Part shown: positions 1-58,970 of the stretch, one piece after another | How the letters are laid out: the number at the start of each line of letters is the position of its first letter | Numbering within the stretch: position 1 is the stretch's first letter | NCBI GenBank assembly: GCA_030744875.1 | Contig: JASLPR010000004.1 | Span: forward strand, 1-58,970 | Source of the DNA: Chloroflexota bacterium | Lineage (GTDB): Bacteria; Chloroflexota; UBA11872; VXNJ01 | Length of the DNA: 58,970 bases | Direction of reading: 5' to 3' | The notes under the pieces: generated by a model | Seen by the model: the letters and a program-made list of their open reading frames with translations, nothing else | Databases searched by the model: none | Told to the model about the DNA's origin: nothing | Position numbers and translations under genes: made by a program

Positions 1-849
1 GAACAGCAGCGTGCCGACGGCGCCGGAGACGAAGCGGAGGGTGGCGAAGGCGGTGTCCTCGGCGTCGGACTCGATGGTGCCTGCAAAAGGCGCGTCGGGC
101 CGGTAGCGACGGACCTGTTCGGTGGTGGCCGCGACCGCTGAGATTGCTTCGATCGGGCCGCATTCGTATTCAATCTGGTTCAGCCGGTGCACCCCCAGGT
201 CGATGGTCGGCCCGCCCCCGCCGCGAAGCTTGTGGTGCCGCCACGGAGTGTCGCCGACGATGTGGTCCGGCGACCAGTCGGGATGGCCCATCATTCCCGA
301 AAGCACCATTTGGACGTCGCCGATCCGACCGGCTTCGATGGCCCAGTGGCGGGCGCGGCAGTCGGCCTTGAATCGCGCCACCTCGGCCGTCGCCAGCACC
401 ACGCCGGCGCGGTCAGCGGCCAGGACCATCCGGCGGCCGGCGGCCACCGTGATTGCCAGCGGTTTCTCCACGAACACGTGCTTACCGGCCTCCGCCAGCG
501 CCACGCAGATCTCGTGATGGGAATCCAGCGCGGTGAGTACGATCGCGGCGTCGACGTTCTCGTCGGCGACCACCTGCCGGTAGTCGTCGTAGATGGCCGG
601 CGACTCCGCCTGGAGTTCGGAAACATATTGATGACGCGCCGACAGGCCGTCGGCGGGAGCGTCGGTCACCGGTTCGCGAGGCGCGACGCCGTCCTCGGGT
701 GAGCGAAACATCCGCGCGTCCTGGATGTTTCGCGAGCAGAGTGCGGTAATCGTGAAGTCGGCCAGTCCTCGATCCTGCAGCAGCTTAAGGCCGCGCAAGT
801 GGGCGTTCAAGATTCGTCCGCAGCCGATGATGCCGATACGCGGTGACAC
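1..849 (-). CDS. Gfo/Idh/MocA family NAD(P)-dependent oxidoreductase (C-terminus cut by window edge)
   Basis: Reading from a GTG at 849 gives 283 open codons to the window edge, so the C-terminus is missing. The N-terminal Rossmann fold carries GIIGCGRI (residues 6-13). The family cofactor/substrate motif EKPLA lies at 128-132, and an Asp/His pair in PTIDLGVHRLN (215-225) sits where the family places its catalytic and ligand residues. A GGAGG lies about 7 bases before the GTG. Enzymes of this family oxidise or reduce sugars, inositols or related polyols with NAD(P) in the cytosol; the substrate cannot be read from sequence. The insert between residues 45 and 75 is longer than in many members. 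It is divergent from the lipoprotein gene that follows. Confidence 0.88.
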   Translation of the reverse strand, partial: MSPRIGIIGCGRILNAHLRGLKLLQDRGLADFTITALCSRNIQDARMFRSPEDGVAPREPVTDAPADGLSARHQYVSELQAESPAIYDDYRQVVADENVDAAIVLTALDSHHEICVALAEAGKHVFVEKPLAITVAAGRRMVLAADRAGVVLATAEVARFKADCRARHWAIEAGRIGDVQMVLSGMMGHPDWSPDHIVGDTPWRHHKLRGGGGPTIDLGVHRLNQIEYECGPIEAISAVAATTEQVRRYRPDAPFAGTIESDAEDTAFATLRFVSGAVGTLLF

Positions 850-943
850 GGTTGGCCTCCAGGGCAGGTTGGGTTGCGATGGTAGCGGGCGGGTGGGGCG
901 GCGGCGAAATCGCGGAGCACCGGGTGATGCCGGGGAGGGTGGC

Positions 944-949
944 TAGAAT
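944..949 (+). promoter_or_regulatory. Candidate -10 element for the lipoprotein gene
   Basis: TAGAAT sits 74 bases before the ATG at 1023 in the context GGCTAGAATGG. No good -35 hexamer is found at the usual distance. Similar GGC-TAnAAT-G contexts recur before rpmG (3380), a glycosyltransferase gene (6836) and the DUF3105 gene (37922), which suggests a shared -10-dominated promoter style. Confidence 0.35.
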
Positions 950-1022
950 GGAGGCCCAGGTCGGCGGTGTGCCCGGCAGATCGAGACGCCGGAGAGGCCG
1001 AAACGAGGAAAGGATTCCTGCG

Positions 1023-3338
1023 ATGAAGCGGTTTGTACTGACCCTGGCGTTGACCGTGGCCATGGCGAGTGTCGCGGTCGCGTGCGACAGCGAGGCCAGC
1101 TCGGAGACCAATGCGACTGCGCCGCCGCCGGCGGCGGACGCCCAACCGGTGACTTCACCACCAACCGCCACACCGCCGCCGCCCGATACGCCCACGTCGC
1201 AGCCTACCGCCACGGCCACGCCCACCACCTTCCCGACGGCCACGCCGACCCCCGGGCCGGGGCCGGCTGACTACGATCACGACCGCTTCGCGGCGGCGCT
1301 GGCCGCCGATCCGCCGGACCTCATCCAGGCCACCACCGCCGAGCAACAGGCCGGCGGGCCGGTGCAACGGGCGGAAATCGCTCACCGCGAGAGCACCGGA
1401 GACGCCTGGATGCGGGTGACGGTGGGCGGGTCTGACGACGCGGCCTGGATGGAGCTGCTGATCGTTGGCGAGCGGACTTTTGTGCGCGGCAAGACAGCCG
1501 CCGAGACAATCGACTGGCTGGCCGCACCGAATGACGACGCGGTGACCGGTGCGGGTCTGGCCGGCGACCTGACCCCCGGGACGGCACTGGCTGAGGCGCC
1601 CCTGACCGCCGTCGCTGTGGAAGCCTGTGGCGAGGGACGGAGCTGCTTCGTGCTGGAGAACACCGACGATCCTTCCTCCCTGCTGCTGGTGGACACGCAG
1701 ACGTACCTGCCGGTGGCCATGCGCAGCGTCCCGGCCGAGGGTGAAGCCGCCGGCACCCAGGTCGACCTGATCTGGGGCGGCGAGTTCGAGTTCGTTGCCC
1801 CGGCAGACGTCACCGAAGTTACCGAGGAAGAACTGGCGCTCGCCCTGTTCACACTGCTGCTCGGGATGGCAGCGACTGAAGACGAACCGGCGCCGAGCCC
1901 GACGCCGCTGGCGGCCGGGGATCGCGGCAATCGCGCCGAGCCCCTGGCGATCGGCTCAACCATTGAGTTGAACGGCTACTCGGTCGAAGTGGTGGAGTTT
2001 CTGCGCGGCGACGCGGCGCTGGAGAATCTACTGGAGGCCAACAGCTTCAACGGCCCGCCGGCGGCGGGCATGGAATATGTCCAGGTCCACCTGACGGTCG
2101 CGAACGACGGGTCCGGCCCGGACATCGGTTCGCGGATCCAGGCCTACCGGCTAACCGGCTCTAGTGGCATCTCATTTGAGCAGGCACTGGTGTTCCAGAC
2201 CGAGCCCGGGCTCGACATAGCGCTGGGCGCGGGCGAGACCGCCGACGGCTGGCTCGCGTTCGAGGTGGCGCCGGACGAAACCGACCTGATCCTGGTCTTC
2301 GGGCCGTTCGTGATCGATGGAGTCTACTCCACCGGCTACCTGGCGCTCGAACCGGGCGCGAGCGTGGTGACCGACCGGGCTACGTTCCCGGAGCCGACCG
2401 ATGTCGGCCTGACTCGGGCCGCCCCGGCCCCGATCGGCGTGCCGGTGGTGAGTCCTCTGTGGGAGCTTACGGTTCTGGAAGCGCGGCGGGGAGGGGACCT
2501 GCTGGCCGATCTCCAGACGGCCTCACCGTTTATTGACCCGCCGGACGAGGGTTACGAATACCTGGCGGTGCGCATGCGGGTGCGGCACCTGGGGCCGGAC
2601 CAGCCGGATACGATCATCAGCAAGTTTCAGATGAGCCCGACCGGCAGCGAGAACATCCTCTACGATGTGCCGTTCGCCGACTCCTTTGAGCCGGAGCTTC
2701 TGTACACCCTGTACCCCGGCGCCGTAGTCGAAGGGTGGGCGACGTACCTGGTGCTGACGACGGACACGAACCTGTCGCTGCGGTTCGGCGGTCCCTTTGG
2801 TCCCGACCCGGAATACGATCGCTTCATGGCCCTGGAACCGGGCGCGAGTGTGCCGGTGCCCACCGGGGCGCTGGCCGCGAGAAACGAAGTGGGAGTCGAG
2901 CCGGGCTTGCCGGCCGGGATCGGGGACGTGACGGTGGGTACGTCCTGGCAAATCGAGCTGGTCGAGGTCGTGCGCGGGCCGGAGGCCCTGGACGCCGTGC
3001 TGGCGGCGAACGATTTCAACGATCCACCCGATGACGGGACGGAATACCTGCTGCTGCTCTTCGACATGCGCAATATCGGGCTCACCGACGCCCCCCGGGC
3101 CATGACCGAGTTCAGTTTCAGGCTGTTCGACGCCTCCGGCGCGGAACTCGACATGCCATTCATCACGGTCCCGTCGCCGGGGATCGACGTAGAACTGTTC
3201 CCCGGGGGCCAACACCGTGGTTGGATCGTGTTCGCGGCGCCGGTTGGAGCACCGGGACTAACTCTGACGGTGGACCCGGATTTCTTCTCTCGAATCAGCG
3301 GCCGCGAAGCGGTGGATCGGTATTTCGCGATCCCGTAA
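1023..3338 (+). CDS. Secreted lipoprotein with LppX-like N-domain and three DUF4352-like repeats
   Basis: The 771-residue protein starts at the ATG at 1023, preceded by GAGGAAAGG; reading further upstream adds only non-signal sequence. Residues 1-20 are a signal peptide ending at Cys21 (VAVAC), so it is probably a lipid-anchored exported protein. Residues 22-80 are a Thr/Pro-rich linker. Residues 85-270 resemble the LppX/LprG-like fold in pattern only. Three units of about 150 residues follow, each with an Asn/Pro-Pro-x-x-Gly-x-Glu-Tyr turn and a YLxLxxxVxNxG strand (near residues 355, 510 and 675), as in telokin-like DUF4352 domains. Its role is unknown; such domains usually mediate extracellular binding. 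It does not belong to the ribosomal block downstream. Confidence 0.8.
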   Translation: MKRFVLTLALTVAMASVAVACDSEASSETNATAPPPAADAQPVTSPPTATPPPPDTPTSQPTATATPTTFPTATPTPGPGPADYDHDRFAAALAADPPDLIQATTAEQQAGGPVQRAEIAHRESTGDAWMRVTVGGSDDAAWMELLIVGERTFVRGKTAAETIDWLAAPNDDAVTGAGLAGDLTPGTALAEAPLTAVAVEACGEGRSCFVLENTDDPSSLLLVDTQTYLPVAMRSVPAEGEAAGTQVDLIWGGEFEFVAPADVTEVTEEELALALFTLLLGMAATEDEPAPSPTPLAAGDRGNRAEPLAIGSTIELNGYSVEVVEFLRGDAALENLLEANSFNGPPAAGMEYVQVHLTVANDGSGPDIGSRIQAYRLTGSSGISFEQALVFQTEPGLDIALGAGETADGWLAFEVAPDETDLILVFGPFVIDGVYSTGYLALEPGASVVTDRATFPEPTDVGLTRAAPAPIGVPVVSPLWELTVLEARRGGDLLADLQTASPFIDPPDEGYEYLAVRMRVRHLGPDQPDTIISKFQMSPTGSENILYDVPFADSFEPELLYTLYPGAVVEGWATYLVLTTDTNLSLRFGGPFGPDPEYDRFMALEPGASVPVPTGALAARNEVGVEPGLPAGIGDVTVGTSWQIELVEVVRGPEALDAVLAANDFNDPPDDGTEYLLLLFDMRNIGLTDAPRAMTEFSFRLFDASGAELDMPFITVPSPGIDVELFPGGQHRGWIVFAAPVGAPGLTLTVDPDFFSRISGREAVDRYFAIP

Positions 3339-3376
3339 AGACGCGGGCGGAATTGGCTCGCGGCTCAGGGGAAATG

Positions 3377-3385
3377 TGGCATAAT
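3377..3385 (+). promoter_or_regulatory. Extended -10 promoter for the rpmG-secE-nusG block
   Basis: TGGCATAAT is an extended -10 (TGn plus CATAAT). A TTGGCT at 3353-3358 could be a -35 but lies 21 bases away. Transcription would start near 3392, just before the hairpin at 3393-3408. The promoter lies in the gap between the lipoprotein gene and rpmG. Confidence 0.5.
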
Positions 3386-3392
3386 GGCGACG

Positions 3393-3416
3393 GCGGCCTG
3401 AGGGCCGCTTTGTTTT
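3393..3416 (+). terminator. GC-rich hairpin with T-run between the lipoprotein gene and rpmG
   Basis: GCGGCC (3393-3398) pairs with GGCCGC (3403-3408) around a 4-base loop, followed by TTTGTTTT. It has the form of an intrinsic terminator for the lipoprotein gene. Because it lies downstream of the likely rpmG promoter, it may also be the 5' end of the rpmG transcript. Confidence 0.55.
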
Positions 3417-3438
3417 GCAGTCTGAAGGATTTTGAGTC

Positions 3439-3603
3439 GTGCCCAAACGAGACGACCGGGCGGTGGTGCAGTTGACCTGTGATATCTGTGATTCGGCGAA
3501 CTATGCCACCTCCAAGAACCGGCGCAATGTCACCGGCCGGTTGGAGATCAAGAAATACTGCTCTACCTGCCGGCGGCACACGGGTCATCGCGAAAAGCGA
3601 TAG
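3439..3603 (+). CDS. rpmG: 50S ribosomal protein L33
   Basis: This 54-residue protein starts at a GTG with an AAGGAT-type ribosome-binding site upstream. It is the zinc-binding (C+) form of L33: two CxxC pairs are visible (CDIC at 14-17 and CSTC at 41-44), followed by the typical RRHTGHRE end. L33 is a small component of the large ribosomal subunit near the E site. The order rpmG-secE-nusG-rplK is widely conserved in bacteria and supports the call. The gene is short and easily missed because of its GTG start. Confidence 0.95.
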   Translation: MPKRDDRAVVQLTCDICDSANYATSKNRRNVTGRLEIKKYCSTCRRHTGHREKR

Positions 3604-3645
3604 CGGTGTTGATGGCAGGTGAATTGAGAGGCTCGGGGAAACCAT

Positions 3646-3873
3646 ATGGCCAAGCGAAGTGCACGGGCCGCGCGGGCGCGCGGCGGTCGGTCGTTTGGGC
3701 CGGTGCGTTTCATGCGCGACACGGTCGCGGAGCTCCGACGCTCGAACTGGCCCACCCGGCAGGAGACGGTCCGGCTGACGGTGATCGTGGTGGGCGTCTG
3801 CGTCGCGCTGGCGATGTTCCTGGGATTGTTCGACTACGGGATGTCCAGGCTCGCCGACCTGGTCTTCGGGTAG
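3646..3873 (+). CDS. secE: Preprotein translocase subunit SecE
   Basis: The 75-residue protein has a basic N-terminus, the amphipathic stretch RDTVAELRRSNWPTRQET (about 23-40) that is the SecE signature, and one membrane segment (about 42-65). This is the short single-span form found in most bacteria outside Enterobacteria. SecE clamps SecY in the SecYEG channel of the inner membrane. The ATG at 3646 follows GGGGAAACC. The stop lies 7 bases before nusG, so the two are surely co-transcribed. Confidence 0.95.
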   Translation: MAKRSARAARARGGRSFGPVRFMRDTVAELRRSNWPTRQETVRLTVIVVGVCVALAMFLGLFDYGMSRLADLVFG

Positions 3874-3880
3874 GGACGTT

Positions 3881-4420
3881 ATGGCAGTAGACATCGGCCA
3901 CTGGTTCGTGGTGAACACCTACTCGGGCTACGAGAACAAGGTGAAGGAGAATCTCCTCCACCGCATCGCCTCCATGGAGGCCGAGGATCAGATCTACGAA
4001 GTCGTGGTCCCGACCGAAATCGTCGAAGAAGTCCGCCACGGCGAGCGCCGCCGGGTCGAGAAGAAGATGTTCCAGGGTTACGTGCTAGTGCGGATGGCGA
4101 TGAACGACGACGCCTGGTACGTGGTGCGCAACACCCCCGGGGTGGTCAACTTCGTCGGCGCCGGCAACCGGCCGACACCGCTGCCGCAGTCCGAGGTCGA
4201 CTCCATCTTCAAGCAGATGAAGGGCGAGATTCCCCGCGCCCAAGTCAGCCTGACGGTCGGCGAAACAGTGAAGATAATCGACGGGCCGTTCTCCGAATTC
4301 CTCGGTTCGATTGACGAAGTCAACAAGGAGCGTGGGCGCGTCCGTGTTATGGTCTCGTTCTTCGGGCGCGACACCCCGGTCGAGCTTGATTTCCTACAGG
4401 TAGAAAGAGTTCGCGGATAG
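3881..4420 (+). CDS. nusG: Transcription termination/antitermination protein NusG
   Basis: This 179-residue protein is of normal length. The N-terminal NGN domain (residues 5-115) contains the WFVVNTYSGYE opening and the MFQGYVLVRM strand. A linker and a C-terminal KOW domain follow, starting at GETVKIIDGPFSEFLGSI (about 126-144). NusG binds RNA polymerase to suppress pausing and couples it to Rho or the ribosome. It lies immediately downstream of secE and 47 bases before rplK, the canonical arrangement. Confidence 0.97.
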   Translation: MAVDIGHWFVVNTYSGYENKVKENLLHRIASMEAEDQIYEVVVPTEIVEEVRHGERRRVEKKMFQGYVLVRMAMNDDAWYVVRNTPGVVNFVGAGNRPTPLPQSEVDSIFKQMKGEIPRAQVSLTVGETVKIIDGPFSEFLGSIDEVNKERGRVRVMVSFFGRDTPVELDFLQVERVRG

Positions 4421-4467
4421 CGCTGCCCCGCAGCCAACCCGAACCGCAGTAAACAGGACCCCGCGAA

Positions 4468-4902
4468 TTGGCAAAAAAGGTTCTCGCAGTCGTAAAAATG
4501 CAGTTGGACGCCGGCGCGGCCACGGTGGCCCCGCCGGTCGGGCCCAGTCTGGGCCAGCACGGCGTCAACAGCGTGCAGTTCGTCAAGGAATACAACGAGC
4601 GGACGCAATCGCAGGCGGGCTCGATCATTCCGTGCGAAGTGACGGTCTACGCCGACCGCTCCTACAGTTTCATCACCAAGACGCCGCCCACGAGCGACCT
4701 GCTGCGCAAAGCGGCCGGCGTTGAGGCCGGGAGCGGATCGCCAAGAGAAGAAAAGGTCGGCGAGATCGTCGAAGGGCAGCTAGCGGAGATCGCCAAGATC
4801 AAAATGCCCGACCTGAACGCCAACGACATCGAAGCGGCCAAGAAGATCGTAGCCGGGACCGCCCGCAGCATGGGCATCACCATCGCCGATTGGGAAGACT
4901 AG
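4468..4902 (+). CDS. rplK: 50S ribosomal protein L11
   Basis: The 144-residue protein begins at a TTG, with AGGA upstream and no in-frame ATG that would keep the conserved opening [19 protein letters not shown]. The N-terminal domain shows [13 protein letters not shown] (25-37). The C-terminal rRNA-binding domain ends with the expected [10 protein letters not shown] stretch. L11 binds 23S rRNA at the GTPase-associated centre. It is followed at 13 bases by rplA, the usual L11 operon. Confidence 0.97.
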
Positions 4903-4915
4903 GAGCCGAAGCAGA

Positions 4916-5629
4916 ATGGCCAGACACGGAAAGCGCTATACCGAGGCCGCCCAGCTGGTCGAGGGCGGCGCGCCCTTCAATCCCGAAGACGCCCTGGAGT
5001 TGGCGCGCCAGACCTCCAATACCAAGTTTGACGCCAGCGTCGAACTGCACCTGAACCTGGGGCTCGACACCGCTCACCAGGACCAGCAACTGCGGGGTAC
5101 CGTCGCGCTGCCGCACGGCACCGGCCGGACCACCCGGGTGGTGGTGTTCGCCAGCGGCGACAAGGCGATAGAAGCCCGCGACGCCGGCGCTGATGAAGTT
5201 GGCGCCGAGGACCTGGCCAAGAAGATCCAGGGCGGCTGGCTGGAATTCGACGCCGCCGTTGCCACCCCCGACATGATGCGCACCGTCAGCCCGCTGGGAC
5301 GGGTGCTGGGGCCGCGGGGGCTGATGCCCAACGCGCGCGCCGGGACGGTCTCGCCCGACGTCGGCAAAGTGGTCGGGGCGCTCAAGGCCGGCCAGGTCGA
5401 ATACCGGGCGGACGCCACCGGCAACGTGCACTTCACCATCGGGCGCGTCTCTTTTACCAAAGAGCACCTGCGCGATAATCTGTCCACCGCCATCGACGCG
5501 GTGGTGCGCGGGCGGCCGGAAGGCGCCAAAGGCACCTACATCCGCTCGGCTACCCTGACCACGACGATGGGGCCCGGGCTACCATTGAACATCCAGGAGA
5601 CGACCAGCCTCGCGCGCGAGATGCGCTAG
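4916..5629 (+). CDS. rplA: 50S ribosomal protein L1
   Basis: The 237-residue length is standard. The L1 signature is visible around [19 protein letters not shown] (about 124-142), together with the N-terminal [13 protein letters not shown] strand. AGGAG lies 10 bases before the ATG. L1 binds 23S rRNA at the mobile L1 stalk and in many bacteria represses the L11 operon by binding its mRNA. No obvious L1-mimic site was checked here. Confidence 0.97.
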
Positions 5630-5689
5630 GCCCGGCTCCGCTCCGGCTCCGGCCGGCACAACTGAATACCCGACGCCGGAGACGGTTGG

Positions 5690-5792
5690 CGCGCAAGCTT
5701 AATCCTCGCAAAGCGAGGGCCTTCCCAGGCGGTTGAAGACAATTCGTAACGTCTACATACCGGACCGCGGCGCAGGCAGGCGGTCCGTTTTT
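5690..5792 (+). ncRNA. L10 leader: structured mRNA leader with attenuator before rplJ
   Basis: The 189-base gap between rplA and rplJ holds a short hairpin (CCTCGC 5704-5709 with GCGAGG 5713-5718). It is followed by the GGCGGTTGAAGAC region typical of L10 leaders, and then by a strong terminator-like stem: CGGACCGC at 5761-5768 pairs with GCGGTCCG at 5780-5787, followed by TTTTT at 5788-5792. In L10 leaders the L10(L12)4 complex binds the upstream element to repress its own synthesis. The downstream stem here suggests control by premature termination. The exact kink-turn was not modelled. Confidence 0.7.
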
Positions 5793-5818
5793 GCGTAAGT
5801 AAGAAGGAGGATGAGTAG

Positions 5819-6352
5819 TTGGCCACCAGGGCCGAGAAAGAACAACGAGTACAGGAGTTGACCGAGTTCGTGGTCGAGGCTCCACTGTGGATGGTCAGTG
5901 ACTATCGCGGCCTTTCGGTACCGGCGTTTGCCGAGCTTCGCCGGAAGCTGCGCGAGCACGACGCGACCATCACAGTGGCGAAGAACACCCTGTTCCAGCG
6001 CGTCCTCGGGTCCGCGGACCTGAGCACGGCGGACGATATGTTCGTCGGGCCGAGCGCGGTGACGGCCTGCTGGGGCGATATCGCCTCAGCGGCGAAGGTC
6101 CTCTGGGACCTTTTCCAGGACGAGGAATCGATGGTCATCCGCGGCGGCGTCATGGATGGCGAGATCATCGACACCGAAGTGATTGCCCGACTGTCGGCGC
6201 TGCCGAGTCGGGACGAGTTGCTGGCCGAGGCGGTCGGCGGCATCGCCAGCCCGATCACCGGCCTCGTATACACATTGGACGCATTGCTCTCAGGGTTGGT
6301 CTACACCCTGCAGGGTCGAATATTACAGATGGAAGAGTCTTCGGCAGGCTAG
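5819..6352 (+). CDS. rplJ: 50S ribosomal protein L10
   Basis: The 177-residue protein starts at a TTG 8 bases after AAGGAGG. The nearer ATG at 5811 is out of frame. The L10 pattern is clear: DYRGLSVPAFAELRRKLRE (about 28-46) then AKNTLFQRVL. The C-terminal helix ends in a hydrophobic stretch that binds L7/L12 dimers. L10 anchors the ribosomal stalk. It lies directly downstream of the leader with the attenuator. Confidence 0.96.
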   Translation: MATRAEKEQRVQELTEFVVEAPLWMVSDYRGLSVPAFAELRRKLREHDATITVAKNTLFQRVLGSADLSTADDMFVGPSAVTACWGDIASAAKVLWDLFQDEESMVIRGGVMDGEIIDTEVIARLSALPSRDELLAEAVGGIASPITGLVYTLDALLSGLVYTLQGRILQMEESSAG

Positions 6353-6387
6353 CGCCTGATTGGAGCTAAAGGAGCTAGAAAGCAAAG

Positions 6388-6771
6388 ATGGCAAAGAAGA
6401 AATCCCCGGTGGAAGACATCATGGGCTCAATCGAAGGGATGACCGTCCTGGAGTTGGCCGAATTGGTGGGCGCCCTCAAAGAGAAGTTCGGCGTGTCGGC
6501 GATGCCCGTCGCGGCGACGGCCCCGGCGGCGGCCAACGGCGCCGAGGCTGAAGAAGAGCAGACCGAGTTCAACGTGAACCTGGCCGAAGTCGGCCCGAAC
6601 AAGATCCCGGTCATCAAGGTGGTCCGCCAGATCACCGGGCTGGGCCTCAAAGAGGCCAAGGCCGTTGTTGACGAGGCGCCCGGTCCAGTGAAGGAAGGCG
6701 TCTCCAAGGACGAGGCCGACGAAATCGTGGCCAAGCTCGAAGCGGAAGGCGCCAAGGCCGAAATCAAGTAG
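6388..6771 (+). CDS. rplL: 50S ribosomal protein L7/L12
   Basis: This 127-residue protein has the N-terminal dimerisation helices ([19 protein letters not shown], about 18-36), an Ala-rich hinge, and the C-terminal factor-binding domain with [21 protein letters not shown]7/L12 recruits translation GTPases. It is the last gene of the ribosomal block and is followed by a strong terminator 21 bases after the stop. Confidence 0.97.
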
Positions 6772-6792
6772 CCACCGCGAGCTTCCCGCAAA

Positions 6793-6819
6793 GACCCGCC
6801 TCCGGGCGGGTCTCTGCCT
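6793..6819 (+). terminator. Intrinsic terminator after rplL
   Basis: GACCCGCC (6793-6800) pairs with GGCGGGTC (6805-6812) around a 4-base loop and is followed by TCTGCCTTT. It closes the rpmG-rplL transcription block. Confidence 0.85.
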
Positions 6820-6835
6820 TTCCGGGGCAATTCCC

Positions 6836-6841
6836 TACAAT
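6836..6841 (+). promoter_or_regulatory. -10 element placed for a leaderless transcript
   Basis: TACAAT ends 6 bases before the ATG at 6848, so transcription would start at or next to the start codon. No Shine-Dalgarno sequence is present there, and the preceding terminator ends at 6819. This fits a leaderless mRNA for the first glycosyltransferase gene. Confidence 0.5.
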
Positions 6842-6847
6842 GCGGTC

Positions 6848-7738
6848 ATGGTCGGCGTAGTCGTTGTAAACCACCGCACTCCCGAGTTCGCGGTGCGCTG
6901 CGCGGCGTCTTTGCGCTCCTCGGAGTCGGTCGGCGATCTTGTGGTGGTGGAGACGGACGGCGAGCCGACCACGCCGGCGGCCGGGCTCGGACCGGACGTC
7001 CGGATCGAGGTCATGACCGAGAATCGTGGCTTCGGCGCGGCGGCCAACCGCGGCGCGGCGCTGGTCGAGGGCGAGTTCGTGCTCATCACCAACGCCGACG
7101 TCTACTTCGAGCCTGACGTCGTCGAAGAGTTGCTGGGCGGTCTGCGCCGGCAGCCGCGCTGGGGCCTGGCGGCGCCGCTGCTGCGCGATTCGTCGGGCGA
7201 CGTCCAGGAGAGCAGCTTTCGCTTCCCCGGGCTTGCCCAGGCGGTAATCGACCTGCTGCCCGCGCCTCGATGGCTGCGGCGATCGCGGCTGAACGGGCGC
7301 TATCCGGCGGCGTGGGCGGCGTCCCGGGACTTCGCCATCGATCACCCGCTGGGGGCCTGCATGCTGGTGCGCCGGGAAGCCTTCGACGCGGTCGGCGGCT
7401 TCGACGAATCAATCTTCATGTACGCCGAGGAGATCGATCTGTGCCGGCGGCTGCAAGTTGCCGGGTGGTGGTCTGGTCACGTGGCGGGCGCCGCCGCCGT
7501 TCATGTGGGTGGCGCGAGTACCGGCCAGAATCGGGAGCGGATGATCGAGCAGCTGTACATAAGTCGTGCGAAGTACTTTGCCGCGCACCACGGCGCGGCG
7601 TATGCGACGGCGGCGAGACTGGCGATGGCGGCCGGGCTGGCCGTCAGCCCGATCTGGAATCGACTTCCGCGCTATCGCGGGCTGGGGCTGGGGGTGGCGG
7701 CGGCGCTGCGGCTGGCCGGACGGGTCGCGCGGGCATGA
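6848..7738 (+). CDS. Family 2 glycosyltransferase (rhamnosyltransferase-like)
   Basis: The 296-residue protein is a GT-A fold enzyme. It has an N-terminal VGVVVVNHRT strand, the nucleotide/acceptor loop NRGFGAAANRG (about 59-69), and an acidic metal site in TNADVYFEPDV (about 80-90). A hydrophobic C-terminus follows. Such enzymes add a sugar from a nucleotide-sugar donor to a lipid-linked or surface glycan at the inner face of the membrane. It opens a run of five glycosyltransferases on the same strand. Donor and acceptor cannot be named. Confidence 0.85.
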   Translation: MVGVVVVNHRTPEFAVRCAASLRSSESVGDLVVVETDGEPTTPAAGLGPDVRIEVMTENRGFGAAANRGAALVEGEFVLITNADVYFEPDVVEELLGGLRRQPRWGLAAPLLRDSSGDVQESSFRFPGLAQAVIDLLPAPRWLRRSRLNGRYPAAWAASRDFAIDHPLGACMLVRREAFDAVGGFDESIFMYAEEIDLCRRLQVAGWWSGHVAGAAAVHVGGASTGQNRERMIEQLYISRAKYFAAHHGAAYATAARLAMAAGLAVSPIWNRLPRYRGLGLGVAAALRLAGRVARA

Positions 7739-7757
7739 CTGCTCCGCAGGTGACTCG

Positions 7758-8516
7758 ATGACGGCCCCGGCCCCGGCGATCGCCGCGGTAGTCCTGACCC
7801 ACAACGAAGCCGCGCGCATCGCCGCCTGCCTGGAGACTCTGCGCTGGGCCGACCGCATGGTGGTTCTGGACAGCGAGAGCCAGGACGGCACCGCGGAGGC
7901 GGCGCGCGCCGCCGGCGCCGAAGTCATCGGCCGCGCCTTCAGCGACTTCGCCGAGCAACGCAACCACGCGCTGGCGGAGGTGGAGGCGCAATGGATTCTG
8001 TTCGTCGATGCCGACGAGCAGATCACCGCTGAACTCGCCGCCGAAATCCGGCAGTGCGCCGGGCGGGAAGAGTTCGTCGCCTACGCCTTTCCCCGGCGCA
8101 ATCGCATCCTCGGCGGCTGGTTGCGGGCCACCGGGTGGTATCCCGATCGCCAGACCCGCCTGCTGCGCCGCGGGAGTTGCCGCTACGCCGGCGACCGCCC
8201 GGTGCACGAGGTGGTGGAGGCCGACGGGCCGGTTGGGATGCTGGAGAACGAAATGCGCCACGCCGGTCCCGATTCGGTGGCCGAGTTTCGCAACCGCCAG
8301 CGGCGCTACGCTGCGCTCGCCGCCGAGGGCCTGCGCCGGCGGGGAGTTCGCGCCGGCATCCACAGCCCGGTCACGCAGGCAATCCGGGAATTCTGGCGGC
8401 GTATGGCGGACCTGCGCGGCTACCGCGACGGCTGGCGCGGGCTGGTGCTCAGCGCCCTGATGGCCGAGCACGAGTTCCGGGTCTACCGCCGGCTTCGCTC
8501 CGGGCGGCGACACTGA
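7758..8516 (+). CDS. Family 2 glycosyltransferase (WaaE/KdtX-like)
   Basis: The ATG at 7758 gives 252 residues. Features are the AVVLTHNEAARI opening, the DSESQDGTAE loop, AEQRNHAL, and the metal motif FVDADEQI (about 81-88). A distinctive WYPDRQTRLLRRG stretch and DRPVHEVVE match the LPS-core glucosyltransferase-like branch (WaaE/KdtX type). The start follows the previous gene by 19 bases, and the stop overlaps the next start as TGATG, so the genes are translationally coupled. The role in surface glycan assembly is inferred from context. Confidence 0.85.
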   Translation: MTAPAPAIAAVVLTHNEAARIAACLETLRWADRMVVLDSESQDGTAEAARAAGAEVIGRAFSDFAEQRNHALAEVEAQWILFVDADEQITAELAAEIRQCAGREEFVAYAFPRRNRILGGWLRATGWYPDRQTRLLRRGSCRYAGDRPVHEVVEADGPVGMLENEMRHAGPDSVAEFRNRQRRYAALAAEGLRRRGVRAGIHSPVTQAIREFWRRMADLRGYRDGWRGLVLSALMAEHEFRVYRRLRSGRRH

Positions 8517-9457
8517 TGGACGTTTCAATGGTGATCGTCAGCTACAACGTGCAGGCACCGCTGCGGGCCTGCCTGGCGAGCGCGGCCCGGACGGCGGCGG
8601 AGTCGGGGCTCCAGGCGGAGACAATTGTTGTCGACAATGCCTCGACCGACGGCTCGGTGGCGATGGTGGAGGCGGAGTTCGGCGGCGTGACAATACTGCG
8701 CAGCCCCGTGAACGAGGGCTACGGCGCGGCCTGCAACCGTGGCGCCGGGGCGGCGGGCGGGGAGATTCTGGTGTTCCTCAACGCCGACGTGGAGTTGGCC
8801 ACTGGCGCGCTGCGGGAGCTGGTGGCCGCGCTGGAAGACGCCCGAGCCGGCCTAGCCGGGCCGGCGGTGGTCGATCCGGCGGGCCATTTGCATCGCAGCG
8901 TACGGCGCTTCCCCTCGCCGCACGGCTGGCTGCTGGACGGCACCCTTTTTGAGCGCTGGTGGGGCACCCGCTGGCTCCTCGCCGGCTACCGCCCGGCGAT
9001 AGAGCCGGGGCGGCCGTCGCGGGTGGACTGGGTCGAGGGCGCGTGCCTGGCGGTCCGGCGGGAGGCGTTTGCGGCGATCGGCGGCTTCGACTCGGGATAT
9101 TTCATGTATTGTGAGGAACTGGATCTCTGCCGGCGACTACGGCGAGCGGGACGGTCGGTGCTGTACGTGCCGGCGGCGGTGGTCACCCACCAAGGGGGCG
9201 CCAGCGCCGGCCAGGCCGCGGCCATCAACCGGGCGCGCTTCTTGCGCAGCAAGGTGCGCTATGCCGACCGGACTTGGTCGCGGGGAATGGCGGTGGTCGC
9301 GGCGACGTTCTACGCATCGGCCCTGGGCCTGGAGCTGGCACCGGCATTGATAAAAGCGCTGGTACCGGCGGGGAACCGTGGCGGGCGCATCCGCGCGGCG
9401 CGCACGATCGCCCGGTCGTTGTGGCTGTTTGCCGCCGGCGGGACGCGGCATGACTGA
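8516..9457 (+). CDS. Family 2 glycosyltransferase (rhamnosyltransferase-like)
   Basis: The ATG at 8516 shares bases with the stop of the previous gene (TGATG). The 313-residue protein begins MDVSMVIVSYNV and carries DNASTDGS, NEGYGAACNRGAG and the metal site FLNADVEL (about 85-92). WVEGACLAVRREAFAAIGGF and YCEELDLCRRLRRAG follow, which are typical of the WbbL/RfbF-like branch. It is paralogous to the gene at 6848-7738, suggesting two sequential additions of similar sugars. It ends 8 bases inside the next gene. Confidence 0.87.
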   Translation: MDVSMVIVSYNVQAPLRACLASAARTAAESGLQAETIVVDNASTDGSVAMVEAEFGGVTILRSPVNEGYGAACNRGAGAAGGEILVFLNADVELATGALRELVAALEDARAGLAGPAVVDPAGHLHRSVRRFPSPHGWLLDGTLFERWWGTRWLLAGYRPAIEPGRPSRVDWVEGACLAVRREAFAAIGGFDSGYFMYCEELDLCRRLRRAGRSVLYVPAAVVTHQGGASAGQAAAINRARFLRSKVRYADRTWSRGMAVVAATFYASALGLELAPALIKALVPAGNRGGRIRAARTIARSLWLFAAGGTRHD

Positions 9458-10640
9458 GGCGCGCCGTCCCCGGGTGGCGTTTGTCACCGGCGAGTACCCG
9501 CCGCAGGTCGGCGGCGTCGGCGATCACGTCGCGCTGCTGCGCGAGACCCTCGAACAGATGGGCGTCACGACGTGGGTAATAACCGGCACGCCCCCCGGGC
9601 TGGAAGTGGACCATCCGCGCACCTCGCGGATGATGCGCCGCTGGGGTTTCACGCGGATGACGGCGCTGATGCGGCGGTTGCAGGAAATCAAGCCGAATGT
9701 CGTGCACCTGCAATACCAATCGGGGGCGTTTGGGCTGAGCGCGGCGGCCAACCTGATCCCGCGGTTCATTCGCACGGGGCGGGTCGCGGCGAAGACGGTT
9801 ACCACCCTGCACGATCTGCGCACCCCGTACGTCTTCCCGAAGGCCGGGATGTTGCGCCGCTTCCTGGTGCGCCGCACGGCCAAAGACAGCGACGGGGTGA
9901 TCTTCGTTAGTCCCGAGGACGCCCGCGAATTGATGAAGCAGGACCTGCCAATCGGCGAAGTGAGCCAACTTGACTCGACAATGGCCAGTGTCATTCCGGT
10001 GGGGCCGACGATCCTGCCGGTCGGCGCCGGGGACGATCGCGAAGCGCTGCGCGCCGAACTCGGCCTCCCGCGCAAGGCGTTCGTCGTCGGGCACATCGGT
10101 TTTCGGCAGCGCAATAAAGGCATGCGCGTGCTGGGCGACGCGCTGCGCCAGACCCAGCAACTCCAGGGCGATGTGGCGCTGGCGCTGATCGGCTCCGGTG
10201 AGCCGGCCGCTGATGGCCGCCGCCACGACCGCGGCGAGCGCACCGACAATATCGGGCAGTGGCAGGTGGTGGAATCGGGCTGGCTGGATCCAGACGGTAT
10301 GTCGCGCTGGTTGCAGTGCTGCGACCTCTGTGTGCTGCCCTTTGCCGACGGCCTTTCGCTACGGCGCAGCACCTTCATGAGCGCCATCGCCCACGGGCTG
10401 CCGGTGGTCACCACGCGGCCGGAGCAGAGCTTCGCGGGGGTGGAGAGCGGCGAGAACGTGATCCTGGTGCCGCCCGGTGACGCGGCTTCGCTTTCCTACG
10501 CGATCACCCAGTTCGCCGGATCGCCGAAGATGCGCGAGGACTACGGTGAACGCGCGCGTCAGCTGGGCGAGCGGTTCTCGTGGGAGGCCAACGCCCGGTC
10601 CACGCTGGCCCTCTATCACGCGGTAACCGATGTGGACTAG
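9450..10640 (+). CDS. Family 4 glycosyltransferase
   Basis: The ATG at 9450 gives 396 residues. The N-domain opens with VAFVTGEYPPQVGGVGDHV (about 9-27), the glycine-rich acceptor loop of GT-B/GT4 enzymes. The C-domain has GHIGFRQRNKG and the retaining-enzyme ExxFxxxE region in altered form (RPEQSFAGVESGENVILVPP). GT4 enzymes transfer sugars with retention of configuration from nucleotide donors at the cytoplasmic membrane. It overlaps the preceding gene by 8 bases and the following gene by 11. Confidence 0.87.
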   Translation: MTEARRPRVAFVTGEYPPQVGGVGDHVALLRETLEQMGVTTWVITGTPPGLEVDHPRTSRMMRRWGFTRMTALMRRLQEIKPNVVHLQYQSGAFGLSAAANLIPRFIRTGRVAAKTVTTLHDLRTPYVFPKAGMLRRFLVRRTAKDSDGVIFVSPEDARELMKQDLPIGEVSQLDSTMASVIPVGPTILPVGAGDDREALRAELGLPRKAFVVGHIGFRQRNKGMRVLGDALRQTQQLQGDVALALIGSGEPAADGRRHDRGERTDNIGQWQVVESGWLDPDGMSRWLQCCDLCVLPFADGLSLRRSTFMSAIAHGLPVVTTRPEQSFAGVESGENVILVPPGDAASLSYAITQFAGSPKMREDYGERARQLGERFSWEANARSTLALYHAVTDVD

Positions 10641-12663
10641 GCGATTCGGCCCCGGCGACGCAGGGCTGCCGGGTTCGGCGACCTGGTGGGTGGCGTTCGC
10701 GGTTGTGCTCGGAACGTTCCTGCGCGTCTGGCGCATCGACCAGATGGGCGAATTTGATTTTGACGAAGTCGCCAGCGTCTGGTATGCCCGCCAGGACCCC
10801 GGCGAGATCATCGCCGCCATCGCCGGCGCCCCCTTCGAGCATCCGCCGCTCTACTACGTGCTGCTGCACTACTGGAACGGCACCTTCGGCGAATCCGAAC
10901 CGTTGGTCCGGCTGATGTCGGTGCCCTCCGGAGTACTGATGATCCCGGTGACCTATGTGCTGGGCCGGCGGCTCTTCAACAACTTCACCGGGGTGGTCGC
11001 GGCGCTGATTGTCGCCGCCTCGCCGCAGCTCATCTTCTACAGCCGCGAAGCGCGGATGTACTCCATCGCCACGCTGTTCGGGCTGCTGGCGTTGTATCTC
11101 TTCGTTCGGGCGCTGGACGACGGCCGGCCACGCACCTGGATCGGACTGGGAGGCACGCTGGTGGTCGGGACGTACCTGGACTACTCGGTCCTGCTGGCGA
11201 TGGCGGCGATCGATCTGTACCTGCTTTTCACCTGGCGGAGTCACCGGCGGGCGGCGGCCTATGTGCTCGGATTGCAGGGATTCCTGGCGCTGGCGATGCT
11301 GCCGTGGCTGCTATCGTCGCAGGGAATCGCCAACAGTCTGCCCGCCTGGGCCACCGGCGAGTTCTCCGTCGGGATGCTGCGCCATACGGCGCGGACCGCC
11401 TGGCTGGACCTGACCGTCGGCCTGGAGAATATCCGCGGCGGGCGGACCAGCCTCGGGATAGCGGCGCTCCTCGGAGCGGCCGCCGCCGGTGGTTACCTGC
11501 TTGCGGCCCGGCGCCAGGCAGCGGGGCTGCTGCTGGCCTATCTTCCGGCGGTCGCCGCCGGGCTAATGCTGCTGTTCTTGTTCGACAAGGAATACCAGCC
11601 CCGCTACCTGATGATGGCGATCCCGCCGATGGCCATCTTCGCGGCTCACGCGGTTTCGCAAGTACCGCTTTCGCGCTCGCTGCTGGTGCTGGCGGTCTTG
11701 GTGCTTTTCGTTGCCGGGCCCCTGTATGCCTCGCGGTTTTACTACCAGGACTACCGTCGCGGTGACTACCGGGCGATCACCGCCGCAATCGACGAACTGG
11801 CCCTGCCGGCGCCGACGCAACTGGACCCGCTCAAATACCGCGACGCCGTCATCCTGGCGGGGCCTTGGCAGGGCTGGTACTGGCGGCACTACTTCCCGGC
11901 GTTCGAGGAAGAGGTCGACGTGTGGTTCCTGCCCGACGAGGTGCCGCCGGGGGTCAGGTGGGAAGAGGTTGACGACAAGCTGAGCCGGGCGTCGCGCAAT
12001 CACCGGCGGCTCTGGGTGGTGCTGAGCGCGCTGCGCCAATCGGACCCCAACGGCTATGTGGAGCGCTGGTTGAACGTGAATCTCTGGCGGGCGCGCGACG
12101 CCGCCTATCGCAACGGCATCCTGCAGCTTTACCTCACCCAATCGGGCGGCACCGTGGACCGTGACGACGGCGCGCTGAAGGTGCCCGACGGGCCGCGCAT
12201 CCAGGCGATTGTCTTCGACGGGTTTCGGGCCGACCAGCCCGCCCAGGAGGCCGGCGATGGAGTGCGTTTCACCTTTCACTTCGAGGCCGACGACGTTACC
12301 GATTTCGACTTCAGTCTACGGGTCTGGCTGGAGCACACCGACGGGACGGTCTACGAGCGGGTTTTCACTCCGCTGGCGGTCGATGGTCGTCGCCCGGCGC
12401 GATGGACCGTCGGCGAACGGGCCGTGGGCCGCATCGCCGTCTGGGTGCCGGCCGGGGCGCCTTCCGGCCGCTACGAGTCCTACTTGAGCGTGCTCGACGC
12501 CACCGGACAGCCGATGGTGCTGGAGGGCGAACTCTGGGGCGTCTTCCAGGACGACCCCGGCGTGATCCGAATCGGCCCGGTGTTGATCGAGGAGTCGTCA
12601 CTGGGCTTGCGCGACGACGCCGACATCTTCGCCGAGTTCGGCGGACCGCTGCACGACCGCTAG
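10630..12663 (+). CDS. Polytopic GT39/ArnT-like glycosyltransferase (PMT_2 type)
   Basis: This 677-residue membrane protein has a first span at about 18-35 followed by an acidic loop with FDFDEVASVWYAR (about 42-54). Asp/Glu in this position is catalytic in C-type, polyprenyl-phosphate-sugar-dependent transferases. HPPLYYVLLHYW and several spans up to about residue 375 match the PMT_2 pattern. The rest, about 300 residues, is a soluble extracytoplasmic region with beta-rich sequence at the end. It probably transfers a lipid-linked sugar to an acceptor outside the membrane. It overlaps the GT4 gene by 11 bases. Confidence 0.8.
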   Translation: MWTRRFGPGDAGLPGSATWWVAFAVVLGTFLRVWRIDQMGEFDFDEVASVWYARQDPGEIIAAIAGAPFEHPPLYYVLLHYWNGTFGESEPLVRLMSVPSGVLMIPVTYVLGRRLFNNFTGVVAALIVAASPQLIFYSREARMYSIATLFGLLALYLFVRALDDGRPRTWIGLGGTLVVGTYLDYSVLLAMAAIDLYLLFTWRSHRRAAAYVLGLQGFLALAMLPWLLSSQGIANSLPAWATGEFSVGMLRHTARTAWLDLTVGLENIRGGRTSLGIAALLGAAAAGGYLLAARRQAAGLLLAYLPAVAAGLMLLFLFDKEYQPRYLMMAIPPMAIFAAHAVSQVPLSRSLLVLAVLVLFVAGPLYASRFYYQDYRRGDYRAITAAIDELALPAPTQLDPLKYRDAVILAGPWQGWYWRHYFPAFEEEVDVWFLPDEVPPGVRWEEVDDKLSRASRNHRRLWVVLSALRQSDPNGYVERWLNVNLWRARDAAYRNGILQLYLTQSGGTVDRDDGALKVPDGPRIQAIVFDGFRADQPAQEAGDGVRFTFHFEADDVTDFDFSLRVWLEHTDGTVYERVFTPLAVDGRRPARWTVGERAVGRIAVWVPAGAPSGRYESYLSVLDATGQPMVLEGELWGVFQDDPGVIRIGPVLIEESSLGLRDDADIFAEFGGPLHDR

Positions 12664-14228
12664 TCGGCGGCGCGTCCCAGCGCGGAGCGCGCGAAGGCTA
12701 GGTCTTGGCCGGTGACGGCGCGGGTGGCGACGATGAAGACGAGATAGGCGACTCCGGCGGCGGCGGCCGCCAGAACCCACCCGGCGTCGCGCAGCAGCAG
12801 CGCCGGGGCCAGCATCAAGGCGGCCCCGGCGACCGGCCGGATGGCGGCGAGCAGGGGCGCCAACAGCAGTGTGCCGCCGCGCAGCGCCAGCACGTAGAGG
12901 CCCAGCAAGACCAGTTCGGAGGTGACGGTCGCGTAGGCCGCGCCGATCACCCCGACGCGCGGGATCAGAACCAGGTTCAGGGCGATGTTGAAGGTGCTGG
13001 CTAGGGTGAAGGCCACGGTGATCGAGCGCAGGCGGTCGCTCGAGATCAGGACGTACTGGAGCAGTCCGTTCAGATAGGCGAAGGGCAGGACCCACATCAG
13101 GACCACCAGCACGTCGCCAGCTTCGGGCAGGAAGGCGTCGCCCCAGAAGGTGCCGATGATGTCGTGGCCGAAGACCACGAAGATCGTCACCACCGGCGCG
13201 GCCAGCAGGATCATCGGACGCCAGGCCCGCCCGATCCAGGGGGCCAGCGAGCCCTGGCCGGTGGCGGCCCGGGCCAGCGCCGGGAACAGCGGCAGGATAA
13301 CGGCCGGGGCGACGACGCTGAGGGCGGCGACGAACTTGTAGGCCGAGTTGTACTTGCCGACCAGCGCGGTGCCCTGGAGCGGTTGGATGACCAGGATGTC
13401 GATCTGGAAGAAGATGCTGGCCAGCAGCTCGTTGAGCATCAGCGGCAGGCTCGTACCCAGCATCGCCAAGGACTCGGTGCGCCGCGCCCGCCGGATGGTC
13501 AGCAGCCGTCCGAATCTGAGCGGGCGGGCCAGGGTGTAGAAGGTGATGCTGCCGGCGACGATCGCCACCACCGCCAGGGCCACGACGCCGCCGTCCAGCA
13601 GCAGGGCCAGCAGCCCGCCGGAGATGGTGATCAGCGCCGTGCCGATCACGGTCGCGCCGCGAAAGCCCATCTGTTCGTAGGCCGAGTAAAGCGAAGCGTA
13701 CGACTGGTTGATCGCGTGCGGCACCAGCGAAACCGCCAGTATCGCCGCCACCCCGAGGCTCACGCCGGACAGCGACCCGGCGAGCCAGAACACCGCCGCG
13801 ATCGCGATCATCAACGGGATCGCCACCGCCACCAGCACTAGGCGGATCGCCAGCGCGTTGCCGAACAATTCATCCACCCGCTCCGGGCGGCGCGCCACCT
13901 CCCGGGTCACCAGCGTGGACAGGCCGAAGTTGGTGGCCGCCGCGAAATAGACCAGCAGGTTGGTGGCGAAGGCGTACTGTCCGTTGCCCTCGGGCCCCAG
14001 CAGCCGCAGGGCTACGATCCAGAACCCCCAGAACAGTACCCGGTCGCCCAGGGTCGTGACGAGCAACATGGCCGAATTGCGGGCCGCGCGCCGGGTCACC
14101 GCGTGCTCGGAGGAGACGTCGGGCGGGGCGATATGTTGTCGCGAAAGCAGGAACAGGTAGACCACGCCCACCGCGAGGACCAAGGGGGCTGCCCACAACA
14201 GGGCGTCGCGAAACGACTCAGGCAGCAA
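12660..14228 (-). CDS. Lipid-linked oligosaccharide flippase (Wzx/MATE-like polysaccharide biosynthesis protein)
   Basis: The 522-residue protein has about 14 hydrophobic segments and belongs to the MOP (Wzx/RfbX) exporter family. The body starts at RRAARNSAMLLVTTLGDRV, with ARRPERVDELFGNAL typical of the family. The annotated start is a TTG with an extra N-terminal span, so the true start may be downstream. It would flip undecaprenyl-linked glycans made by the adjacent enzymes. It is convergent with the GT39 gene, sharing 4 bases at the stops. Confidence 0.83.
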   Translation of the reverse strand: MLPESFRDALLWAAPLVLAVGVVYLFLLSRQHIAPPDVSSEHAVTRRAARNSAMLLVTTLGDRVLFWGFWIVALRLLGPEGNGQYAFATNLLVYFAAATNFGLSTLVTREVARRPERVDELFGNALAIRLVLVAVAIPLMIAIAAVFWLAGSLSGVSLGVAAILAVSLVPHAINQSYASLYSAYEQMGFRGATVIGTALITISGGLLALLLDGGVVALAVVAIVAGSITFYTLARPLRFGRLLTIRRARRTESLAMLGTSLPLMLNELLASIFFQIDILVIQPLQGTALVGKYNSAYKFVAALSVVAPAVILPLFPALARAATGQGSLAPWIGRAWRPMILLAAPVVTIFVVFGHDIIGTFWGDAFLPEAGDVLVVLMWVLPFAYLNGLLQYVLISSDRLRSITVAFTLASTFNIALNLVLIPRVGVIGAAYATVTSELVLLGLYVLALRGGTLLLAPLLAAIRPVAGAALMLAPALLLRDAGWVLAAAAAGVAYLVFIVATRAVTGQDLAFARSALGRAAD

Positions 14229-14245
14229 GCGCGCCGCCGGTCGAT

Positions 14246-14268
14246 CCCCGGGGAGCCGCCCCCCGGGG
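14246..14268. repeat. Inverted repeat of two CCCCGGGG palindromes
   Basis: CCCCGGGG at 14246-14253 and again at 14261-14268 can form an 8-base stem with a 7-base loop between the end of cysK and the start of the flippase gene. It has no T-tract, so it is only a weak terminator candidate. Confidence 0.4.
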
Positions 14269-14279
14269 AGATTGTGAGT

Positions 14280-15269
14280 CTAGACCGTCGGGGTGAAGCT
14301 CTCGGCGGCCTGGACTATCGACTCGAATCCGGGATGTGAGAGATAGCGCTCGCCGGTGTCCGGCATGATGCATACGATCAGTTTGCCTTTGTTTTCGGGC
14401 CGGGCGCCGATTGCGAGTGAAGCCGCGACGGCGGCGCCGGCGGAGATACCCACCAGCAGGCCGTCCTCGGCCACCAATTGGCGAGCGGTAGCCTCGGCAT
14501 CATCCTGCGAGACGGTGATCACCTCGTCAAGTCGGTCCACTTCCAAGACTCCGGGCACGAATCCGGCGCCGATGCCCTGGATGCGGTGCGGGCCGGGCTC
14601 GCCGCCATTGAGGATGGAGCTCTGCATCGGCTCGATGCCGATCACCTGGAGGCCGGGTCTGCGTAGCTTCAGGGCCGTGGCGCAGCCGGTGGCGGTGCCG
14701 CCGGTGCCGATACCCGAGACAATGATGTCCACCTCGCCGTTGGTGTCGGCCCAGATCTCCTCGGCGGTGGTAAGTACGTGGACCTGCGGGTTGGCCGGGT
14801 TCTCGAACTGCTGTGGGATCCAGCCGCCGGGAGTGGAATCGCGCAGTTCCTCGGCCCTCGCGACGGCGGCGTTCATTCCCCCGGGCCCGGGGGTCAGCAC
14901 CAGTTCGGCGCCTAGCAACATCAGCAACTTGCGGCGCTCCATGCTCATCGTCTCCGGCATGGTCAGGATGCAGCGGTAGCCGCGCCCGGCGCAGACCATC
15001 GCCAGCGCGATCCCGGTATTGCCGCTGGTCGGCTCGATCACCACCGTCTCGCCGGGCGTGATTTCTCCGCGCTTTTCGGCGTCCTCGATCATCGCCAGGC
15101 CGATGCGATCCTTCACGCTGCCGCCGGGATTGGCCGCTTCCAACTTGCCCAGGATCACGGCGTGGCTGTCGCCCGCGGTGCGGTTGATGCGAACCAGCGG
15201 CGTGCCGCCGATTAGCTGGCCGACATCGTCGGCAACGGCAGGTAGCTCAATTCCGCGAATCTCTGCCAT
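14280..15269 (-). CDS. cysK: Cysteine synthase (O-acetylserine sulfhydrylase)
   Basis: The ATG at 15269 (329 residues) follows GAGAGG; the open frame extends further but lacks homology. The PLP lysine is in [11 protein letters not shown], the phosphate-binding loop is [10 protein letters not shown], and the substrate loop GGTPLVRIN is near residue 22. The C-terminal [11 protein letters not shown] matches CysK rather than cystathionine synthase. The enzyme makes L-cysteine from O-acetylserine and sulfide in the cytosol. A perfect 12-base palindrome lies 80 bases upstream and may be an operator. The gene is alone on its strand here. Confidence 0.94.
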
Positions 15270-15348
15270 GGATCGATCCTCTCGAAGAAGAAACGTGCTC
15301 TCCGCCCGTTGGGTAACGGCGCGAATCCCCGGAAAATACCTCAGCATA

Positions 15349-15360
15349 CTAATCGATTAG
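15349..15360. promoter_or_regulatory. Perfect 12-base palindrome upstream of cysK
   Basis: CTAATCGATTAG is fully self-complementary and AT-rich within a GC-rich gap, between cysK and the malic-enzyme-like gene. On the cysK strand it overlaps possible -10 sequences (TAGTAT/TATGCT). A dimeric repressor site is plausible, but no regulator can be named. Confidence 0.4.
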
Positions 15361-15590
15361 GTGTGGAAATACCCGGCGGCAGGCGGCTCGCCCGGTGATG
15401 GCTTGGTGACGCTGGGAACCGGATTCGTCATGGCCGGGTGACCGGGCGACACTACGATCAAGTCGCTGGCCGGACGGGGTTTGACTACTCGCAAGATCGG
15501 CCCGCAGGGGCCGAAGAGGGGTCGGTGGCGACATGAGAACCTGGCAAATCGACGGCGAGGCGGCCGCTCAAGACCCGCGACGACCTCTCG

Positions 15591-16697
15591 ATGGCCTGCA
15601 CCCCCGGCGTCGCCCGGGTCTGCATGTACATCAACGAGGATCCGACGCGAGCGTTCAACCTGACGATCAAGCGGAACACGGTGACGGTGATTTCGGACGG
15701 TACGGCGGTGCTGGCCCTGGGCGACATCGGCCCGGAGGCGGCGATGCCGGTGATGGAGGGCAAGGCCGTCCTGTTTAAGGAGTTCGGCGGGGTGTTCGCC
15801 TTCCCGCTGTGCCTGGACACGAAGGGTGTCGATGAGATCGTGGGGACGGTGATCCGATTGGCACCGACGTTCGGCGGGATCAATCTGGAGGACATCGCCG
15901 CGTCGCGCTGTTTTGAGATTGAGGAGCAACTGTGCGAGCGGCTGGACATCCCGGTCTTTCACAATGACCAGCACGGCACCGCGGTGGTGACCCTAGCCGG
16001 GCTCATCAACGCCGCCAAGGTGGTGGGCAAAGAGATCAGCGACCTGAAGGTCGCCACGGTCGGCGCCGGAACCGCCGGCGTGGCGGTGGCCCAGATTCTG
16101 CTGGAGCGCGGCGTGGAGGATGTCATCGTCTGCGACCGGCGCGGCATCATTCACAAAGGTCGTGAAGGTCTCAACCCGGTGAAGGAGGCACTGGCCCCCA
16201 CCACTAACCGCGAAGGCCGCTCCAGCACACTCGCCGACGCCATGGCCGGCGCCGATGTCTTCGTCGGGGTATCCGCGTTCGACACCGTGACGGTGGCCGA
16301 CATCGACCGAATGGCCGATGATCCGCTAGTCTTCGCGGTGGCTAATCCGGAACCGGAGATCAGCACTGAGCTGCTGGCACAGAGCAAGGCCCGGGTAGTG
16401 GCGACCGGTCGGAGCGACCATCCGAACCAAATCAACAACGTACTGTGTTTCCCGGGGATTTTCCGCGGGGCGCTGGATGTGAGGGCGAGCGAAATCAACG
16501 GCGAAATGAAGATCGCGGCCGCCGAGGCGATTGCCGACCAGGTGCCCGATCATCTCTTGAACGAAGAGCACATCGTGCCCAGCGTCTTCAATCCGACGGT
16601 CGCCGAGAGCGTGGCGAAGGCGGTGCGTGCGGCGGCCCGGAGCACCGGGGTCACGCGACGCGCCGGCGGCGAATCCGAAGGGCTGACCGCCGTTTGA
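15591..16697 (+). CDS. Malic enzyme-like protein, N-terminally truncated and missing active-site residues (possible pseudogene)
   Basis: The 368-residue protein is clearly of the short NAD(P) malic enzyme family: KRNTVTVISDGTAVLALGDI, FGGINLEDIA and NNVLCFPGIFRGALD are all conserved. The conserved frame continues upstream only to a TGA at 15534. This retains a trace of the expected PLKTRDDLS but lacks the rest of the N-domain, and no ACT domain is found. Near-invariant residues are changed: catalytic Tyr of YTPGVA is Cys (ACTPGVA), DD of FHDDQHG is ND, Asp in GVDAFP is Phe, and Tyr in SDYPNQ is His. The NAD site TVGAGTAG is kept. No ribosome-binding site precedes the ATG. It is likely inactive or repurposed. 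Confidence 0.7.
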   Translation: MACTPGVARVCMYINEDPTRAFNLTIKRNTVTVISDGTAVLALGDIGPEAAMPVMEGKAVLFKEFGGVFAFPLCLDTKGVDEIVGTVIRLAPTFGGINLEDIAASRCFEIEEQLCERLDIPVFHNDQHGTAVVTLAGLINAAKVVGKEISDLKVATVGAGTAGVAVAQILLERGVEDVIVCDRRGIIHKGREGLNPVKEALAPTTNREGRSSTLADAMAGADVFVGVSAFDTVTVADIDRMADDPLVFAVANPEPEISTELLAQSKARVVATGRSDHPNQINNVLCFPGIFRGALDVRASEINGEMKIAAAEAIADQVPDHLLNEEHIVPSVFNPTVAESVAKAVRAAARSTGVTRRAGGESEGLTAV

Positions 16698-17518
16698 GGA
16701 GGGGGGCTGGCATAGCCGCCGCGGGGGGTAGCCGCGCCGGCGCCGTCCGCCACGTCCTGATCGGGGCGGTCGGCGGGACGTTCAGCGGACTGGCCGGCCT
16801 GGGCGGCGGCACCATCATGGTGCCGTTGATGGTGCGCTACCTGGGCATGGTGCAGGTGAACGCCCACGGCACCTCGCTGGGCGTCATTATCTTCACCGCC
16901 ATCGCCAGCGCCGCCGGCTATAGCTTCTCTTACTTCCCCGAGTGGGGGATCGTGCTGTCGATGGTGGTGCCGGCGCTGCTGCTGGCGCCCCTGGGTGCGC
17001 GGACGGCCACCCGTCTCGAGAGCAACCGCCTGCGCAAGGTCTTCGCCAGTTTCCTGCTGGTCGCGGCGTTCCTGTTGCTGGTCCTGGCCGACCCGGAATC
17101 GATATTCGCGTTCTCCGGAACGGCGCGCTTCGTCGTGGCCGCGCTCATCGGCGTCCTGGCCGGCTTCCTCAGCGGACTCCTGGGCGTCGGCGGCGGGATC
17201 CTAATGGTGCCGGCCTCGGTCTTCCTGCTTTCCATGATCCAGCGCGACGCCCAGGCGCTGGCGCTGGTGGTGATGATCCCAACCGCCGTCTCCGGCGTGT
17301 ACGCCCACACGCGCCTGCAGAACGTCGACTGGACGGCGGCGGCCCTGCTGGCGGCCGCGTCAATCCCGTTCGGGTTTGTGGCCGGCTGGCTGGCGTCGGA
17401 ATACATCCCGGGAGAGCTTCTGCGGGTGCTGTTCGCGATCTTGCTGCTCTATTTCTCGGCGCGGATGTTCGAGGTCAAGTTCGGCACCCTGTTGCGACGC
17501 GGAGCAGCGCAAGACTGA
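16694..17518 (+). CDS. TSUP family (TauE/SafE, DUF81) membrane permease
   Basis: A TTG at 16694 overlapping the previous stop gives 274 residues with about eight membrane spans. Two glycine-rich repeats, GLAGLGGGTIMVPLM and GLLGVGGGILMVPA, are the internal duplication of the TSUP family. Members export or import sulfite, sulfonates or organosulfur compounds. No other in-frame start is available before the first repeat. It follows the malic-enzyme-like gene without a gap. A link with cysK sulfur metabolism is possible but only by proximity. Confidence 0.85.
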   Translation: MRRGAGIAAAGGSRAGAVRHVLIGAVGGTFSGLAGLGGGTIMVPLMVRYLGMVQVNAHGTSLGVIIFTAIASAAGYSFSYFPEWGIVLSMVVPALLLAPLGARTATRLESNRLRKVFASFLLVAAFLLLVLADPESIFAFSGTARFVVAALIGVLAGFLSGLLGVGGGILMVPASVFLLSMIQRDAQALALVVMIPTAVSGVYAHTRLQNVDWTAAALLAAASIPFGFVAGWLASEYIPGELLRVLFAILLLYFSARMFEVKFGTLLRRGAAQD

Positions 17519-17539
17519 GAACGGGTCCCTTGGTCGGGG

Positions 17540-19093
17540 CTAGCCGCTCGCGGGACGGAAGCGGGCCAGAACGGTACGCAGGCGACTGTTGAGGTCGCGG
17601 GCCTCGTCAATGCGCAGCGTCCACGCCGCGATCCCGTAGATCAACAGTCCGCCGGCGCCACCAATGACCAGCGTCGCCACACCGGGGTCCGACTCGAATC
17701 CCGCCGCGACCATCCGCAGCAATGCCAGCCCCGCGATCATCAGCGCGATCGCCATCGCCAACTTGCCGGCGAATACGGCATGGCGTCCCGCCCCCACTCC
17801 ACCCACCGCCCGCCAGAGCAGCAGGCCGAGGACGGCGGCGTGGAAGGCGTTTTGAGCGGTGTTGGCCCAGACCAGACCGTGAAAGCCGGCCGAATCGACG
17901 GTCGCGAAGGCGACCAGCAGGTAGACCAGGCCGCCGGCCACCCCGACCAGCACCGGGGTCAGCGTGTTGCGGGCCGAGTAGTACGCAAAGATGAACAATT
18001 GGTCGAGCGCCACCAGTGGCAGTTGCAGCGAGTAGATCAGCAGCGCGCGGGCCGTGGGATCGACCGCGCTGGTGGCGAATTCACCGCGCAGGTAGACGAC
18101 CCGGATGATCGGTTCGGTGAGGCCGATCATCAGCACCGTCACCGGCACGATCAGCAGTAGCAGGTAGCGGATGGTGGTGCCGAGGAGGACCTTGAACTCA
18201 CCGGCGGCGGGCAGGTCGGCGAATCGTTCCGGCGCGGTGCGTGAGAGCAGGGGCAGCATCGCCAGGGTGACGGCGGCGACCACGACTCCCAGCGGGAACT
18301 GCTGCAACCGGGTGGCAAAGCGCATCATTGCTAGGCTGCCCTCGCCGGTTCCGGAGGCCAACCGGGTGTCGATCAGGACGATCACCTGGGCGAAGATCAG
18401 CCCGGCCAGCACCGGTGCATACAACGCCAGCGCGCGCCGGAAGCGCGGATCGCGAAAGAATCCCGGCCGGACCAACCGCGTCCGCGCCAGGATCAGTCCC
18501 GGAATCTGGATGCCGAGGTGCGCGAAGGCCCCGGCCAGGTAGCCGACCGCCACCCCGGGTGGCCCGATCACCGGGGTGAGGGACAGGGCGCCGACGATGA
18601 GGGTGGCGTTCAGGGCCGAGACGCTGAAGGCCGGGAAGGCGAAGCGTTCGGCGGCGTACAGGCGGCCCGAGGCGACCGCCGAGATGCTCAGCAGCAGCAC
18701 CGCCGGCATGGTGATCCGGGTCATCGTCACCGCAAGATCGTGAGTCGCCGGCGAGAATCCGGATGCCACCAGCGAAATCAGCGGATCGGCGAAAATCACG
18801 ATCGGGATCACCAGCGCGGCGGCGAGGGCGGTGACGGCGATGGCGATGCTGTGGAAGAGATCGGAGGCGGAACGCTCGTCGTCGTTCACCGTGGAGAAAA
18901 CCGGCACCAGCACCGCCGAAACCGCGCCGCCGATGGCGACATCGAAGATCATCGTCGGCAGCCGGGTGGCCACCTCGAACGCGTCGGCCGTGCCGGTGGC
19001 GCCAAAGAGCGCCGCGATGACCGGCTCGCGCACGAAGCCGAGCAGGCGGCTGAGGATGTTCCCGGCCGCCACCAGGGCCGCCGCGGTCGCCAC
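17540..19093 (-). CDS. murJ: Lipid II flippase MurJ
   Basis: From the GTG at 19093 the protein has 517 residues, the normal MurJ length, with about 14 spans. The start AAGNILSRLLGFVREPVIAALFG is the family signature, and the central ARGEF-type segment appears as VYLRGEF. MurJ flips undecaprenyl-linked peptidoglycan precursor. The start is uncertain: an ATT at 19117 has a GGAG 7 bases upstream and overlaps the rfaE2 stop as ATTAG, whereas the GTG has no visible ribosome-binding site. It is the last gene of a three-gene unit with rfaE1 and rfaE2. Confidence 0.9.
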   Translation of the reverse strand: MATAAALVAAGNILSRLLGFVREPVIAALFGATGTADAFEVATRLPTMIFDVAIGGAVSAVLVPVFSTVNDDERSASDLFHSIAIAVTALAAALVIPIVIFADPLISLVASGFSPATHDLAVTMTRITMPAVLLLSISAVASGRLYAAERFAFPAFSVSALNATLIVGALSLTPVIGPPGVAVGYLAGAFAHLGIQIPGLILARTRLVRPGFFRDPRFRRALALYAPVLAGLIFAQVIVLIDTRLASGTGEGSLAMMRFATRLQQFPLGVVVAAVTLAMLPLLSRTAPERFADLPAAGEFKVLLGTTIRYLLLLIVPVTVLMIGLTEPIIRVVYLRGEFATSAVDPTARALLIYSLQLPLVALDQLFIFAYYSARNTLTPVLVGVAGGLVYLLVAFATVDSAGFHGLVWANTAQNAFHAAVLGLLLWRAVGGVGAGRHAVFAGKLAMAIALMIAGLALLRMVAAGFESDPGVATLVIGGAGGLLIYGIAAWTLRIDEARDLNSRLRTVLARFRPASG

Positions 19094-19112
19094 GCGGCGG
19101 CCGACGTTGGAG

Positions 19113-19625
19113 CTAATCGGCAGGCTCCGGCGACTCCCGCAGTCGATCCAGCAGCGCCGTCGTCGAGGCGCCCGCCACGAGCCCGATGTACTCAAGCCGC
19201 GCGCCCACCGAAGCCACCGACGCCGCCTCCGGCAGGTCGATCCCGCCGGCGGCCGGATCGTAGTCGGCGCCCTTGGCGTAAACGTCAGGGCGGATGGTGC
19301 GGATGAGGTGGTCGGCACTGACGGCGTCGAACACGACGACCGCGTCGATCCAACGAATCGCGGCCAGCAACGCCGCACGCTGCGCCACCGGGACCACCGG
19401 GCGGCCAGGACCCTTCAATTCCGTCACCGCGTCGTCGCCGTTCAGGCCGACCACCAGCCGCTCGCCCAGCGCCGCGCAGCCTTCCAGGAAGCGCACGTGT
19501 CCTTCGTGCAGCAGATCGAAGCAGCCGTTGGTCAGGACGACAGCCCCGGGCAGGGCCTTGAGGGCATCCTCGAGCTCGGCGGTCGCAGCGAGGCGCAGGA
19601 TTGGCGCGGCGAACGAGGCAGTCAT
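19113..19625 (-). CDS. rfaE2: D-glycero-beta-D-manno-heptose 1-phosphate adenylyltransferase
   Basis: This 170-residue protein is a stand-alone version of the HldE C-terminal domain. The nucleotidyltransferase signature TNGCFDLLHEGHVRFLE (about 32-48) includes the HxGH motif, and KGADYDP and the GLVAGASTT end also match. It makes ADP-heptose from heptose 1-phosphate. It overlaps the upstream kinase gene by 4 bases (ATGA), so the two steps are coupled. ADP-heptose usually feeds LPS or glycoprotein heptosylation; no heptosyltransferase is evident in the window. Confidence 0.9.
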   Translation of the reverse strand: MTASFAAPILRLAATAELEDALKALPGAVVLTNGCFDLLHEGHVRFLEGCAALGERLVVGLNGDDAVTELKGPGRPVVPVAQRAALLAAIRWIDAVVVFDAVSADHLIRTIRPDVYAKGADYDPAAGGIDLPEAASVASVGARLEYIGLVAGASTTALLDRLRESPEPAD

Positions 19626-20641
19626 CCTTCGGCGGGAGCTTCTTCAATGAGGCGGGCCAGGATCTCGTCCGGCGACGTCGTTGCCGCGCCCAACTTGGTG
19701 ACCACTATCGCCCCGGCGAGATTCGCGATCGCGGCGGCCTCGGCGGAGGTCGCCCCGGCCAGCAGGCTCAGCGTAAACACCCCGGCCACGGTGTCCCCGG
19801 CCCCGGTCGTGTCAGCCACTCCGGCCACCGGGCGCGCCGGTATCGCCCGTGCCTCACCCTCGTTGTCGAAAACCGCCATCCCCATCGCCCCCAGTGTGAT
19901 CAGCAGCCGTCGGCAGTCCAGTTCACGCAGCAACTCGGCGCCGCCATCCAGCAATTCACCCGGTTCCTGGAGCGAGCGCCCCAGCTCCGCCTCGGCCTCG
20001 GGCTGATTGGGGGTCAGCGCGTCGACGCCGCGGAAGCGGTGCAACTGACCGTGTGAGTCCGCGCCGACAAACTTGCCGTGTCGGGCGGCCAGCGGCAGCA
20101 GCGACTCCAGCACCGGCGCATCGACGACCCCGCTTTCGTAATCCGAGATCAGCACGCCGTCATATTCCGGCACCGCGCCCTCGAGGTACAGGATCAACTC
20201 CTGCTGCGAGACTTCGCTTACCGGGTCGCGATTGACCATGTCGATCCGGGCCACCTGCTGGTGTTGATGCTGGCGGTCGCCGCCGGCCCACACCCGCAGC
20301 TTCACCGAAGTCGGTCGGGCCGGCTCGGCGATCAACCCGGCCGTGTGCACGCCGGCGCTGTCCAGCATCGCCCGCAGCCGTGCCGCCATGTCGTCATCGC
20401 CCACCAGCCCCGCCACCGATACATCGGCGCCCAGGGCGCGGACGTTAAAGGCCAGGTTGGCGGCGGCGCCGGGCAGATACATGTGCCCGCTCTGCTCGAT
20501 CACCGGCACCGGCGCCTCGCGCGAAATGCGGGTGGCCGAGCCGATCCGGTGCTCGTCGACAGTCATGTCCCCGACCACCAGCACGCGGCGTGCGGCGAAG
20601 CGCGCCAGTATCTCCTCCGCCCGGTCCGCGGTCAGCTCCAT
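19622..20641 (-). CDS. rfaE1: D-glycero-beta-D-manno-heptose-7-phosphate kinase
   Basis: This 339-residue PfkB/ribokinase-fold protein corresponds to the HldE N-domain. It shows VVGDMTVDEHRIGSATRISREAP, GGAAANLA-type LPGAAANLAFNVRALG, and the anion-hole/catalytic motif DTTGAGDTVAG (about 285-295) with the base Asp. An AAGAGG ribosome-binding site precedes the ATG. It phosphorylates heptose 7-phosphate at C1 for ADP-heptose synthesis. The split kinase and transferase genes are the arrangement seen outside Proteobacteria. Confidence 0.9.
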   Translation of the reverse strand: MELTADRAEEILARFAARRVLVVGDMTVDEHRIGSATRISREAPVPVIEQSGHMYLPGAAANLAFNVRALGADVSVAGLVGDDDMAARLRAMLDSAGVHTAGLIAEPARPTSVKLRVWAGGDRQHQHQQVARIDMVNRDPVSEVSQQELILYLEGAVPEYDGVLISDYESGVVDAPVLESLLPLAARHGKFVGADSHGQLHRFRGVDALTPNQPEAEAELGRSLQEPGELLDGGAELLRELDCRRLLITLGAMGMAVFDNEGEARAIPARPVAGVADTTGAGDTVAGVFTLSLLAGATSAEAAAIANLAGAIVVTKLGAATTSPDEILARLIEEAPAEG

Positions 20642-20778
20642 CGGTACCTCTTCTCGCGCCGGGAAATGCCCCGCCCAGTGTAGGCGATTGCCCGGGAATC
20701 AAGCCTGCCGGCAATACCGGGAACGCACCGGAGCCGGGTTGTGTTGTCCGGGGACGCGCTCAACCGTTCGCGCCGGAC

Positions 20779-21546
20779 CTAATCCCAGAGGTCGCGGACG
20801 AAGTTGGCGGTGTTGCGCAACTCATCCATGGGATCGCCAGCGATGCGGCATTCCAGGGCCATCACTCCGTCATAGCCAGCATCCACCAGCGCGCGCAGTC
20901 CGGGCGCGAAATCCAGATGGCCGCGTCCCGGGTTCAGGCGGTTGGAGTCCGCCAGGTGGACATGCCCGATCGCATCGCCGTGCTCGCGGATGCTCGCCGC
21001 GATGTCGGCCTCTTCGACGTTCATGTGGAAGAAGTCGGCCAGGATCCTGATTGCGGGATGATTGGCCCGGGCCGCCGTCGCCGCCGCGTCCTGCAGCGTG
21101 TTGATCAGGTGAGTCTCGTAACGGATCAGCGGCTCGATCACGATCTGGAGGCCGCGCTCCCCCGCCGCTTGCCCCAGCAGGTGCAGCGCGGCCGTGTAGA
21201 TGTCCAATTCCTCCATCTCGGTGACGCCCTCGGGTAGTGGACCGCGCACCGGCACCGACACCAGCGTCTCGACGTCGAGATCCGCTGCCAGATCGAGCGT
21301 CCGCAGGAACAGCGTCAGGCGGGTCGCCGGGTCGTCATCGAGCACCGCCAGGTCGTGCCCCGGCGTGCAGCACATGGTCCGGGGATGCAGCGGGGAGTCG
21401 GCCAGGGCCGCTTTGGCGCCGGCCACATCGTCGATTACGCCCGGATAGTTCAGCTCCACCGCCTGGTAGCCGCAGGCTTGAATATTGCGCAGCTTCTCGG
21501 CGAGGCTCTCGCCGGGAGCCAGGTTCTGCTGCACCGCGAGTTCCAA
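20779..21546 (-). CDS. Sugar phosphate isomerase/epimerase (AP endonuclease 2-like TIM barrel)
   Basis: The 255-residue protein starts at a TTG with GGAAGG upstream. It has the metal ligands of the xylose isomerase-like barrel: Glu in QIVIEPLIRYET, Asp/His in LADFFHMNVEE, His in HVHLADSNR and Glu in VMALECR. The closest functional types are tagatose/psicose epimerases and IolE/Hyi-like isomerases; the exact sugar is unknown. A paralogue sits at 39445-40245 with the same RYETHxINT and LADSNR motifs. It is divergent from the M16 peptidase gene. Confidence 0.85.
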   Translation of the reverse strand: MELAVQQNLAPGESLAEKLRNIQACGYQAVELNYPGVIDDVAGAKAALADSPLHPRTMCCTPGHDLAVLDDDPATRLTLFLRTLDLAADLDVETLVSVPVRGPLPEGVTEMEELDIYTAALHLLGQAAGERGLQIVIEPLIRYETHLINTLQDAAATAARANHPAIRILADFFHMNVEEADIAASIREHGDAIGHVHLADSNRLNPGRGHLDFAPGLRALVDAGYDGVMALECRIAGDPMDELRNTANFVRDLWD

Positions 21547-21700
21547 TTGCGCGCCGCCCTTCCATGCTCTGAAACAATTGGCTCACAGTATGCCGTCCGC
21601 GGGAGATCGGCGCGCCGGACTGGTAACATTCGCTGTTCCCAACTACCCACCCGACCGGATCCTGACGCGGCCCCGGTGGCCAGCGAAGCGCAGAAGCCTC

Positions 21701-22996
21701 TTGTCCGACAGCTACACCCTGAATAACGGCCTGCGGCTGGTCGTAAACCCGATTCCGCACACCCGGGCCGCGACCATCGAGGTGGTGGTGGCCGCCGGAT
21801 TCGGCTACGAAGGGCCCGATGACCACGGCCTCGGCCACCTGGTCGAGCACATGTTCTTCAAAGGAACCGACCGGCGCCCGGGCTATCGCGAGATCGCTGC
21901 CGCCATCGAGATCCTCGGCGGGGTTATGAACGCCGCCACCGACCGCGAGGCCACCGCCTACTTCGTCCGCGTGCCCGCCGAGCACCTGCCGGCGGCTGTC
22001 GAATTGCTCGGCGACGTGATCGCCCATTCGACGATGACGGCGGCGGCGCTGGCCGTCGAGCAGCGAATCATCGTGGATGAACTGATCACCGCCCGGGACA
22101 CACCCGAGGACTGGGTCGGGCAACTCTTCGACGAGATGCTCTGGCCCGATCACGGGGTCGGCCGGCGACCATCCGACGGCGTGCCGGTCATCGAGGCCGC
22201 CACCGGGGACGCGCTGCGCTCCTATAGGGAGCGCTACTACGGGGCGGCGAACATGGTGGTCAGCGTCGCCGGACGGGTCGATCCGCCGGTCGTGCGAGAC
22301 GCGGTCGAGACGGCCTTCGGCGGGCTGGCGGCAGGGCACCCGGCGCAGTGGCCCGCGACGCCTTCGGCGGGGAGCAAGCAGCGCGTGGCCCGCGATCGGC
22401 AAGAGGGGATGCAGGTAAACTTCGTCGTCGGCGGAAGGACGTTCGGCCATAACGATCCCGACCGTTTTGCGTTGGATCTGCTGAGCGCAGTTCTCGTCGA
22501 AGGCATGGGTTCGCAGCTGTTTGGCAAGATTCGGGAGGAACGCGCGCTGGCCTACGACATTGGCGGCGGTTTGACCCAGTTTCGCGACACCGGCTCGTTC
22601 GCGGTCGGCGGCGCCGTCGCGGGCGCGGCCCTGGAACCGGCGCTGGAGACCATCTTGGCCACCTGCCGGTCGCTCGCCGATCACGACCTTCCCGACGCCG
22701 AGCTACGACGCGCCCGCGAATATGTGGAGGGCGGGCTGATCCTGGGCATGGAAGACAGCTTCAACGTCGCCTCGTGGTTCGCCCGCGAGGAGTTGCTCGA
22801 AATCGAGCGCATGACGCCGGAGCAGGCCGTGGCGCGCATCGACGCCGTCACGCCCGCCGACGTCCGCCGGGTGGCGGAGCGGATTTTCACGTCCGGCTGG
22901 GCCCACCTGGCGCTGGTCGGGCCGGTGAACGACATCAGCGGGCCGTACCGGGTCCTTGAGCACGGGTCGGGGGTCGCCACCGATGCTGCCCGCTGA
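21701..22996 (+). CDS. M16 family zinc peptidase (pitrilysin/MPP-like)
   Basis: With a TTG start at 21701 the protein has 431 residues, the usual length, and opens SDSYTLNNGLRLVVNP as M16 proteins do. The inverted zinc motif HLVEH is at residues 46-50, with Glu49 as base, and the downstream third ligand region is in VEQRIIVDEL. The C-terminal half contains FGKIREERALAYDIGG, the conserved R/Y substrate-binding pair. An upstream in-frame ATG at 21590 would add 37 residues without homology. Such peptidases degrade short peptides in the cytosol or at the membrane. It overlaps the TPR gene by 14 bases. Confidence 0.87.
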   Translation: MSDSYTLNNGLRLVVNPIPHTRAATIEVVVAAGFGYEGPDDHGLGHLVEHMFFKGTDRRPGYREIAAAIEILGGVMNAATDREATAYFVRVPAEHLPAAVELLGDVIAHSTMTAAALAVEQRIIVDELITARDTPEDWVGQLFDEMLWPDHGVGRRPSDGVPVIEAATGDALRSYRERYYGAANMVVSVAGRVDPPVVRDAVETAFGGLAAGHPAQWPATPSAGSKQRVARDRQEGMQVNFVVGGRTFGHNDPDRFALDLLSAVLVEGMGSQLFGKIREERALAYDIGGGLTQFRDTGSFAVGGAVAGAALEPALETILATCRSLADHDLPDAELRRAREYVEGGLILGMEDSFNVASWFAREELLEIERMTPEQAVARIDAVTPADVRRVAERIFTSGWAHLALVGPVNDISGPYRVLEHGSGVATDAAR

Positions 22997-24644
22997 AATC
23001 CTGACGGACGCCGACGCGGCGCTGACGGCCGGCGAAGCGGCCCGCGGCCTGCACCTCGTCGATCACCTGCTGCGCACCTTCCCCGGGCACCTGCGGGCGC
23101 GGACCCTGCGGGCGCAAATGCTGCTGGAACTCGGCGACGAAGACGCCGCCGCCGACGCGGCGACAGTGCTGAGCGCCGACCTGCTGAACGTTGACGCCCT
23201 GCTGGTCAGTGCGCGCCTGGCCGAAGCCCAGGGCGATCTCCACCAGAGTCACGCGCTCATCGGACGCGCGGCCAGCATCGAACCCGGTCACGCCGGGGTC
23301 CGCCGGGCCTTCGCCGATTCGGTCATGATGCTGCCGCGCGATGCGGCCGCTCTGGGCCTCAGTTACCTGGCCCACGGCTGGCCCGACCTGGCCGAGCGCG
23401 AGCTCCGCGCCGCACTGGCTCGCGACTCCTCACGGGCCGATCTGCGCGTCGGACTGGCCGAGGCGCTCTGGCAGCAGGGCCGCTACGAAGAGGCCCGCCC
23501 CGAATGCCGAACCGTCCTGGATCACAACCCCGACTGCCTGCGCGCCACCCTGATGATGGCGCACATCTTGGCCGAGCAGGGCCGCACCGCCCACGGTGTC
23601 GAGATGCTGGAACAGGCCAGAGAACTGGATCCCGAGTTCACGATTGCCGCCGAGATGTACGCCAAAGCAACGCTCAGCCGGATGAGCCTGCCGCCGCCGC
23701 CGTCGGTCCCGGAACCGCCGCCATACGTCGACGCGGCGGCCACCGCGACCGACGAAGGTGAACAAGAGGGCATCTTCACCCCGGTCCCCGACCCCGACGC
23801 CGGCGCCGCCGAAGAAGGCGCGGAGACCCCCGCCGATCCCGAAGAGGACGCAGCGAAGGAAGACGACGAGGTCGTAGCGGACGCGGCGCCGGTCGAAGAA
23901 GACGCCGAATCCACCGGTGATGATGAGACCGTCGCGGAGCCGACCGCCGCGGCCGGTTCGGCAGCTTCTTTCTCCGCCGGTTGGCCGGCTGCCGCCCCGG
24001 AAGGTCTAGAAGCCACCGATCCCGCCGATGGCGGTCCAGGAACCGAGGCTGCACCGTCGGAAGTTAGGCCCGAACCGGAGCCGCCGGTCGCCGACGGGCC
24101 GGCCGCTACGGATTTTGGAGACGAAGTGGACGCCGCCGAAGTGGAGATCGAAGCAAGCGTCGAATCATCGGTGGAGGGCGTAGCCGGGATGCCGGGTGGC
24201 GAGAAGGATCGTCCCGACGAGGGGCCTGAACCGGCAACCGAGAACGAATCGCCCACCGAGACGGCATCCGCCGAACCTGAAGCCGAACCGGAACTGGTCG
24301 CCGAGCCCGATCCCGAATCGTCCGCTGAGACCGTATCTTCCGGGGCGGAAACCGCGATCATCGAGCCGGGGCCGGAACCCGAACCCGAGCCGCCCGACGA
24401 CGACGGCCGCGCCGCGCTCATCGGCATGGCCCGGCTCGGCGGCTGGGATTCCGTGCTCGACACCCTGGCCGAGCGGCTGGCCGGCGAAGAGCTCGGCGAG
24501 ATGGCCGCCATCATCGAAGAACTCGACCAACTCGACGGTTTTCCGATTGAAATCTGGCGGCTGCTCGGCGATCACTACATGCGCAACCGGCGGCCGCAAC
24601 TCGCCTCGGAGGCGTATTTCCGGGCGGTCCGGTGGAGCTCCTGA
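22983..24644 (+). CDS. TPR protein with long acidic linker
   Basis: The ATG at 22983 gives 553 residues. Residues 1-235 form about six tetratricopeptide repeats (for example GRYEEARPECRTVLDHNPD). Residues 240-480 are a low-complexity Glu/Pro/Ala/Asp segment, probably disordered and extended. Residues 485-553 are a folded C-terminal module with GGWDSVLDTLAERL and a last TPR-like helix pair. TPRs bind partner proteins. The stop overlaps the start of the Roadblock gene (TGATG), so a complex between the two products is likely. The function is otherwise unknown. Confidence 0.75.
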   Translation: MLPAEILTDADAALTAGEAARGLHLVDHLLRTFPGHLRARTLRAQMLLELGDEDAAADAATVLSADLLNVDALLVSARLAEAQGDLHQSHALIGRAASIEPGHAGVRRAFADSVMMLPRDAAALGLSYLAHGWPDLAERELRAALARDSSRADLRVGLAEALWQQGRYEEARPECRTVLDHNPDCLRATLMMAHILAEQGRTAHGVEMLEQARELDPEFTIAAEMYAKATLSRMSLPPPPSVPEPPPYVDAAATATDEGEQEGIFTPVPDPDAGAAEEGAETPADPEEDAAKEDDEVVADAAPVEEDAESTGDDETVAEPTAAAGSAASFSAGWPAAAPEGLEATDPADGGPGTEAAPSEVRPEPEPPVADGPAATDFGDEVDAAEVEIEASVESSVEGVAGMPGGEKDRPDEGPEPATENESPTETASAEPEAEPELVAEPDPESSAETVSSGAETAIIEPGPEPEPEPPDDDGRAALIGMARLGGWDSVLDTLAERLAGEELGEMAAIIEELDQLDGFPIEIWRLLGDHYMRNRRPQLASEAYFRAVRWSS

Positions 24645-25018
24645 TGAGCGAGCGCGAAGCGTCCCTCGACGAACTCATCAACACCCTGCTCGGCGTGGAC
24701 GCTGTGCGCGGCGCGGTGGTGTGGCGGCTGGGCGAGTTACCCCGGTCCCGCTGGGCCGATGACTATGGCGACGCGATGATCGCGCCGTTGCTGGCCGCGC
24801 TGACGGGGAGCCTTGAAAAGGGAATTGAAGACCTGAATCTCGGCCACCTCAGCCAGATATGGTGGCAAACGGACCGAATCCAGTGCGTCGGCTTCCGGGC
24901 GGGGAGTTGGGAAGTACTGGTCTTCGCGGCTCCGGACGCCAATATCGGCGGGCTACGGACCGGCGTGGCGCGAATCCTTGACGACAAATGGCATCTCTTG
25001 GAATCAGAAGAGGAGTAG
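24644..25018 (+). CDS. Roadblock/LC7 domain protein
   Basis: This 124-residue protein starts at an ATG 7 bases after GGAG. The sequence follows the Roadblock/LC7 pattern: LDELINTLLGVDAVRGAVVW at the start, a central amphipathic helix (LLAALTGSLEKGIEDLN), and a strand pair ending in APDANIGGLRTGVARIL. Bacterial Roadblock proteins (MglB type) regulate small Ras-like GTPases or act as scaffolds. No MglA-type GTPase is in the window. It is coupled to the upstream TPR gene and lies 8 bases before ndk. Confidence 0.7.
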   Translation: MSEREASLDELINTLLGVDAVRGAVVWRLGELPRSRWADDYGDAMIAPLLAALTGSLEKGIEDLNLGHLSQIWWQTDRIQCVGFRAGSWEVLVFAAPDANIGGLRTGVARILDDKWHLLESEEE

Positions 25019-25026
25019 AGCAGACC

Positions 25027-25485
25027 GTGGAAAAGACCTTTGTATTGTTGAAGCCAGACGCGCTGCAACGCGGGCTCGTCGGCGAGATCCTGGCGCGGTT
25101 CGACCGGCGCGGCTATCGCTTCCTGGCCCTCAAGTTGCTGCAAACCACCGAAGCCCAGGCCGCCGAGCACTACGGCGTCCACAAAGGCAAATTCTTCTAC
25201 GAAGACCTCGTGAAGCACCTGACCTCCGGCCCGGTTATCGCCATGGTCCTGGAAGGTTCCGAGGCGATCGCTGCGGTCCGCAAGATGGTCGGAGCCACCC
25301 GGCCGCCGGAGGCCGAAGCGGGCACGATCCGCGGCGATTTCGGACAGGCCGGGCTGCGCAACCTGGTCCACGCCTCCGACGCTCCCGAGACCGCCGCCGC
25401 CGAGATGGCCATCTACTTCGACGAGAGCGAGTTCGTCGCGTCCGAGCGCGCCATCGACCGCTGGATCTTCGAGGACGGCGAATAG
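25027..25485 (+). CDS. ndk: Nucleoside diphosphate kinase
   Basis: The GTG at 25027 gives 152 residues beginning VEKTFVLLKPDALQRG. The phospho-accepting histidine is His115 in NLVHASDAPE, and the nucleotide-binding RGDFG lies near 102-106. The enzyme equalises NTP and dNTP pools using ATP. It lies 8 bases after the Roadblock gene, so the two may be co-transcribed. An open frame extends further upstream but lacks homology. Confidence 0.95.
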   Translation: MEKTFVLLKPDALQRGLVGEILARFDRRGYRFLALKLLQTTEAQAAEHYGVHKGKFFYEDLVKHLTSGPVIAMVLEGSEAIAAVRKMVGATRPPEAEAGTIRGDFGQAGLRNLVHASDAPETAAAEMAIYFDESEFVASERAIDRWIFEDGE

Positions 25486-25530
25486 GCCCTGCGGGCGATT
25501 CCGCGTCCGATCGGGCGGCTGCGCCGCAGC

Positions 25531-26160
25531 CTAGTTCAGCACCGGCGGCGGGGTGGTGCTCGTGCCCGATTCGATAAGTTCTCGGAGGGCCTGCCGCGCG
25601 CCGCCGACAATCGGGTCGCCATGGCCGGGCAGCAGGTTCTCGAACTCATACTCCAGGAGGTGCGACAGGCTCTCCGCCGGATGCGGGTGGAAGTGCGGAT
25701 GGCCGCCGAGCGCCATGTCCCAGGGCGTCCACTTGGCGGTCGTGCCTAGGCAATCCGCCACCAGCAGCGTCCCCCCATGCAGCGGTGACAGCAGGGCGTG
25801 TTCGCCGGCGCTCCACTTGCCGCCGGCGGTGGCGATGGCCAGCAGGTCGCCCGGTAGCGTGTTGGCGCCGGCGTAGGTTTCGTATTCGTCGAGAGCCTCG
25901 AAATATCCCTCGTGGCCGGCCGGGAGATAGATCGGCGCGCCGGTCCGTTGGGCGAAGAGGGCCGCCGAGCGTTCGTGCCAGCCGTTGGTCAGCACCACCG
26001 CCAGCGTGTCGTTGGCAATCTCAGCCGCCTCCGGGCCGTGACCTTCGATCGGATCGAACAGGATGCCGCCGGCCGGCGTTTTGAGCCAATACGACTCCAG
26101 CGGGAATATGCCGGGCCATTCGATTGTCCAGTGGTGGATGCCGGGCAGGATTTCGCGCAT
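25531..26160 (-). CDS. Metallo-beta-lactamase-fold protein lacking the HxHxDH motif
   Basis: The 209-residue protein begins MREILPGIHHWTIEWPG and ends near LPGHGDPIVGGA, both typical of MBL-fold hydrolases. The central metal motif THxHxDH is replaced by LTNGWHERSAALFA, so most zinc ligands are missing. A His-rich GGHPHFHPHP segment occurs near residue 160. AAGGAAA precedes the ATG. It may be a non-metal or altered-metal member. It is convergent with ndk and lies 33 bases downstream of aconitase on the same strand. Confidence 0.65.
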   Translation of the reverse strand: MREILPGIHHWTIEWPGIFPLESYWLKTPAGGILFDPIEGHGPEAAEIANDTLAVVLTNGWHERSAALFAQRTGAPIYLPAGHEGYFEALDEYETYAGANTLPGDLLAIATAGGKWSAGEHALLSPLHGGTLLVADCLGTTAKWTPWDMALGGHPHFHPHPAESLSHLLEYEFENLLPGHGDPIVGGARQALRELIESGTSTTPPPVLN

Positions 26161-26193
26161 GGCGGTTGGTTTCCTTCTAGATAGCGCCGGTGG

Positions 26194-28479
26194 CTACCCT
26201 CCGACCGCGCGGATGACGTTCAGCGCCGAGCCGGCCCAGAACCATTCGATCTGTTCGTTGTTCAGGGTGTGTTCCAGAGAGACCGTGTCCTCCGAGCCGT
26301 CGGCATGGCGTAGGGTGACCGCCAGCGCGCGGCCCGGGGCCAGTTCGGCCAGGTCGGTGAAATCTATCAGGTCGTCCTTGTGGAACAGTTCGTAGTCGCT
26401 GGGTTTTGCGAATGTCAGCGCCAGCAGACCCTGCTTCTTCAGGTTCGACTCGGCAATCCGGGCGAAGCTGCGGGTGATGACCACCCCGCCGCCCAGGTGA
26501 CGCGGCGACATCGCCGCATGCTCGCGGCTGCTGCCTTCGCCGTAGTTCTCATCGCCGATGGCGATCCACTCGATCCCGGCGGCCTTGTAGGCCCGTGCGA
26601 TTTCCGGCAGGGCCTGGCCGGTCTCACCGTTGATCCGATTGAACCCGGTCCCGGGGGCTTCGCTGAAGACGTTGTTGGCCCCGGTGTACATGTTTTCGCT
26701 GATGTTGGTCAGGTGGCCCCGGAAGCGCAGCCACGGCCCGGCCGGCGAGATGTGATCGGTGGTGCACTGGCCGCGGGCCTTTAGCAGCAGCGCCATGCCT
26801 TGGAACTGGTCGACCGTGCGCGGGCCGAAGGCGTCCAGCGCCTCGATCCGCTTGCTCGCCGGGTCGATGGTCACGGCGCTGCCGGCGACGCTCTCCGGCG
26901 GGGCCGCATAGCCATGCCCGCGGCCGATGAAGCCGTCCGCCGGGATGTCGGCCGCCGGCGCCGGCGGGTCCAGCTTCACCGGCTGGCCGTCGGCGCCTTC
27001 TAGGGTGTCGGTCAGCGGGTTGAAGGTCAGGCGGCCGCCCAGCGCAAAGGCTACCGCGGTCTCCGGGCTCGAAATGAACGCCCGGGTACCGGCGTTGCCG
27101 TCGTTGCGCTGCGGGAAGTTGCGGTTGAAGGAGGTGATGATTGAGTTGTCTTTCGGCACGTCGCCGTCATCGGCCAGCTCGTCGCGCCGCCACTGCCCGA
27201 TGCAGGGGCCGCAGGCGTTGGCCAGGACGTTGGCTCCGATGGCTTCCAGGTCCTGGAGTTGCCCATCGCGCTCGATGGTGGCCCGGATGGTCTCGGAGCC
27301 CGGCGTCACCAGGAAACGGCTCTTCGCGCGGATTCCGGCGGCGGCGGCCTGGCGGGCCACATCGGCCGCCCGCGACAGATCCTGGTAAGACGAGTTCGTG
27401 CAACTGCCGATCAGCGCCGCCGACACATCCTCGGGGAAGCCTTCGCGCGCCACCTCGGCCGCGAACTCCGAAATCGGCCGCGCCCGGTCCGGCGAATGCG
27501 GCCCGACCACGTGGGGCTCCAGCGTGGACAGATCGATTTCGACCACCTGCTCGTAGTAGCTGTCCGGGTCGGCGGCGACTTCGGCGTCGGCCGCCAGCAG
27601 GTCGGCGGCCGCGCCGGCCAGTTCCGCCTGTTCCACGCGACCGGTGGCCCGCAGGTAGTCGGCCATGCGGTGGTCGAAGGGGAAGATCGAAGTCGTCGCA
27701 CCCAGTTCGGCGCCCATGTTGGTGATGGTCGCCCGGCCCGTGCAGGCGATTTGCTCCACTCCCGGCCCGAAATACTCGACGATCCGGTTGGTGCCGCCCT
27801 TCGTGGTCAGCAGCCCGGCGACTTCAAGAATCACGTCCTTCGGCGCGGTCCAGCCGCTCATGGTGCCGCTGAGGCGCACGCCAATGGTGCCCGGGTTCGG
27901 GACCTCGAGTGGGAAATCGACCATCACGTCCACGGCGTCGGCCCCGCCCATGCCCATCGCCACCATCCCCAGCCCACCGGCGTTCGGGGTGTGGCTGTCG
28001 GTGCCTATCATCATCCCGCCGGGAAAAGCGTAGTTCTCCAGGATGACCTGGTGAATGATCCCCGCACCCGGCCCCCAGAAGCCCAGGCCGTGGCGGGCCG
28101 AGACGGATTTGAGGAACGCATAGACCTCGTCGTTCTCGTCGAGGGCGGTTTCCAGGTCGGAGTCGGCGCCGGCGTGGGCGCGGATCAGGTGATCGCAGTG
28201 GACCGTCGTCGGCACGGCCGCCGTGGCGCGGCCGGCCAGCATGAACTGCAGCAGCGCCATCTGCGCCGTCGCGTCCTGGTGAGCCACCCGGTCAGGGCGC
28301 AATCGCAGGTAGGCGCCCGGCCCAAAGTCCTGCCCGGCCGCGTCGTCAAGATGGCCGTAGACCACTTTCTCGGCCAGGTTCAGAGGCCGTTGCAGGCGCT
28401 CGTGCACGATTTCCAGGTTGCGACGGGAGCGCGCGTAGACCTGCGCGACGAGTTCCGGGGTCGAGTCGATGGTGGGCAT
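26194..28479 (-). CDS. acn: Aconitate hydratase (mitochondrial-type)
   Basis: The ATG at 28479, 8 bases after AAGGAAG, gives 761 residues. The three iron-sulfur cysteines lie in GSCTNSSYQD and NACGPCIGQW. Substrate-binding segments include DSHTPNAGGLG and the C-terminal swivel domain with GDENYGEGSSREHAA. The architecture matches the mitochondrial/AcnM type rather than AcnB. It interconverts citrate and isocitrate with a [4Fe-4S] cluster. It is divergent from sucCD, so a TCA cluster spans the shared promoter region. Confidence 0.95.
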   Translation of the reverse strand: MPTIDSTPELVAQVYARSRRNLEIVHERLQRPLNLAEKVVYGHLDDAAGQDFGPGAYLRLRPDRVAHQDATAQMALLQFMLAGRATAAVPTTVHCDHLIRAHAGADSDLETALDENDEVYAFLKSVSARHGLGFWGPGAGIIHQVILENYAFPGGMMIGTDSHTPNAGGLGMVAMGMGGADAVDVMVDFPLEVPNPGTIGVRLSGTMSGWTAPKDVILEVAGLLTTKGGTNRIVEYFGPGVEQIACTGRATITNMGAELGATTSIFPFDHRMADYLRATGRVEQAELAGAAADLLAADAEVAADPDSYYEQVVEIDLSTLEPHVVGPHSPDRARPISEFAAEVAREGFPEDVSAALIGSCTNSSYQDLSRAADVARQAAAAGIRAKSRFLVTPGSETIRATIERDGQLQDLEAIGANVLANACGPCIGQWRRDELADDGDVPKDNSIITSFNRNFPQRNDGNAGTRAFISSPETAVAFALGGRLTFNPLTDTLEGADGQPVKLDPPAPAADIPADGFIGRGHGYAAPPESVAGSAVTIDPASKRIEALDAFGPRTVDQFQGMALLLKARGQCTTDHISPAGPWLRFRGHLTNISENMYTGANNVFSEAPGTGFNRINGETGQALPEIARAYKAAGIEWIAIGDENYGEGSSREHAAMSPRHLGGGVVITRSFARIAESNLKKQGLLALTFAKPSDYELFHKDDLIDFTDLAELAPGRALAVTLRHADGSEDTVSLEHTLNNEQIEWFWAGSALNVIRAVGG

Positions 28480-28667
28480 CCGGGGCTTCCTTTTGGCGAG
28501 TGGGATTCGACCCGGCCGGGCGTCGCCGGCCGCGGGATGTGCGTGGCTGCATTCTAGCTCCACCGACGCAGTCGCCCGCTCCCTGAATATCGTTCTTGCC
28601 GGCCCCCTTCTAGGCAATCCCAATCGGTCGCGCAGGGGGCGAGCATTCGTACCGCCTTTCCGTTAAA

Positions 28668-28696
28668 TTGACCCACTGGTGACATCAAGGTGTTAT
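28668..28696 (+). promoter_or_regulatory. Sigma-70-type promoter for sucCD
   Basis: TTGACC (28668-28673) and TGTTAT (28691-28696) are 17 bases apart, and transcription would start about 20 bases before the sucC ATG. This is one of the best promoters in the window. It lies in the 246-base gap divergent to aconitase; I see no gene in that gap. Confidence 0.6.
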
Positions 28697-28725
28697 CAAC
28701 TGGCCGTGAAACCCGTAAGGACCCT

Positions 28726-29859
28726 ATGAAGATCCACGAATACCAGGCTCGCGAGCTGTTTTCGGCGGCGGGCCTTCCGGTGCCCGACGCGCGCGTCGCC
28801 CGCACCCCGGCGGAGGCCCGCGCGATCGCCGCCGAACTCGACGTTCCGGTAGTCGTCAAGGCCCAGGTGCTCACCGGCGGGCGCGGCAAGGCGGGCGGCG
28901 TCAAGCTCGCCGCCGACCCCGATGAAGCCGAAGCCGCCGCCGAGAAGATCCTCGGGCTCGACGTGCGCGGCTACATCGTGGAGAAGGTGATCGTGGCGAT
29001 GGCCTCCGACATCGCCACCGAGATCTACCTCGGGGCCATTGTCGATCGCCAGTCGCGGTCGGTCCTGCTGATGGCCAGCGCCGAGGGCGGCGTAGAGATC
29101 GAAGAGATCGCGAAGACGAATCCCGCGGCCATCATCCGGGTAGCGGCCGATCCGGCCACCGGGCTGGCCTCGCACCAGGCCCGCGAGGTCGGCTTCAAGC
29201 TCGGCCTCGATTGGCCCCAAGTCCGCCAGTTCGACAGCATCGCCCGCAAGCTGGTGCAGACGGTGGTCGACCTGGACGCGTCGCTGGCCGAGATCAACCC
29301 TCTAATCATCACCCCCGACGGCGAACTGCGTGCCATCGACGCCAAGGTGAACATCGACGACAGCGCGGTCTTCCGGCACCCGGATCTGGCGGAACTGCGC
29401 AACCCCGAAGAAGAGACCGGCCCCGAGCGCGAGGCCCGTGAGAATGGCATCAGCTACGTGAATCTTGACGGCAATATCGGCTGCATGGTCAACGGCGCCG
29501 GGCTGGCGATGTCGCTGCTCGACGTGATCCAGTTGAACGGCGGCGAGCCGGCCAATTTCCTCGATGTCGGCGGCGGCGCCAACGCCGATCAGGTCCGGAC
29601 CGCAATGGAGATCATCCTGGACGACCCGGCGGTCGAGCTGGTGCTGGTCAACATCTTCGGCGGCATTACCCGCTGCGACGACGTTGCGAAGGGCGTGGTC
29701 GCCGCTACCCAAGAACTTTCCCGCACCGTCCCGCTGGTCGTGCGACTGGTCGGCACCAACGAGGTCGAGGGCCTACAAATCCTGGAAGAAGCCGGGATCG
29801 CGGCGCATCGCGACATGGTCGACGCGGTCAGGGTAGCGGTGGCGGGGGTGACGGCATGA
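28726..29859 (+). CDS. sucC: Succinyl-CoA synthetase (ADP-forming) beta subunit
   Basis: The ATG at 28726 (after AAGGA) gives 377 residues. The ATP-grasp domain starts [20 protein letters not shown], with [15 protein letters not shown] and [13 protein letters not shown] for nucleotide and metal. The CoA-ligase domain has [12 protein letters not shown] and [11 protein letters not shown]. With SucD it converts succinyl-CoA, ADP and phosphate to succinate, ATP and CoA, reversibly. The stop overlaps the sucD start (ATGA). Confidence 0.96.
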
Positions 29860-30731
29860 GCATCCTGCTCAACGGCGACACCCGCGTACTGGTCCAGGGC
29901 ATCACCGGCCGCCAGGGCTCCTTCCACACGAACCTAATGATCGAGTACGGCACGAAGGTGGTGAGTGGGGTGGTCCCGGGGCGCGGCGGCCAGGTCGAGC
30001 ACGGCGTACCGGTCTTCAACACCGTGGCCGAGGCCGTCGCCGAAACGCAGCCCAACTGCGGCCTGGTGCTGGTGCCAGCCTTCGCCGCCGCCGACGCCGT
30101 CGACGAGCAGATCGCCGCCGGGATCGACCTCATCGTCTGCATCACCGAAGGCATCCCGGTGCTTGACATAATTCCGGTCTATCACCGCGCCGCCGCCGCC
30201 GGCGTCCGCCTCATCGGTCCCAACTGTCCCGGGCTCATCACGCCCGGGGACAACGTGAAGGTCGGAATCCTGCCCGGCCAGATTCACATTCCCGGACCGG
30301 TCGGGCTGGTGAGCCGCAGCGGCACCCTGACCTACGAGGTCGTCCAGGCGCTGACTGATGTGGGGCTGGGCCAGTCCACCTGCATCGGCATCGGCGGCGA
30401 TCCGGTGATCGGCACCAACTTTATCGATTGTGTGTGGATGTTCCAGGACGACCCGGCCACCGAAGGGATCGTGGTCATCGGCGAGATCGGCGGCAGCGAC
30501 GAAGAAGAATGCGCCGAGTTCATTGCCAACGAAGTCAACAAGCCGGTCGTCGCGTTCGTGGCCGGACGGGCGGCGCCGCCCGAGAAGCGCATGGGCCACG
30601 CCGGGGCGATCGTCTCCCGCGGGTCCGGCACCGCGCAGGCCAAGATCGACGCCTTTCGCGCCGCCGGGGTGTCGGTGGCCGACTTCCCGGCCGACGTGGC
30701 GCGATTGATGAAGGAAAGAATGCAGGGCTAG
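29856..30731 (+). CDS. sucD: Succinyl-CoA synthetase alpha subunit
   Basis: The 291-residue protein has the CoA-binding Rossmann domain ([19 protein letters not shown]), [11 protein letters not shown], and the phosphohistidine loop [17 protein letters not shown] near the C-terminus. It overlaps sucC by 4 bases, as usual. Two hairpins follow the gene before mdh. Confidence 0.96.
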
Positions 30732-30747
30732 CCGCGGCCGGCCCTGC
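30722..30747 (+). terminator. Hairpin at the end of sucD
   Basis: GCAGGGC (30722-30728) pairs with GCCCTGC (30741-30747) across the sucD stop codon. No T-run follows, so it may stabilise the mRNA end or weakly attenuate transcription. Confidence 0.35.
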
Positions 30748-30767
30748 TCCGAAAAGAGTCAACAATT

Positions 30768-30791
30768 CGGCGAGGAAGATCCTTCCCGCCG
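30768..30791 (+). terminator. Hairpin between sucD and mdh
   Basis: CGGCG-A-GGAAG pairs with CTTCC-CGCCG around a 3-base loop, giving a 10-base stem with one bulged A. No T-run follows. With the hairpin at 30722 it may separate sucCD from mdh expression. Confidence 0.4.
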
Positions 30792-30852
30792 TGTAGATCG
30801 CCGGAGACCGCTCAATATCGGGCGGGCGGCGAAGAATGGAAGGGATCTGCCG

Positions 30853-31779
30853 ATGCGATCCAAAGTGACGGTTGTCGGAGCGGGCGCGACGGGCGGTTCC
30901 ACGGCGCGGCGACTGGCCGAACGCGGCTACGCCGACGTGGTGCTGGTGGACATTGTCGAAGGCTTTGCCGCCGGCAAGGCGCTGGACCTCAATCAGGGCC
31001 TCACTCTCGGCGGGCACTCGCCCTCGATGATCGGCGCGGACGGCTACGACGAGACCGCCGGCTCCGATATTTGCGTCATCACCTCCGGCTTTCCCCGGCA
31101 GCCCGGGATGTCGCGTGACGACCTGCTGCTCAAGAACAAGGCCATCGTCGAAGAAGTCACCGCCGATCTGGTCAATCGTTCGCCGGACTGCACGCTCATC
31201 ATCCTGACCAACCCGATGGATGCCATGGCGCAATTGGCGCAGTCGGTCTCCGGCTTCCCGCGCAGCCGCGTGATCGGTCAGGGCGGGCTGCTCGACACGG
31301 CTCGCTACCGCGCCTTCATCTCGTGGGAACTGGATGTCTCACCGGAGGACGTCTCCGGGTTCGTATTGGGCGGCCACGGGGACACGATGGTCCCAGTGCC
31401 GAGTTTCACCAGCGTCGCCGGCGTGCCGGTGAACGAGTTGATCGACACCGAGCGTATGGAAGCGATCATCAAGCGCACCGCCGGCGGCGGCGGCGAGATT
31501 GTCGGCCTGTTGAAGAAGGGCAGCGCGTTCGAGGCTCCCGGTGAGGCGGTCGCCATGATGTGCGACGCGATCCTCATGGACCGCAAGCGCCTGTTCCCCT
31601 GCGCGGTGATGCTGGAAGGCGAGTACGGCATAAGGGACACCTTCGTCGGCGTGCTGGTCAAGCTCGGCGCCGGCGGCATGGAAGAAGTCCTCGAACTGGA
31701 CCTGTCCGAATCGGAGCTCGCTGGATTGCGTAGCTCGGCCGATTCGGTGCGCGAACTCATCGATGTGATGGGTATATAG
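30853..31779 (+). CDS. mdh: Malate dehydrogenase (LDH-like)
   Basis: The 308-residue protein has the Rossmann motif VVGAGATGGSTARRL at 6-20. The substrate loop SGFPRQPGMSRDDLL carries the arginine that selects C4 acids over pyruvate, and the catalytic pair includes His in GGHGDTMVP. GGAAGGGAT precedes the ATG. It oxidises malate to oxaloacetate with NAD, or the reverse in a reductive branch. It sits between sucCD and frdABCD, so much of the succinate-to-oxaloacetate path is in one block; fumarase is not in the window. Confidence 0.93.
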   Translation: MRSKVTVVGAGATGGSTARRLAERGYADVVLVDIVEGFAAGKALDLNQGLTLGGHSPSMIGADGYDETAGSDICVITSGFPRQPGMSRDDLLLKNKAIVEEVTADLVNRSPDCTLIILTNPMDAMAQLAQSVSGFPRSRVIGQGGLLDTARYRAFISWELDVSPEDVSGFVLGGHGDTMVPVPSFTSVAGVPVNELIDTERMEAIIKRTAGGGGEIVGLLKKGSAFEAPGEAVAMMCDAILMDRKRLFPCAVMLEGEYGIRDTFVGVLVKLGAGGMEEVLELDLSESELAGLRSSADSVRELIDVMGI

Positions 31780-31838
31780 GGAGGCGAAATCCACGGAAGG
31801 CCCTCGTGGCCAAATTGCGGATATAAGGGGGCCAATCT

Positions 31839-33608
31839 ATGATTTGCTCCATGGCATTACACCAGCACGACATTGTCATAATTGGCGGTGGTGGAGCCGG
31901 GTTGCGGGCGGCGATCGCGGCGGCCGAAGTTGATCCCGACCTCGACGTAGCAGTTGTCTCGAAGGTCTACCCGATGCGCAGCCATACTGTTGCGGCGGAG
32001 GGTGGAATGGCGGGGGTTGTCAAGGACAACGACAGCTTCGAAAACCATATCTATGACACGATCAGCGGGTCGGACTGGCTGGCCGATCAGGATGCGGTGG
32101 AAGAGTTCGTTAAGGAGGCTCCGGGTGAACTCATTCAACTGGAACACTGGGGCTGTCCCTGGAGCCGGGAGCCGGATGGCCGGATATCGGTACGACCCTT
32201 TGGCGGCATGCAGATCGAGCGCACGTGGTACGCGGCGGACAAGACGGGGTTCCACGTGCTTCATTCGCTGTTTCAGACGAGCTTGAAGTACAACAACATC
32301 ACCCGTTACGACGAATGGTTCGCGGCGGAATTGCTGGTGGGCGACGGACGGTGCCAGGGAGTGGTTGCGATAGAGCAGCGTACCGGAGAGGTGCACGGAA
32401 TCGTCGGCGGTGCGACGATCATGTGTACTGGCGGCGGCGGCCAAGTTTTCAAGTTTACGACGAACGCCTCAATCAAGACGGGCGACGGGATGGCGTTGGC
32501 ATATCGGGCTGGGGTGGCGCTCAAGGACATGGAGTTTGTCCAGTACCATCCAACCGGACTGCTGGGATCGGGGATTCTGATCACCGAAGCGACGAGGGGC
32601 GAGGGTGGGGTACTGCTGAACAAGGATGGCCAGCGCTACCTACAGGACCACGACTTGGGTGAACCGCTGGACGTGACGGATCCGGAGCATCCCCAGACAC
32701 GGACGATGGAGTTGGGGCCACGAGACCGGCTTTCTCAGGCCTTCATTCGCGAGGAGGAGGCTGGGAATGTGCTAGTCGGCCCCCAGGGAAGCTATGTGCA
32801 CCTGGACATTCGTCATCTGGGTGAGGAGGTGATCGACACACGGCTGCCATTCGTCCGGGAATTGGCCAGGAACTACGCTGGGGTAGACCCGGTACACGAG
32901 ATGATCCCTGTGCGTCCGGTGGTGCATTACATGATGGGTGGGATCGACACGGGTATAGATGCGGCGACCTCGCTGCCGGGTCTGTATGCGGCTGGTGAAT
33001 GCGCGTGTGTGAGCATCAATGGGGCGAATCGTCTGGGTTCAAACTCACTGACGGAACTCCTGGTGTTTGGCCTCCGGGCGGGGCACAACGCTGCAGGGTT
33101 TGCCCTCAAGCACGAAATCTCGGACAAGGGGGCGCTAGAAGCGCAGGTGGTGACGGTGAAGAAGCGGATCGCGTCTTTCATGGACAAGGGACATGGTGGC
33201 GATGAGCGGATCGCGGTGTTGAAGAACGAAATGGCGGAGACGATGGAAGAGGGGGTGGGGATCTTCCGGCAAGAGGGATCGATGCGGCGGACGTGCGACC
33301 GTCTGGGCGAGCTTCGAGCCCGTTTTGAGAACGTGAAACTTGACGATACCGTCCTTCGGCACAACACGGAATTGAGGGCGGCGTTGGAGCTTGATTTCCT
33401 ACTGGACGTAGCTCAGAGTGTTGCGTTCTCAGCGATTGCGCGGCAGGAATCTCGGGGTTCACACCAGCGGACGGACTTTCCGGCTCGGAATGACGAGAGG
33501 TACCTGAAGCATTCGCTGGCGTACCGCACGGATGGTGAACCGCAAATTGAGTACGGGGATGTGACGATCACTAGGTGGCCGCCGGCAGACAGGGTGTACG
33601 GAAATTGA
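31839..33608 (+). CDS. frdA: Fumarate reductase/succinate dehydrogenase flavoprotein subunit (FrdA type)
   Basis: This 589-residue protein starts at an ATG 8 bases after AAGGGG. The FAD fold [12 protein letters not shown] is followed by [14 protein letters not shown], in which His49 is the covalent FAD site. Long stretches such as WGCPWSRxPDG, [18 protein letters not shown] and [15 protein letters not shown] match Escherichia coli FrdA more than Sdh[16 protein letters not shown] holds the active-site arginine region. The whole operon is lower in GC, with more G-ending codons than mdh just upstream, suggesting separate origin. It forms the catalytic subunit of a quinol:fumarate oxidoreductase. 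Confidence 0.93.
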
Positions 33609-33654
33609 TTGGAATTAAGGCGCGTCTCTCCTTGGCGCTGAGGATGACGGGCTG

Positions 33655-34398
33655 ATGGGCAGCAAGGTTACTTTTGAGGTCTTCCGATTCGATTCCGAAA
33701 CAGAAGAGTCGAGCTATCAGGATTTCGAAATGGAATACGAGGACGAGTGGGTAATCCTGGACGGTTTGAACTATATCAAGGGATTCATCGACGGCTCGTT
33801 GTCGCACCGGTGGTCGTGCCGGATGGGCGTGTGCGGATCGTGCGGGATGATTGTGAACGGATATCCGACGCTGACCTGCAGCACGTTCATTCGCGACTAT
33901 CTGCCTGGGCCGATTCGGGTGGAGCCGCTGACCAACTTCAAGGTCGAACGGGACCTGATCGTCAATCTGGATGACTTTCTGCGGAAACTGCAGCAGATCA
34001 GTCCATGGATCGTGCGTGATGAAGAGAGGGCTATTGAACACGGGGAATACCTACAGACGCCAGCGGAGCTGGCGACATTCAAGCAGTTCACGCTGTGCAT
34101 AAATTGCATGCTCTGTTACTCGGCCTGCCCGGTAGTAAGTCACGAGCTGAACTTCATCGGCCCGGCGGTGCTAACGCTCGGTCACCGCTACAACTTGGAC
34201 TCGCGGGACCAGGGGGCGGACATGCGGTTGGATGAGATGCTGAGCAGTGACGGAATCTGGAGTTGTACGTTCGTGGGCGAATGCTCGCAGGTCTGCCCCA
34301 AGCACGTCGATCCGGCGGGAGCGATACAGCAGTCAAAGGTTTCCGGGGTGATGGCCTATTTCAAGTCGTTCGTGATGTCGTCGGGGTCGCGGGAATGA
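33655..34398 (+). CDS. frdB: Fumarate reductase/succinate dehydrogenase iron-sulfur subunit
   Basis: The 247-residue protein has a [2Fe-2S] ferredoxin domain with SCRMGVCGSCG (about 59-69) and a fourth Cys in LTCST. A C-terminal domain carries CINCMLCYSACP and CSQVCPKHVDP, giving ligands for the [4Fe-4S] and [3Fe-4S] clusters. It passes electrons between FrdA and the quinone in the membrane anchors. GAGGA precedes the ATG. It overlaps frdC by 4 bases. Confidence 0.94.
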   Translation: MGSKVTFEVFRFDSETEESSYQDFEMEYEDEWVILDGLNYIKGFIDGSLSHRWSCRMGVCGSCGMIVNGYPTLTCSTFIRDYLPGPIRVEPLTNFKVERDLIVNLDDFLRKLQQISPWIVRDEERAIEHGEYLQTPAELATFKQFTLCINCMLCYSACPVVSHELNFIGPAVLTLGHRYNLDSRDQGADMRLDEMLSSDGIWSCTFVGECSQVCPKHVDPAGAIQQSKVSGVMAYFKSFVMSSGSRE

Positions 34399-34778
34399 GC
34401 AAGGACGATCGCAGGACACTCGGTGCGGGATGGTGGATGAGGCGCCCGCGATATTGCATGGTTTTCGTCCGCGAAGTAACCGCAATTTTCGTCGTAGCTT
34501 ATGTGATCGTGCTTCTGTCTCTGGTGGTCAGTGTCGGCGGCGACCCGGAATCGTACGAAGCGTTTCGTGATTTCTTGGCATCACCAGGGATGCTGGTGTT
34601 CGGGGTGATTACGCTGCTATTCACGCTGTTCCATTCGGTGACGTTCATCAGCCTGATTCCGCGAGGGATGGCGGTCTGGAGGAACGGGAAACGAGTGCCC
34701 GCGTCGACCATTGCCGGCCCGGGATTCGTTGTCTTTGCGGCGGTCGTGGCGGTAGTGCTACTGGTGCTTTTGCCATGA
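34395..34778 (+). CDS. frdC: Fumarate reductase membrane subunit C
   Basis: The ATG at 34395 overlaps the frdB stop (ATGA), giving 127 residues and three membrane spans (about 25-47, 62-85 and 104-126). RRPRYCMVFVREVTAIFVVAY is the FrdC pattern. No conserved haem histidine pair is evident, which fits haem-less (type D) quinol:fumarate reductases. It overlaps frdD by 4 bases. Confidence 0.88.
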   Translation: MSKDDRRTLGAGWWMRRPRYCMVFVREVTAIFVVAYVIVLLSLVVSVGGDPESYEAFRDFLASPGMLVFGVITLLFTLFHSVTFISLIPRGMAVWRNGKRVPASTIAGPGFVVFAAVVAVVLLVLLP

Positions 34779-35134
34779 ATATTAAGGGTTCGCATGAGGC
34801 TTTCTGGTGGTCATTGTTTTCGGTGGGCGGCGTGGTATCGGCGATGGTAGTCCCGGTGCTTGTGTTCGCCACGATTGTTGGGCCGGGGCTTGGCTGGGAT
34901 GTCTTCGCCGATGCGATGCGGTACGACCGACTCAGTAGACTCTTGGGCAACCAGTTAGTGAAGATGGGGCTGTTTGTAGTCATCGCGCTGTCCCTGTTCC
35001 ACGCGTTCCACCGAATCCGACACCTGATCACGGACCTCCATGTCCCGGTTCCGGGAATGCCGGTTGCAGCTTTGAGTTATCTGTTGGCCATAGTGGGAAC
35101 GGTCGTGGCGGCAATCGTCCTCTGGCTGATGTAA
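34775..35134 (+). CDS. frdD: Fumarate reductase membrane subunit D
   Basis: The 119-residue protein has three spans and the FrdD-like opening HEAFWWSLFSVGGVVSA. HAFHRIRHLITDLHV (about 75-89) follows the second span near the quinone site. With FrdC it anchors FrdAB to the inner membrane. It is the last gene of the operon; a CGGG/CCCG hairpin at 35141-35152 follows the stop. Confidence 0.87.
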   Translation: MNIKGSHEAFWWSLFSVGGVVSAMVVPVLVFATIVGPGLGWDVFADAMRYDRLSRLLGNQLVKMGLFVVIALSLFHAFHRIRHLITDLHVPVPGMPVAALSYLLAIVGTVVAAIVLWLM

Positions 35135-35245
35135 TTTCGGGTTGACCCGGGGTTTGCGCTAACGGGATGGCGTGGGGATGACGTTTGTCGGCGTAGACGG
35201 TGATGTATCAGAAGGGCCCTGCCTTGGGAAGGTGAGCGGTTAAAC

Positions 35246-36832
35246 ATGGATTTAACCCCGATTGTCGACGACCTGAAAGAGCGGATGGAACGGACGCGGG
35301 TCCCGGGGGCGGCGCTGACAGTGATTGCCGGTGGTGAGGTAGTTCTGGCAGAGGGATACGGGGTGACCAGTGTGGAGGATTCCCGTCTTCCGATGACGGC
35401 GGACACGATCTCGCGGGCGGCCTCGATATCCAAGTCGCTAACCGCGACGATGGTGATGCGACTGGTCGATCGCGGGCAGCTCGACCTGGACCGGCCGGTG
35501 ATCGAGTACCTGCCGGGACTGCGCCTCAGCCTCGCCGGGGCGGCCGAGCGGATCACCCTGCGCATGCTGCTCAGTCACACCAGCGGGCTATCGCGGGATG
35601 TGGACTGGTGGGGCTCCCGGGATTTCGATGCGCTGGAGATCCTGGTGCGCGACGCCCTGCCGGAAATCCCGATGCCGGCGACGCCGGGGGCGGTCTGGTC
35701 ATACAGCAATTCGGGCATTTGCCTGGCGGCGCGGGTGGCCGAGGTGGTCACCGGAAAGTTGTATCCCGAGCTCATGTCCGAGCTGCTCTTCGACCCGCTG
35801 GGGATGACGCGTTCGACCTTCGACATCTCGGTGGCGTCCACCTATCGCATGGCCCAGTGCCACGAGATAGACGCGGAGGGGAATCTGTCGGTCCATCACC
35901 GCCAGGCAGACGCGGTGGCCTTCAGCGCCTCCGGTTCGGTGATGACCACCGCGAACGATTTGGCGCGCTACCTGCTTTTGCACACGCACGGCGGCGAATT
36001 CGAGGGGGAGCGCATCTTGAGCGAAGCAGCGGTGGCCCGGATGCACGCGCCGGTGGTGAATCGCTACACCCCGGCCGGGGACGGCTACGGGCTGGGCTTC
36101 TACACAAGGCCGCACCGCGGGCGGACGAAGGTGTGGCACTGGGGCCGGATACTGCGCTACGGCGGGGTTGCGGTCACCATTCCCCAGGCCGGGGTGGGCC
36201 TGGCGCTCCTGTACAACCGGCACTCCGAAGGGTTCGACGGCCAGGGCTTCGCGGATGACGCCCTGGACGTCCTGCTCGGCGAGAGCGGCGAGCGGCCGAT
36301 TCCGGCGTCGGCGTCGGATCTGAGCGTCGATTGGACGGTCTGGGCCGGGAGTTTCGTGGGGTCGCTGGTGGGGCTGGTGGAACTGACGGTCGATGATGAC
36401 GGCGTGCGCATGAACTGGAACGGCGTCGGGCTGGACCTGGCGCCGTACGGCCCGGCCATCCTGGCCGGAACGACGGCAGACGGCATTGCGGTGTCGGTGG
36501 GAGCGGTCGGGGGTGGGGCGGAACCAGGGGAGTTCGTGCAGGTCAACGGGACCGTGGCCCGCCGGTGGGACGGGACCGTGCTCACGACCACGGCGGCGGA
36601 GCTGACTCCGCTGGCCGGCCGCTACGAACTGTTCGACCGAATCCTGATCTCGGTGCAGGAAGATCGCCTCATGCTCGAATCGGAAACGCACTCCCGGAGG
36701 CTGGCCTGCCAGGCCATCGGTCCGCGCAAATTCGCCTGCGCCATTGGCACCGTCGAATTCCCGGAGGGCGACTACGTCTCCGCGCCTTCCCTGAAATTCG
36801 CCGAGTTCGCGAACTTCAACCGCCGTGACTAA
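35246..36832 (+). CDS. Serine hydrolase of the beta-lactamase/class C penicillin-binding family
   Basis: The 528-residue protein carries SISKSLTA (SxxK, near residue 61), YSNSG (YxN, near 152) and an HWGRI segment (near 299) in place of HTG/KTG. No signal peptide is seen, so it may be cytosolic. Residues 360-528 are a second beta-rich domain seen in esterase or peptidase members such as EstB- or D-aminopeptidase-like proteins. The substrate is unknown. The first 150 bases share the lower GC of the frd operon before composition returns to normal. Confidence 0.8.
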   Translation: MDLTPIVDDLKERMERTRVPGAALTVIAGGEVVLAEGYGVTSVEDSRLPMTADTISRAASISKSLTATMVMRLVDRGQLDLDRPVIEYLPGLRLSLAGAAERITLRMLLSHTSGLSRDVDWWGSRDFDALEILVRDALPEIPMPATPGAVWSYSNSGICLAARVAEVVTGKLYPELMSELLFDPLGMTRSTFDISVASTYRMAQCHEIDAEGNLSVHHRQADAVAFSASGSVMTTANDLARYLLLHTHGGEFEGERILSEAAVARMHAPVVNRYTPAGDGYGLGFYTRPHRGRTKVWHWGRILRYGGVAVTIPQAGVGLALLYNRHSEGFDGQGFADDALDVLLGESGERPIPASASDLSVDWTVWAGSFVGSLVGLVELTVDDDGVRMNWNGVGLDLAPYGPAILAGTTADGIAVSVGAVGGGAEPGEFVQVNGTVARRWDGTVLTTTAAELTPLAGRYELFDRILISVQEDRLMLESETHSRRLACQAIGPRKFACAIGTVEFPEGDYVSAPSLKFAEFANFNRRD

Positions 36833-36952
36833 CCGGCGCCCCGAGGCAGCGCCCGACCCGGATCAAGAAGAGCCGACGGACAGAGCAGGGTCAATGTAGA
36901 TACACTGTCGGCGGGAGACAACCGAGGGTCACACGAAATCGGACGTATAGAC

Positions 36953-37891
36953 ATGGCGATCGCGGAACAAGCGCAGAAGCCCAGGCCGGTGTCCACGCGA
37001 TCCGGAGTCAGCACCGGGGTGGCCGGCTACCTCTTCATCACCCCATCGCTGATCTTCATCGCGATTTTCGTGATCGGCCCGATCATCGGGACGCTCTGGT
37101 ACAGCCTGACCAGCTACGACCTCATGTCGTCGCCCAGGTACATCGGCCTGGCCAACTTCGAGCGGATTATCGACGATGACCGCTTCTCCCGCTCCATGAC
37201 CAACTCGCTGTTGTTCGCATTTGGAACGGTTCCAACGGGCGTTGTTACTTCGCTTCTTCTTGCAGCCCTCATTAACAGGCAAATCCGTGGCATCTACGCT
37301 TTTAGGGCTTTGTTCTACATGCCGGTGGTCAGTTCATTCGTATCAGTTTCTTTGATATGGCTCTGGATGTATGAGCCACAAATGGGCTTGTTGAATGATG
37401 CGTTAGAGGCGTTAGGTTTGCCGAGGTTGAAATGGATGCGATCGGCACAAACTGCGATGCTCTCTATCATCATCATGAGTGTTTGGAAGAACATGGGGTT
37501 AAACATGGTGATCTATCTGGCAGGGCTCCAGGGAGTACCGCCTCACCTATATGAGTCCTCTGAGATTGATGGAGCAGGGAGGATCTCTCAATTTCTACGG
37601 ATAACGGTGCCGCTCCTGGCTCCTACTACCTTTTTTGTGGTGATTGTCTATTTTATCGGAGCTCTGCAGATGTTCGTGCAGGTATTCATCATGACTCAGG
37701 GGCAGGCCAATACCAGCGAGTGGGGAGGACCGCTCGACAGTACACTCACGGTCGTCGTGCTCGTCTATCAGAACGCCTTCGAGTACCTGAAGATGGGTTA
37801 CGCCTCGGCGGTTTCGTTCATGCTGCTGCTCGTTGCCGGGGTAATCACGATCATCAACGCCAGAGTGCTCCGGTACGACATCGGCTGGTAG
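36953..37891 (+). CDS. Sugar ABC transporter permease (MalF/UgpA type), compositionally mosaic gene
   Basis: The 312-residue protein has six spans and a binding-protein-dependent permease domain. The EAA loop is present as SSEIDGAGRISQFLRITVP (about 203-221). It would move a carbohydrate with a partner permease, a binding protein and an ATPase, none of which are adjacent. A paralogue lies at 55875-56816. The DNA from about 37200 to 37690 is 48% G+C with many TTT, TTA, TCT and AGG codons, while both ends of the same gene are about 60% or more, which points to recombination inside the gene. Confidence 0.87.
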   Translation: MAIAEQAQKPRPVSTRSGVSTGVAGYLFITPSLIFIAIFVIGPIIGTLWYSLTSYDLMSSPRYIGLANFERIIDDDRFSRSMTNSLLFAFGTVPTGVVTSLLLAALINRQIRGIYAFRALFYMPVVSSFVSVSLIWLWMYEPQMGLLNDALEALGLPRLKWMRSAQTAMLSIIIMSVWKNMGLNMVIYLAGLQGVPPHLYESSEIDGAGRISQFLRITVPLLAPTTFFVVIVYFIGALQMFVQVFIMTQGQANTSEWGGPLDSTLTVVVLVYQNAFEYLKMGYASAVSFMLLLVAGVITIINARVLRYDIGW

Positions 37892-37901
37892 TCCAGTTGG
37901 G

Positions 37902-37921
37902 GCGGCCTTGTTCAAGGCCGC
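37902..37921 (+). terminator. Perfect 9-base hairpin after the permease gene
   Basis: GCGGCCTTG (37902-37910) pairs with CAAGGCCGC (37913-37921). It is followed by TAGAATT, not a T-run. It may end the permease transcript, and the TAGAAT at 37922-37927 could be a -10 for the DUF3105 gene. Confidence 0.5.
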
Positions 37922-38001
37922 TAGAATTGCCGGATCAGCGGGCCCGCCCCCCGGCCGTGGGTACCGCCGGTATCCAGTAGTTCATTCAGTCCTGGGGGCA
38001 C

Positions 38002-38601
38002 ATGGCCAGACGCCGACGACGCAAACGTGGCACGCCGACCAGCACCGGTTGGCGGCCGCCCTCCTGGCTGGTGATGACGGTGCTGGTCAGCGGCGGTATC
38101 GGCTTGGTCGTCGTCATGGCGTTTTCCCTGTTCGGCGAGCCGGCGCCCGAGTCCGATGCGGCGATCGCGGCGGTCTCCGAGCGCTACTCCGTTCCCATCG
38201 AGGGCGCCCAGCACGTCGATGAAGGCGTCATCGTCACCCGCAACCACTACCCGCCGTCCTCCGGCGATCACTACGCCAATCCCAGCAACTACGGAGTTTT
38301 CGAGGAGCCGGTCCCCGAGGGCGCCTGGATACACAATCTCGAGCACGGCGGCATTGTCGTGCTCTACCCCTGCGATGCCAACTGCGACGACCGGGCCGAC
38401 GAGATACGCAAGCTCTACCGGAGCCTCCCGGACGGCCTCTTCGGCGAAGTAAAGCTCGTCGCCACGCCCTACGATCGGGTCACCTCCCGCTACACCCTGC
38501 TGGCCTGGGGCTGGCAGGAAGACTTGGACGAATTCGACTCCGGCCGCGTGGAACGTTTTTACCGGGATCTGGTTGATAAGGGGCCCGAAAGCGCCCGTTA
38601 G
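38002..38601 (+). CDS. DUF3105 family membrane-anchored protein
   Basis: The 199-residue protein has a very basic N-terminus and one membrane span (about 24-44). The extracytoplasmic domain follows with YPPSSGDHYANPSNYGVF and HNLEHGGIVVLYPC, the two histidine-containing motifs that define DUF3105. The histidines suggest metal binding, but no activity is known. It is flanked by the orphan permease and by a stretch of pseudogenes. Confidence 0.8.
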   Translation: MARRRRRKRGTPTSTGWRPPSWLVMTVLVSGGIGLVVVMAFSLFGEPAPESDAAIAAVSERYSVPIEGAQHVDEGVIVTRNHYPPSSGDHYANPSNYGVFEEPVPEGAWIHNLEHGGIVVLYPCDANCDDRADEIRKLYRSLPDGLFGEVKLVATPYDRVTSRYTLLAWGWQEDLDEFDSGRVERFYRDLVDKGPESAR

Positions 38602-38650
38602 TCGAGGCTGAATCCGGACGCAGTGGGATTTCCCCGCCGCCGCGAAGTAG

Positions 38651-39032
38651 AGCGCAGTCGTCAACACCGACGCGAAGAACGAGAACGATGACCAGTTTGC
38701 CATCATCCACGTGCTGCTGATGCCGTTGTTCTAGACCCACGGGGTCATCCGGCGCATTTCGGCGACCGCAAGTCGAGGGCCAGCCTGCGGGACAGCCACG
38801 ACGAGAACGTGCTGCTGCTTGATCTGCTGGACCTAGACGAGCCGATGGCCGTGGCCAACGGCGCTCCACACGCCCTGCTAGACGAGGTGTACGCGGCACC
38901 ATCGGCGGCGCCGATCTGAGATTGTCTAGGGAAGCCCTGCGCTACGATCCCCGCCCGCTGTACGTGCTCTTCTACGGGCCGCTGACCGGCATGGCGTCAC
39001 TCCTGTTGATGGAGTATTGCAGCCTGGGATGA
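38651..39032 (+). pseudogene. Nucleoside hydrolase pseudogene (three reading frames)
   Basis: Three consecutive pieces in different frames match inosine/uridine-preferring nucleoside hydrolases. Piece one (38657-38731) reads VVNTDAKNENDDQFAIIHVL, the calcium-binding N-terminus, and ends at a TAG. Piece two (38752-38919) reads AHFGDRKSRASLRDSHDENV and later NGAPHALLDE. Piece three (38931-39032) reads EALRYDPRPLYVLFYGPLTG. A TAG lies just upstream of the first piece, so no start remains. The C-terminal third is not recognisable. Confidence 0.75.
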
Positions 39033-39269
39033 CTCGCGGCTATCGGGTAGTGCTGAATCGTGGTTGCGGAACGTGGTAATGGCCCGCAACGCCGGAGTGT
39101 ACCGACTCGATGAAGTACGTTTACACCGGCGCAACTGCCCAATCCGCGTCTATACAACCATCGATTCCCGGTTCATTTTGGAGGATCAATTGCAGGGCTG
39201 CGGGCGCACACCGGCACCTAGCTCCGGCCCTACAGCCGGCCGAAGGTTCGCAGGGTCAGCAGGTGACGA

Positions 39270-39458
39270 AGGGTGAACTGCGTCGGCCGTTCGAATTCCG
39301 ACGCCTCGCTGGTGTTGCTGGTGACCGGGATCGAAAAGGCCGAAATCCTGCACCGCTTGATGTAAGCGGAGGTCTCCGATAGCGCGCCGGTGCCGCACCT
39401 GCAGGCACACCCGGGGATCGGGGTGATCGCCGATCGGGAAGCCGCTAGTCTGCTAGTA
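39270..39458 (+). pseudogene. Relic of a glucosamine-6-phosphate deaminase (NagB-like) C-terminus
   Basis: In one frame the DNA reads DASLVLLVTGIEKAEILHRL, a TAA stop at 39363, then SAPVPHLQAHPGIGVIADRE and AASLL. This matches the last part of NagB/GlmD-type sugar phosphate deaminases (LLVTGxxKAxxL, ALQxHPxVxVxxDxxAA). The upstream two thirds are missing or unrecognisable. The relic runs into the end of the convergent isomerase gene at 39445. Confidence 0.65.
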
Positions 39459-40245
39459 GGCTGCGGATATACGCCGCCGCCGAACTCAGTTCCTCCACGA
39501 AGTCCGCCCCGTGATGCCCCAGCAACTGCCAGCTCGGGCCCAGGCAGCATTCCATCGCCAGAACACCCGCGTAGTCGAACTCCTTTAGGTATCTCAGGCA
39601 GGGAGCGAAATCCGTATGGCCGCGCCCGGGGACGAAGCGATTTGAGTCTGCCAGGTGGACATGCGCCAGGAGATCGCCTACTTCGCGCATGGAGGCGACC
39701 ATGTCGGACTCTTCCAGGTTCATGTGGAAGAAGTCGGCCATGATCTTCACGTTCGGCAGATCGACCCGGCGGGCGATTGTGGCGCCCTCGGCGAGGGTGT
39801 TGATGAAATGGGTCTCGTAGCGGTTCAGGCACTCGATGACCATAGTGATCCCGGCCGACGCGACGTGCTCACCGAGGCGTTGAAGAACCTCGACGTAGGT
39901 GTCGGCCTCGGCGTCCCACGGGTGGCTCTCATCCGCCGGGCCGAAGACGCCGATAGAGATGACGGTCTCCGCGCCAAGGTCAGCATATCTGTCCAGAGCG
40001 TGCAGGGCCGCGCCGAAGCGTTCGGTGTGGGTGTCATCGCGAATTCCGAGATTGCGGCGGGGGTCGTCGCAGACGCTGCGCATCCGCACCGGCGAATCCC
40101 GCAACGCTGCCGCGAACTCGTCGCCGGCTGCCTCGATGAAGGAGAACCACGGCTCGATAGCTTCGATCCCGCAGGCGGCGACATTCGCCAGTTTCTCCGC
40201 CGGGGTCTCGCCGGGCACCAAGTTGTCCTGCACGGCCAGTTCCAC
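39445..40245 (-). CDS. Sugar phosphate isomerase/epimerase (second paralogue)
   Basis: The GTG at 40245, with GGAGG 7 bases upstream, gives 266 residues. The motifs parallel the copy at 20779-21546: VQDNLVPGETPAEKL, IECLNRYETHFINT, MADFFHMNLEES, HVHLADSNR and LAMECC. The metal ligands Glu, Asp, His and Glu are kept. A TAAGAT -10 candidate lies at 40291-40296 on this strand. It is divergent from the DegT aminotransferase gene, so the two may be regulated together. Confidence 0.85.
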   Translation of the reverse strand: MELAVQDNLVPGETPAEKLANVAACGIEAIEPWFSFIEAAGDEFAAALRDSPVRMRSVCDDPRRNLGIRDDTHTERFGAALHALDRYADLGAETVISIGVFGPADESHPWDAEADTYVEVLQRLGEHVASAGITMVIECLNRYETHFINTLAEGATIARRVDLPNVKIMADFFHMNLEESDMVASMREVGDLLAHVHLADSNRFVPGRGHTDFAPCLRYLKEFDYAGVLAMECCLGPSWQLLGHHGADFVEELSSAAAYIRSLLAD

Positions 40246-40428
40246 GCCGCATCCCTCCGGTGGTTGTCGCAATGCCTTCTCCAGCGGTCGATCTTACGCT
40301 AGCGGCCTGACGGCGGCTTGCGGTCGGCCCCGAGCGACTGGCATGCTGCACTTGCCGCCCGATCCGGGCACGACCACGGCGATGCGCGGCTGAATCGATG
40401 GTTCTCGTAACGCGACAGGAGGCCGGAT

Positions 40429-41685
40429 ATGCCCGGACCGGGGATGGAATTCATCGGCGACGAGGAGATCGAAGAGGTCACGGCGCTACTGCGCGAGGGC
40501 TACCTCTTCCGCCACAGTGTCACCCTGGCCGGCCGGCGCGACGCCCGCTTTCAGGGCAAGGTCTACGAGGCCGAGAAGATGTTCGCCGAGCGCTCCAGGG
40601 CCAGTCACGCCCTAGCGCTGAACTCGGGCACCTCGGCGCTGTTCGCCTCCGTGGCCGCGCTGGGTATCGGCCCCGGCGACGAAGTGATCGTGCCCGGCTA
40701 CGGGTTCATCGGCACGTACTCGTCGGTCCTCTGGGCCTTCGCGGTTCCGGTGCTGGCCGAGATCGACCAGACCTTCAACCTCGACCCGACCGACGCCGAG
40801 GCCAGGATCACCCCGCGCACGAAGGCGATCATGCCGGTGAACATGCTCGGTAACCCGGCCCGCCTGGACGAACTCCGCGCCATCGCCGACAAGCACGACA
40901 TCTACATGATCGAAGACTGTTGCCAGGCCTGCGGGGCGGTCTACAGGGGCAAGGCGGTCGGCACCTACGGCCACACCGGGGCGTTCAGTTTCAACACCTA
41001 CAAGCCGATCACCTCTGCCGAGGGCGGCATGTTGATTACGAACGACGAGGCCGTCTACGAGCGCTGCTACGCGATCCACGACCAGGGCTATGCTCCCGGC
41101 GGCGACCGCTCGAAGATCGGCGAGAACCCGGTCATCGGTTACGACATGAAGTACACCGAGCTCCAGGCGGCGGTGCTGCTGGCGCAACTGCGCAAGCTGG
41201 ATTCAATTCTGGATCGCCTCCGCGCCAACAAGCGCCGCTACAAGGAGGTCGTCGGTGAAATTCCAGGGCTGGAATACCGCGACATCACCGATGAGGATGG
41301 CGAGTGCGGCACCGTGCTCGGCGCGGTGTTCCCGGACGAAAAGACCGCCCGCGCCGTCGCCGCCGAACTGGGCACCGACGTCGTCGACGACAGCGCCTGG
41401 CACGTCTACGGCAACATGGACCATTTCATGAACCAGCGGATGGTCTGGGGTGATCGCACCCCCTGGAATCACCCGCTGTACTTGGAGCGCGGTGGCAACA
41501 TGGAATACCACCAGGGCATGCTGTCGCAGACCGACGATCTGCTGCGCCGCTCGATCAACATCAGCATCGGCGTTGCCGACCCGGGCCTAGGCACCCAGTT
41601 CGGGGTGACCGTGTTATCGGACGACGCGGAGATCGACGCCAACGCGGCCCGCTTTGGCGAGGTCGCCCGGAAGCACCTGGGCTAA
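40429..41685 (+). CDS. DegT/DnrJ/EryC1/StrS family PLP-dependent aminotransferase
   Basis: The 418-residue protein starts 8 bases after AGGAGG. ALNSGTSALFASVAALGIG binds PLP phosphate, IEDCCQACGA holds the Asp that pairs with the pyridine nitrogen, and Lys192 in FNTYKPITSAEGG is the Schiff-base lysine. Such enzymes aminate keto-sugars or cyclitols using glutamate or glutamine. The C-terminus, with HVYGNMDHFMNQRM, is longer than in core sugar transaminases. The sulfatase-fold gene begins 25 bases downstream, which suggests an operon. Confidence 0.87.
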   Translation: MPGPGMEFIGDEEIEEVTALLREGYLFRHSVTLAGRRDARFQGKVYEAEKMFAERSRASHALALNSGTSALFASVAALGIGPGDEVIVPGYGFIGTYSSVLWAFAVPVLAEIDQTFNLDPTDAEARITPRTKAIMPVNMLGNPARLDELRAIADKHDIYMIEDCCQACGAVYRGKAVGTYGHTGAFSFNTYKPITSAEGGMLITNDEAVYERCYAIHDQGYAPGGDRSKIGENPVIGYDMKYTELQAAVLLAQLRKLDSILDRLRANKRRYKEVVGEIPGLEYRDITDEDGECGTVLGAVFPDEKTARAVAAELGTDVVDDSAWHVYGNMDHFMNQRMVWGDRTPWNHPLYLERGGNMEYHQGMLSQTDDLLRRSINISIGVADPGLGTQFGVTVLSDDAEIDANAARFGEVARKHLG

Positions 41686-41710
41686 CTCAAGCACAGGAGC
41701 GAGGCGCACC

Positions 41711-43183
41711 ATGAACGTCGTCGTAATCATGAACGACACCTGGCGTCACGACAGCCTGGGCGTCAACGGCAACGAAGTGATCCACACCCCGGTGCTCGAT
41801 CAGTTCGCCGCCGAGAGCGCCGTCTTCGATCGCAGCTACGCCGGTTCCTACCCGACGGTGCCGATCCGCCACGACCTGCTCAAGGGCCGCTTCGGCGCGC
41901 CCTTCCACGGCTGGCTACCGCTGGAGTGGGACGCGCTGACGCTGCCCGAAGTCATGCGCCAGAATGATTACGTCTCGATGCTGATCCTGAGCACCCCGCA
42001 TCTCATCAACTACGGCTACGGCTTCGACCGACCCTTCCACGCCTGGGAGATGATCCGCGGCGCCGAAATCGACCGCTGGAAGACCGACTACTTCCAGGAA
42101 TTCGCGCTGCCGCACCGCGAGAAGTTCAACAGCGACGAGCACCTGGCCCTGTACCACCGCGGCGCGACCTACCGCCGGACTGAGGCCGAAAAGGACGCCC
42201 CGCGGGTCATGCAGGCGGCCTGCGACTGGCTGGAACGCAACTCCGGCCATGACCAGTTCCTCCTCTGGGTTGATTCATTCGACCCCCACGAGCCGTGGGA
42301 CCCGCCCGATCACTACATCGACCTCTACAACCAGGACTACGAAGGCGCCGACATCCATTGGCCCAAGTACATCGACGCTTCCTACTACACGCCGGAAGAG
42401 GCCGAGCGCATGCGCGCCCGTTACATGGGCGAGATCACCATGTGCGATCGCTGGATCGGCCGCGTGCTGGACACCATCGACCGCGTCGGCCGCCGCCACG
42501 ACACGATCGTCATCGTGATGTCCGACCACGGTCACCTTTTCGGAGAGCACGGCCGCATCTCAAAGTGGGGCGCCTGGCTGGAACTCTGGGACGAATGCGC
42601 CCACCAGTTCTTCATGGTGCGCCACCCTGACGGGCCGGGTTCGAGTCGCCACGTGGGCGGCCTGATCCAGCCGGCCGATCTTGCCCCGAGCATCCTGGAA
42701 ATGCTCGGCATCAAGCCGCCCGAGGAAATGGGCATCCAGGGTCATTCGTGGCTGCCGCTGATTGACGGGCGCAAGCGCTCGATCCGCCCGGCCGCAATCT
42801 CCGCATTCCACCCACGCCAGGGATTTATCGACGGCTGCCACAACCACGTTTCGCCCGACGACCAGTGGACGGCCGCCACGATCACCGACCGCCGCTGGCA
42901 GTTGATCGACTTCCCGGAGACCGAGCGGCGTGAACTCTACGATCTATCGGCGGAGGGCGGCTCGCTCCAGAACGTCATTTCCGGCAACGCCGCCGAGGTG
43001 GAGCGCCTGCACGGCCACCTGCTGGACCACCTCAACCGTCACGACGCGCCGGACTGGCTCCGCACGGTGTTCCGCGATGAGTTTGACGCCACGGTTCAGC
43101 CGCCGCCCGGGGAATGGCGCGATAACGTGCGCAAACGCAGCACGCCGAGGGCGCTCACGCCGAAGGCCAACATCGTCGGCTAG
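41711..43183 (+). CDS. Sulfatase-fold hydrolase with Thr in place of the formylglycine Cys
   Basis: The ATG at 41711 gives 490 residues. The alkaline-phosphatase-superfamily fold is clear: MNDTWRHDSLG at the N-terminus (metal Asp9), DSFDPHEPWDPP, and SDHGHLFGEHG for the second metal ligands. The sulfatase signature CxPxR is TVPIR (Thr49 to Arg53), so formylglycine cannot form. A Thr nucleophile is used by phosphodiesterase and phosphatase members of the superfamily. No signal peptide is visible. The paralogue at 54293-55747 has the same substitution at the same position. Confidence 0.83.
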   Translation: MNVVVIMNDTWRHDSLGVNGNEVIHTPVLDQFAAESAVFDRSYAGSYPTVPIRHDLLKGRFGAPFHGWLPLEWDALTLPEVMRQNDYVSMLILSTPHLINYGYGFDRPFHAWEMIRGAEIDRWKTDYFQEFALPHREKFNSDEHLALYHRGATYRRTEAEKDAPRVMQAACDWLERNSGHDQFLLWVDSFDPHEPWDPPDHYIDLYNQDYEGADIHWPKYIDASYYTPEEAERMRARYMGEITMCDRWIGRVLDTIDRVGRRHDTIVIVMSDHGHLFGEHGRISKWGAWLELWDECAHQFFMVRHPDGPGSSRHVGGLIQPADLAPSILEMLGIKPPEEMGIQGHSWLPLIDGRKRSIRPAAISAFHPRQGFIDGCHNHVSPDDQWTAATITDRRWQLIDFPETERRELYDLSAEGGSLQNVISGNAAEVERLHGHLLDHLNRHDAPDWLRTVFRDEFDATVQPPPGEWRDNVRKRSTPRALTPKANIVG

Positions 43184-43201
43184 CGACTCTGCGGCGGCGG
43201 G

Positions 43202-44176
43202 CTAGCCCGGCTTGTAGTCCCGGGTGGCCTCCGGGTCGCCGTCCCAGTCGGACAGCGCCTCAAGCTCCGGCCAGATCGCGTCCGGGATCGCCACCGCCGC
43301 CATATCCAGGTTCTGCTGCATCCGCTCCGGCCGGCTGACGCCGACGACCGTGGAAACGACCCGCGAGTCGCGCATCGAGAACTGCAACGCCGCCGCCGCC
43401 AGCGGCACGTCGTAGCGCGCGCAAATCTCTTCCATCTGGCGGGCCATCGCCACGATCTCCTCGCTGGCGTCCTGGTAGGCGTAGCGGGCGTAGTCGCGGG
43501 TGCCGCGCGCCAGAATGCCGCTGCCGTAGGGCGAGGCGTTCAGGACGGCGACGCCCTTTGAGTGCGCCAGATCGATCAGGCGGTCGGCGTTGCGATTCAG
43601 CACCGTATAGCGGTTGTGGGTCAGCAGGACCTCAAAATCGCCGCGCTCCAGGCACTGCGCCATGATCTCGACGTTTCCGGCGGCCAGCCCCACGTGGTCG
43701 ATCAGGCCTTCGTCGCGAATCGCGAACAGGGTATCGATCGCGCCGCCCGGGCGGATGATCTCGTCCAGGTCGCAATATTCCGGGTCGTGCAGGTGGACCA
43801 GTTGCAGCCGGTCGAGTCCCAGGGCCTCCATGCTCTGCTCCACCGAACGCCGGACCTGCGCCGTATCGAAGGTGTTGGTGTCGAGGTCGCGGTCGGCCTT
43901 GGTGCTCAGTACGAAGCCCTCCGGCAGTCCGCCGCGCTCGCGGATCACGGCGCCGACGCGTTCCTCGCTGCGTCCGAATCCGTAGCTGCGGGCGGTGTCC
44001 AGGAAGTTGATCGAGCTGTCGAAGATGGCCCGCACGGTGGCGTGGGCGCGTTCCTCGGGCACGTCGTAGCCGTAGGTGTCGGGCATGTCGCCCAGGGCCG
44101 AGGTACCGATGCAGAGTTCGCTCACCTGGAGCCCGGTGGAACCGAGGGTGACCGTCGGGGAATCGCTGGAGGTCAA
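43202..44176 (-). CDS. Aldo/keto reductase
   Basis: The 324-residue protein starts at a TTG with AGGAG upstream. The catalytic tetrad is visible as Asp/Tyr in FLDTARSYGFGRSE, Lys in VLSTKADRD and His in LVHLHDPE. VVGVSRPERMQQNL near the C-terminus binds NADPH. It resembles the L-fucose/D-galactose dehydrogenase branch, which suggests a sugar or sugar-lactone role. It is convergent with the sulfatase-fold gene and runs in the same direction as the damaged transhydrogenase gene upstream. Confidence 0.86.
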   Translation of the reverse strand: MTSSDSPTVTLGSTGLQVSELCIGTSALGDMPDTYGYDVPEERAHATVRAIFDSSINFLDTARSYGFGRSEERVGAVIRERGGLPEGFVLSTKADRDLDTNTFDTAQVRRSVEQSMEALGLDRLQLVHLHDPEYCDLDEIIRPGGAIDTLFAIRDEGLIDHVGLAAGNVEIMAQCLERGDFEVLLTHNRYTVLNRNADRLIDLAHSKGVAVLNASPYGSGILARGTRDYARYAYQDASEEIVAMARQMEEICARYDVPLAAAALQFSMRDSRVVSTVVGVSRPERMQQNLDMAAVAIPDAIWPELEALSDWDGDPEATRDYKPG

Positions 44177-44258
44177 AGGGATGCGCTCCTGTCAGAACTG
44201 GGTGTAGCAAGGATAGCGGTTTCGGCGCCGGAACCTAACCCGCGCCGTCAGCGTCGGT

Positions 44259-45539
44259 CTACCAGTAGGACATCGCGTCGCGGAAGAGTCCGCGCAGGTC
44301 GTCCTCATCGGCCGGTCGCGGCGAGAGCTTCGTGACCCGATGCTGAGGCAGCGTGCCCGCCGCCAGCGCATCGACATCGGCGTCGGTGAAGCCGATGGCC
44401 GCCAAGCCGTTGGGCATCCCGGTCGCGCGAATCAGGTCGATCACTGTGTTGGTCAGGATGGCGCCGGCGTCAGCACCGGCCGCTCCCGCGGTGTCGACCC
44501 CCCAGCAGGCGAGCTGCGCTCAGGTGGCGCTCCGGGTCGGCCGAAGCGGTGAAGCGAAACACCGCCGGCGCATTGAGGATCACCGAGATGCCGTGCGACA
44601 CGATCGGGTGGTCGTCCGGGTAGCCGTCCGGTTGGTAGTCGCGCACCATACCCGACACCGGGTAGGACATCCCGTGCGGCAGGTGCACGCCGGCGTTGCC
44701 GAAGCCGATTCCGGCGAAGGTAGCCGCGATCAGCATGTTCATGCGCGCCGCGTCGTCCTCCGGGTGCGCCACCGCGTGTACCAGGTTGCCGGCCACCAGT
44801 TCGATTGCCCGCGCCCCCCAGATGTCACTGATCGGGTTCGACCCCTGGTAGGCGGGGCGCAGTTCGGGGCTTTCCGGAGCCGGGCGTTCGCCATAGGGCA
44901 GGGCGGTCAGCGACTCCAGCGCGTGGCTCAAGACATCCAGCGCCGATGCCGCCGCCACCAGCGGCGGTATATCCCGGGTGTTGTCCGGGTCCACGATCCC
45001 CATGGTCGGGCGTAGCGCGCGGTGAGCGATGCCGGTCTTGGCGCGCATTTCCAGGTAATCGAAGATCGCCACGCCGGTCGTCTCGCTGCCGGTCCCGGCG
45101 GTGGTCGGAAAACGGCGATCAGCGGCTTCAACGGACCCGGCACCAGCGTGCCCTTACCAATCGGCGAGTTGACATAAGTCAACAAGTCATCCGGGTAGGT
45201 CGAGTAGAGGTTGGTGGCCTTGGCGGTGTCGATGCTCGACCCACCGCCTACCGTCACAAATCCGTCGAAATGCCCTTCGATCGCGAAATCGATGGCGTCC
45301 TTGAAGGATTCGTCGGTCGGCTCCACGCGGACCCGGTCGTAGACCTTCGCCGCGATTCCGGCATCGCCCAGCGAGCCGGCCACCACCGCCACCGGGCTCA
45401 GATCGGCCATCCGCGAATCGGTGACTATCAGCACGCGCGCGCAGCCCAGGCCGCGCAGATCGCCGCCGATCTCGCCGGTTACGCCGGGCCCGACCTTGAT
45501 CGCGGACGTATCCATCGTGAAGGCGGTATCAGTGGCCAT
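44259..45539 (-). pseudogene. Hydroxyacid-oxoacid transhydrogenase (ADHFE1/HOT type, iron alcohol dehydrogenase) with two frameshifts
   Basis: The gene begins at an ATG at 45539 and runs through VTVGGGSSIDTAKATNLYST, the NAD site. The frame breaks at an A-run at 45109-45112, and the next frame resumes with TTAGTGSETTGVAIFDYLEM. It continues through SHALESLTALPY and GVHLPHGMSYPVSG, which carry metal-binding histidines. It breaks again at six Cs (44498-44503), and the last part reads GLAAIGFTDADVDALAAGTL. Joined, it is about 425 residues and matches HOT closely. The enzyme would convert 4-hydroxybutyrate and 2-oxoglutarate to succinate semialdehyde and 2-hydroxyglutarate. Both breaks are in homopolymers, so sequencing error is possible. 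Confidence 0.85.
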
Positions 45540-45610
45540 CGCCGTCCTAATCTCCGGGTTGCTGCCCGGCTACTTTACGCGAATGCCCGCGGCACCCTTT
45601 CCGCGAGGGT

Positions 45611-46426
45611 CTACCGGCCGCGAGTCTCCGGCTGGCTCGCGGTGGCCTTGAAGAAGGTGTAGCAGAACGCGCCGCCCGGCGCTTGCGAGACGGTCATCAG
45701 ATCGTCGATTCCTCGATCGAAGGTATCCGCGTCGATCAGGCCCCATTCCAGTGCCGCCTCCCGCGCGCCCTGTACCATCGGCACGATTGTCTTTTCGACG
45801 AACGCCACCATGAGGTGGGGTCGCGACTCGTCGGCGTAGACCATCCGCGGTGAGACTTTGACGTCGGCGAAACCGGCCTCGGTGAGCAACGGATAGAGCC
45901 GCCGGCCGATGAGGGAATCGCCTTCGAGTCGGCGTTGGACTTCGATCAGGCATGCCCAGGCGCGCCTGGCCGGATCGGTCTCCGGATGGAAATAGCAGGA
46001 GCCGTGATCGCCTTCGACCACGTAGAGCTTCCCACCGGGCTTCAGAAGGCGCTGCATTATCGCGAGCGCGCGAGCCGGATCGGGCACGTGCTCCAGGAGG
46101 TAGCTAACGAGCACCACATCGAATTCTCCTTCCTTGAACGGCGGGGTCATTAGGTCGGCGCGCAGCAGGTTGACGTTCGCCACCTCCCCCATGCTGGCGC
46201 TAGCCCGCTCCAGCGACCCGGCCGAGAGATCGAACGAGGTGAATCGAACCTGGGGAAAGCACCGCGCCAGCGGGAACGTTTGTGCACCGATCCCGCAGCC
46301 TGGTTCCAGTACCCGATCGCCCGGGGCAAAGAGAGTGTCTCCGTGAATCAGTTCACGGACCGAGTCCGCCTGATCAGCCAGGCGCCCGGCTTCACGGTCG
46401 GAATAACCGTGGACATACTGCCGCAT
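45611..46426 (-). CDS. Class I SAM-dependent methyltransferase
   Basis: The 271-residue protein begins MRQYVHGYSDREAGRL and has the SAM-binding motif VLEPGCGIGAQT (about 39-50), the acidic FTSFDLS strand end, and the post-I region VVLVSYLLEHVPDP. It resembles UbiE/COQ5-like small-molecule methyltransferases. The substrate is unknown. It lies 71 bases upstream of the transhydrogenase gene on the same strand, with no signs of coupling. Confidence 0.85.
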   Translation of the reverse strand: MRQYVHGYSDREAGRLADQADSVRELIHGDTLFAPGDRVLEPGCGIGAQTFPLARCFPQVRFTSFDLSAGSLERASASMGEVANVNLLRADLMTPPFKEGEFDVVLVSYLLEHVPDPARALAIMQRLLKPGGKLYVVEGDHGSCYFHPETDPARRAWACLIEVQRRLEGDSLIGRRLYPLLTEAGFADVKVSPRMVYADESRPHLMVAFVEKTIVPMVQGAREAALEWGLIDADTFDRGIDDLMTVSQAPGGAFCYTFFKATASQPETRGR

Positions 46427-46552
46427 AGTCGAATGAACCCACGCCCTTGAAAAATGGAACGCTTCAAGCTACCCCTGCCGTACGATTCTGTCGATCGCTT
46501 ACGGGGGCGAATGAGGTCTGTAATATGGGACCCGTCCGCTGCGCCGCCCCGG

Positions 46553-48322
46553 TTAATCCCGGCCGAAGTAGTCGTCGGTGACCGATACGACCTGGGGGAC
46601 CGAGGTAACTGTTACGGCGCTGCTGTCGAGGGTTTCGACGTCTCCGGTCACTCCATCACACCCAAATAGCGAGGGGCCGACCTCGTCTGACATGTCGATA
46701 ACAACTGGGTCGCTCTCTTTCCAGAGGAGGTAGAGGGCCTCTTCGAGATCACCGGTCGTGGTCCTAACCGTTCCATTGGGCCGTGGGGCCGAGCGCTCCA
46801 CGTGGCGGTGGACCAGTTTGATGGCCATTACGCCGTAGTCTGCCCAGTCATCCATGATCTCTACGAACTCGCTATCGTGGGTGGCGAGTACCATCCCTTC
46901 AAGGTCGTAGGGATAGGGGACGTCTTCACCCGCTTTGTAGGCTTCGAGGTCGAAGGAGAACGAGCTCACTCCGGGGTGAGCTGCTTCCCAGGTCCGATAG
47001 CGCTCGAGGAGCATTGTGTCGGTGATGAACTCGGCGACGGGCCCGCCAAAGGGGCTCTCAAGGTCGGTCATCTGGGCTAGCCACTCGAGCATCTCTAGCA
47101 TGTCGTCTCGGTACTGGGCGTTGGAGTCCGGGTGGGTCATGATGCCGAAGGTCCAGATGCGTGGCGCCTGGCCCAGGGCTTGGGCGTAAAGCCACTGAAG
47201 GTAGATGTCGATGAAGCGGCGCTTCAGTTGGGGCACGGTGGTGATGACGACGTGGCGGCCCTTGGGGATGGCCCGCCCGACCTGGGGATAGGAGTGGACC
47301 GTCACCATCCGGCCGTGGAAATCCTCCATCAACTCGGTCTTGAGGTCGCGCCGAAAGACATTCCAGGGACGCTGAACCCAGTGAGTTTTGGTGAAGCTCT
47401 CCCCTACGTTCTCGATCTGCAGGCCGTACTTGTTGACCAGCGCTAGGAAGTGGGCTGCGAGTTCGTCCGTATCTCGGTTATGGGCTGCATCGACGCGAAC
47501 TACCCCGAAGCCGAGGGTCGCCTTGATTGCGTCGAGGTGAGATGCCCACAGCTGGTCCATCAGTGTGGTGGTCATGGTGCGGCTCCCGATGTCCTTCCAG
47601 AATTCGTCGTTCCCGCTCAGAACATACGGGTGAAAGTGAGCGCTCATGGTGTGGCCGCGGTCGATCAGATCGTGAAGATGCCCCGTGTCGTCGCTCGTTC
47701 CCGAGGCCATCAAGACTCGAGCGTCGCGCGCGTACTCACCGTTCAGTTGATAAGACATCCGGGCGCCCACCCGCTCGGTTTCTTCAGCGAGCCACATGAT
47801 CTCATCGCGATGATGCCGGTAGCGCCTACGCTTGAGTTTGAACCAGCCCTCGAGATTACCGTCCTCCACGAACTCCTGATAGACGGTCCGTGGGATGCGG
47901 TAGGTGTGCCCATGGGCGTTCACTGTGATGTAGATCGGGGCATGGCGGACAGCGCTGATTACCCCGGCATCTGCATCCACCTCCCCGTAGGACGGGATGT
48001 CGGGTTCCGTCGCCGTGTCGCTGTCCATGCTGATATCGATGTCGCTGTCGGTGTCTTCGCCCCCGTCTGGGCTCCCCATCTTGGTCTCACCCACGACCTC
48101 GACCGGGATCTCGACCGAGACTTCCTTGACGACCTCGACCGGGATCTCGACCGAGACTTCCTTGACGACCTCGACCGGAATCTCGACCAAGACTTCCTTG
48201 ACGACCTCGACCGGAATCTCCTTGACCACCACGACGGTCTTGCCGCAGGCGGCAAGAACTGCCGCGCCGACGCTGCCAAGGGCTCCGGTCTGGAGCAGCC
48301 GTCGCCGACTGAGTCCGATCAA
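46553..48322 (-). CDS. Tat-exported lipoprotein with VEVVKEV repeats; possible polysaccharide deacetylase-like domain
   Basis: The 589-residue protein starts at a TTG. The signal LSRRRLLQTGALGSVGAAVL carries the Tat twin arginine and ends at the lipobox AACG. Residues 27-75 are a tandem 12-residue unit (EIPVEVVKEVSV), then an Asp/Ser-rich spacer to about 115. The remaining 470 residues form one domain with DLIDRGHTMSAHFHPYV, which resembles the metal-binding histidine motif of polysaccharide deacetylases. I do not recognise the full domain. The repeat style is one I associate with Chloroflexota lipoproteins. It is probably surface-anchored. Confidence 0.7.
   Translation of the reverse strand: MIGLSRRRLLQTGALGSVGAAVLAACGKTVVVVKEIPVEVVKEVLVEIPVEVVKEVSVEIPVEVVKEVSVEIPVEVVGETKMGSPDGGEDTDSDIDISMDSDTATEPDIPSYGEVDADAGVISAVRHAPIYITVNAHGHTYRIPRTVYQEFVEDGNLEGWFKLKRRRYRHHRDEIMWLAEETERVGARMSYQLNGEYARDARVLMASGTSDDTGHLHDLIDRGHTMSAHFHPYVLSGNDEFWKDIGSRTMTTTLMDQLWASHLDAIKATLGFGVVRVDAAHNRDTDELAAHFLALVNKYGLQIENVGESFTKTHWVQRPWNVFRRDLKTELMEDFHGRMVTVHSYPQVGRAIPKGRHVVITTVPQLKRRFIDIYLQWLYAQALGQAPRIWTFGIMTHPDSNAQYRDDMLEMLEWLAQMTDLESPFGGPVAEFITDTMLLERYRTWEAAHPGVSSFSFDLEAYKAGEDVPYPYDLEGMVLATHDSEFVEIMDDWADYGVMAIKLVHRHVERSAPRPNGTVRTTTGDLEEALYLLWKESDPVVIDMSDEVGPSLFGCDGVTGDVETLDSSAVTVTSVPQVVSVTDDYFGRD
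48093..48217. repeat. 36-base tandem repeat, three full units and a partial one
   Basis: Units begin at 48093, 48129, 48165 and 48201, each opening ACGACCTCGACCGG. They encode the 12-residue repeats of the lipoprotein at 46553-48322 and differ at only a few bases, so copy number could change by slippage. Confidence 0.85.
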
Positions 48323-48326
48323 TACG

Positions 48327-48509
48327 CTAATCTACCTTCCCTAGCGATTCCGAAAACGTCTCCCCGCTCATCCGCAGATAGGTCATCTGGGGCGCACAGT
48401 CACGGTCAAGGCCAAGTACCGATGCGAAGTCTAGGCCATCACAGTAGAACCGCAGACTCGCAACCGTCGCTGATACGCGATACGCCGTATGATCGATCCT
48501 GCTGATCAC
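48327..48509 (-). pseudogene. Truncated VOC (glyoxalase/bleomycin resistance) family fragment
   Basis: A 60-codon frame reads ISRIDHTAYRVSATVASLRF, then YCDGLDF, matching the first beta-alpha-beta-beta-beta half of VOC proteins including the metal His of IDHTA. It stops shortly after MTYLRMSGETFSES. Full VOC proteins are at least twice as long, and the rest is absent. The Tat lipoprotein gene starts 5 bases later, so the fragment probably lost its end when that gene arrived. Confidence 0.65.
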
Positions 48510-48539
48510 ATCGATTCCTCTCGCGGACGTACCGTCCGG

Positions 48540-49442
48540 TTAGCCATCAGCCAAGTTGGCGCCCGCCAGCGCCCGATCCAGCAGGGCCTTTTGCCCCGGC
48601 CCAGGCCAACTCATAGGCGTCCGTGGCAACCCCGCCGGTCGGCCCTGCCGTTCCATCGCATATTTCACCGCCGCCGGCATGTTGCGCCCGCCATCATCGG
48701 TCGCCTCGAGGGCGTTGAAGATCGGCAGCAGGGCTCCGTGCAATTCACGGGCCCGATCGTGATTGCCATCCTTGAGCACATCCCACATTTCCACGTACGA
48801 TGACGGTGCCAGCGAGAGCATGGCTGCGATCGCCCCGTCCGCCCCCAGCGCCAATGACGGATACATCAACGCGTCAACCGCGCTCATGATGATCGATTCC
48901 TCGGGCAATTCTAGGATTGCGTCGGCCATCAGTTTGAAGTCACCGGCGCTCTGCTTGACGCCGATTACGCCGTCCACCTCGCGCATGATCCTTCCAAGTA
49001 ATACCACGTCCAGGTAGTTCCACTGCACTACGTTGTAGATCAACACCGGTATACCCGTGCCGTCGATGATGTCGGCGAAGAAGGCCTGTGTCCCGTCGTC
49101 GCCGGGACGGAATCCGTAGTGCACAGGGGTCACCTGCAGCGCGGCCACGTCCAGATCGGCGAGGGCACGACCGCGCTCGATCGCCAGCCAGGTGCTGTCG
49201 ACGATGATCCCTGCGATCACCGGTATGCGGCCGGCCGCCACCTCTACGGCCGCCCCGACTAGCGTGCGCACCTCATCGGTGGACAGCACGTGCCCTTCGC
49301 CGGTACTGCCGCCAACCGACACCCCGTGCACGCCGGCATCCTCCACCATGAACCGGATATCTTCACGGAATGTCGCCTCGTCGACGTTTCCCTCAGCGGT
49401 AAACGGTGTCGTCACCGGCGGACAGATTCCGTGAATCCTCAT
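48540..49442 (-). CDS. Dihydrodipicolinate synthase/N-acetylneuraminate lyase family aldolase
   Basis: This 300-residue TIM-barrel protein has VGGSTGEGHVLS (about 44-55), the catalytic Tyr in VLIYNVVQ, and the Schiff-base lysine in GVIGVKQSAGD (about 160-170). The opening GICPPVTTPF is typical. It is not necessarily DapA: the family also contains sugar-acid and hydroxy-oxo-acid aldolases, and the accessory context favours a catabolic role. GGGAGATGG precedes the ATG. Confidence 0.86.
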   Translation of the reverse strand: MRIHGICPPVTTPFTAEGNVDEATFREDIRFMVEDAGVHGVSVGGSTGEGHVLSTDEVRTLVGAAVEVAAGRIPVIAGIIVDSTWLAIERGRALADLDVAALQVTPVHYGFRPGDDGTQAFFADIIDGTGIPVLIYNVVQWNYLDVVLLGRIMREVDGVIGVKQSAGDFKLMADAILELPEESIIMSAVDALMYPSLALGADGAIAAMLSLAPSSYVEMWDVLKDGNHDRARELHGALLPIFNALEATDDGGRNMPAAVKYAMERQGRPAGLPRTPMSWPGPGQKALLDRALAGANLADG

Positions 49443-49640
49443 GACCCATCTCCCCGTGTACTAGCTACGGATGCCTGCGGTGAGTGTACGCGCCCGGTGC
49501 GGAAGCTGCGAGGGTCGGGAAGGCCTGTGGCCTCGGAGCCCTGTGTCGCCTCATCTTTACGAGCCAAATCCTCTTGACCTATTCCGCGAAAACCGGTCTA
49601 GGCAAGACGTAAATAGTCGGGGTATAAGGGGAGGCTAGAT

Positions 49641-49928
49641 ATGGCACGGAAGCGGTATCCGCGACGCCGCGTCACCGGGCCGGTTGCCGAACGGCAGGTC
49701 GTTCTGGTCAGACCTGGTTACCCGCCTGCAGACGATGCTGACCGACCGGGTCGAGCGCCTCCTCTGGGGGCTGATACTGGTGAGATCTTCGCGTTCTCTT
49801 ACCATTCGCTGCTTCCGGCGCTGGCCGGCAAGGTACTTGACGTGGGTGCCACAGGTCTAGGCATGCTGACGGTGGTCTCCGGACCGGGCGCGCTCCTACA
49901 TTCGGTAGTGCTGGCACTGCTCGGGTAA
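49641..49928 (+). CDS. Small ORF of unknown function (doubtful)
   Basis: A 95-residue frame starts at an ATG preceded by GGGGAGG and TATAAG. It begins very basic (MARKRYPRRR) and ends with a hydrophobic segment of about 30 residues. I recognise no family. It lies in the 748-base gap between the aldolase and the first AOR, which otherwise shows no gene. The good ribosome-binding site is the only support. Confidence 0.25.
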   Translation: MARKRYPRRRVTGPVAERQVVLVRPGYPPADDADRPGRAPPLGADTGEIFAFSYHSLLPALAGKVLDVGATGLGMLTVVSGPGALLHSVVLALLG

Positions 49929-50190
49929 GCGCGGCCGAGCGGTCAGGTGTCACTGGCGGTGACGTTCCGGTAGGGCAGCTTCCTGACGATGATGGCGACC
50001 GTCTTCGTGCCCGGATTGCACCGGGCCTGACGTTCCGCCGGTCCCCTCCCGGCGTCCCGGTGACGGCCAACTCGCCTTCGGCGACCCTTTTGTAGGAGAA
50101 TCACGCGAGCGTTCCACAGTCACGGCCCGCGGACCGACCGGCCAGGCGCCGATCCCGGCGGCTGCGCGCGTCGCAACACAGGAGAGATAG

Positions 50191-52077
50191 ATGCCCAACG
50201 GATATACCGGCAAGGTCTTGCGCGTCGACTTGAACAGCGGCAAGACCTCCACCGACGAGCATGACGACGTCTTCTACCGTACCTACGGTGGCGGTGCCGG
50301 GATGATTGCGTACTACCTGCTGAAAGAAGTCCCGCCCTCGGTCGACGCCCTCGGCCCCGATAATCACCTGATCGTCGCCAATGGCCCGCTCACCGGCATT
50401 CCGGTCGGCGGTACCGGTCGCAACTGCATCGGTGGAAAGTCGCCGCTGACCGGCGGTTTCGGCCAGGCCGATGTCGGCGGCTATTTCGGCTCCGAGCTCA
50501 AGCGCGCCGGCTGGGACGGGATCGTCGTCACCGGCGTCTCCGACAAACCGGTGTACTTGTCGATCGTCGACGACGAAGTCGAAATTCGCAACGCGGCCCA
50601 TCTCTGGGGCAAGACCAGCGGTCCCACCGAAGACATTATTCGCGAAGAAATAGGCGACAAGAGCCTGCGGTTCGCGCTGATCGGCCCGCCCGGCGAGAAG
50701 CTTTCCAACATCGCCGGCGTAATCGTCGACAAGTCCCGGGCCGCGGGGCGCTCCGGCATGGCCGCGGTGATGGGCTCCAAGAAGCTGAAGGCCATCGCGG
50801 TGCGCGGCCACAGTAACGTCCCGGTCGCCGACCCGGAGCCGTTCAAGGACATGGCCAAATGGGTCAACAAGGCCCAGCACGACCGTATCCCGACGTTCCA
50901 GCCCCACGGCACCAACGGCGGGCTGAAGAGCTTCCACGACTTCGGCGGCCTGCCTACCCGGCACTTCGAACTGGGTCACTTCGACGGCGGCTGGGAGGAT
51001 ATAAGCGGCGAGCGCATGACCGAGGATATCCTGCTCAAGAACGAGACCTGCTTCGCTTGCACGATTCGCTGCAAGCGCGTGGTCGAGATCAAAGACGGCG
51101 ACTACCAGGTCTCGCCCGAGTACGGCGGACCGGAGTATGAGACGGTCGGGGCGGTCGGCAGCAACTGTGAGGTCGATGATCTCGCGGCGGTCGCCTACGC
51201 CAGCCAGGTTTGCAACGAGTACGGCCTGGACACCATCGGCGCCGGCATGGCCATCTCGACGGCGATGTCCTGGTGGGAGGCCGGCATCATCGACGCCTCC
51301 GACACCGGCGGCATTGAGCTCAAGTTCGGCAACGCCGAGGCGATGGTCGCGATGATCCTGCAGATCGCCAACCGCGAAGGCTTCGGCGACATCCTGGCCA
51401 ACGGCTCGGCCAAGGCCGCCGAGATCGTCGGCAAGGGCGCGCCGGATCACGTGGTCGCGGTCAAGGGCCAGGACTTTCCGATGCACGAGCCGCGCCTCAA
51501 GGCGGCCATCGGGGTCGGTTTCGCGGTCTCGCCCACCGGCGGCGACCACAACCACAGCATCCACGACACCATGTTCACCGGCCCCGGCTGGAACATGGAT
51601 CGCGCCAACGCCTGGGGCGTCTATGAGCCCATGGAAGCCACTGACCTCTCGCCCGAAAAGATGCGGCTCTTCGCCGCCCAGTCCAACTGGTGCTGGGCGA
51701 AAAACACCATCGGCATGTGCATCTTCCTGCCGTGGGACCTGGATCACATCACCGAGATGATGTCGGCGGCGACCGGCTGGAACTACTCCAGCTATGAGCT
51801 GATGCAGCTTGGCGAGCGCGTCGTCACCATGGCCCGTATCTACAACACCCGGGCCGGATTCACGGCCGCCGACGACTCGATGCCGGAGCGCATCTTCAAG
51901 CCCTTTAAGACCGGGCCGCTGGCCGACTTCCAGTACCCGCGCGACGAATGGGAAGAGGGCAAGCGCGTCTACTACGGCCTGATGGGCTGGGACGAGGCCG
52001 GCATTCCTACCCGTGACGCGGTCATCGCCCAGGGTCTCGGCGAGTTCGCCGACGAGATCGAGTCGGTGGTCACCTAG
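50191..52077 (+). CDS. aor: Aldehyde:ferredoxin oxidoreductase (tungsten enzyme), copy 1
   Basis: The 628-residue protein starts after AGGAG and opens PNGYTGKVLRVDL. The family pattern is complete: CIGGKSPLTGGFG, VMGSKKLKAIAVRG, and the [4Fe-4S] ligands CFACTIRC with a fourth Cys in NTIGMCIFLPWD. GGPEYETVGAVGSNC and SPTGGDHNHSIHD contribute to the tungstopterin site. It oxidises aldehydes to acids with ferredoxin, or the reverse at low potential. It is followed by a strong terminator and then by a second copy, so the two are separately transcribed. Confidence 0.93.
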   Translation: MPNGYTGKVLRVDLNSGKTSTDEHDDVFYRTYGGGAGMIAYYLLKEVPPSVDALGPDNHLIVANGPLTGIPVGGTGRNCIGGKSPLTGGFGQADVGGYFGSELKRAGWDGIVVTGVSDKPVYLSIVDDEVEIRNAAHLWGKTSGPTEDIIREEIGDKSLRFALIGPPGEKLSNIAGVIVDKSRAAGRSGMAAVMGSKKLKAIAVRGHSNVPVADPEPFKDMAKWVNKAQHDRIPTFQPHGTNGGLKSFHDFGGLPTRHFELGHFDGGWEDISGERMTEDILLKNETCFACTIRCKRVVEIKDGDYQVSPEYGGPEYETVGAVGSNCEVDDLAAVAYASQVCNEYGLDTIGAGMAISTAMSWWEAGIIDASDTGGIELKFGNAEAMVAMILQIANREGFGDILANGSAKAAEIVGKGAPDHVVAVKGQDFPMHEPRLKAAIGVGFAVSPTGGDHNHSIHDTMFTGPGWNMDRANAWGVYEPMEATDLSPEKMRLFAAQSNWCWAKNTIGMCIFLPWDLDHITEMMSAATGWNYSSYELMQLGERVVTMARIYNTRAGFTAADDSMPERIFKPFKTGPLADFQYPRDEWEEGKRVYYGLMGWDEAGIPTRDAVIAQGLGEFADEIESVVT

Positions 52078-52130
52078 CGACGCCGTGGTGTTCCGCGACG
52101 CGGCGCACGGCTGAGTTGAACCGATTGATC

Positions 52131-52168
52131 GGGGAGGGACTTCGCGGAGAGTCCCTCCCCGCTTTCTT
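52131..52168 (+). terminator. Strong intrinsic terminator after AOR copy 1
   Basis: GGGGAGGGACT (52131-52141) pairs perfectly with AGTCCCTCCCC (52150-52160) around an 8-base loop, followed by GCTTTCTT. This is the clearest terminator in the window. Confidence 0.88.
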
Positions 52169-52195
52169 GGGGCGCGATTCTACTGATCACCTGGC

Positions 52196-52224
52196 TTGAC
52201 GCTCCGGTGGGGGTTGGGTAGCGT
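52196..52224 (+). promoter_or_regulatory. Promoter for AOR copy 2
   Basis: TTGACG (52196-52201) and TAGCGT (52219-52224) are 17 bases apart. Transcription would start near 52231, leaving a leader of about 100 bases that contains the hairpin at 52255-52303. Confidence 0.5.
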
Positions 52225-52254
52225 TCCGACACTTAGAGGGGCTGTTCAGGAGGC

Positions 52255-52303
52255 CCGGGCCGGATTCGCAGGCAGCCGGTAAGACGGTACGGAATCCGCC
52301 CGG
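52255..52303 (+). ncRNA. Structured leader upstream of AOR copy 2
   Basis: CCGGG (52255-52259) and CGGATTC (52261-52267) pair with GAATCCG (52292-52298) and CCCGG (52299-52303), making a 12-base stem with one bulged C. The 24-base loop contains a CCG/CGG mini-stem. It lies inside the predicted leader between promoter and start codon. I cannot assign it to a known riboswitch; regulation by tungsten or molybdenum cofactor would be a natural hypothesis. Confidence 0.4.
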
Positions 52304-52332
52304 CCGGCCGCAATCACCGCCAGGGGAGTCAT

Positions 52333-54216
52333 ATGCCAAACGGGTACACCGGCAAAGTTCTGCGTGTCAACCTGTCCACCGGCGAGATCGGCATCGAAGA
52401 GCACGACGACGCCTTCTATCGACGTTACGGCGGCGGGGCCGGGATCATCGCCCACAACCTGCTCAGTGAGGTGCCTCCCGAGGCCGACGCGCTGGGCCCG
52501 GACAACAACTTCATCGCCGCCGCCGGAGTGCTGACCGGCAACCCCCTAGGTGGCAGCGGCCGCAACGCCTTCGGTGGCAAGTCGCCGCTCACCGGCGGTT
52601 TCGGCGAAGGTGATGTCGGCGGTTATTTCGGCGCCGAGTTGAAGCGCGCCGGCTGGGACGCGGTGATCGTCAGCGGCATCGCCGACAAACCGGTGTACAT
52701 CGCCATCGACGACGACAAGGCCGAGATTAAGGACGCCGACGGCATCTGGGGCATGACTACCGGCAACACCGAGGACGCCCTCCGCGAGGAGCTTGGCGAT
52801 AAGAAGTATCGCTTCGCGGTCTGCGGCCCGGCCGGTGAGAAACTGGTGCGCGTCGCCTGCGTGATCGTGGACAAGAACCGCGCCGCCGGGCGAACCGGCC
52901 TCGGCGCGGTGATGGGTTCGAAGAAGCTCAAGGCGATCGCCGTGCGCGGCAGTGAGAACGTAACCGTCGCCGACCCCGATACAACTCGCGATATGGCGCG
53001 CTGGGTCTCCCAGGCATGGAAAGAGCGCGCCGGCGGCCTGCAGCCCTACGGCACCGCCGCCGGAGTGAAGGCCCTGCACGACTTCGGCGGCCTGCCCACC
53101 CACAACTTCGCAGCCGGCCATTTCGACGGCTACAAAACCCTGACCGGGCACCACATGGCCGAGACCATTCTGATCGGCAACGACACCTGCTACGCGTGCC
53201 CGATTCGCTGCAAGCGCGAGGTCGAGGTCACCGACGACGACCGATTTGAGGTGTCACCCGAGTACGGCGGTCCGGAATACGAGACCATCGGCGCCGTCGC
53301 CAGTAATTGCGATGTCGATGACCTCAACGCCACGGCCCGCGCCAATCAGATTTGCAATGAGTACGGGATGGACACGATTGGCGCCGGCATGTGCGTCTCT
53401 TCCGCGATGGAATGGTGGGAGAAGGGCCTCATCGACGCCGGCGACACCGGGGGCCTGGAGATGAGTTTCGGCAGCGCCCACGCCATGGTGACGATGCTGC
53501 AGCAACTCGCCAACCGCGAGGACTTCGGCGATGTCATTGCCGAGGGCGTGCTGCGAGCGGCGAAGACTGTTGGCGGCGATGCCGAGAAGGAAGCCCTGAC
53601 CATCAAGGGGCAGGAGCTCCCGATGCACGAGCCCAAGTTCAAGATCATGCTCGGGATCGGCTACGCGATGTCACCGACCGGCGCCGACCACAATCACAGT
53701 ACCCACGACACGCTCTTCGGCGGCGAAGGCTGGAATCTCGATCGGGCCAAGGGCTGGGGCGTTTCCGGTCCGTTGGAGGCCGACGAGGAGAGTCCCGAGA
53801 AGCACGCCCTGGCGTTCCACCAGAGCAATTTCCGCTGGGCCCAGAACGCGCTGGGGATGTGCGCGTTTCTTCCCTGGGACCCGCAGCACCTGGCGGATAT
53901 CACCAGCGCGGCCACGGGGTGGCAGTACTCGACGCTGGAATACCAGCACCTGGGCCAGCGGATCCTCACGATGGCCCGTTTGTACAACACCCTGGTCGGC
54001 TTCACCGCCGCCGACGACACCCTGCCGCCACGGCTGTTCGAGGCGTTCAAGTCCGGACCTCTCGAGGGCTACGAGTACCCCCGCGAGTGGTGGGAACAGG
54101 GCAAGAAGGTCTACTACAACCTGATGGGTTGGGGGCGGGACGGTGTACCCACCCGGGAAAGCTTGATCGGACTGGGGCTCAGCGAGTTCCTCGACAAGGT
54201 CCCGGCGGTCGCCTGA
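52333..54216 (+). CDS. aor: Aldehyde:ferredoxin oxidoreductase (tungsten enzyme), copy 2
   Basis: The 627-residue protein is a full-length tandem paralogue of the gene at 50191. The same landmarks are present: PNGYTGKVLRVNL, AFGGKSPLTGGFG, CYACPIRCKRE, NALGMCAFLPWD and SPTGADHNHSTHD. It diverges in the substrate-channel regions, for example HPTFGGLPTHNFAAGH-type segments, so a different aldehyde range is likely. It has its own promoter and structured leader. GGGAG precedes the ATG. Confidence 0.93.
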   Translation: MPNGYTGKVLRVNLSTGEIGIEEHDDAFYRRYGGGAGIIAHNLLSEVPPEADALGPDNNFIAAAGVLTGNPLGGSGRNAFGGKSPLTGGFGEGDVGGYFGAELKRAGWDAVIVSGIADKPVYIAIDDDKAEIKDADGIWGMTTGNTEDALREELGDKKYRFAVCGPAGEKLVRVACVIVDKNRAAGRTGLGAVMGSKKLKAIAVRGSENVTVADPDTTRDMARWVSQAWKERAGGLQPYGTAAGVKALHDFGGLPTHNFAAGHFDGYKTLTGHHMAETILIGNDTCYACPIRCKREVEVTDDDRFEVSPEYGGPEYETIGAVASNCDVDDLNATARANQICNEYGMDTIGAGMCVSSAMEWWEKGLIDAGDTGGLEMSFGSAHAMVTMLQQLANREDFGDVIAEGVLRAAKTVGGDAEKEALTIKGQELPMHEPKFKIMLGIGYAMSPTGADHNHSTHDTLFGGEGWNLDRAKGWGVSGPLEADEESPEKHALAFHQSNFRWAQNALGMCAFLPWDPQHLADITSAATGWQYSTLEYQHLGQRILTMARLYNTLVGFTAADDTLPPRLFEAFKSGPLEGYEYPREWWEQGKKVYYNLMGWGRDGVPTRESLIGLGLSEFLDKVPAVA

Positions 54217-54292
54217 CGACTGGAACCGAGCCCGACCGGGGAGGGAGCGCCGCCGACCGTACGGTGGCCGTATTGGAGCCCCGAAGGGGCGG

Positions 54293-55747
54293 CTAGTCGG
54301 CGTCGTTCCCGGTCGGCCAGGGATCGGTGAGCATCAGGCCCTGCTGGCGCGAGGTCAGATAGGGCGTGCAGCCCGGGTGGCCGCGGAACTCCTCGAAGTA
54401 TTCCGGGATCGATCCGCCGGCGTCATCGATGGCCTTCTGCAGCAGTTCAGCCACCACGTCCGGGTGGTCATCGGCGACGTTGTTCAGCAGATCCGGGTCA
54501 TCGGCCAGGCGGTATAGCAGTGGTTCTTCGCCCCAGATCGTCACGTTGCACCACCACTCGTCGGTGATGGTGGTTATCAGGGTTCCCCAGGCGATCGTCA
54601 CGTAGTCGCGGTGCGAGGGATCGCCGGCGAGCGCCGCCGGCCAGATGTCCTGCCCCTCGGTGGGGCTGTCCACGCCGGTCGCCGCCAGGATCGTCGCCGC
54701 CGTGTCGGTGTTGGTCACGAAGCCGTCGTACGTCTGCCCGGCGCCGGCGCCCGAAGGGTGCCTCACCAGCAGCGCCAGGTCGGCCACCGCCCGCGTCAGC
54801 GGGTGTCCCTGTTTGCTGACCAGGCCCTTTTCGGCCGGTCCCAGGCCCAGATTATGACCGTGATCCGAGGCCACGATCACCATGGTGTCGTCCAGTTGCC
54901 CGGTCAGGCGCAAGGTGTCCATAAAATGTCCGAACCAGCGGTCGACGAAGGTCACGTTGCCGGCGTAGTTGGCCTGGCAGCGCTTGAGTTCCGCGGGGGT
55001 GAACACGCCTTCGTGGGTGGCGTAGAGCGACTGGATGATGTGCGGGATCTCGTCGCCGCTGTCGTCGTAGAGGCGGCGGTACATCTCCGGCGGCTCCCAG
55101 GGCTCGTGAGGATCGAAGGAGTCGACCACCAGGAAGAAAGGGTCGGCATCGACGTTTTCGGCCAGCCAGCGCGACGCCTCGCGGAAGACGGCGGCCGGGA
55201 AGAATTCCTCCTCGCCGCGGCGCGACTGAACGTTCTTCAGGTACTGGTCGAAAAACGGTATCTGCCGGTGCATCGACGGGAAATGCTCGGGAATAACGCG
55301 CTCGATCGTCCCGTCCGGCAGCGGCGGGCCGGAACGGTACTTGTCGGTCTCCTGGCCGCGGATCCACTGCCACTCGTCGAAACCGCGATGGAAGTTCTTC
55401 GACGGCTTCATCTGGTGGTACACGTCGGTGAAGAGAGCGGTTCGGTAGCCAGCGGCACCCAGCAGCTCCGAGATGGTGTCTTGCTCCTCGGGGATGGGGC
55501 CCCAGCCCGGCGCGGCAAAAGGGAAATCGCCCTTCAGCGGCCGGTGATTTGCAAACGGGAAGGTGCGCTGCCCGGTGTGGATTGCGCGGCGGAACGGCAG
55601 GGTCGGCAACGCCTCTGGGAAGGCCCGGTCAAAACGCATCGACTCGGCGGCAAACGCATCGAAGTTGGGCGTCTGGATCCAATCGTTGCCGTAGGCGCCG
55701 ATGTGGTCCTTGCGCAGCGTGTCGAAGACAACCAGTACGACGTTCAT
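54293..55747 (-). CDS. Sulfatase-fold hydrolase with Thr in place of the formylglycine Cys (paralogue)
   Basis: The 484-residue protein starts 7 bases after AGGAG. It shares with the 41711 gene the N-terminal metal Asp (VVFDTLRKDHIGAYG), DSFDPHEPWEPP and the ASDHGHNLGLG metal loop. The CxPxR signature is again TLPFR with Thr49 to Arg53, at exactly the same residue numbers. It is convergent with AOR copy 2 and runs in the same direction as the ABC permease upstream. The substrate is unknown. Confidence 0.83.
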   Translation of the reverse strand: MNVVLVVFDTLRKDHIGAYGNDWIQTPNFDAFAAESMRFDRAFPEALPTLPFRRAIHTGQRTFPFANHRPLKGDFPFAAPGWGPIPEEQDTISELLGAAGYRTALFTDVYHQMKPSKNFHRGFDEWQWIRGQETDKYRSGPPLPDGTIERVIPEHFPSMHRQIPFFDQYLKNVQSRRGEEEFFPAAVFREASRWLAENVDADPFFLVVDSFDPHEPWEPPEMYRRLYDDSGDEIPHIIQSLYATHEGVFTPAELKRCQANYAGNVTFVDRWFGHFMDTLRLTGQLDDTMVIVASDHGHNLGLGPAEKGLVSKQGHPLTRAVADLALLVRHPSGAGAGQTYDGFVTNTDTAATILAATGVDSPTEGQDIWPAALAGDPSHRDYVTIAWGTLITTITDEWWCNVTIWGEEPLLYRLADDPDLLNNVADDHPDVVAELLQKAIDDAGGSIPEYFEEFRGHPGCTPYLTSRQQGLMLTDPWPTGNDAD

Positions 55748-55874
55748 GGCTCGCTCCTGCCTGTGGCGGGATCACTTCACCCGGCGGCTACGGTAGCGAA
55801 CGACGCGGGCGCAGGCCACCCGGGTGGGCGCCCGGGCACTGCGAAGGTTGTCTCAGGTCGGCGCCGCTGGCGCT

Positions 55875-56816
55875 CTAGAAATCTACGTCGTAGCTCAGCA
55901 GGCGCGTGTTGATGAGGGTGACGAGGCCGATGATGAGGAACAGGACGAAGGACATCGCCGAGGCGTAGCCCATCTTCAGGTACTCGAACGCGTTCGAGAA
56001 GACGAGCAGTACGACCGTCACCGTGCTGTCGACCGGCCCTCCGGTGAGGGCGCTGGTGTTCTCGCCGACCATCGTCATTATCATCACCTGGATAAACATC
56101 TGCAACGCCCCGATGAAATAAACGATGACGACGAAGAAGGTAGTTGGGGCCAGCAGTGGGAACGTGATCCGGAAGAACTGCGAGACCCGACCGGCACCGT
56201 CGATTTCGGCGGCCTCGTAGAGATGCCCGGGAATGCCCTGTAATCCGGCCATGTAGATGACCATGTTCAACCCCATGTTCTTCCACACGCTCAAGAGGAT
56301 GATCGATAAGAGGGATGTGTCCTGGCTCCTGAGCCACTTGATCCGGGGGATTCCCAGGGTCTCAAAGATGTCGTTGAAAAGACCAAGTTGCACGTCGTAG
56401 AACCAGAGCCAGATCAGAGAGACGGCGACGAACGAACTCACCACCGGCATGTAGAACATGGCCCTGAAACTGTAGATGCCGCGGATGCTGCGATTAATCA
56501 GCATCGCCAACAGCAGTGATGTGACCACTCCGGTCGGCACGGTGGCGAAGGCGAAGGCCAGGGTGTTGCGGATGGCAGCCGGGTAGCGATTGTCCTCCAG
56601 CAGGTTGCTGTAGTTGCGCAGTCCGACCCACTTCGGCGCCGACATCAGGTCGTAGTCGGTGAAGCTGTACCAGAGTGCGCCGAAGATGGGGACTACAACG
56701 AACGCAAGAATGAAAATCAATGACGGGGCGATGAAGAAGTAGCCCGCCAGGCCGCCGCGGTTGCCGAAGCGGCGCGCCGCCCTGCGTGATTTGACTGGTG
56801 CTTCAGTGACTGCCAT
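55875..56816 (-). CDS. Sugar ABC transporter permease (MalF/UgpA type), second paralogue
   Basis: The 313-residue protein has six spans and the EAA loop EAAEIDGAGRVSQFFRITFP (about 205-224). It is closely related in sequence to the permease at 36953-37891 along its whole length, including the unusual SAxKWVGLRNY/SSPRYIGLANF region. Again no partner permease, binding protein or ATPase is next to it. GGGGGA precedes the ATG. The central third has somewhat lower GC than the ends but not as sharply as in the first copy. Confidence 0.87.
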   Translation of the reverse strand: MAVTEAPVKSRRAARRFGNRGGLAGYFFIAPSLIFILAFVVVPIFGALWYSFTDYDLMSAPKWVGLRNYSNLLEDNRYPAAIRNTLAFAFATVPTGVVTSLLLAMLINRSIRGIYSFRAMFYMPVVSSFVAVSLIWLWFYDVQLGLFNDIFETLGIPRIKWLRSQDTSLLSIILLSVWKNMGLNMVIYMAGLQGIPGHLYEAAEIDGAGRVSQFFRITFPLLAPTTFFVVIVYFIGALQMFIQVMIMTMVGENTSALTGGPVDSTVTVVLLVFSNAFEYLKMGYASAMSFVLFLIIGLVTLINTRLLSYDVDF

Positions 56817-56967
56817 CGCGTCCCCCGATGCGATTCTCTATGATCCGGCTCGCGTGAATGTCGTTACTCACGCAACGGTCGGATTCGCCGTCCGGCGCGG
56901 CTACGCAGGTTAGCATTGCGCGCCCCCGATCGAGGTGTCGGGATTCGGAGCGGCGGACGGTGCCTGG

Positions 56968-57426
56968 CTATTCCTCACGGGCGTCGGCCTCGGCCAGCAC
57001 CTCATCAAGCAGGTCGGCGGCGTGGCGGATGAACGTGCCGCAATCCACGGTGATGAGTCCGGACTTGCGAGCGGCGCTGCGCTCGGCGGTCGAACTCACC
57101 GGGTGGCCCAGCAGGTCGCTGCAGATGGTCGATCCGTGCCGTTCCTCAAAGCGCTCCACCAGGCGGTTCACGACCCATTCGGTTGTGGCGCGGGCGTCAG
57201 CGTCGTCGCCGCGCCGCCAGCCGTGCTTCATCCCGGCCGCCATGATTGCCCCAGTCAGCGCCCCACAGACCTCCCCGCGCCCGCCCAGGCCGCCGCTGAA
57301 TCCGGCTCCCAAGCCGAATGCGGCGTCGCGGTCCAGGCCCAGACCCTCGGCAAAAGCGCCCAACACCGACTGCGAGCAGGAGTATTTCTGCCCGTGCAGA
57401 TCGTCCGCCAGGTCAGCTCGATTCAA
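56968..57426 (-). CDS. C_GCAxxG_C_C family putative redox protein
   Basis: The 152-residue protein starts at a TTG with GGAGG 9 bases upstream. It shows the spaced cysteines of the family: YSCSQSVLGAFAEGLG, then GGLGGRGEVCGALTGAIMAAG, then Cys in STICSDLLG and in TVDCGTF. The cysteines suggest metal or redox chemistry. The function is unknown. It is divergent from nifJ, with 230 bases between, which fits a link to ferredoxin metabolism. Confidence 0.75.
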   Translation of the reverse strand: MNRADLADDLHGQKYSCSQSVLGAFAEGLGLDRDAAFGLGAGFSGGLGGRGEVCGALTGAIMAAGMKHGWRRGDDADARATTEWVVNRLVERFEERHGSTICSDLLGHPVSSTAERSAARKSGLITVDCGTFIRHAADLLDEVLAEADAREE

Positions 57427-57511
57427 TTTCCTGGCCCTCCTCCGGGCTGATTTGCGTCAGCACGCCCGCCCCGGCGCCGTCGATGCGATTGTGATTTGCG
57501 GTAGGTGGATG

Positions 57512-57547
57512 TTGCGACAGATTGATGTGTCGTCACTATCTTATGAT
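57512..57547 (+). promoter_or_regulatory. Candidate promoter/operator region for nifJ
   Basis: The 230-base gap before nifJ contains an inverted repeat CGACA (57515-57519)/TGTCG (57528-57532) and a TATGAT -10 candidate at 57542-57547. The -35 is poor. No gene is seen in the gap. Confidence 0.3.
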
Positions 57548-57656
57548 GCTGAGCGCAGAGTTGCCGAGACAATCGCCGCCCGGCGGTGGGAGTCGCGGTT
57601 TCCGTTGCCGGACCGAATTGAGCACGGGCTGGCCTACAACCCCGAGGAGACGAGTA

Positions 57657-58970
57657 TTGGGCGAACCGCCGATGATCACCGTTGATGGGAACGAAGGGGT
57701 GGCGTCCGTTGCCTATCGGCTGAGTGACATGGCGGTTATCTACCCCATCACCCCGTCGTCGCCGATTGGCGAACTGGCTGACGACTGGGCCGCCCAAGGG
57801 CGCGTCAACCTCTGGGGCGCCGCCCCCGAGATCGTGGAGATGCAGTCTGAAGCCGGCGCCATCGGCAGCGTCCATGGGGCCCTCCAGGCCGGTGCGTTGT
57901 GCACCACCTTCACGGCCTCCCAGGGCCTCCTGCTGATGATCCCCAACATGTACAAAATCGCCGGCGAGTTGACGCCGCTGTGCATCCACGTCGCCGCCCG
58001 CACGGTCTCCACCCACGCCCTGTCGATCTTCGGCGACCACTCCGACGTCATGGCCTGCCGCCAGACCGGCTTCGCCATGATCGCATCCAGTTCCGTGCAG
58101 GAGGCCCAGGACCTCGCGTGCATTTCCCACGTCGCCACGCTGGAAGCGCGAGTGCCGATCCTGCACTTCTTCGACGGCTTCCGCACCTCCCACGAAGTCG
58201 CCAAGATCCATCCGCTCAGCGACGACGAACTGCGGGCGATGACCGACCAGGGACTCATCGACGCCCACCGCCGCCGGGCGCTGACGCCCGACGCTCCGCA
58301 ACTGCGCGGCACCGCCCAGAACCCGGACACCTTCTTCCAGGCCCGCGAGGCCGCCAACCCGTTCTACGACGCCTGCCCGGGCGTCATCCAGGCGGCGATG
58401 GACCGCTTCGCCGGGGTCGCCGGCCGGCGGTACGACCTTGTTGAGTATGTCGGGCACCCCGAGGCCGATCGCGTCGTGGTCGCCATGGGCTCCTCCACGC
58501 AGACCATCGACCAGACGGTCGAGCGGCTCTGCGAAGAGGGCGACGCGAAGGTCGGGGTCATCAAGATCCGGCTCTACCGGCCGTTCCCGAAGCAGGCGTT
58601 CATCGACGCCCTGCCGAAGACGGTCAAGAAGATCGCCGTTCTCGATCGTACCAAGGAGCCCGGCGGCGCCGGCGAGCCGCTGTACCTGGACGTCGTGGCC
58701 ACGCTGGGCGAGGCGGCCGTCACGGGCGAGCTGTCGCTGGAGCAAATGCCGCTGGTGCGCGGCGGGCGCTACGGCCTGTCCTCCAAAGAGTTCAACCCGG
58801 CAATGGTGAAGGGCGTCTTCGACGAGCTTGCCGCCGACGCGCCACGCAACAACTTCACCGTCGGCATCAACGACGACGTCACCCACAGCTCGATCGACTA
58901 CGACCCGGATTTCAACATTGAGTCGGACAACATTGTCAAGGCGGTCTTCTTCGGTCTGGGCTCCGACGGG
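57657..58970 (+). CDS. nifJ: Pyruvate:ferredoxin (flavodoxin) oxidoreductase, N-terminal part (cut by window edge)
   Basis: The frame is open from a TTG at 57657 to the window end, 438 codons. GAGGAG lies 7 bases before the TTG; an ATG at 57672 is the alternative. MITVDGNEGVASVAYRLSD, YPITPSSPIGELADDW, GDHSDVMACRQTGFAM and HFFDGFRTSHEV match the single-chain NifJ/YdbK enzyme closely. The part shown covers the domains that bind pyruvate and the start of domain III; the ferredoxin-like and TPP domains lie outside. It cleaves pyruvate to acetyl-CoA and CO2 with reduced ferredoxin, reversibly. Confidence 0.95.
   Translation, partial: MGEPPMITVDGNEGVASVAYRLSDMAVIYPITPSSPIGELADDWAAQGRVNLWGAAPEIVEMQSEAGAIGSVHGALQAGALCTTFTASQGLLLMIPNMYKIAGELTPLCIHVAARTVSTHALSIFGDHSDVMACRQTGFAMIASSSVQEAQDLACISHVATLEARVPILHFFDGFRTSHEVAKIHPLSDDELRAMTDQGLIDAHRRRALTPDAPQLRGTAQNPDTFFQAREAANPFYDACPGVIQAAMDRFAGVAGRRYDLVEYVGHPEADRVVVAMGSSTQTIDQTVERLCEEGDAKVGVIKIRLYRPFPKQAFIDALPKTVKKIAVLDRTKEPGGAGEPLYLDVVATLGEAAVTGELSLEQMPLVRGGRYGLSSKEFNPAMVKGVFDELAADAPRNNFTVGINDDVTHSSIDYDPDFNIESDNIVKAVFFGLGSDG

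Follow-up and report, generated by a model that had tools for sequence, protein, structure and literature searches.

The gene for an ABC sugar permease of the MalF/UgpA type in an uncultured Chloroflexota bacterium changes its base composition twice within a single open reading frame. We analysed a window of 58,970 nucleotides, which is contig C4 of a MAG (2.3 Mb, 97 contigs, 89% complete, 4.1% contamination) referred to here as G000. The analyses below established the composition switch and its boundaries, the foreign codon signature between them and the rarity of such a pattern in the G000 genome. We conclude that the gene is probably a recombinant, in which homologous recombination exchanged the core for that of a low-GC relative. 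An uncultured Chloroflexi MAG on deposit belongs to the same family.

The permease matches the Pfam domain PF00528 (binding-protein-dependent transport permease) with 48.7 bits, above the gathering cut-off of 26.4. The closest NCBIfam model is UgpA (NF007852), where the score of 158.6 bits lies below the curated cut-off of 335, and the protein is thus not classified as a UgpA equivalog. Related proteins of solved structure are MalF, AlgM1 and SugA. The structure model of the permease is poor (pLDDT 51.7) and was used for approximate helix edges only. Codons 201-224 encode what we take, from general knowledge of PF00528 proteins, to be the EAA loop, the expected ATPase-coupling motif. Upstream of the permease gene are succinate dehydrogenase genes and a gene for a beta-lactamase-fold protein, downstream is a DUF3105 gene. 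A complete sugar ABC importer operon, with an adjacent binding protein and second permease, is not found at this locus; in a profile search contig C4 had no match to PF01547, and the sole other PF00528 match was the second permease, 18 kb away. The succinate dehydrogenase operon (31839-35134) has a GC3 of 0.71-0.75, lower than most of the window, and the fit to home-genome codon usage is weaker in all of its genes. Sulfatase genes recur near permease copies in several genera (window 41702-43183 and 54293-55747; L069 306-3473; L080 3085-4542).

Table 1. Features of the permease gene, the second copy in the window, and loci of the permease family. G001 and G004 are sister genera.
Feature	Position	Strand	Remarks
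MalF/UgpA-type ABC sugar permease gene	36953..37891	+	312 aa, single open frame
5' segment of native composition, codons 1-86 (N-terminus, TM1, periplasmic loop, start of TM2)	36953..37210	+	GC3 0.90; G000 codon model favoured
Tract of foreign composition, codons 87-237 (conserved core, TM2 to TM5)	37211..37663	+	Log-odds 65; nearest protein is the G000 C36 copy (86%)
EAA loop ESSEIDGAGRISQFLRITVPLLAP, codons 201-224	37553..37624	+	Within the foreign tract; residues D206 and G207 do not vary across alignment A1
30-bp conserved stretch LQMFVQVFIM, codons 238-247, proposed crossover homology	37664..37693	+	Exact match to a G004 copy; inside the 3' confidence interval
3' segment, codons 248-312 (P3 loop and TM6)	37694..37891	+	G000 codon model favoured; composition native by codon 265 at the latest
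Second orphan permease copy	55875..56816	-	67% aa identity; uniform GC3 0.84; compositional control
Loci of the MalF-type expansion	G000 C4, C11, C17, C19, C20, C22, C34, C35, C36, C50, C72; G004 L077-L079; G001 L080-L086

The G+C content is 61.8% at 36953-37200 (GC3 0.90), 48.0% at 37202-37680 (GC3 0.57) and 57.6% at 37682-37891 (GC3 0.81). These values agree with the sequence-only reading, which had described about 48% G+C with AT-ending codons at 37201-37680 and about 60% on the 5' side of the core. Its claim that the protein stays in frame and matches a paralogue also holds, as no stop interrupts the frame and the protein can be aligned with its homologues over the full length. Along the gene, GC3 remains at 0.90 up to about codon 86, at about 0.53-0.57 up to about codon 237-264, and then at 0.82-0.83. 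A fit of GC3 with two change points gained 24.0 lnL, compared with a maximum of 13.4 among 2000 codon permutations. It confined the 5' switch to codons 86-90 (37208-37220). The 3' switch was located less sharply, in codons 236-267 (37658-37754), with the maximum-likelihood boundary at codon 264.

The codons within this tract resemble those of another genus. A maximal-segment scan of codon usage selected codons 87-237, with the log-odds of 65 pointing toward the low-GC sister genus G001; the best segment among the 36 other genes of the window reached 12.5. Under synonymous codon models, codons 89-250 gave a lnL of -196.8 with G001 usage and -253.4 with G000 usage. Both flanks favour the home genome, by 50 units for codons 1-88 (-75.5 for G000, -125.9 for G001) and by 25 units for codons 251-312 (-59.8 and -84.4). 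The mean G+C content is 64-69% in the sampled G000 contigs and 42-47% in the G001 loci, compared with 48% in the tract.

Such a dip was not found elsewhere in the sampled part of the genome. Among 265 genes tested in about 458 kb of G000 stretches, taking a decrease of 0.25 or more as the threshold, no further genuine intragenic dip was detected; four other genes passing the threshold turned out to be mis-calls of the start codon or reading frame. Intact full-length G000 copies of the family are uniformly GC-rich (overall GC3 0.81-0.88) and lack the core dip. The copy on C35 was considered as a second mosaic and rejected, since reading it in its proper frames gives a GC3 of 0.81-0.92. This copy is a pseudogene (L076 7810-8579): a stop codon interrupts it, the frame changes, and a segment near the C-terminus is lost.

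Phylogenies for separate segments, the check proposed in the sequence-only reading, were weakly resolved. The core falls among the G000 copies, nearest to that of C36 (86%), the 3' end is nearest to the G001 copy L080, and the 5' part forms a long branch. This 5' part has a mean identity of 51% to the G000 copies, versus 62% among the G000 copies themselves. When the window protein was entered as separate rows for ends and core, the ends joined L080 (support 93/89), and the tree keeping ends and core together was rejected in the AU test (10.99 lnL, p 0.0098). The identical split was applied to seven other copies as controls (p 0.50, 0.19, 0.33, 0.02, 0.49, 0.42 and 0.06). For one of the seven a common lineage was likewise rejected (p 0.0215), another was borderline (p 0.061), and the segments are short; the conflict therefore supports recombination without being decisive. 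Different ancestry of core and ends is thus supported but not proven. An exact synteny between the permease locus and L080 was considered and discarded. Both copies lie near sdhA, but the gene order differs and hence synteny is only a weak hint.

Signs of recombination in the same region come from the sister genus G004, where four MalF-type permease genes form a tandem array (L077 7918-12139; C9:126465-130638). Two neighbouring copies of this array share an identical stretch of 193 bp in the core. Their silent differences amount to 0.17 in the core versus 0.44 in the ends (p 5.5e-6), and codons 172-236 contain 59 silent sites without any difference (p 1.7e-5). The near-identity ends at codon 247/248, close to the end of the tract in the window gene. 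The pattern is the trace expected from gene conversion of the core, and judging from these sequences the family plausibly recombines in that region; it does not show that the event in the window took the same course.

The 30-bp stretch at the 3' edge of the tract (Table 1) adjoins the end of this conversion-like tract. The 5' boundary lies within TM2, at a motif conserved in the protein, and at this junction none of the fetched copies is identical to the gene over 17 bp or more. That conserved stretches were used as crossover homology, as with the 30 bp at the 3' edge, is supported but not proven. One G000 copy (C11; L074 837-1508) is truncated at residue 88, with unrelated DNA upstream. This is the residue at which the 5' switch of the window gene falls, and the correspondence may be a coincidence.

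The search for a donor of the core covered the order, the class and 400 genomes of the phylum and gave no close match. A scan of viral contigs revealed nothing, and a pattern scan of genome contigs returned only G001-type, Centralia MAG and distant copies. The best match found anywhere has 86% identity at the protein and about 73% at the DNA level and is itself GC-rich. That the searches yielded no donor does not speak against recombination as such. In its amino acids the core resembles paralogues of its own lineage, being nearer to the G000 copies than to the low-GC G001 copies, but its codons are low-GC. This points to a low-GC relative as the probable donor, one that carries the same set of expanded paralogues and lies outside the genomes searched, and not to another allele of the permease locus. 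Homologous replacement of the core, as proposed in the sequence-only reading, remains the best-supported explanation; its 'diverged allele' as the source of most of the transmembrane core is too simple, given that amino acids and codons disagree.

From these data we infer the donor and the route of entry as follows. In a native GC-rich permease gene, some 450-530 bp of the conserved core, from TM2 to TM5 and with the EAA loop, would have been exchanged in frame. The incoming piece would be the corresponding part of a homologue belonging to a relative with roughly 45-50% G+C. Foreign DNA was likely taken up first and then integrated by a double crossover or a gene-conversion event.

The chief rival is an assembly artefact, which would leave a similar picture if conserved stretches had anchored a bubble in the assembly graph and the assembler had thereby swapped in the core from a low-GC relative living in the same community. 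The gene is known from a single contig of a MAG with the fragmentation and contamination given above, the family is repetitive, and joining at homologous k-mers would likewise keep the frame. The longest exact match near the 3' junction is 30 bp and that between G000 and G004 copies is 44 bp, and the true donor could share longer exact stretches than the sampled copies. However, two joins in a single gene are needed, and no exact stretch common to the GC-rich G000 and low-GC G001 copies exceeds 21 bp, which is short relative to typical final assembly k-mers; both points make a chimera less likely. At the 5' junction exact matches are shorter than 17 bp, and a low-GC population was not seen in the bin, all sampled contigs lying at 64-69% G+C. 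We consider a chimera unlikely.

The order of events might also have been inverted: a whole low-GC gene was gained, and native GC-rich copies subsequently overwrote it at both ends. This yields the same GC-rich/GC-poor/GC-rich pattern, and the recombination seen in G004 would provide for it. Yet the ends group with the G001 copy L080 and resemble no sampled G000 copy, as the identity values of the 5' part show, which makes overwriting less likely; a source paralogue might be missing from the incomplete MAG. In sum we regard this course as improbable. Least credible, to the point of being nearly negligible, is a reduction of GC3 in the core by codon selection or an overlapping element without any recombination. 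Hydrophobic codons do depress the G+C content of the permease core at codon positions 1 and 2 (0.39 at position 2). The dip is not explained by amino-acid composition alone, however, because copies with about 80-86% identical core proteins keep a GC3 near 0.8-0.9 at the same codons, and the shift touches most amino acids and fits a foreign codon table.

The probable replacement of the core by homologous recombination concerns a member of an unusually expanded family. About 8-12 MalF-type copies are present per genome in G000, G001 and G004 (about 12 copies or fragments in G000), and each of the three has a single cognate MalG-type subunit, 82-84% identical between them, and a single close binding protein of full length (72%). 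Contig C50 of G000 carries the cognate-type operon of binding protein, MalG and MalF, and coordinates suggest the same arrangement in G001 and G004. Nearly all MalF-type copies in G000 are orphans; a profile search revealed no other PF00528 partner on the G000 contigs bearing them. One G001 copy (C17) neighbours a more distant MalG-type gene. The orphan copies may share one MalG-type partner. As the family is multi-copy, incoming homologous DNA has many targets, and a need for every copy to fit the same partner and ATPase would probably make the core interchangeable. One could go further and imagine that the single MalG-type partner serves all of the 8-12 MalF-type subunits, and that recombination, both inside a genome and across genera, combines an exchangeable core with different variable ends, diversifying substrate uptake, with the window gene as a fresh inter-genus product. 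We consider this broader scheme unlikely.

The gene represents a clean case in which recombination has probably exchanged a membrane protein's core between organisms about 20% apart in G+C content, and the swap can be recognised because codon usage in the tract is still that of its source. The expansion of orphan permeases is the more unusual part of the finding. Where one partner faces many orphan ABC permeases, as in these uncultured Chloroflexi, such exchange may be frequent, and the interchangeability of subunits is open to testing. Like MalF/UgpA-type sugar ABC permeases in general, the protein has a PF00528 match above cut-off and an EAA-type loop, and it is structurally related to MalF, AlgM1 and SugA; it differs in that no adjoining binding protein or MalG-type partner was found and in belonging to an expansion of orphan single subunits.

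The process itself is well known, and the permease gene is a new instance of it. In Campylobacter jejuni and Campylobacter coli, two species about 15% apart in DNA, introgression by interspecies homologous recombination has produced mosaic alleles with known donors (PMC3139442). As in these mosaics, part of the window gene probably comes from another species, with the frame intact; unlike them, the donor is unsampled, the nearest known DNA to the core is only about 73% identical, and the tract was found by composition. For Mycobacterium tuberculosis, gene conversion between paralogues has been reported (PMC12046097). The cases agree in involving a multi-copy family with tracts common to several copies, here in G004, and differ in that the codon usage of the window tract points outside its own genome.
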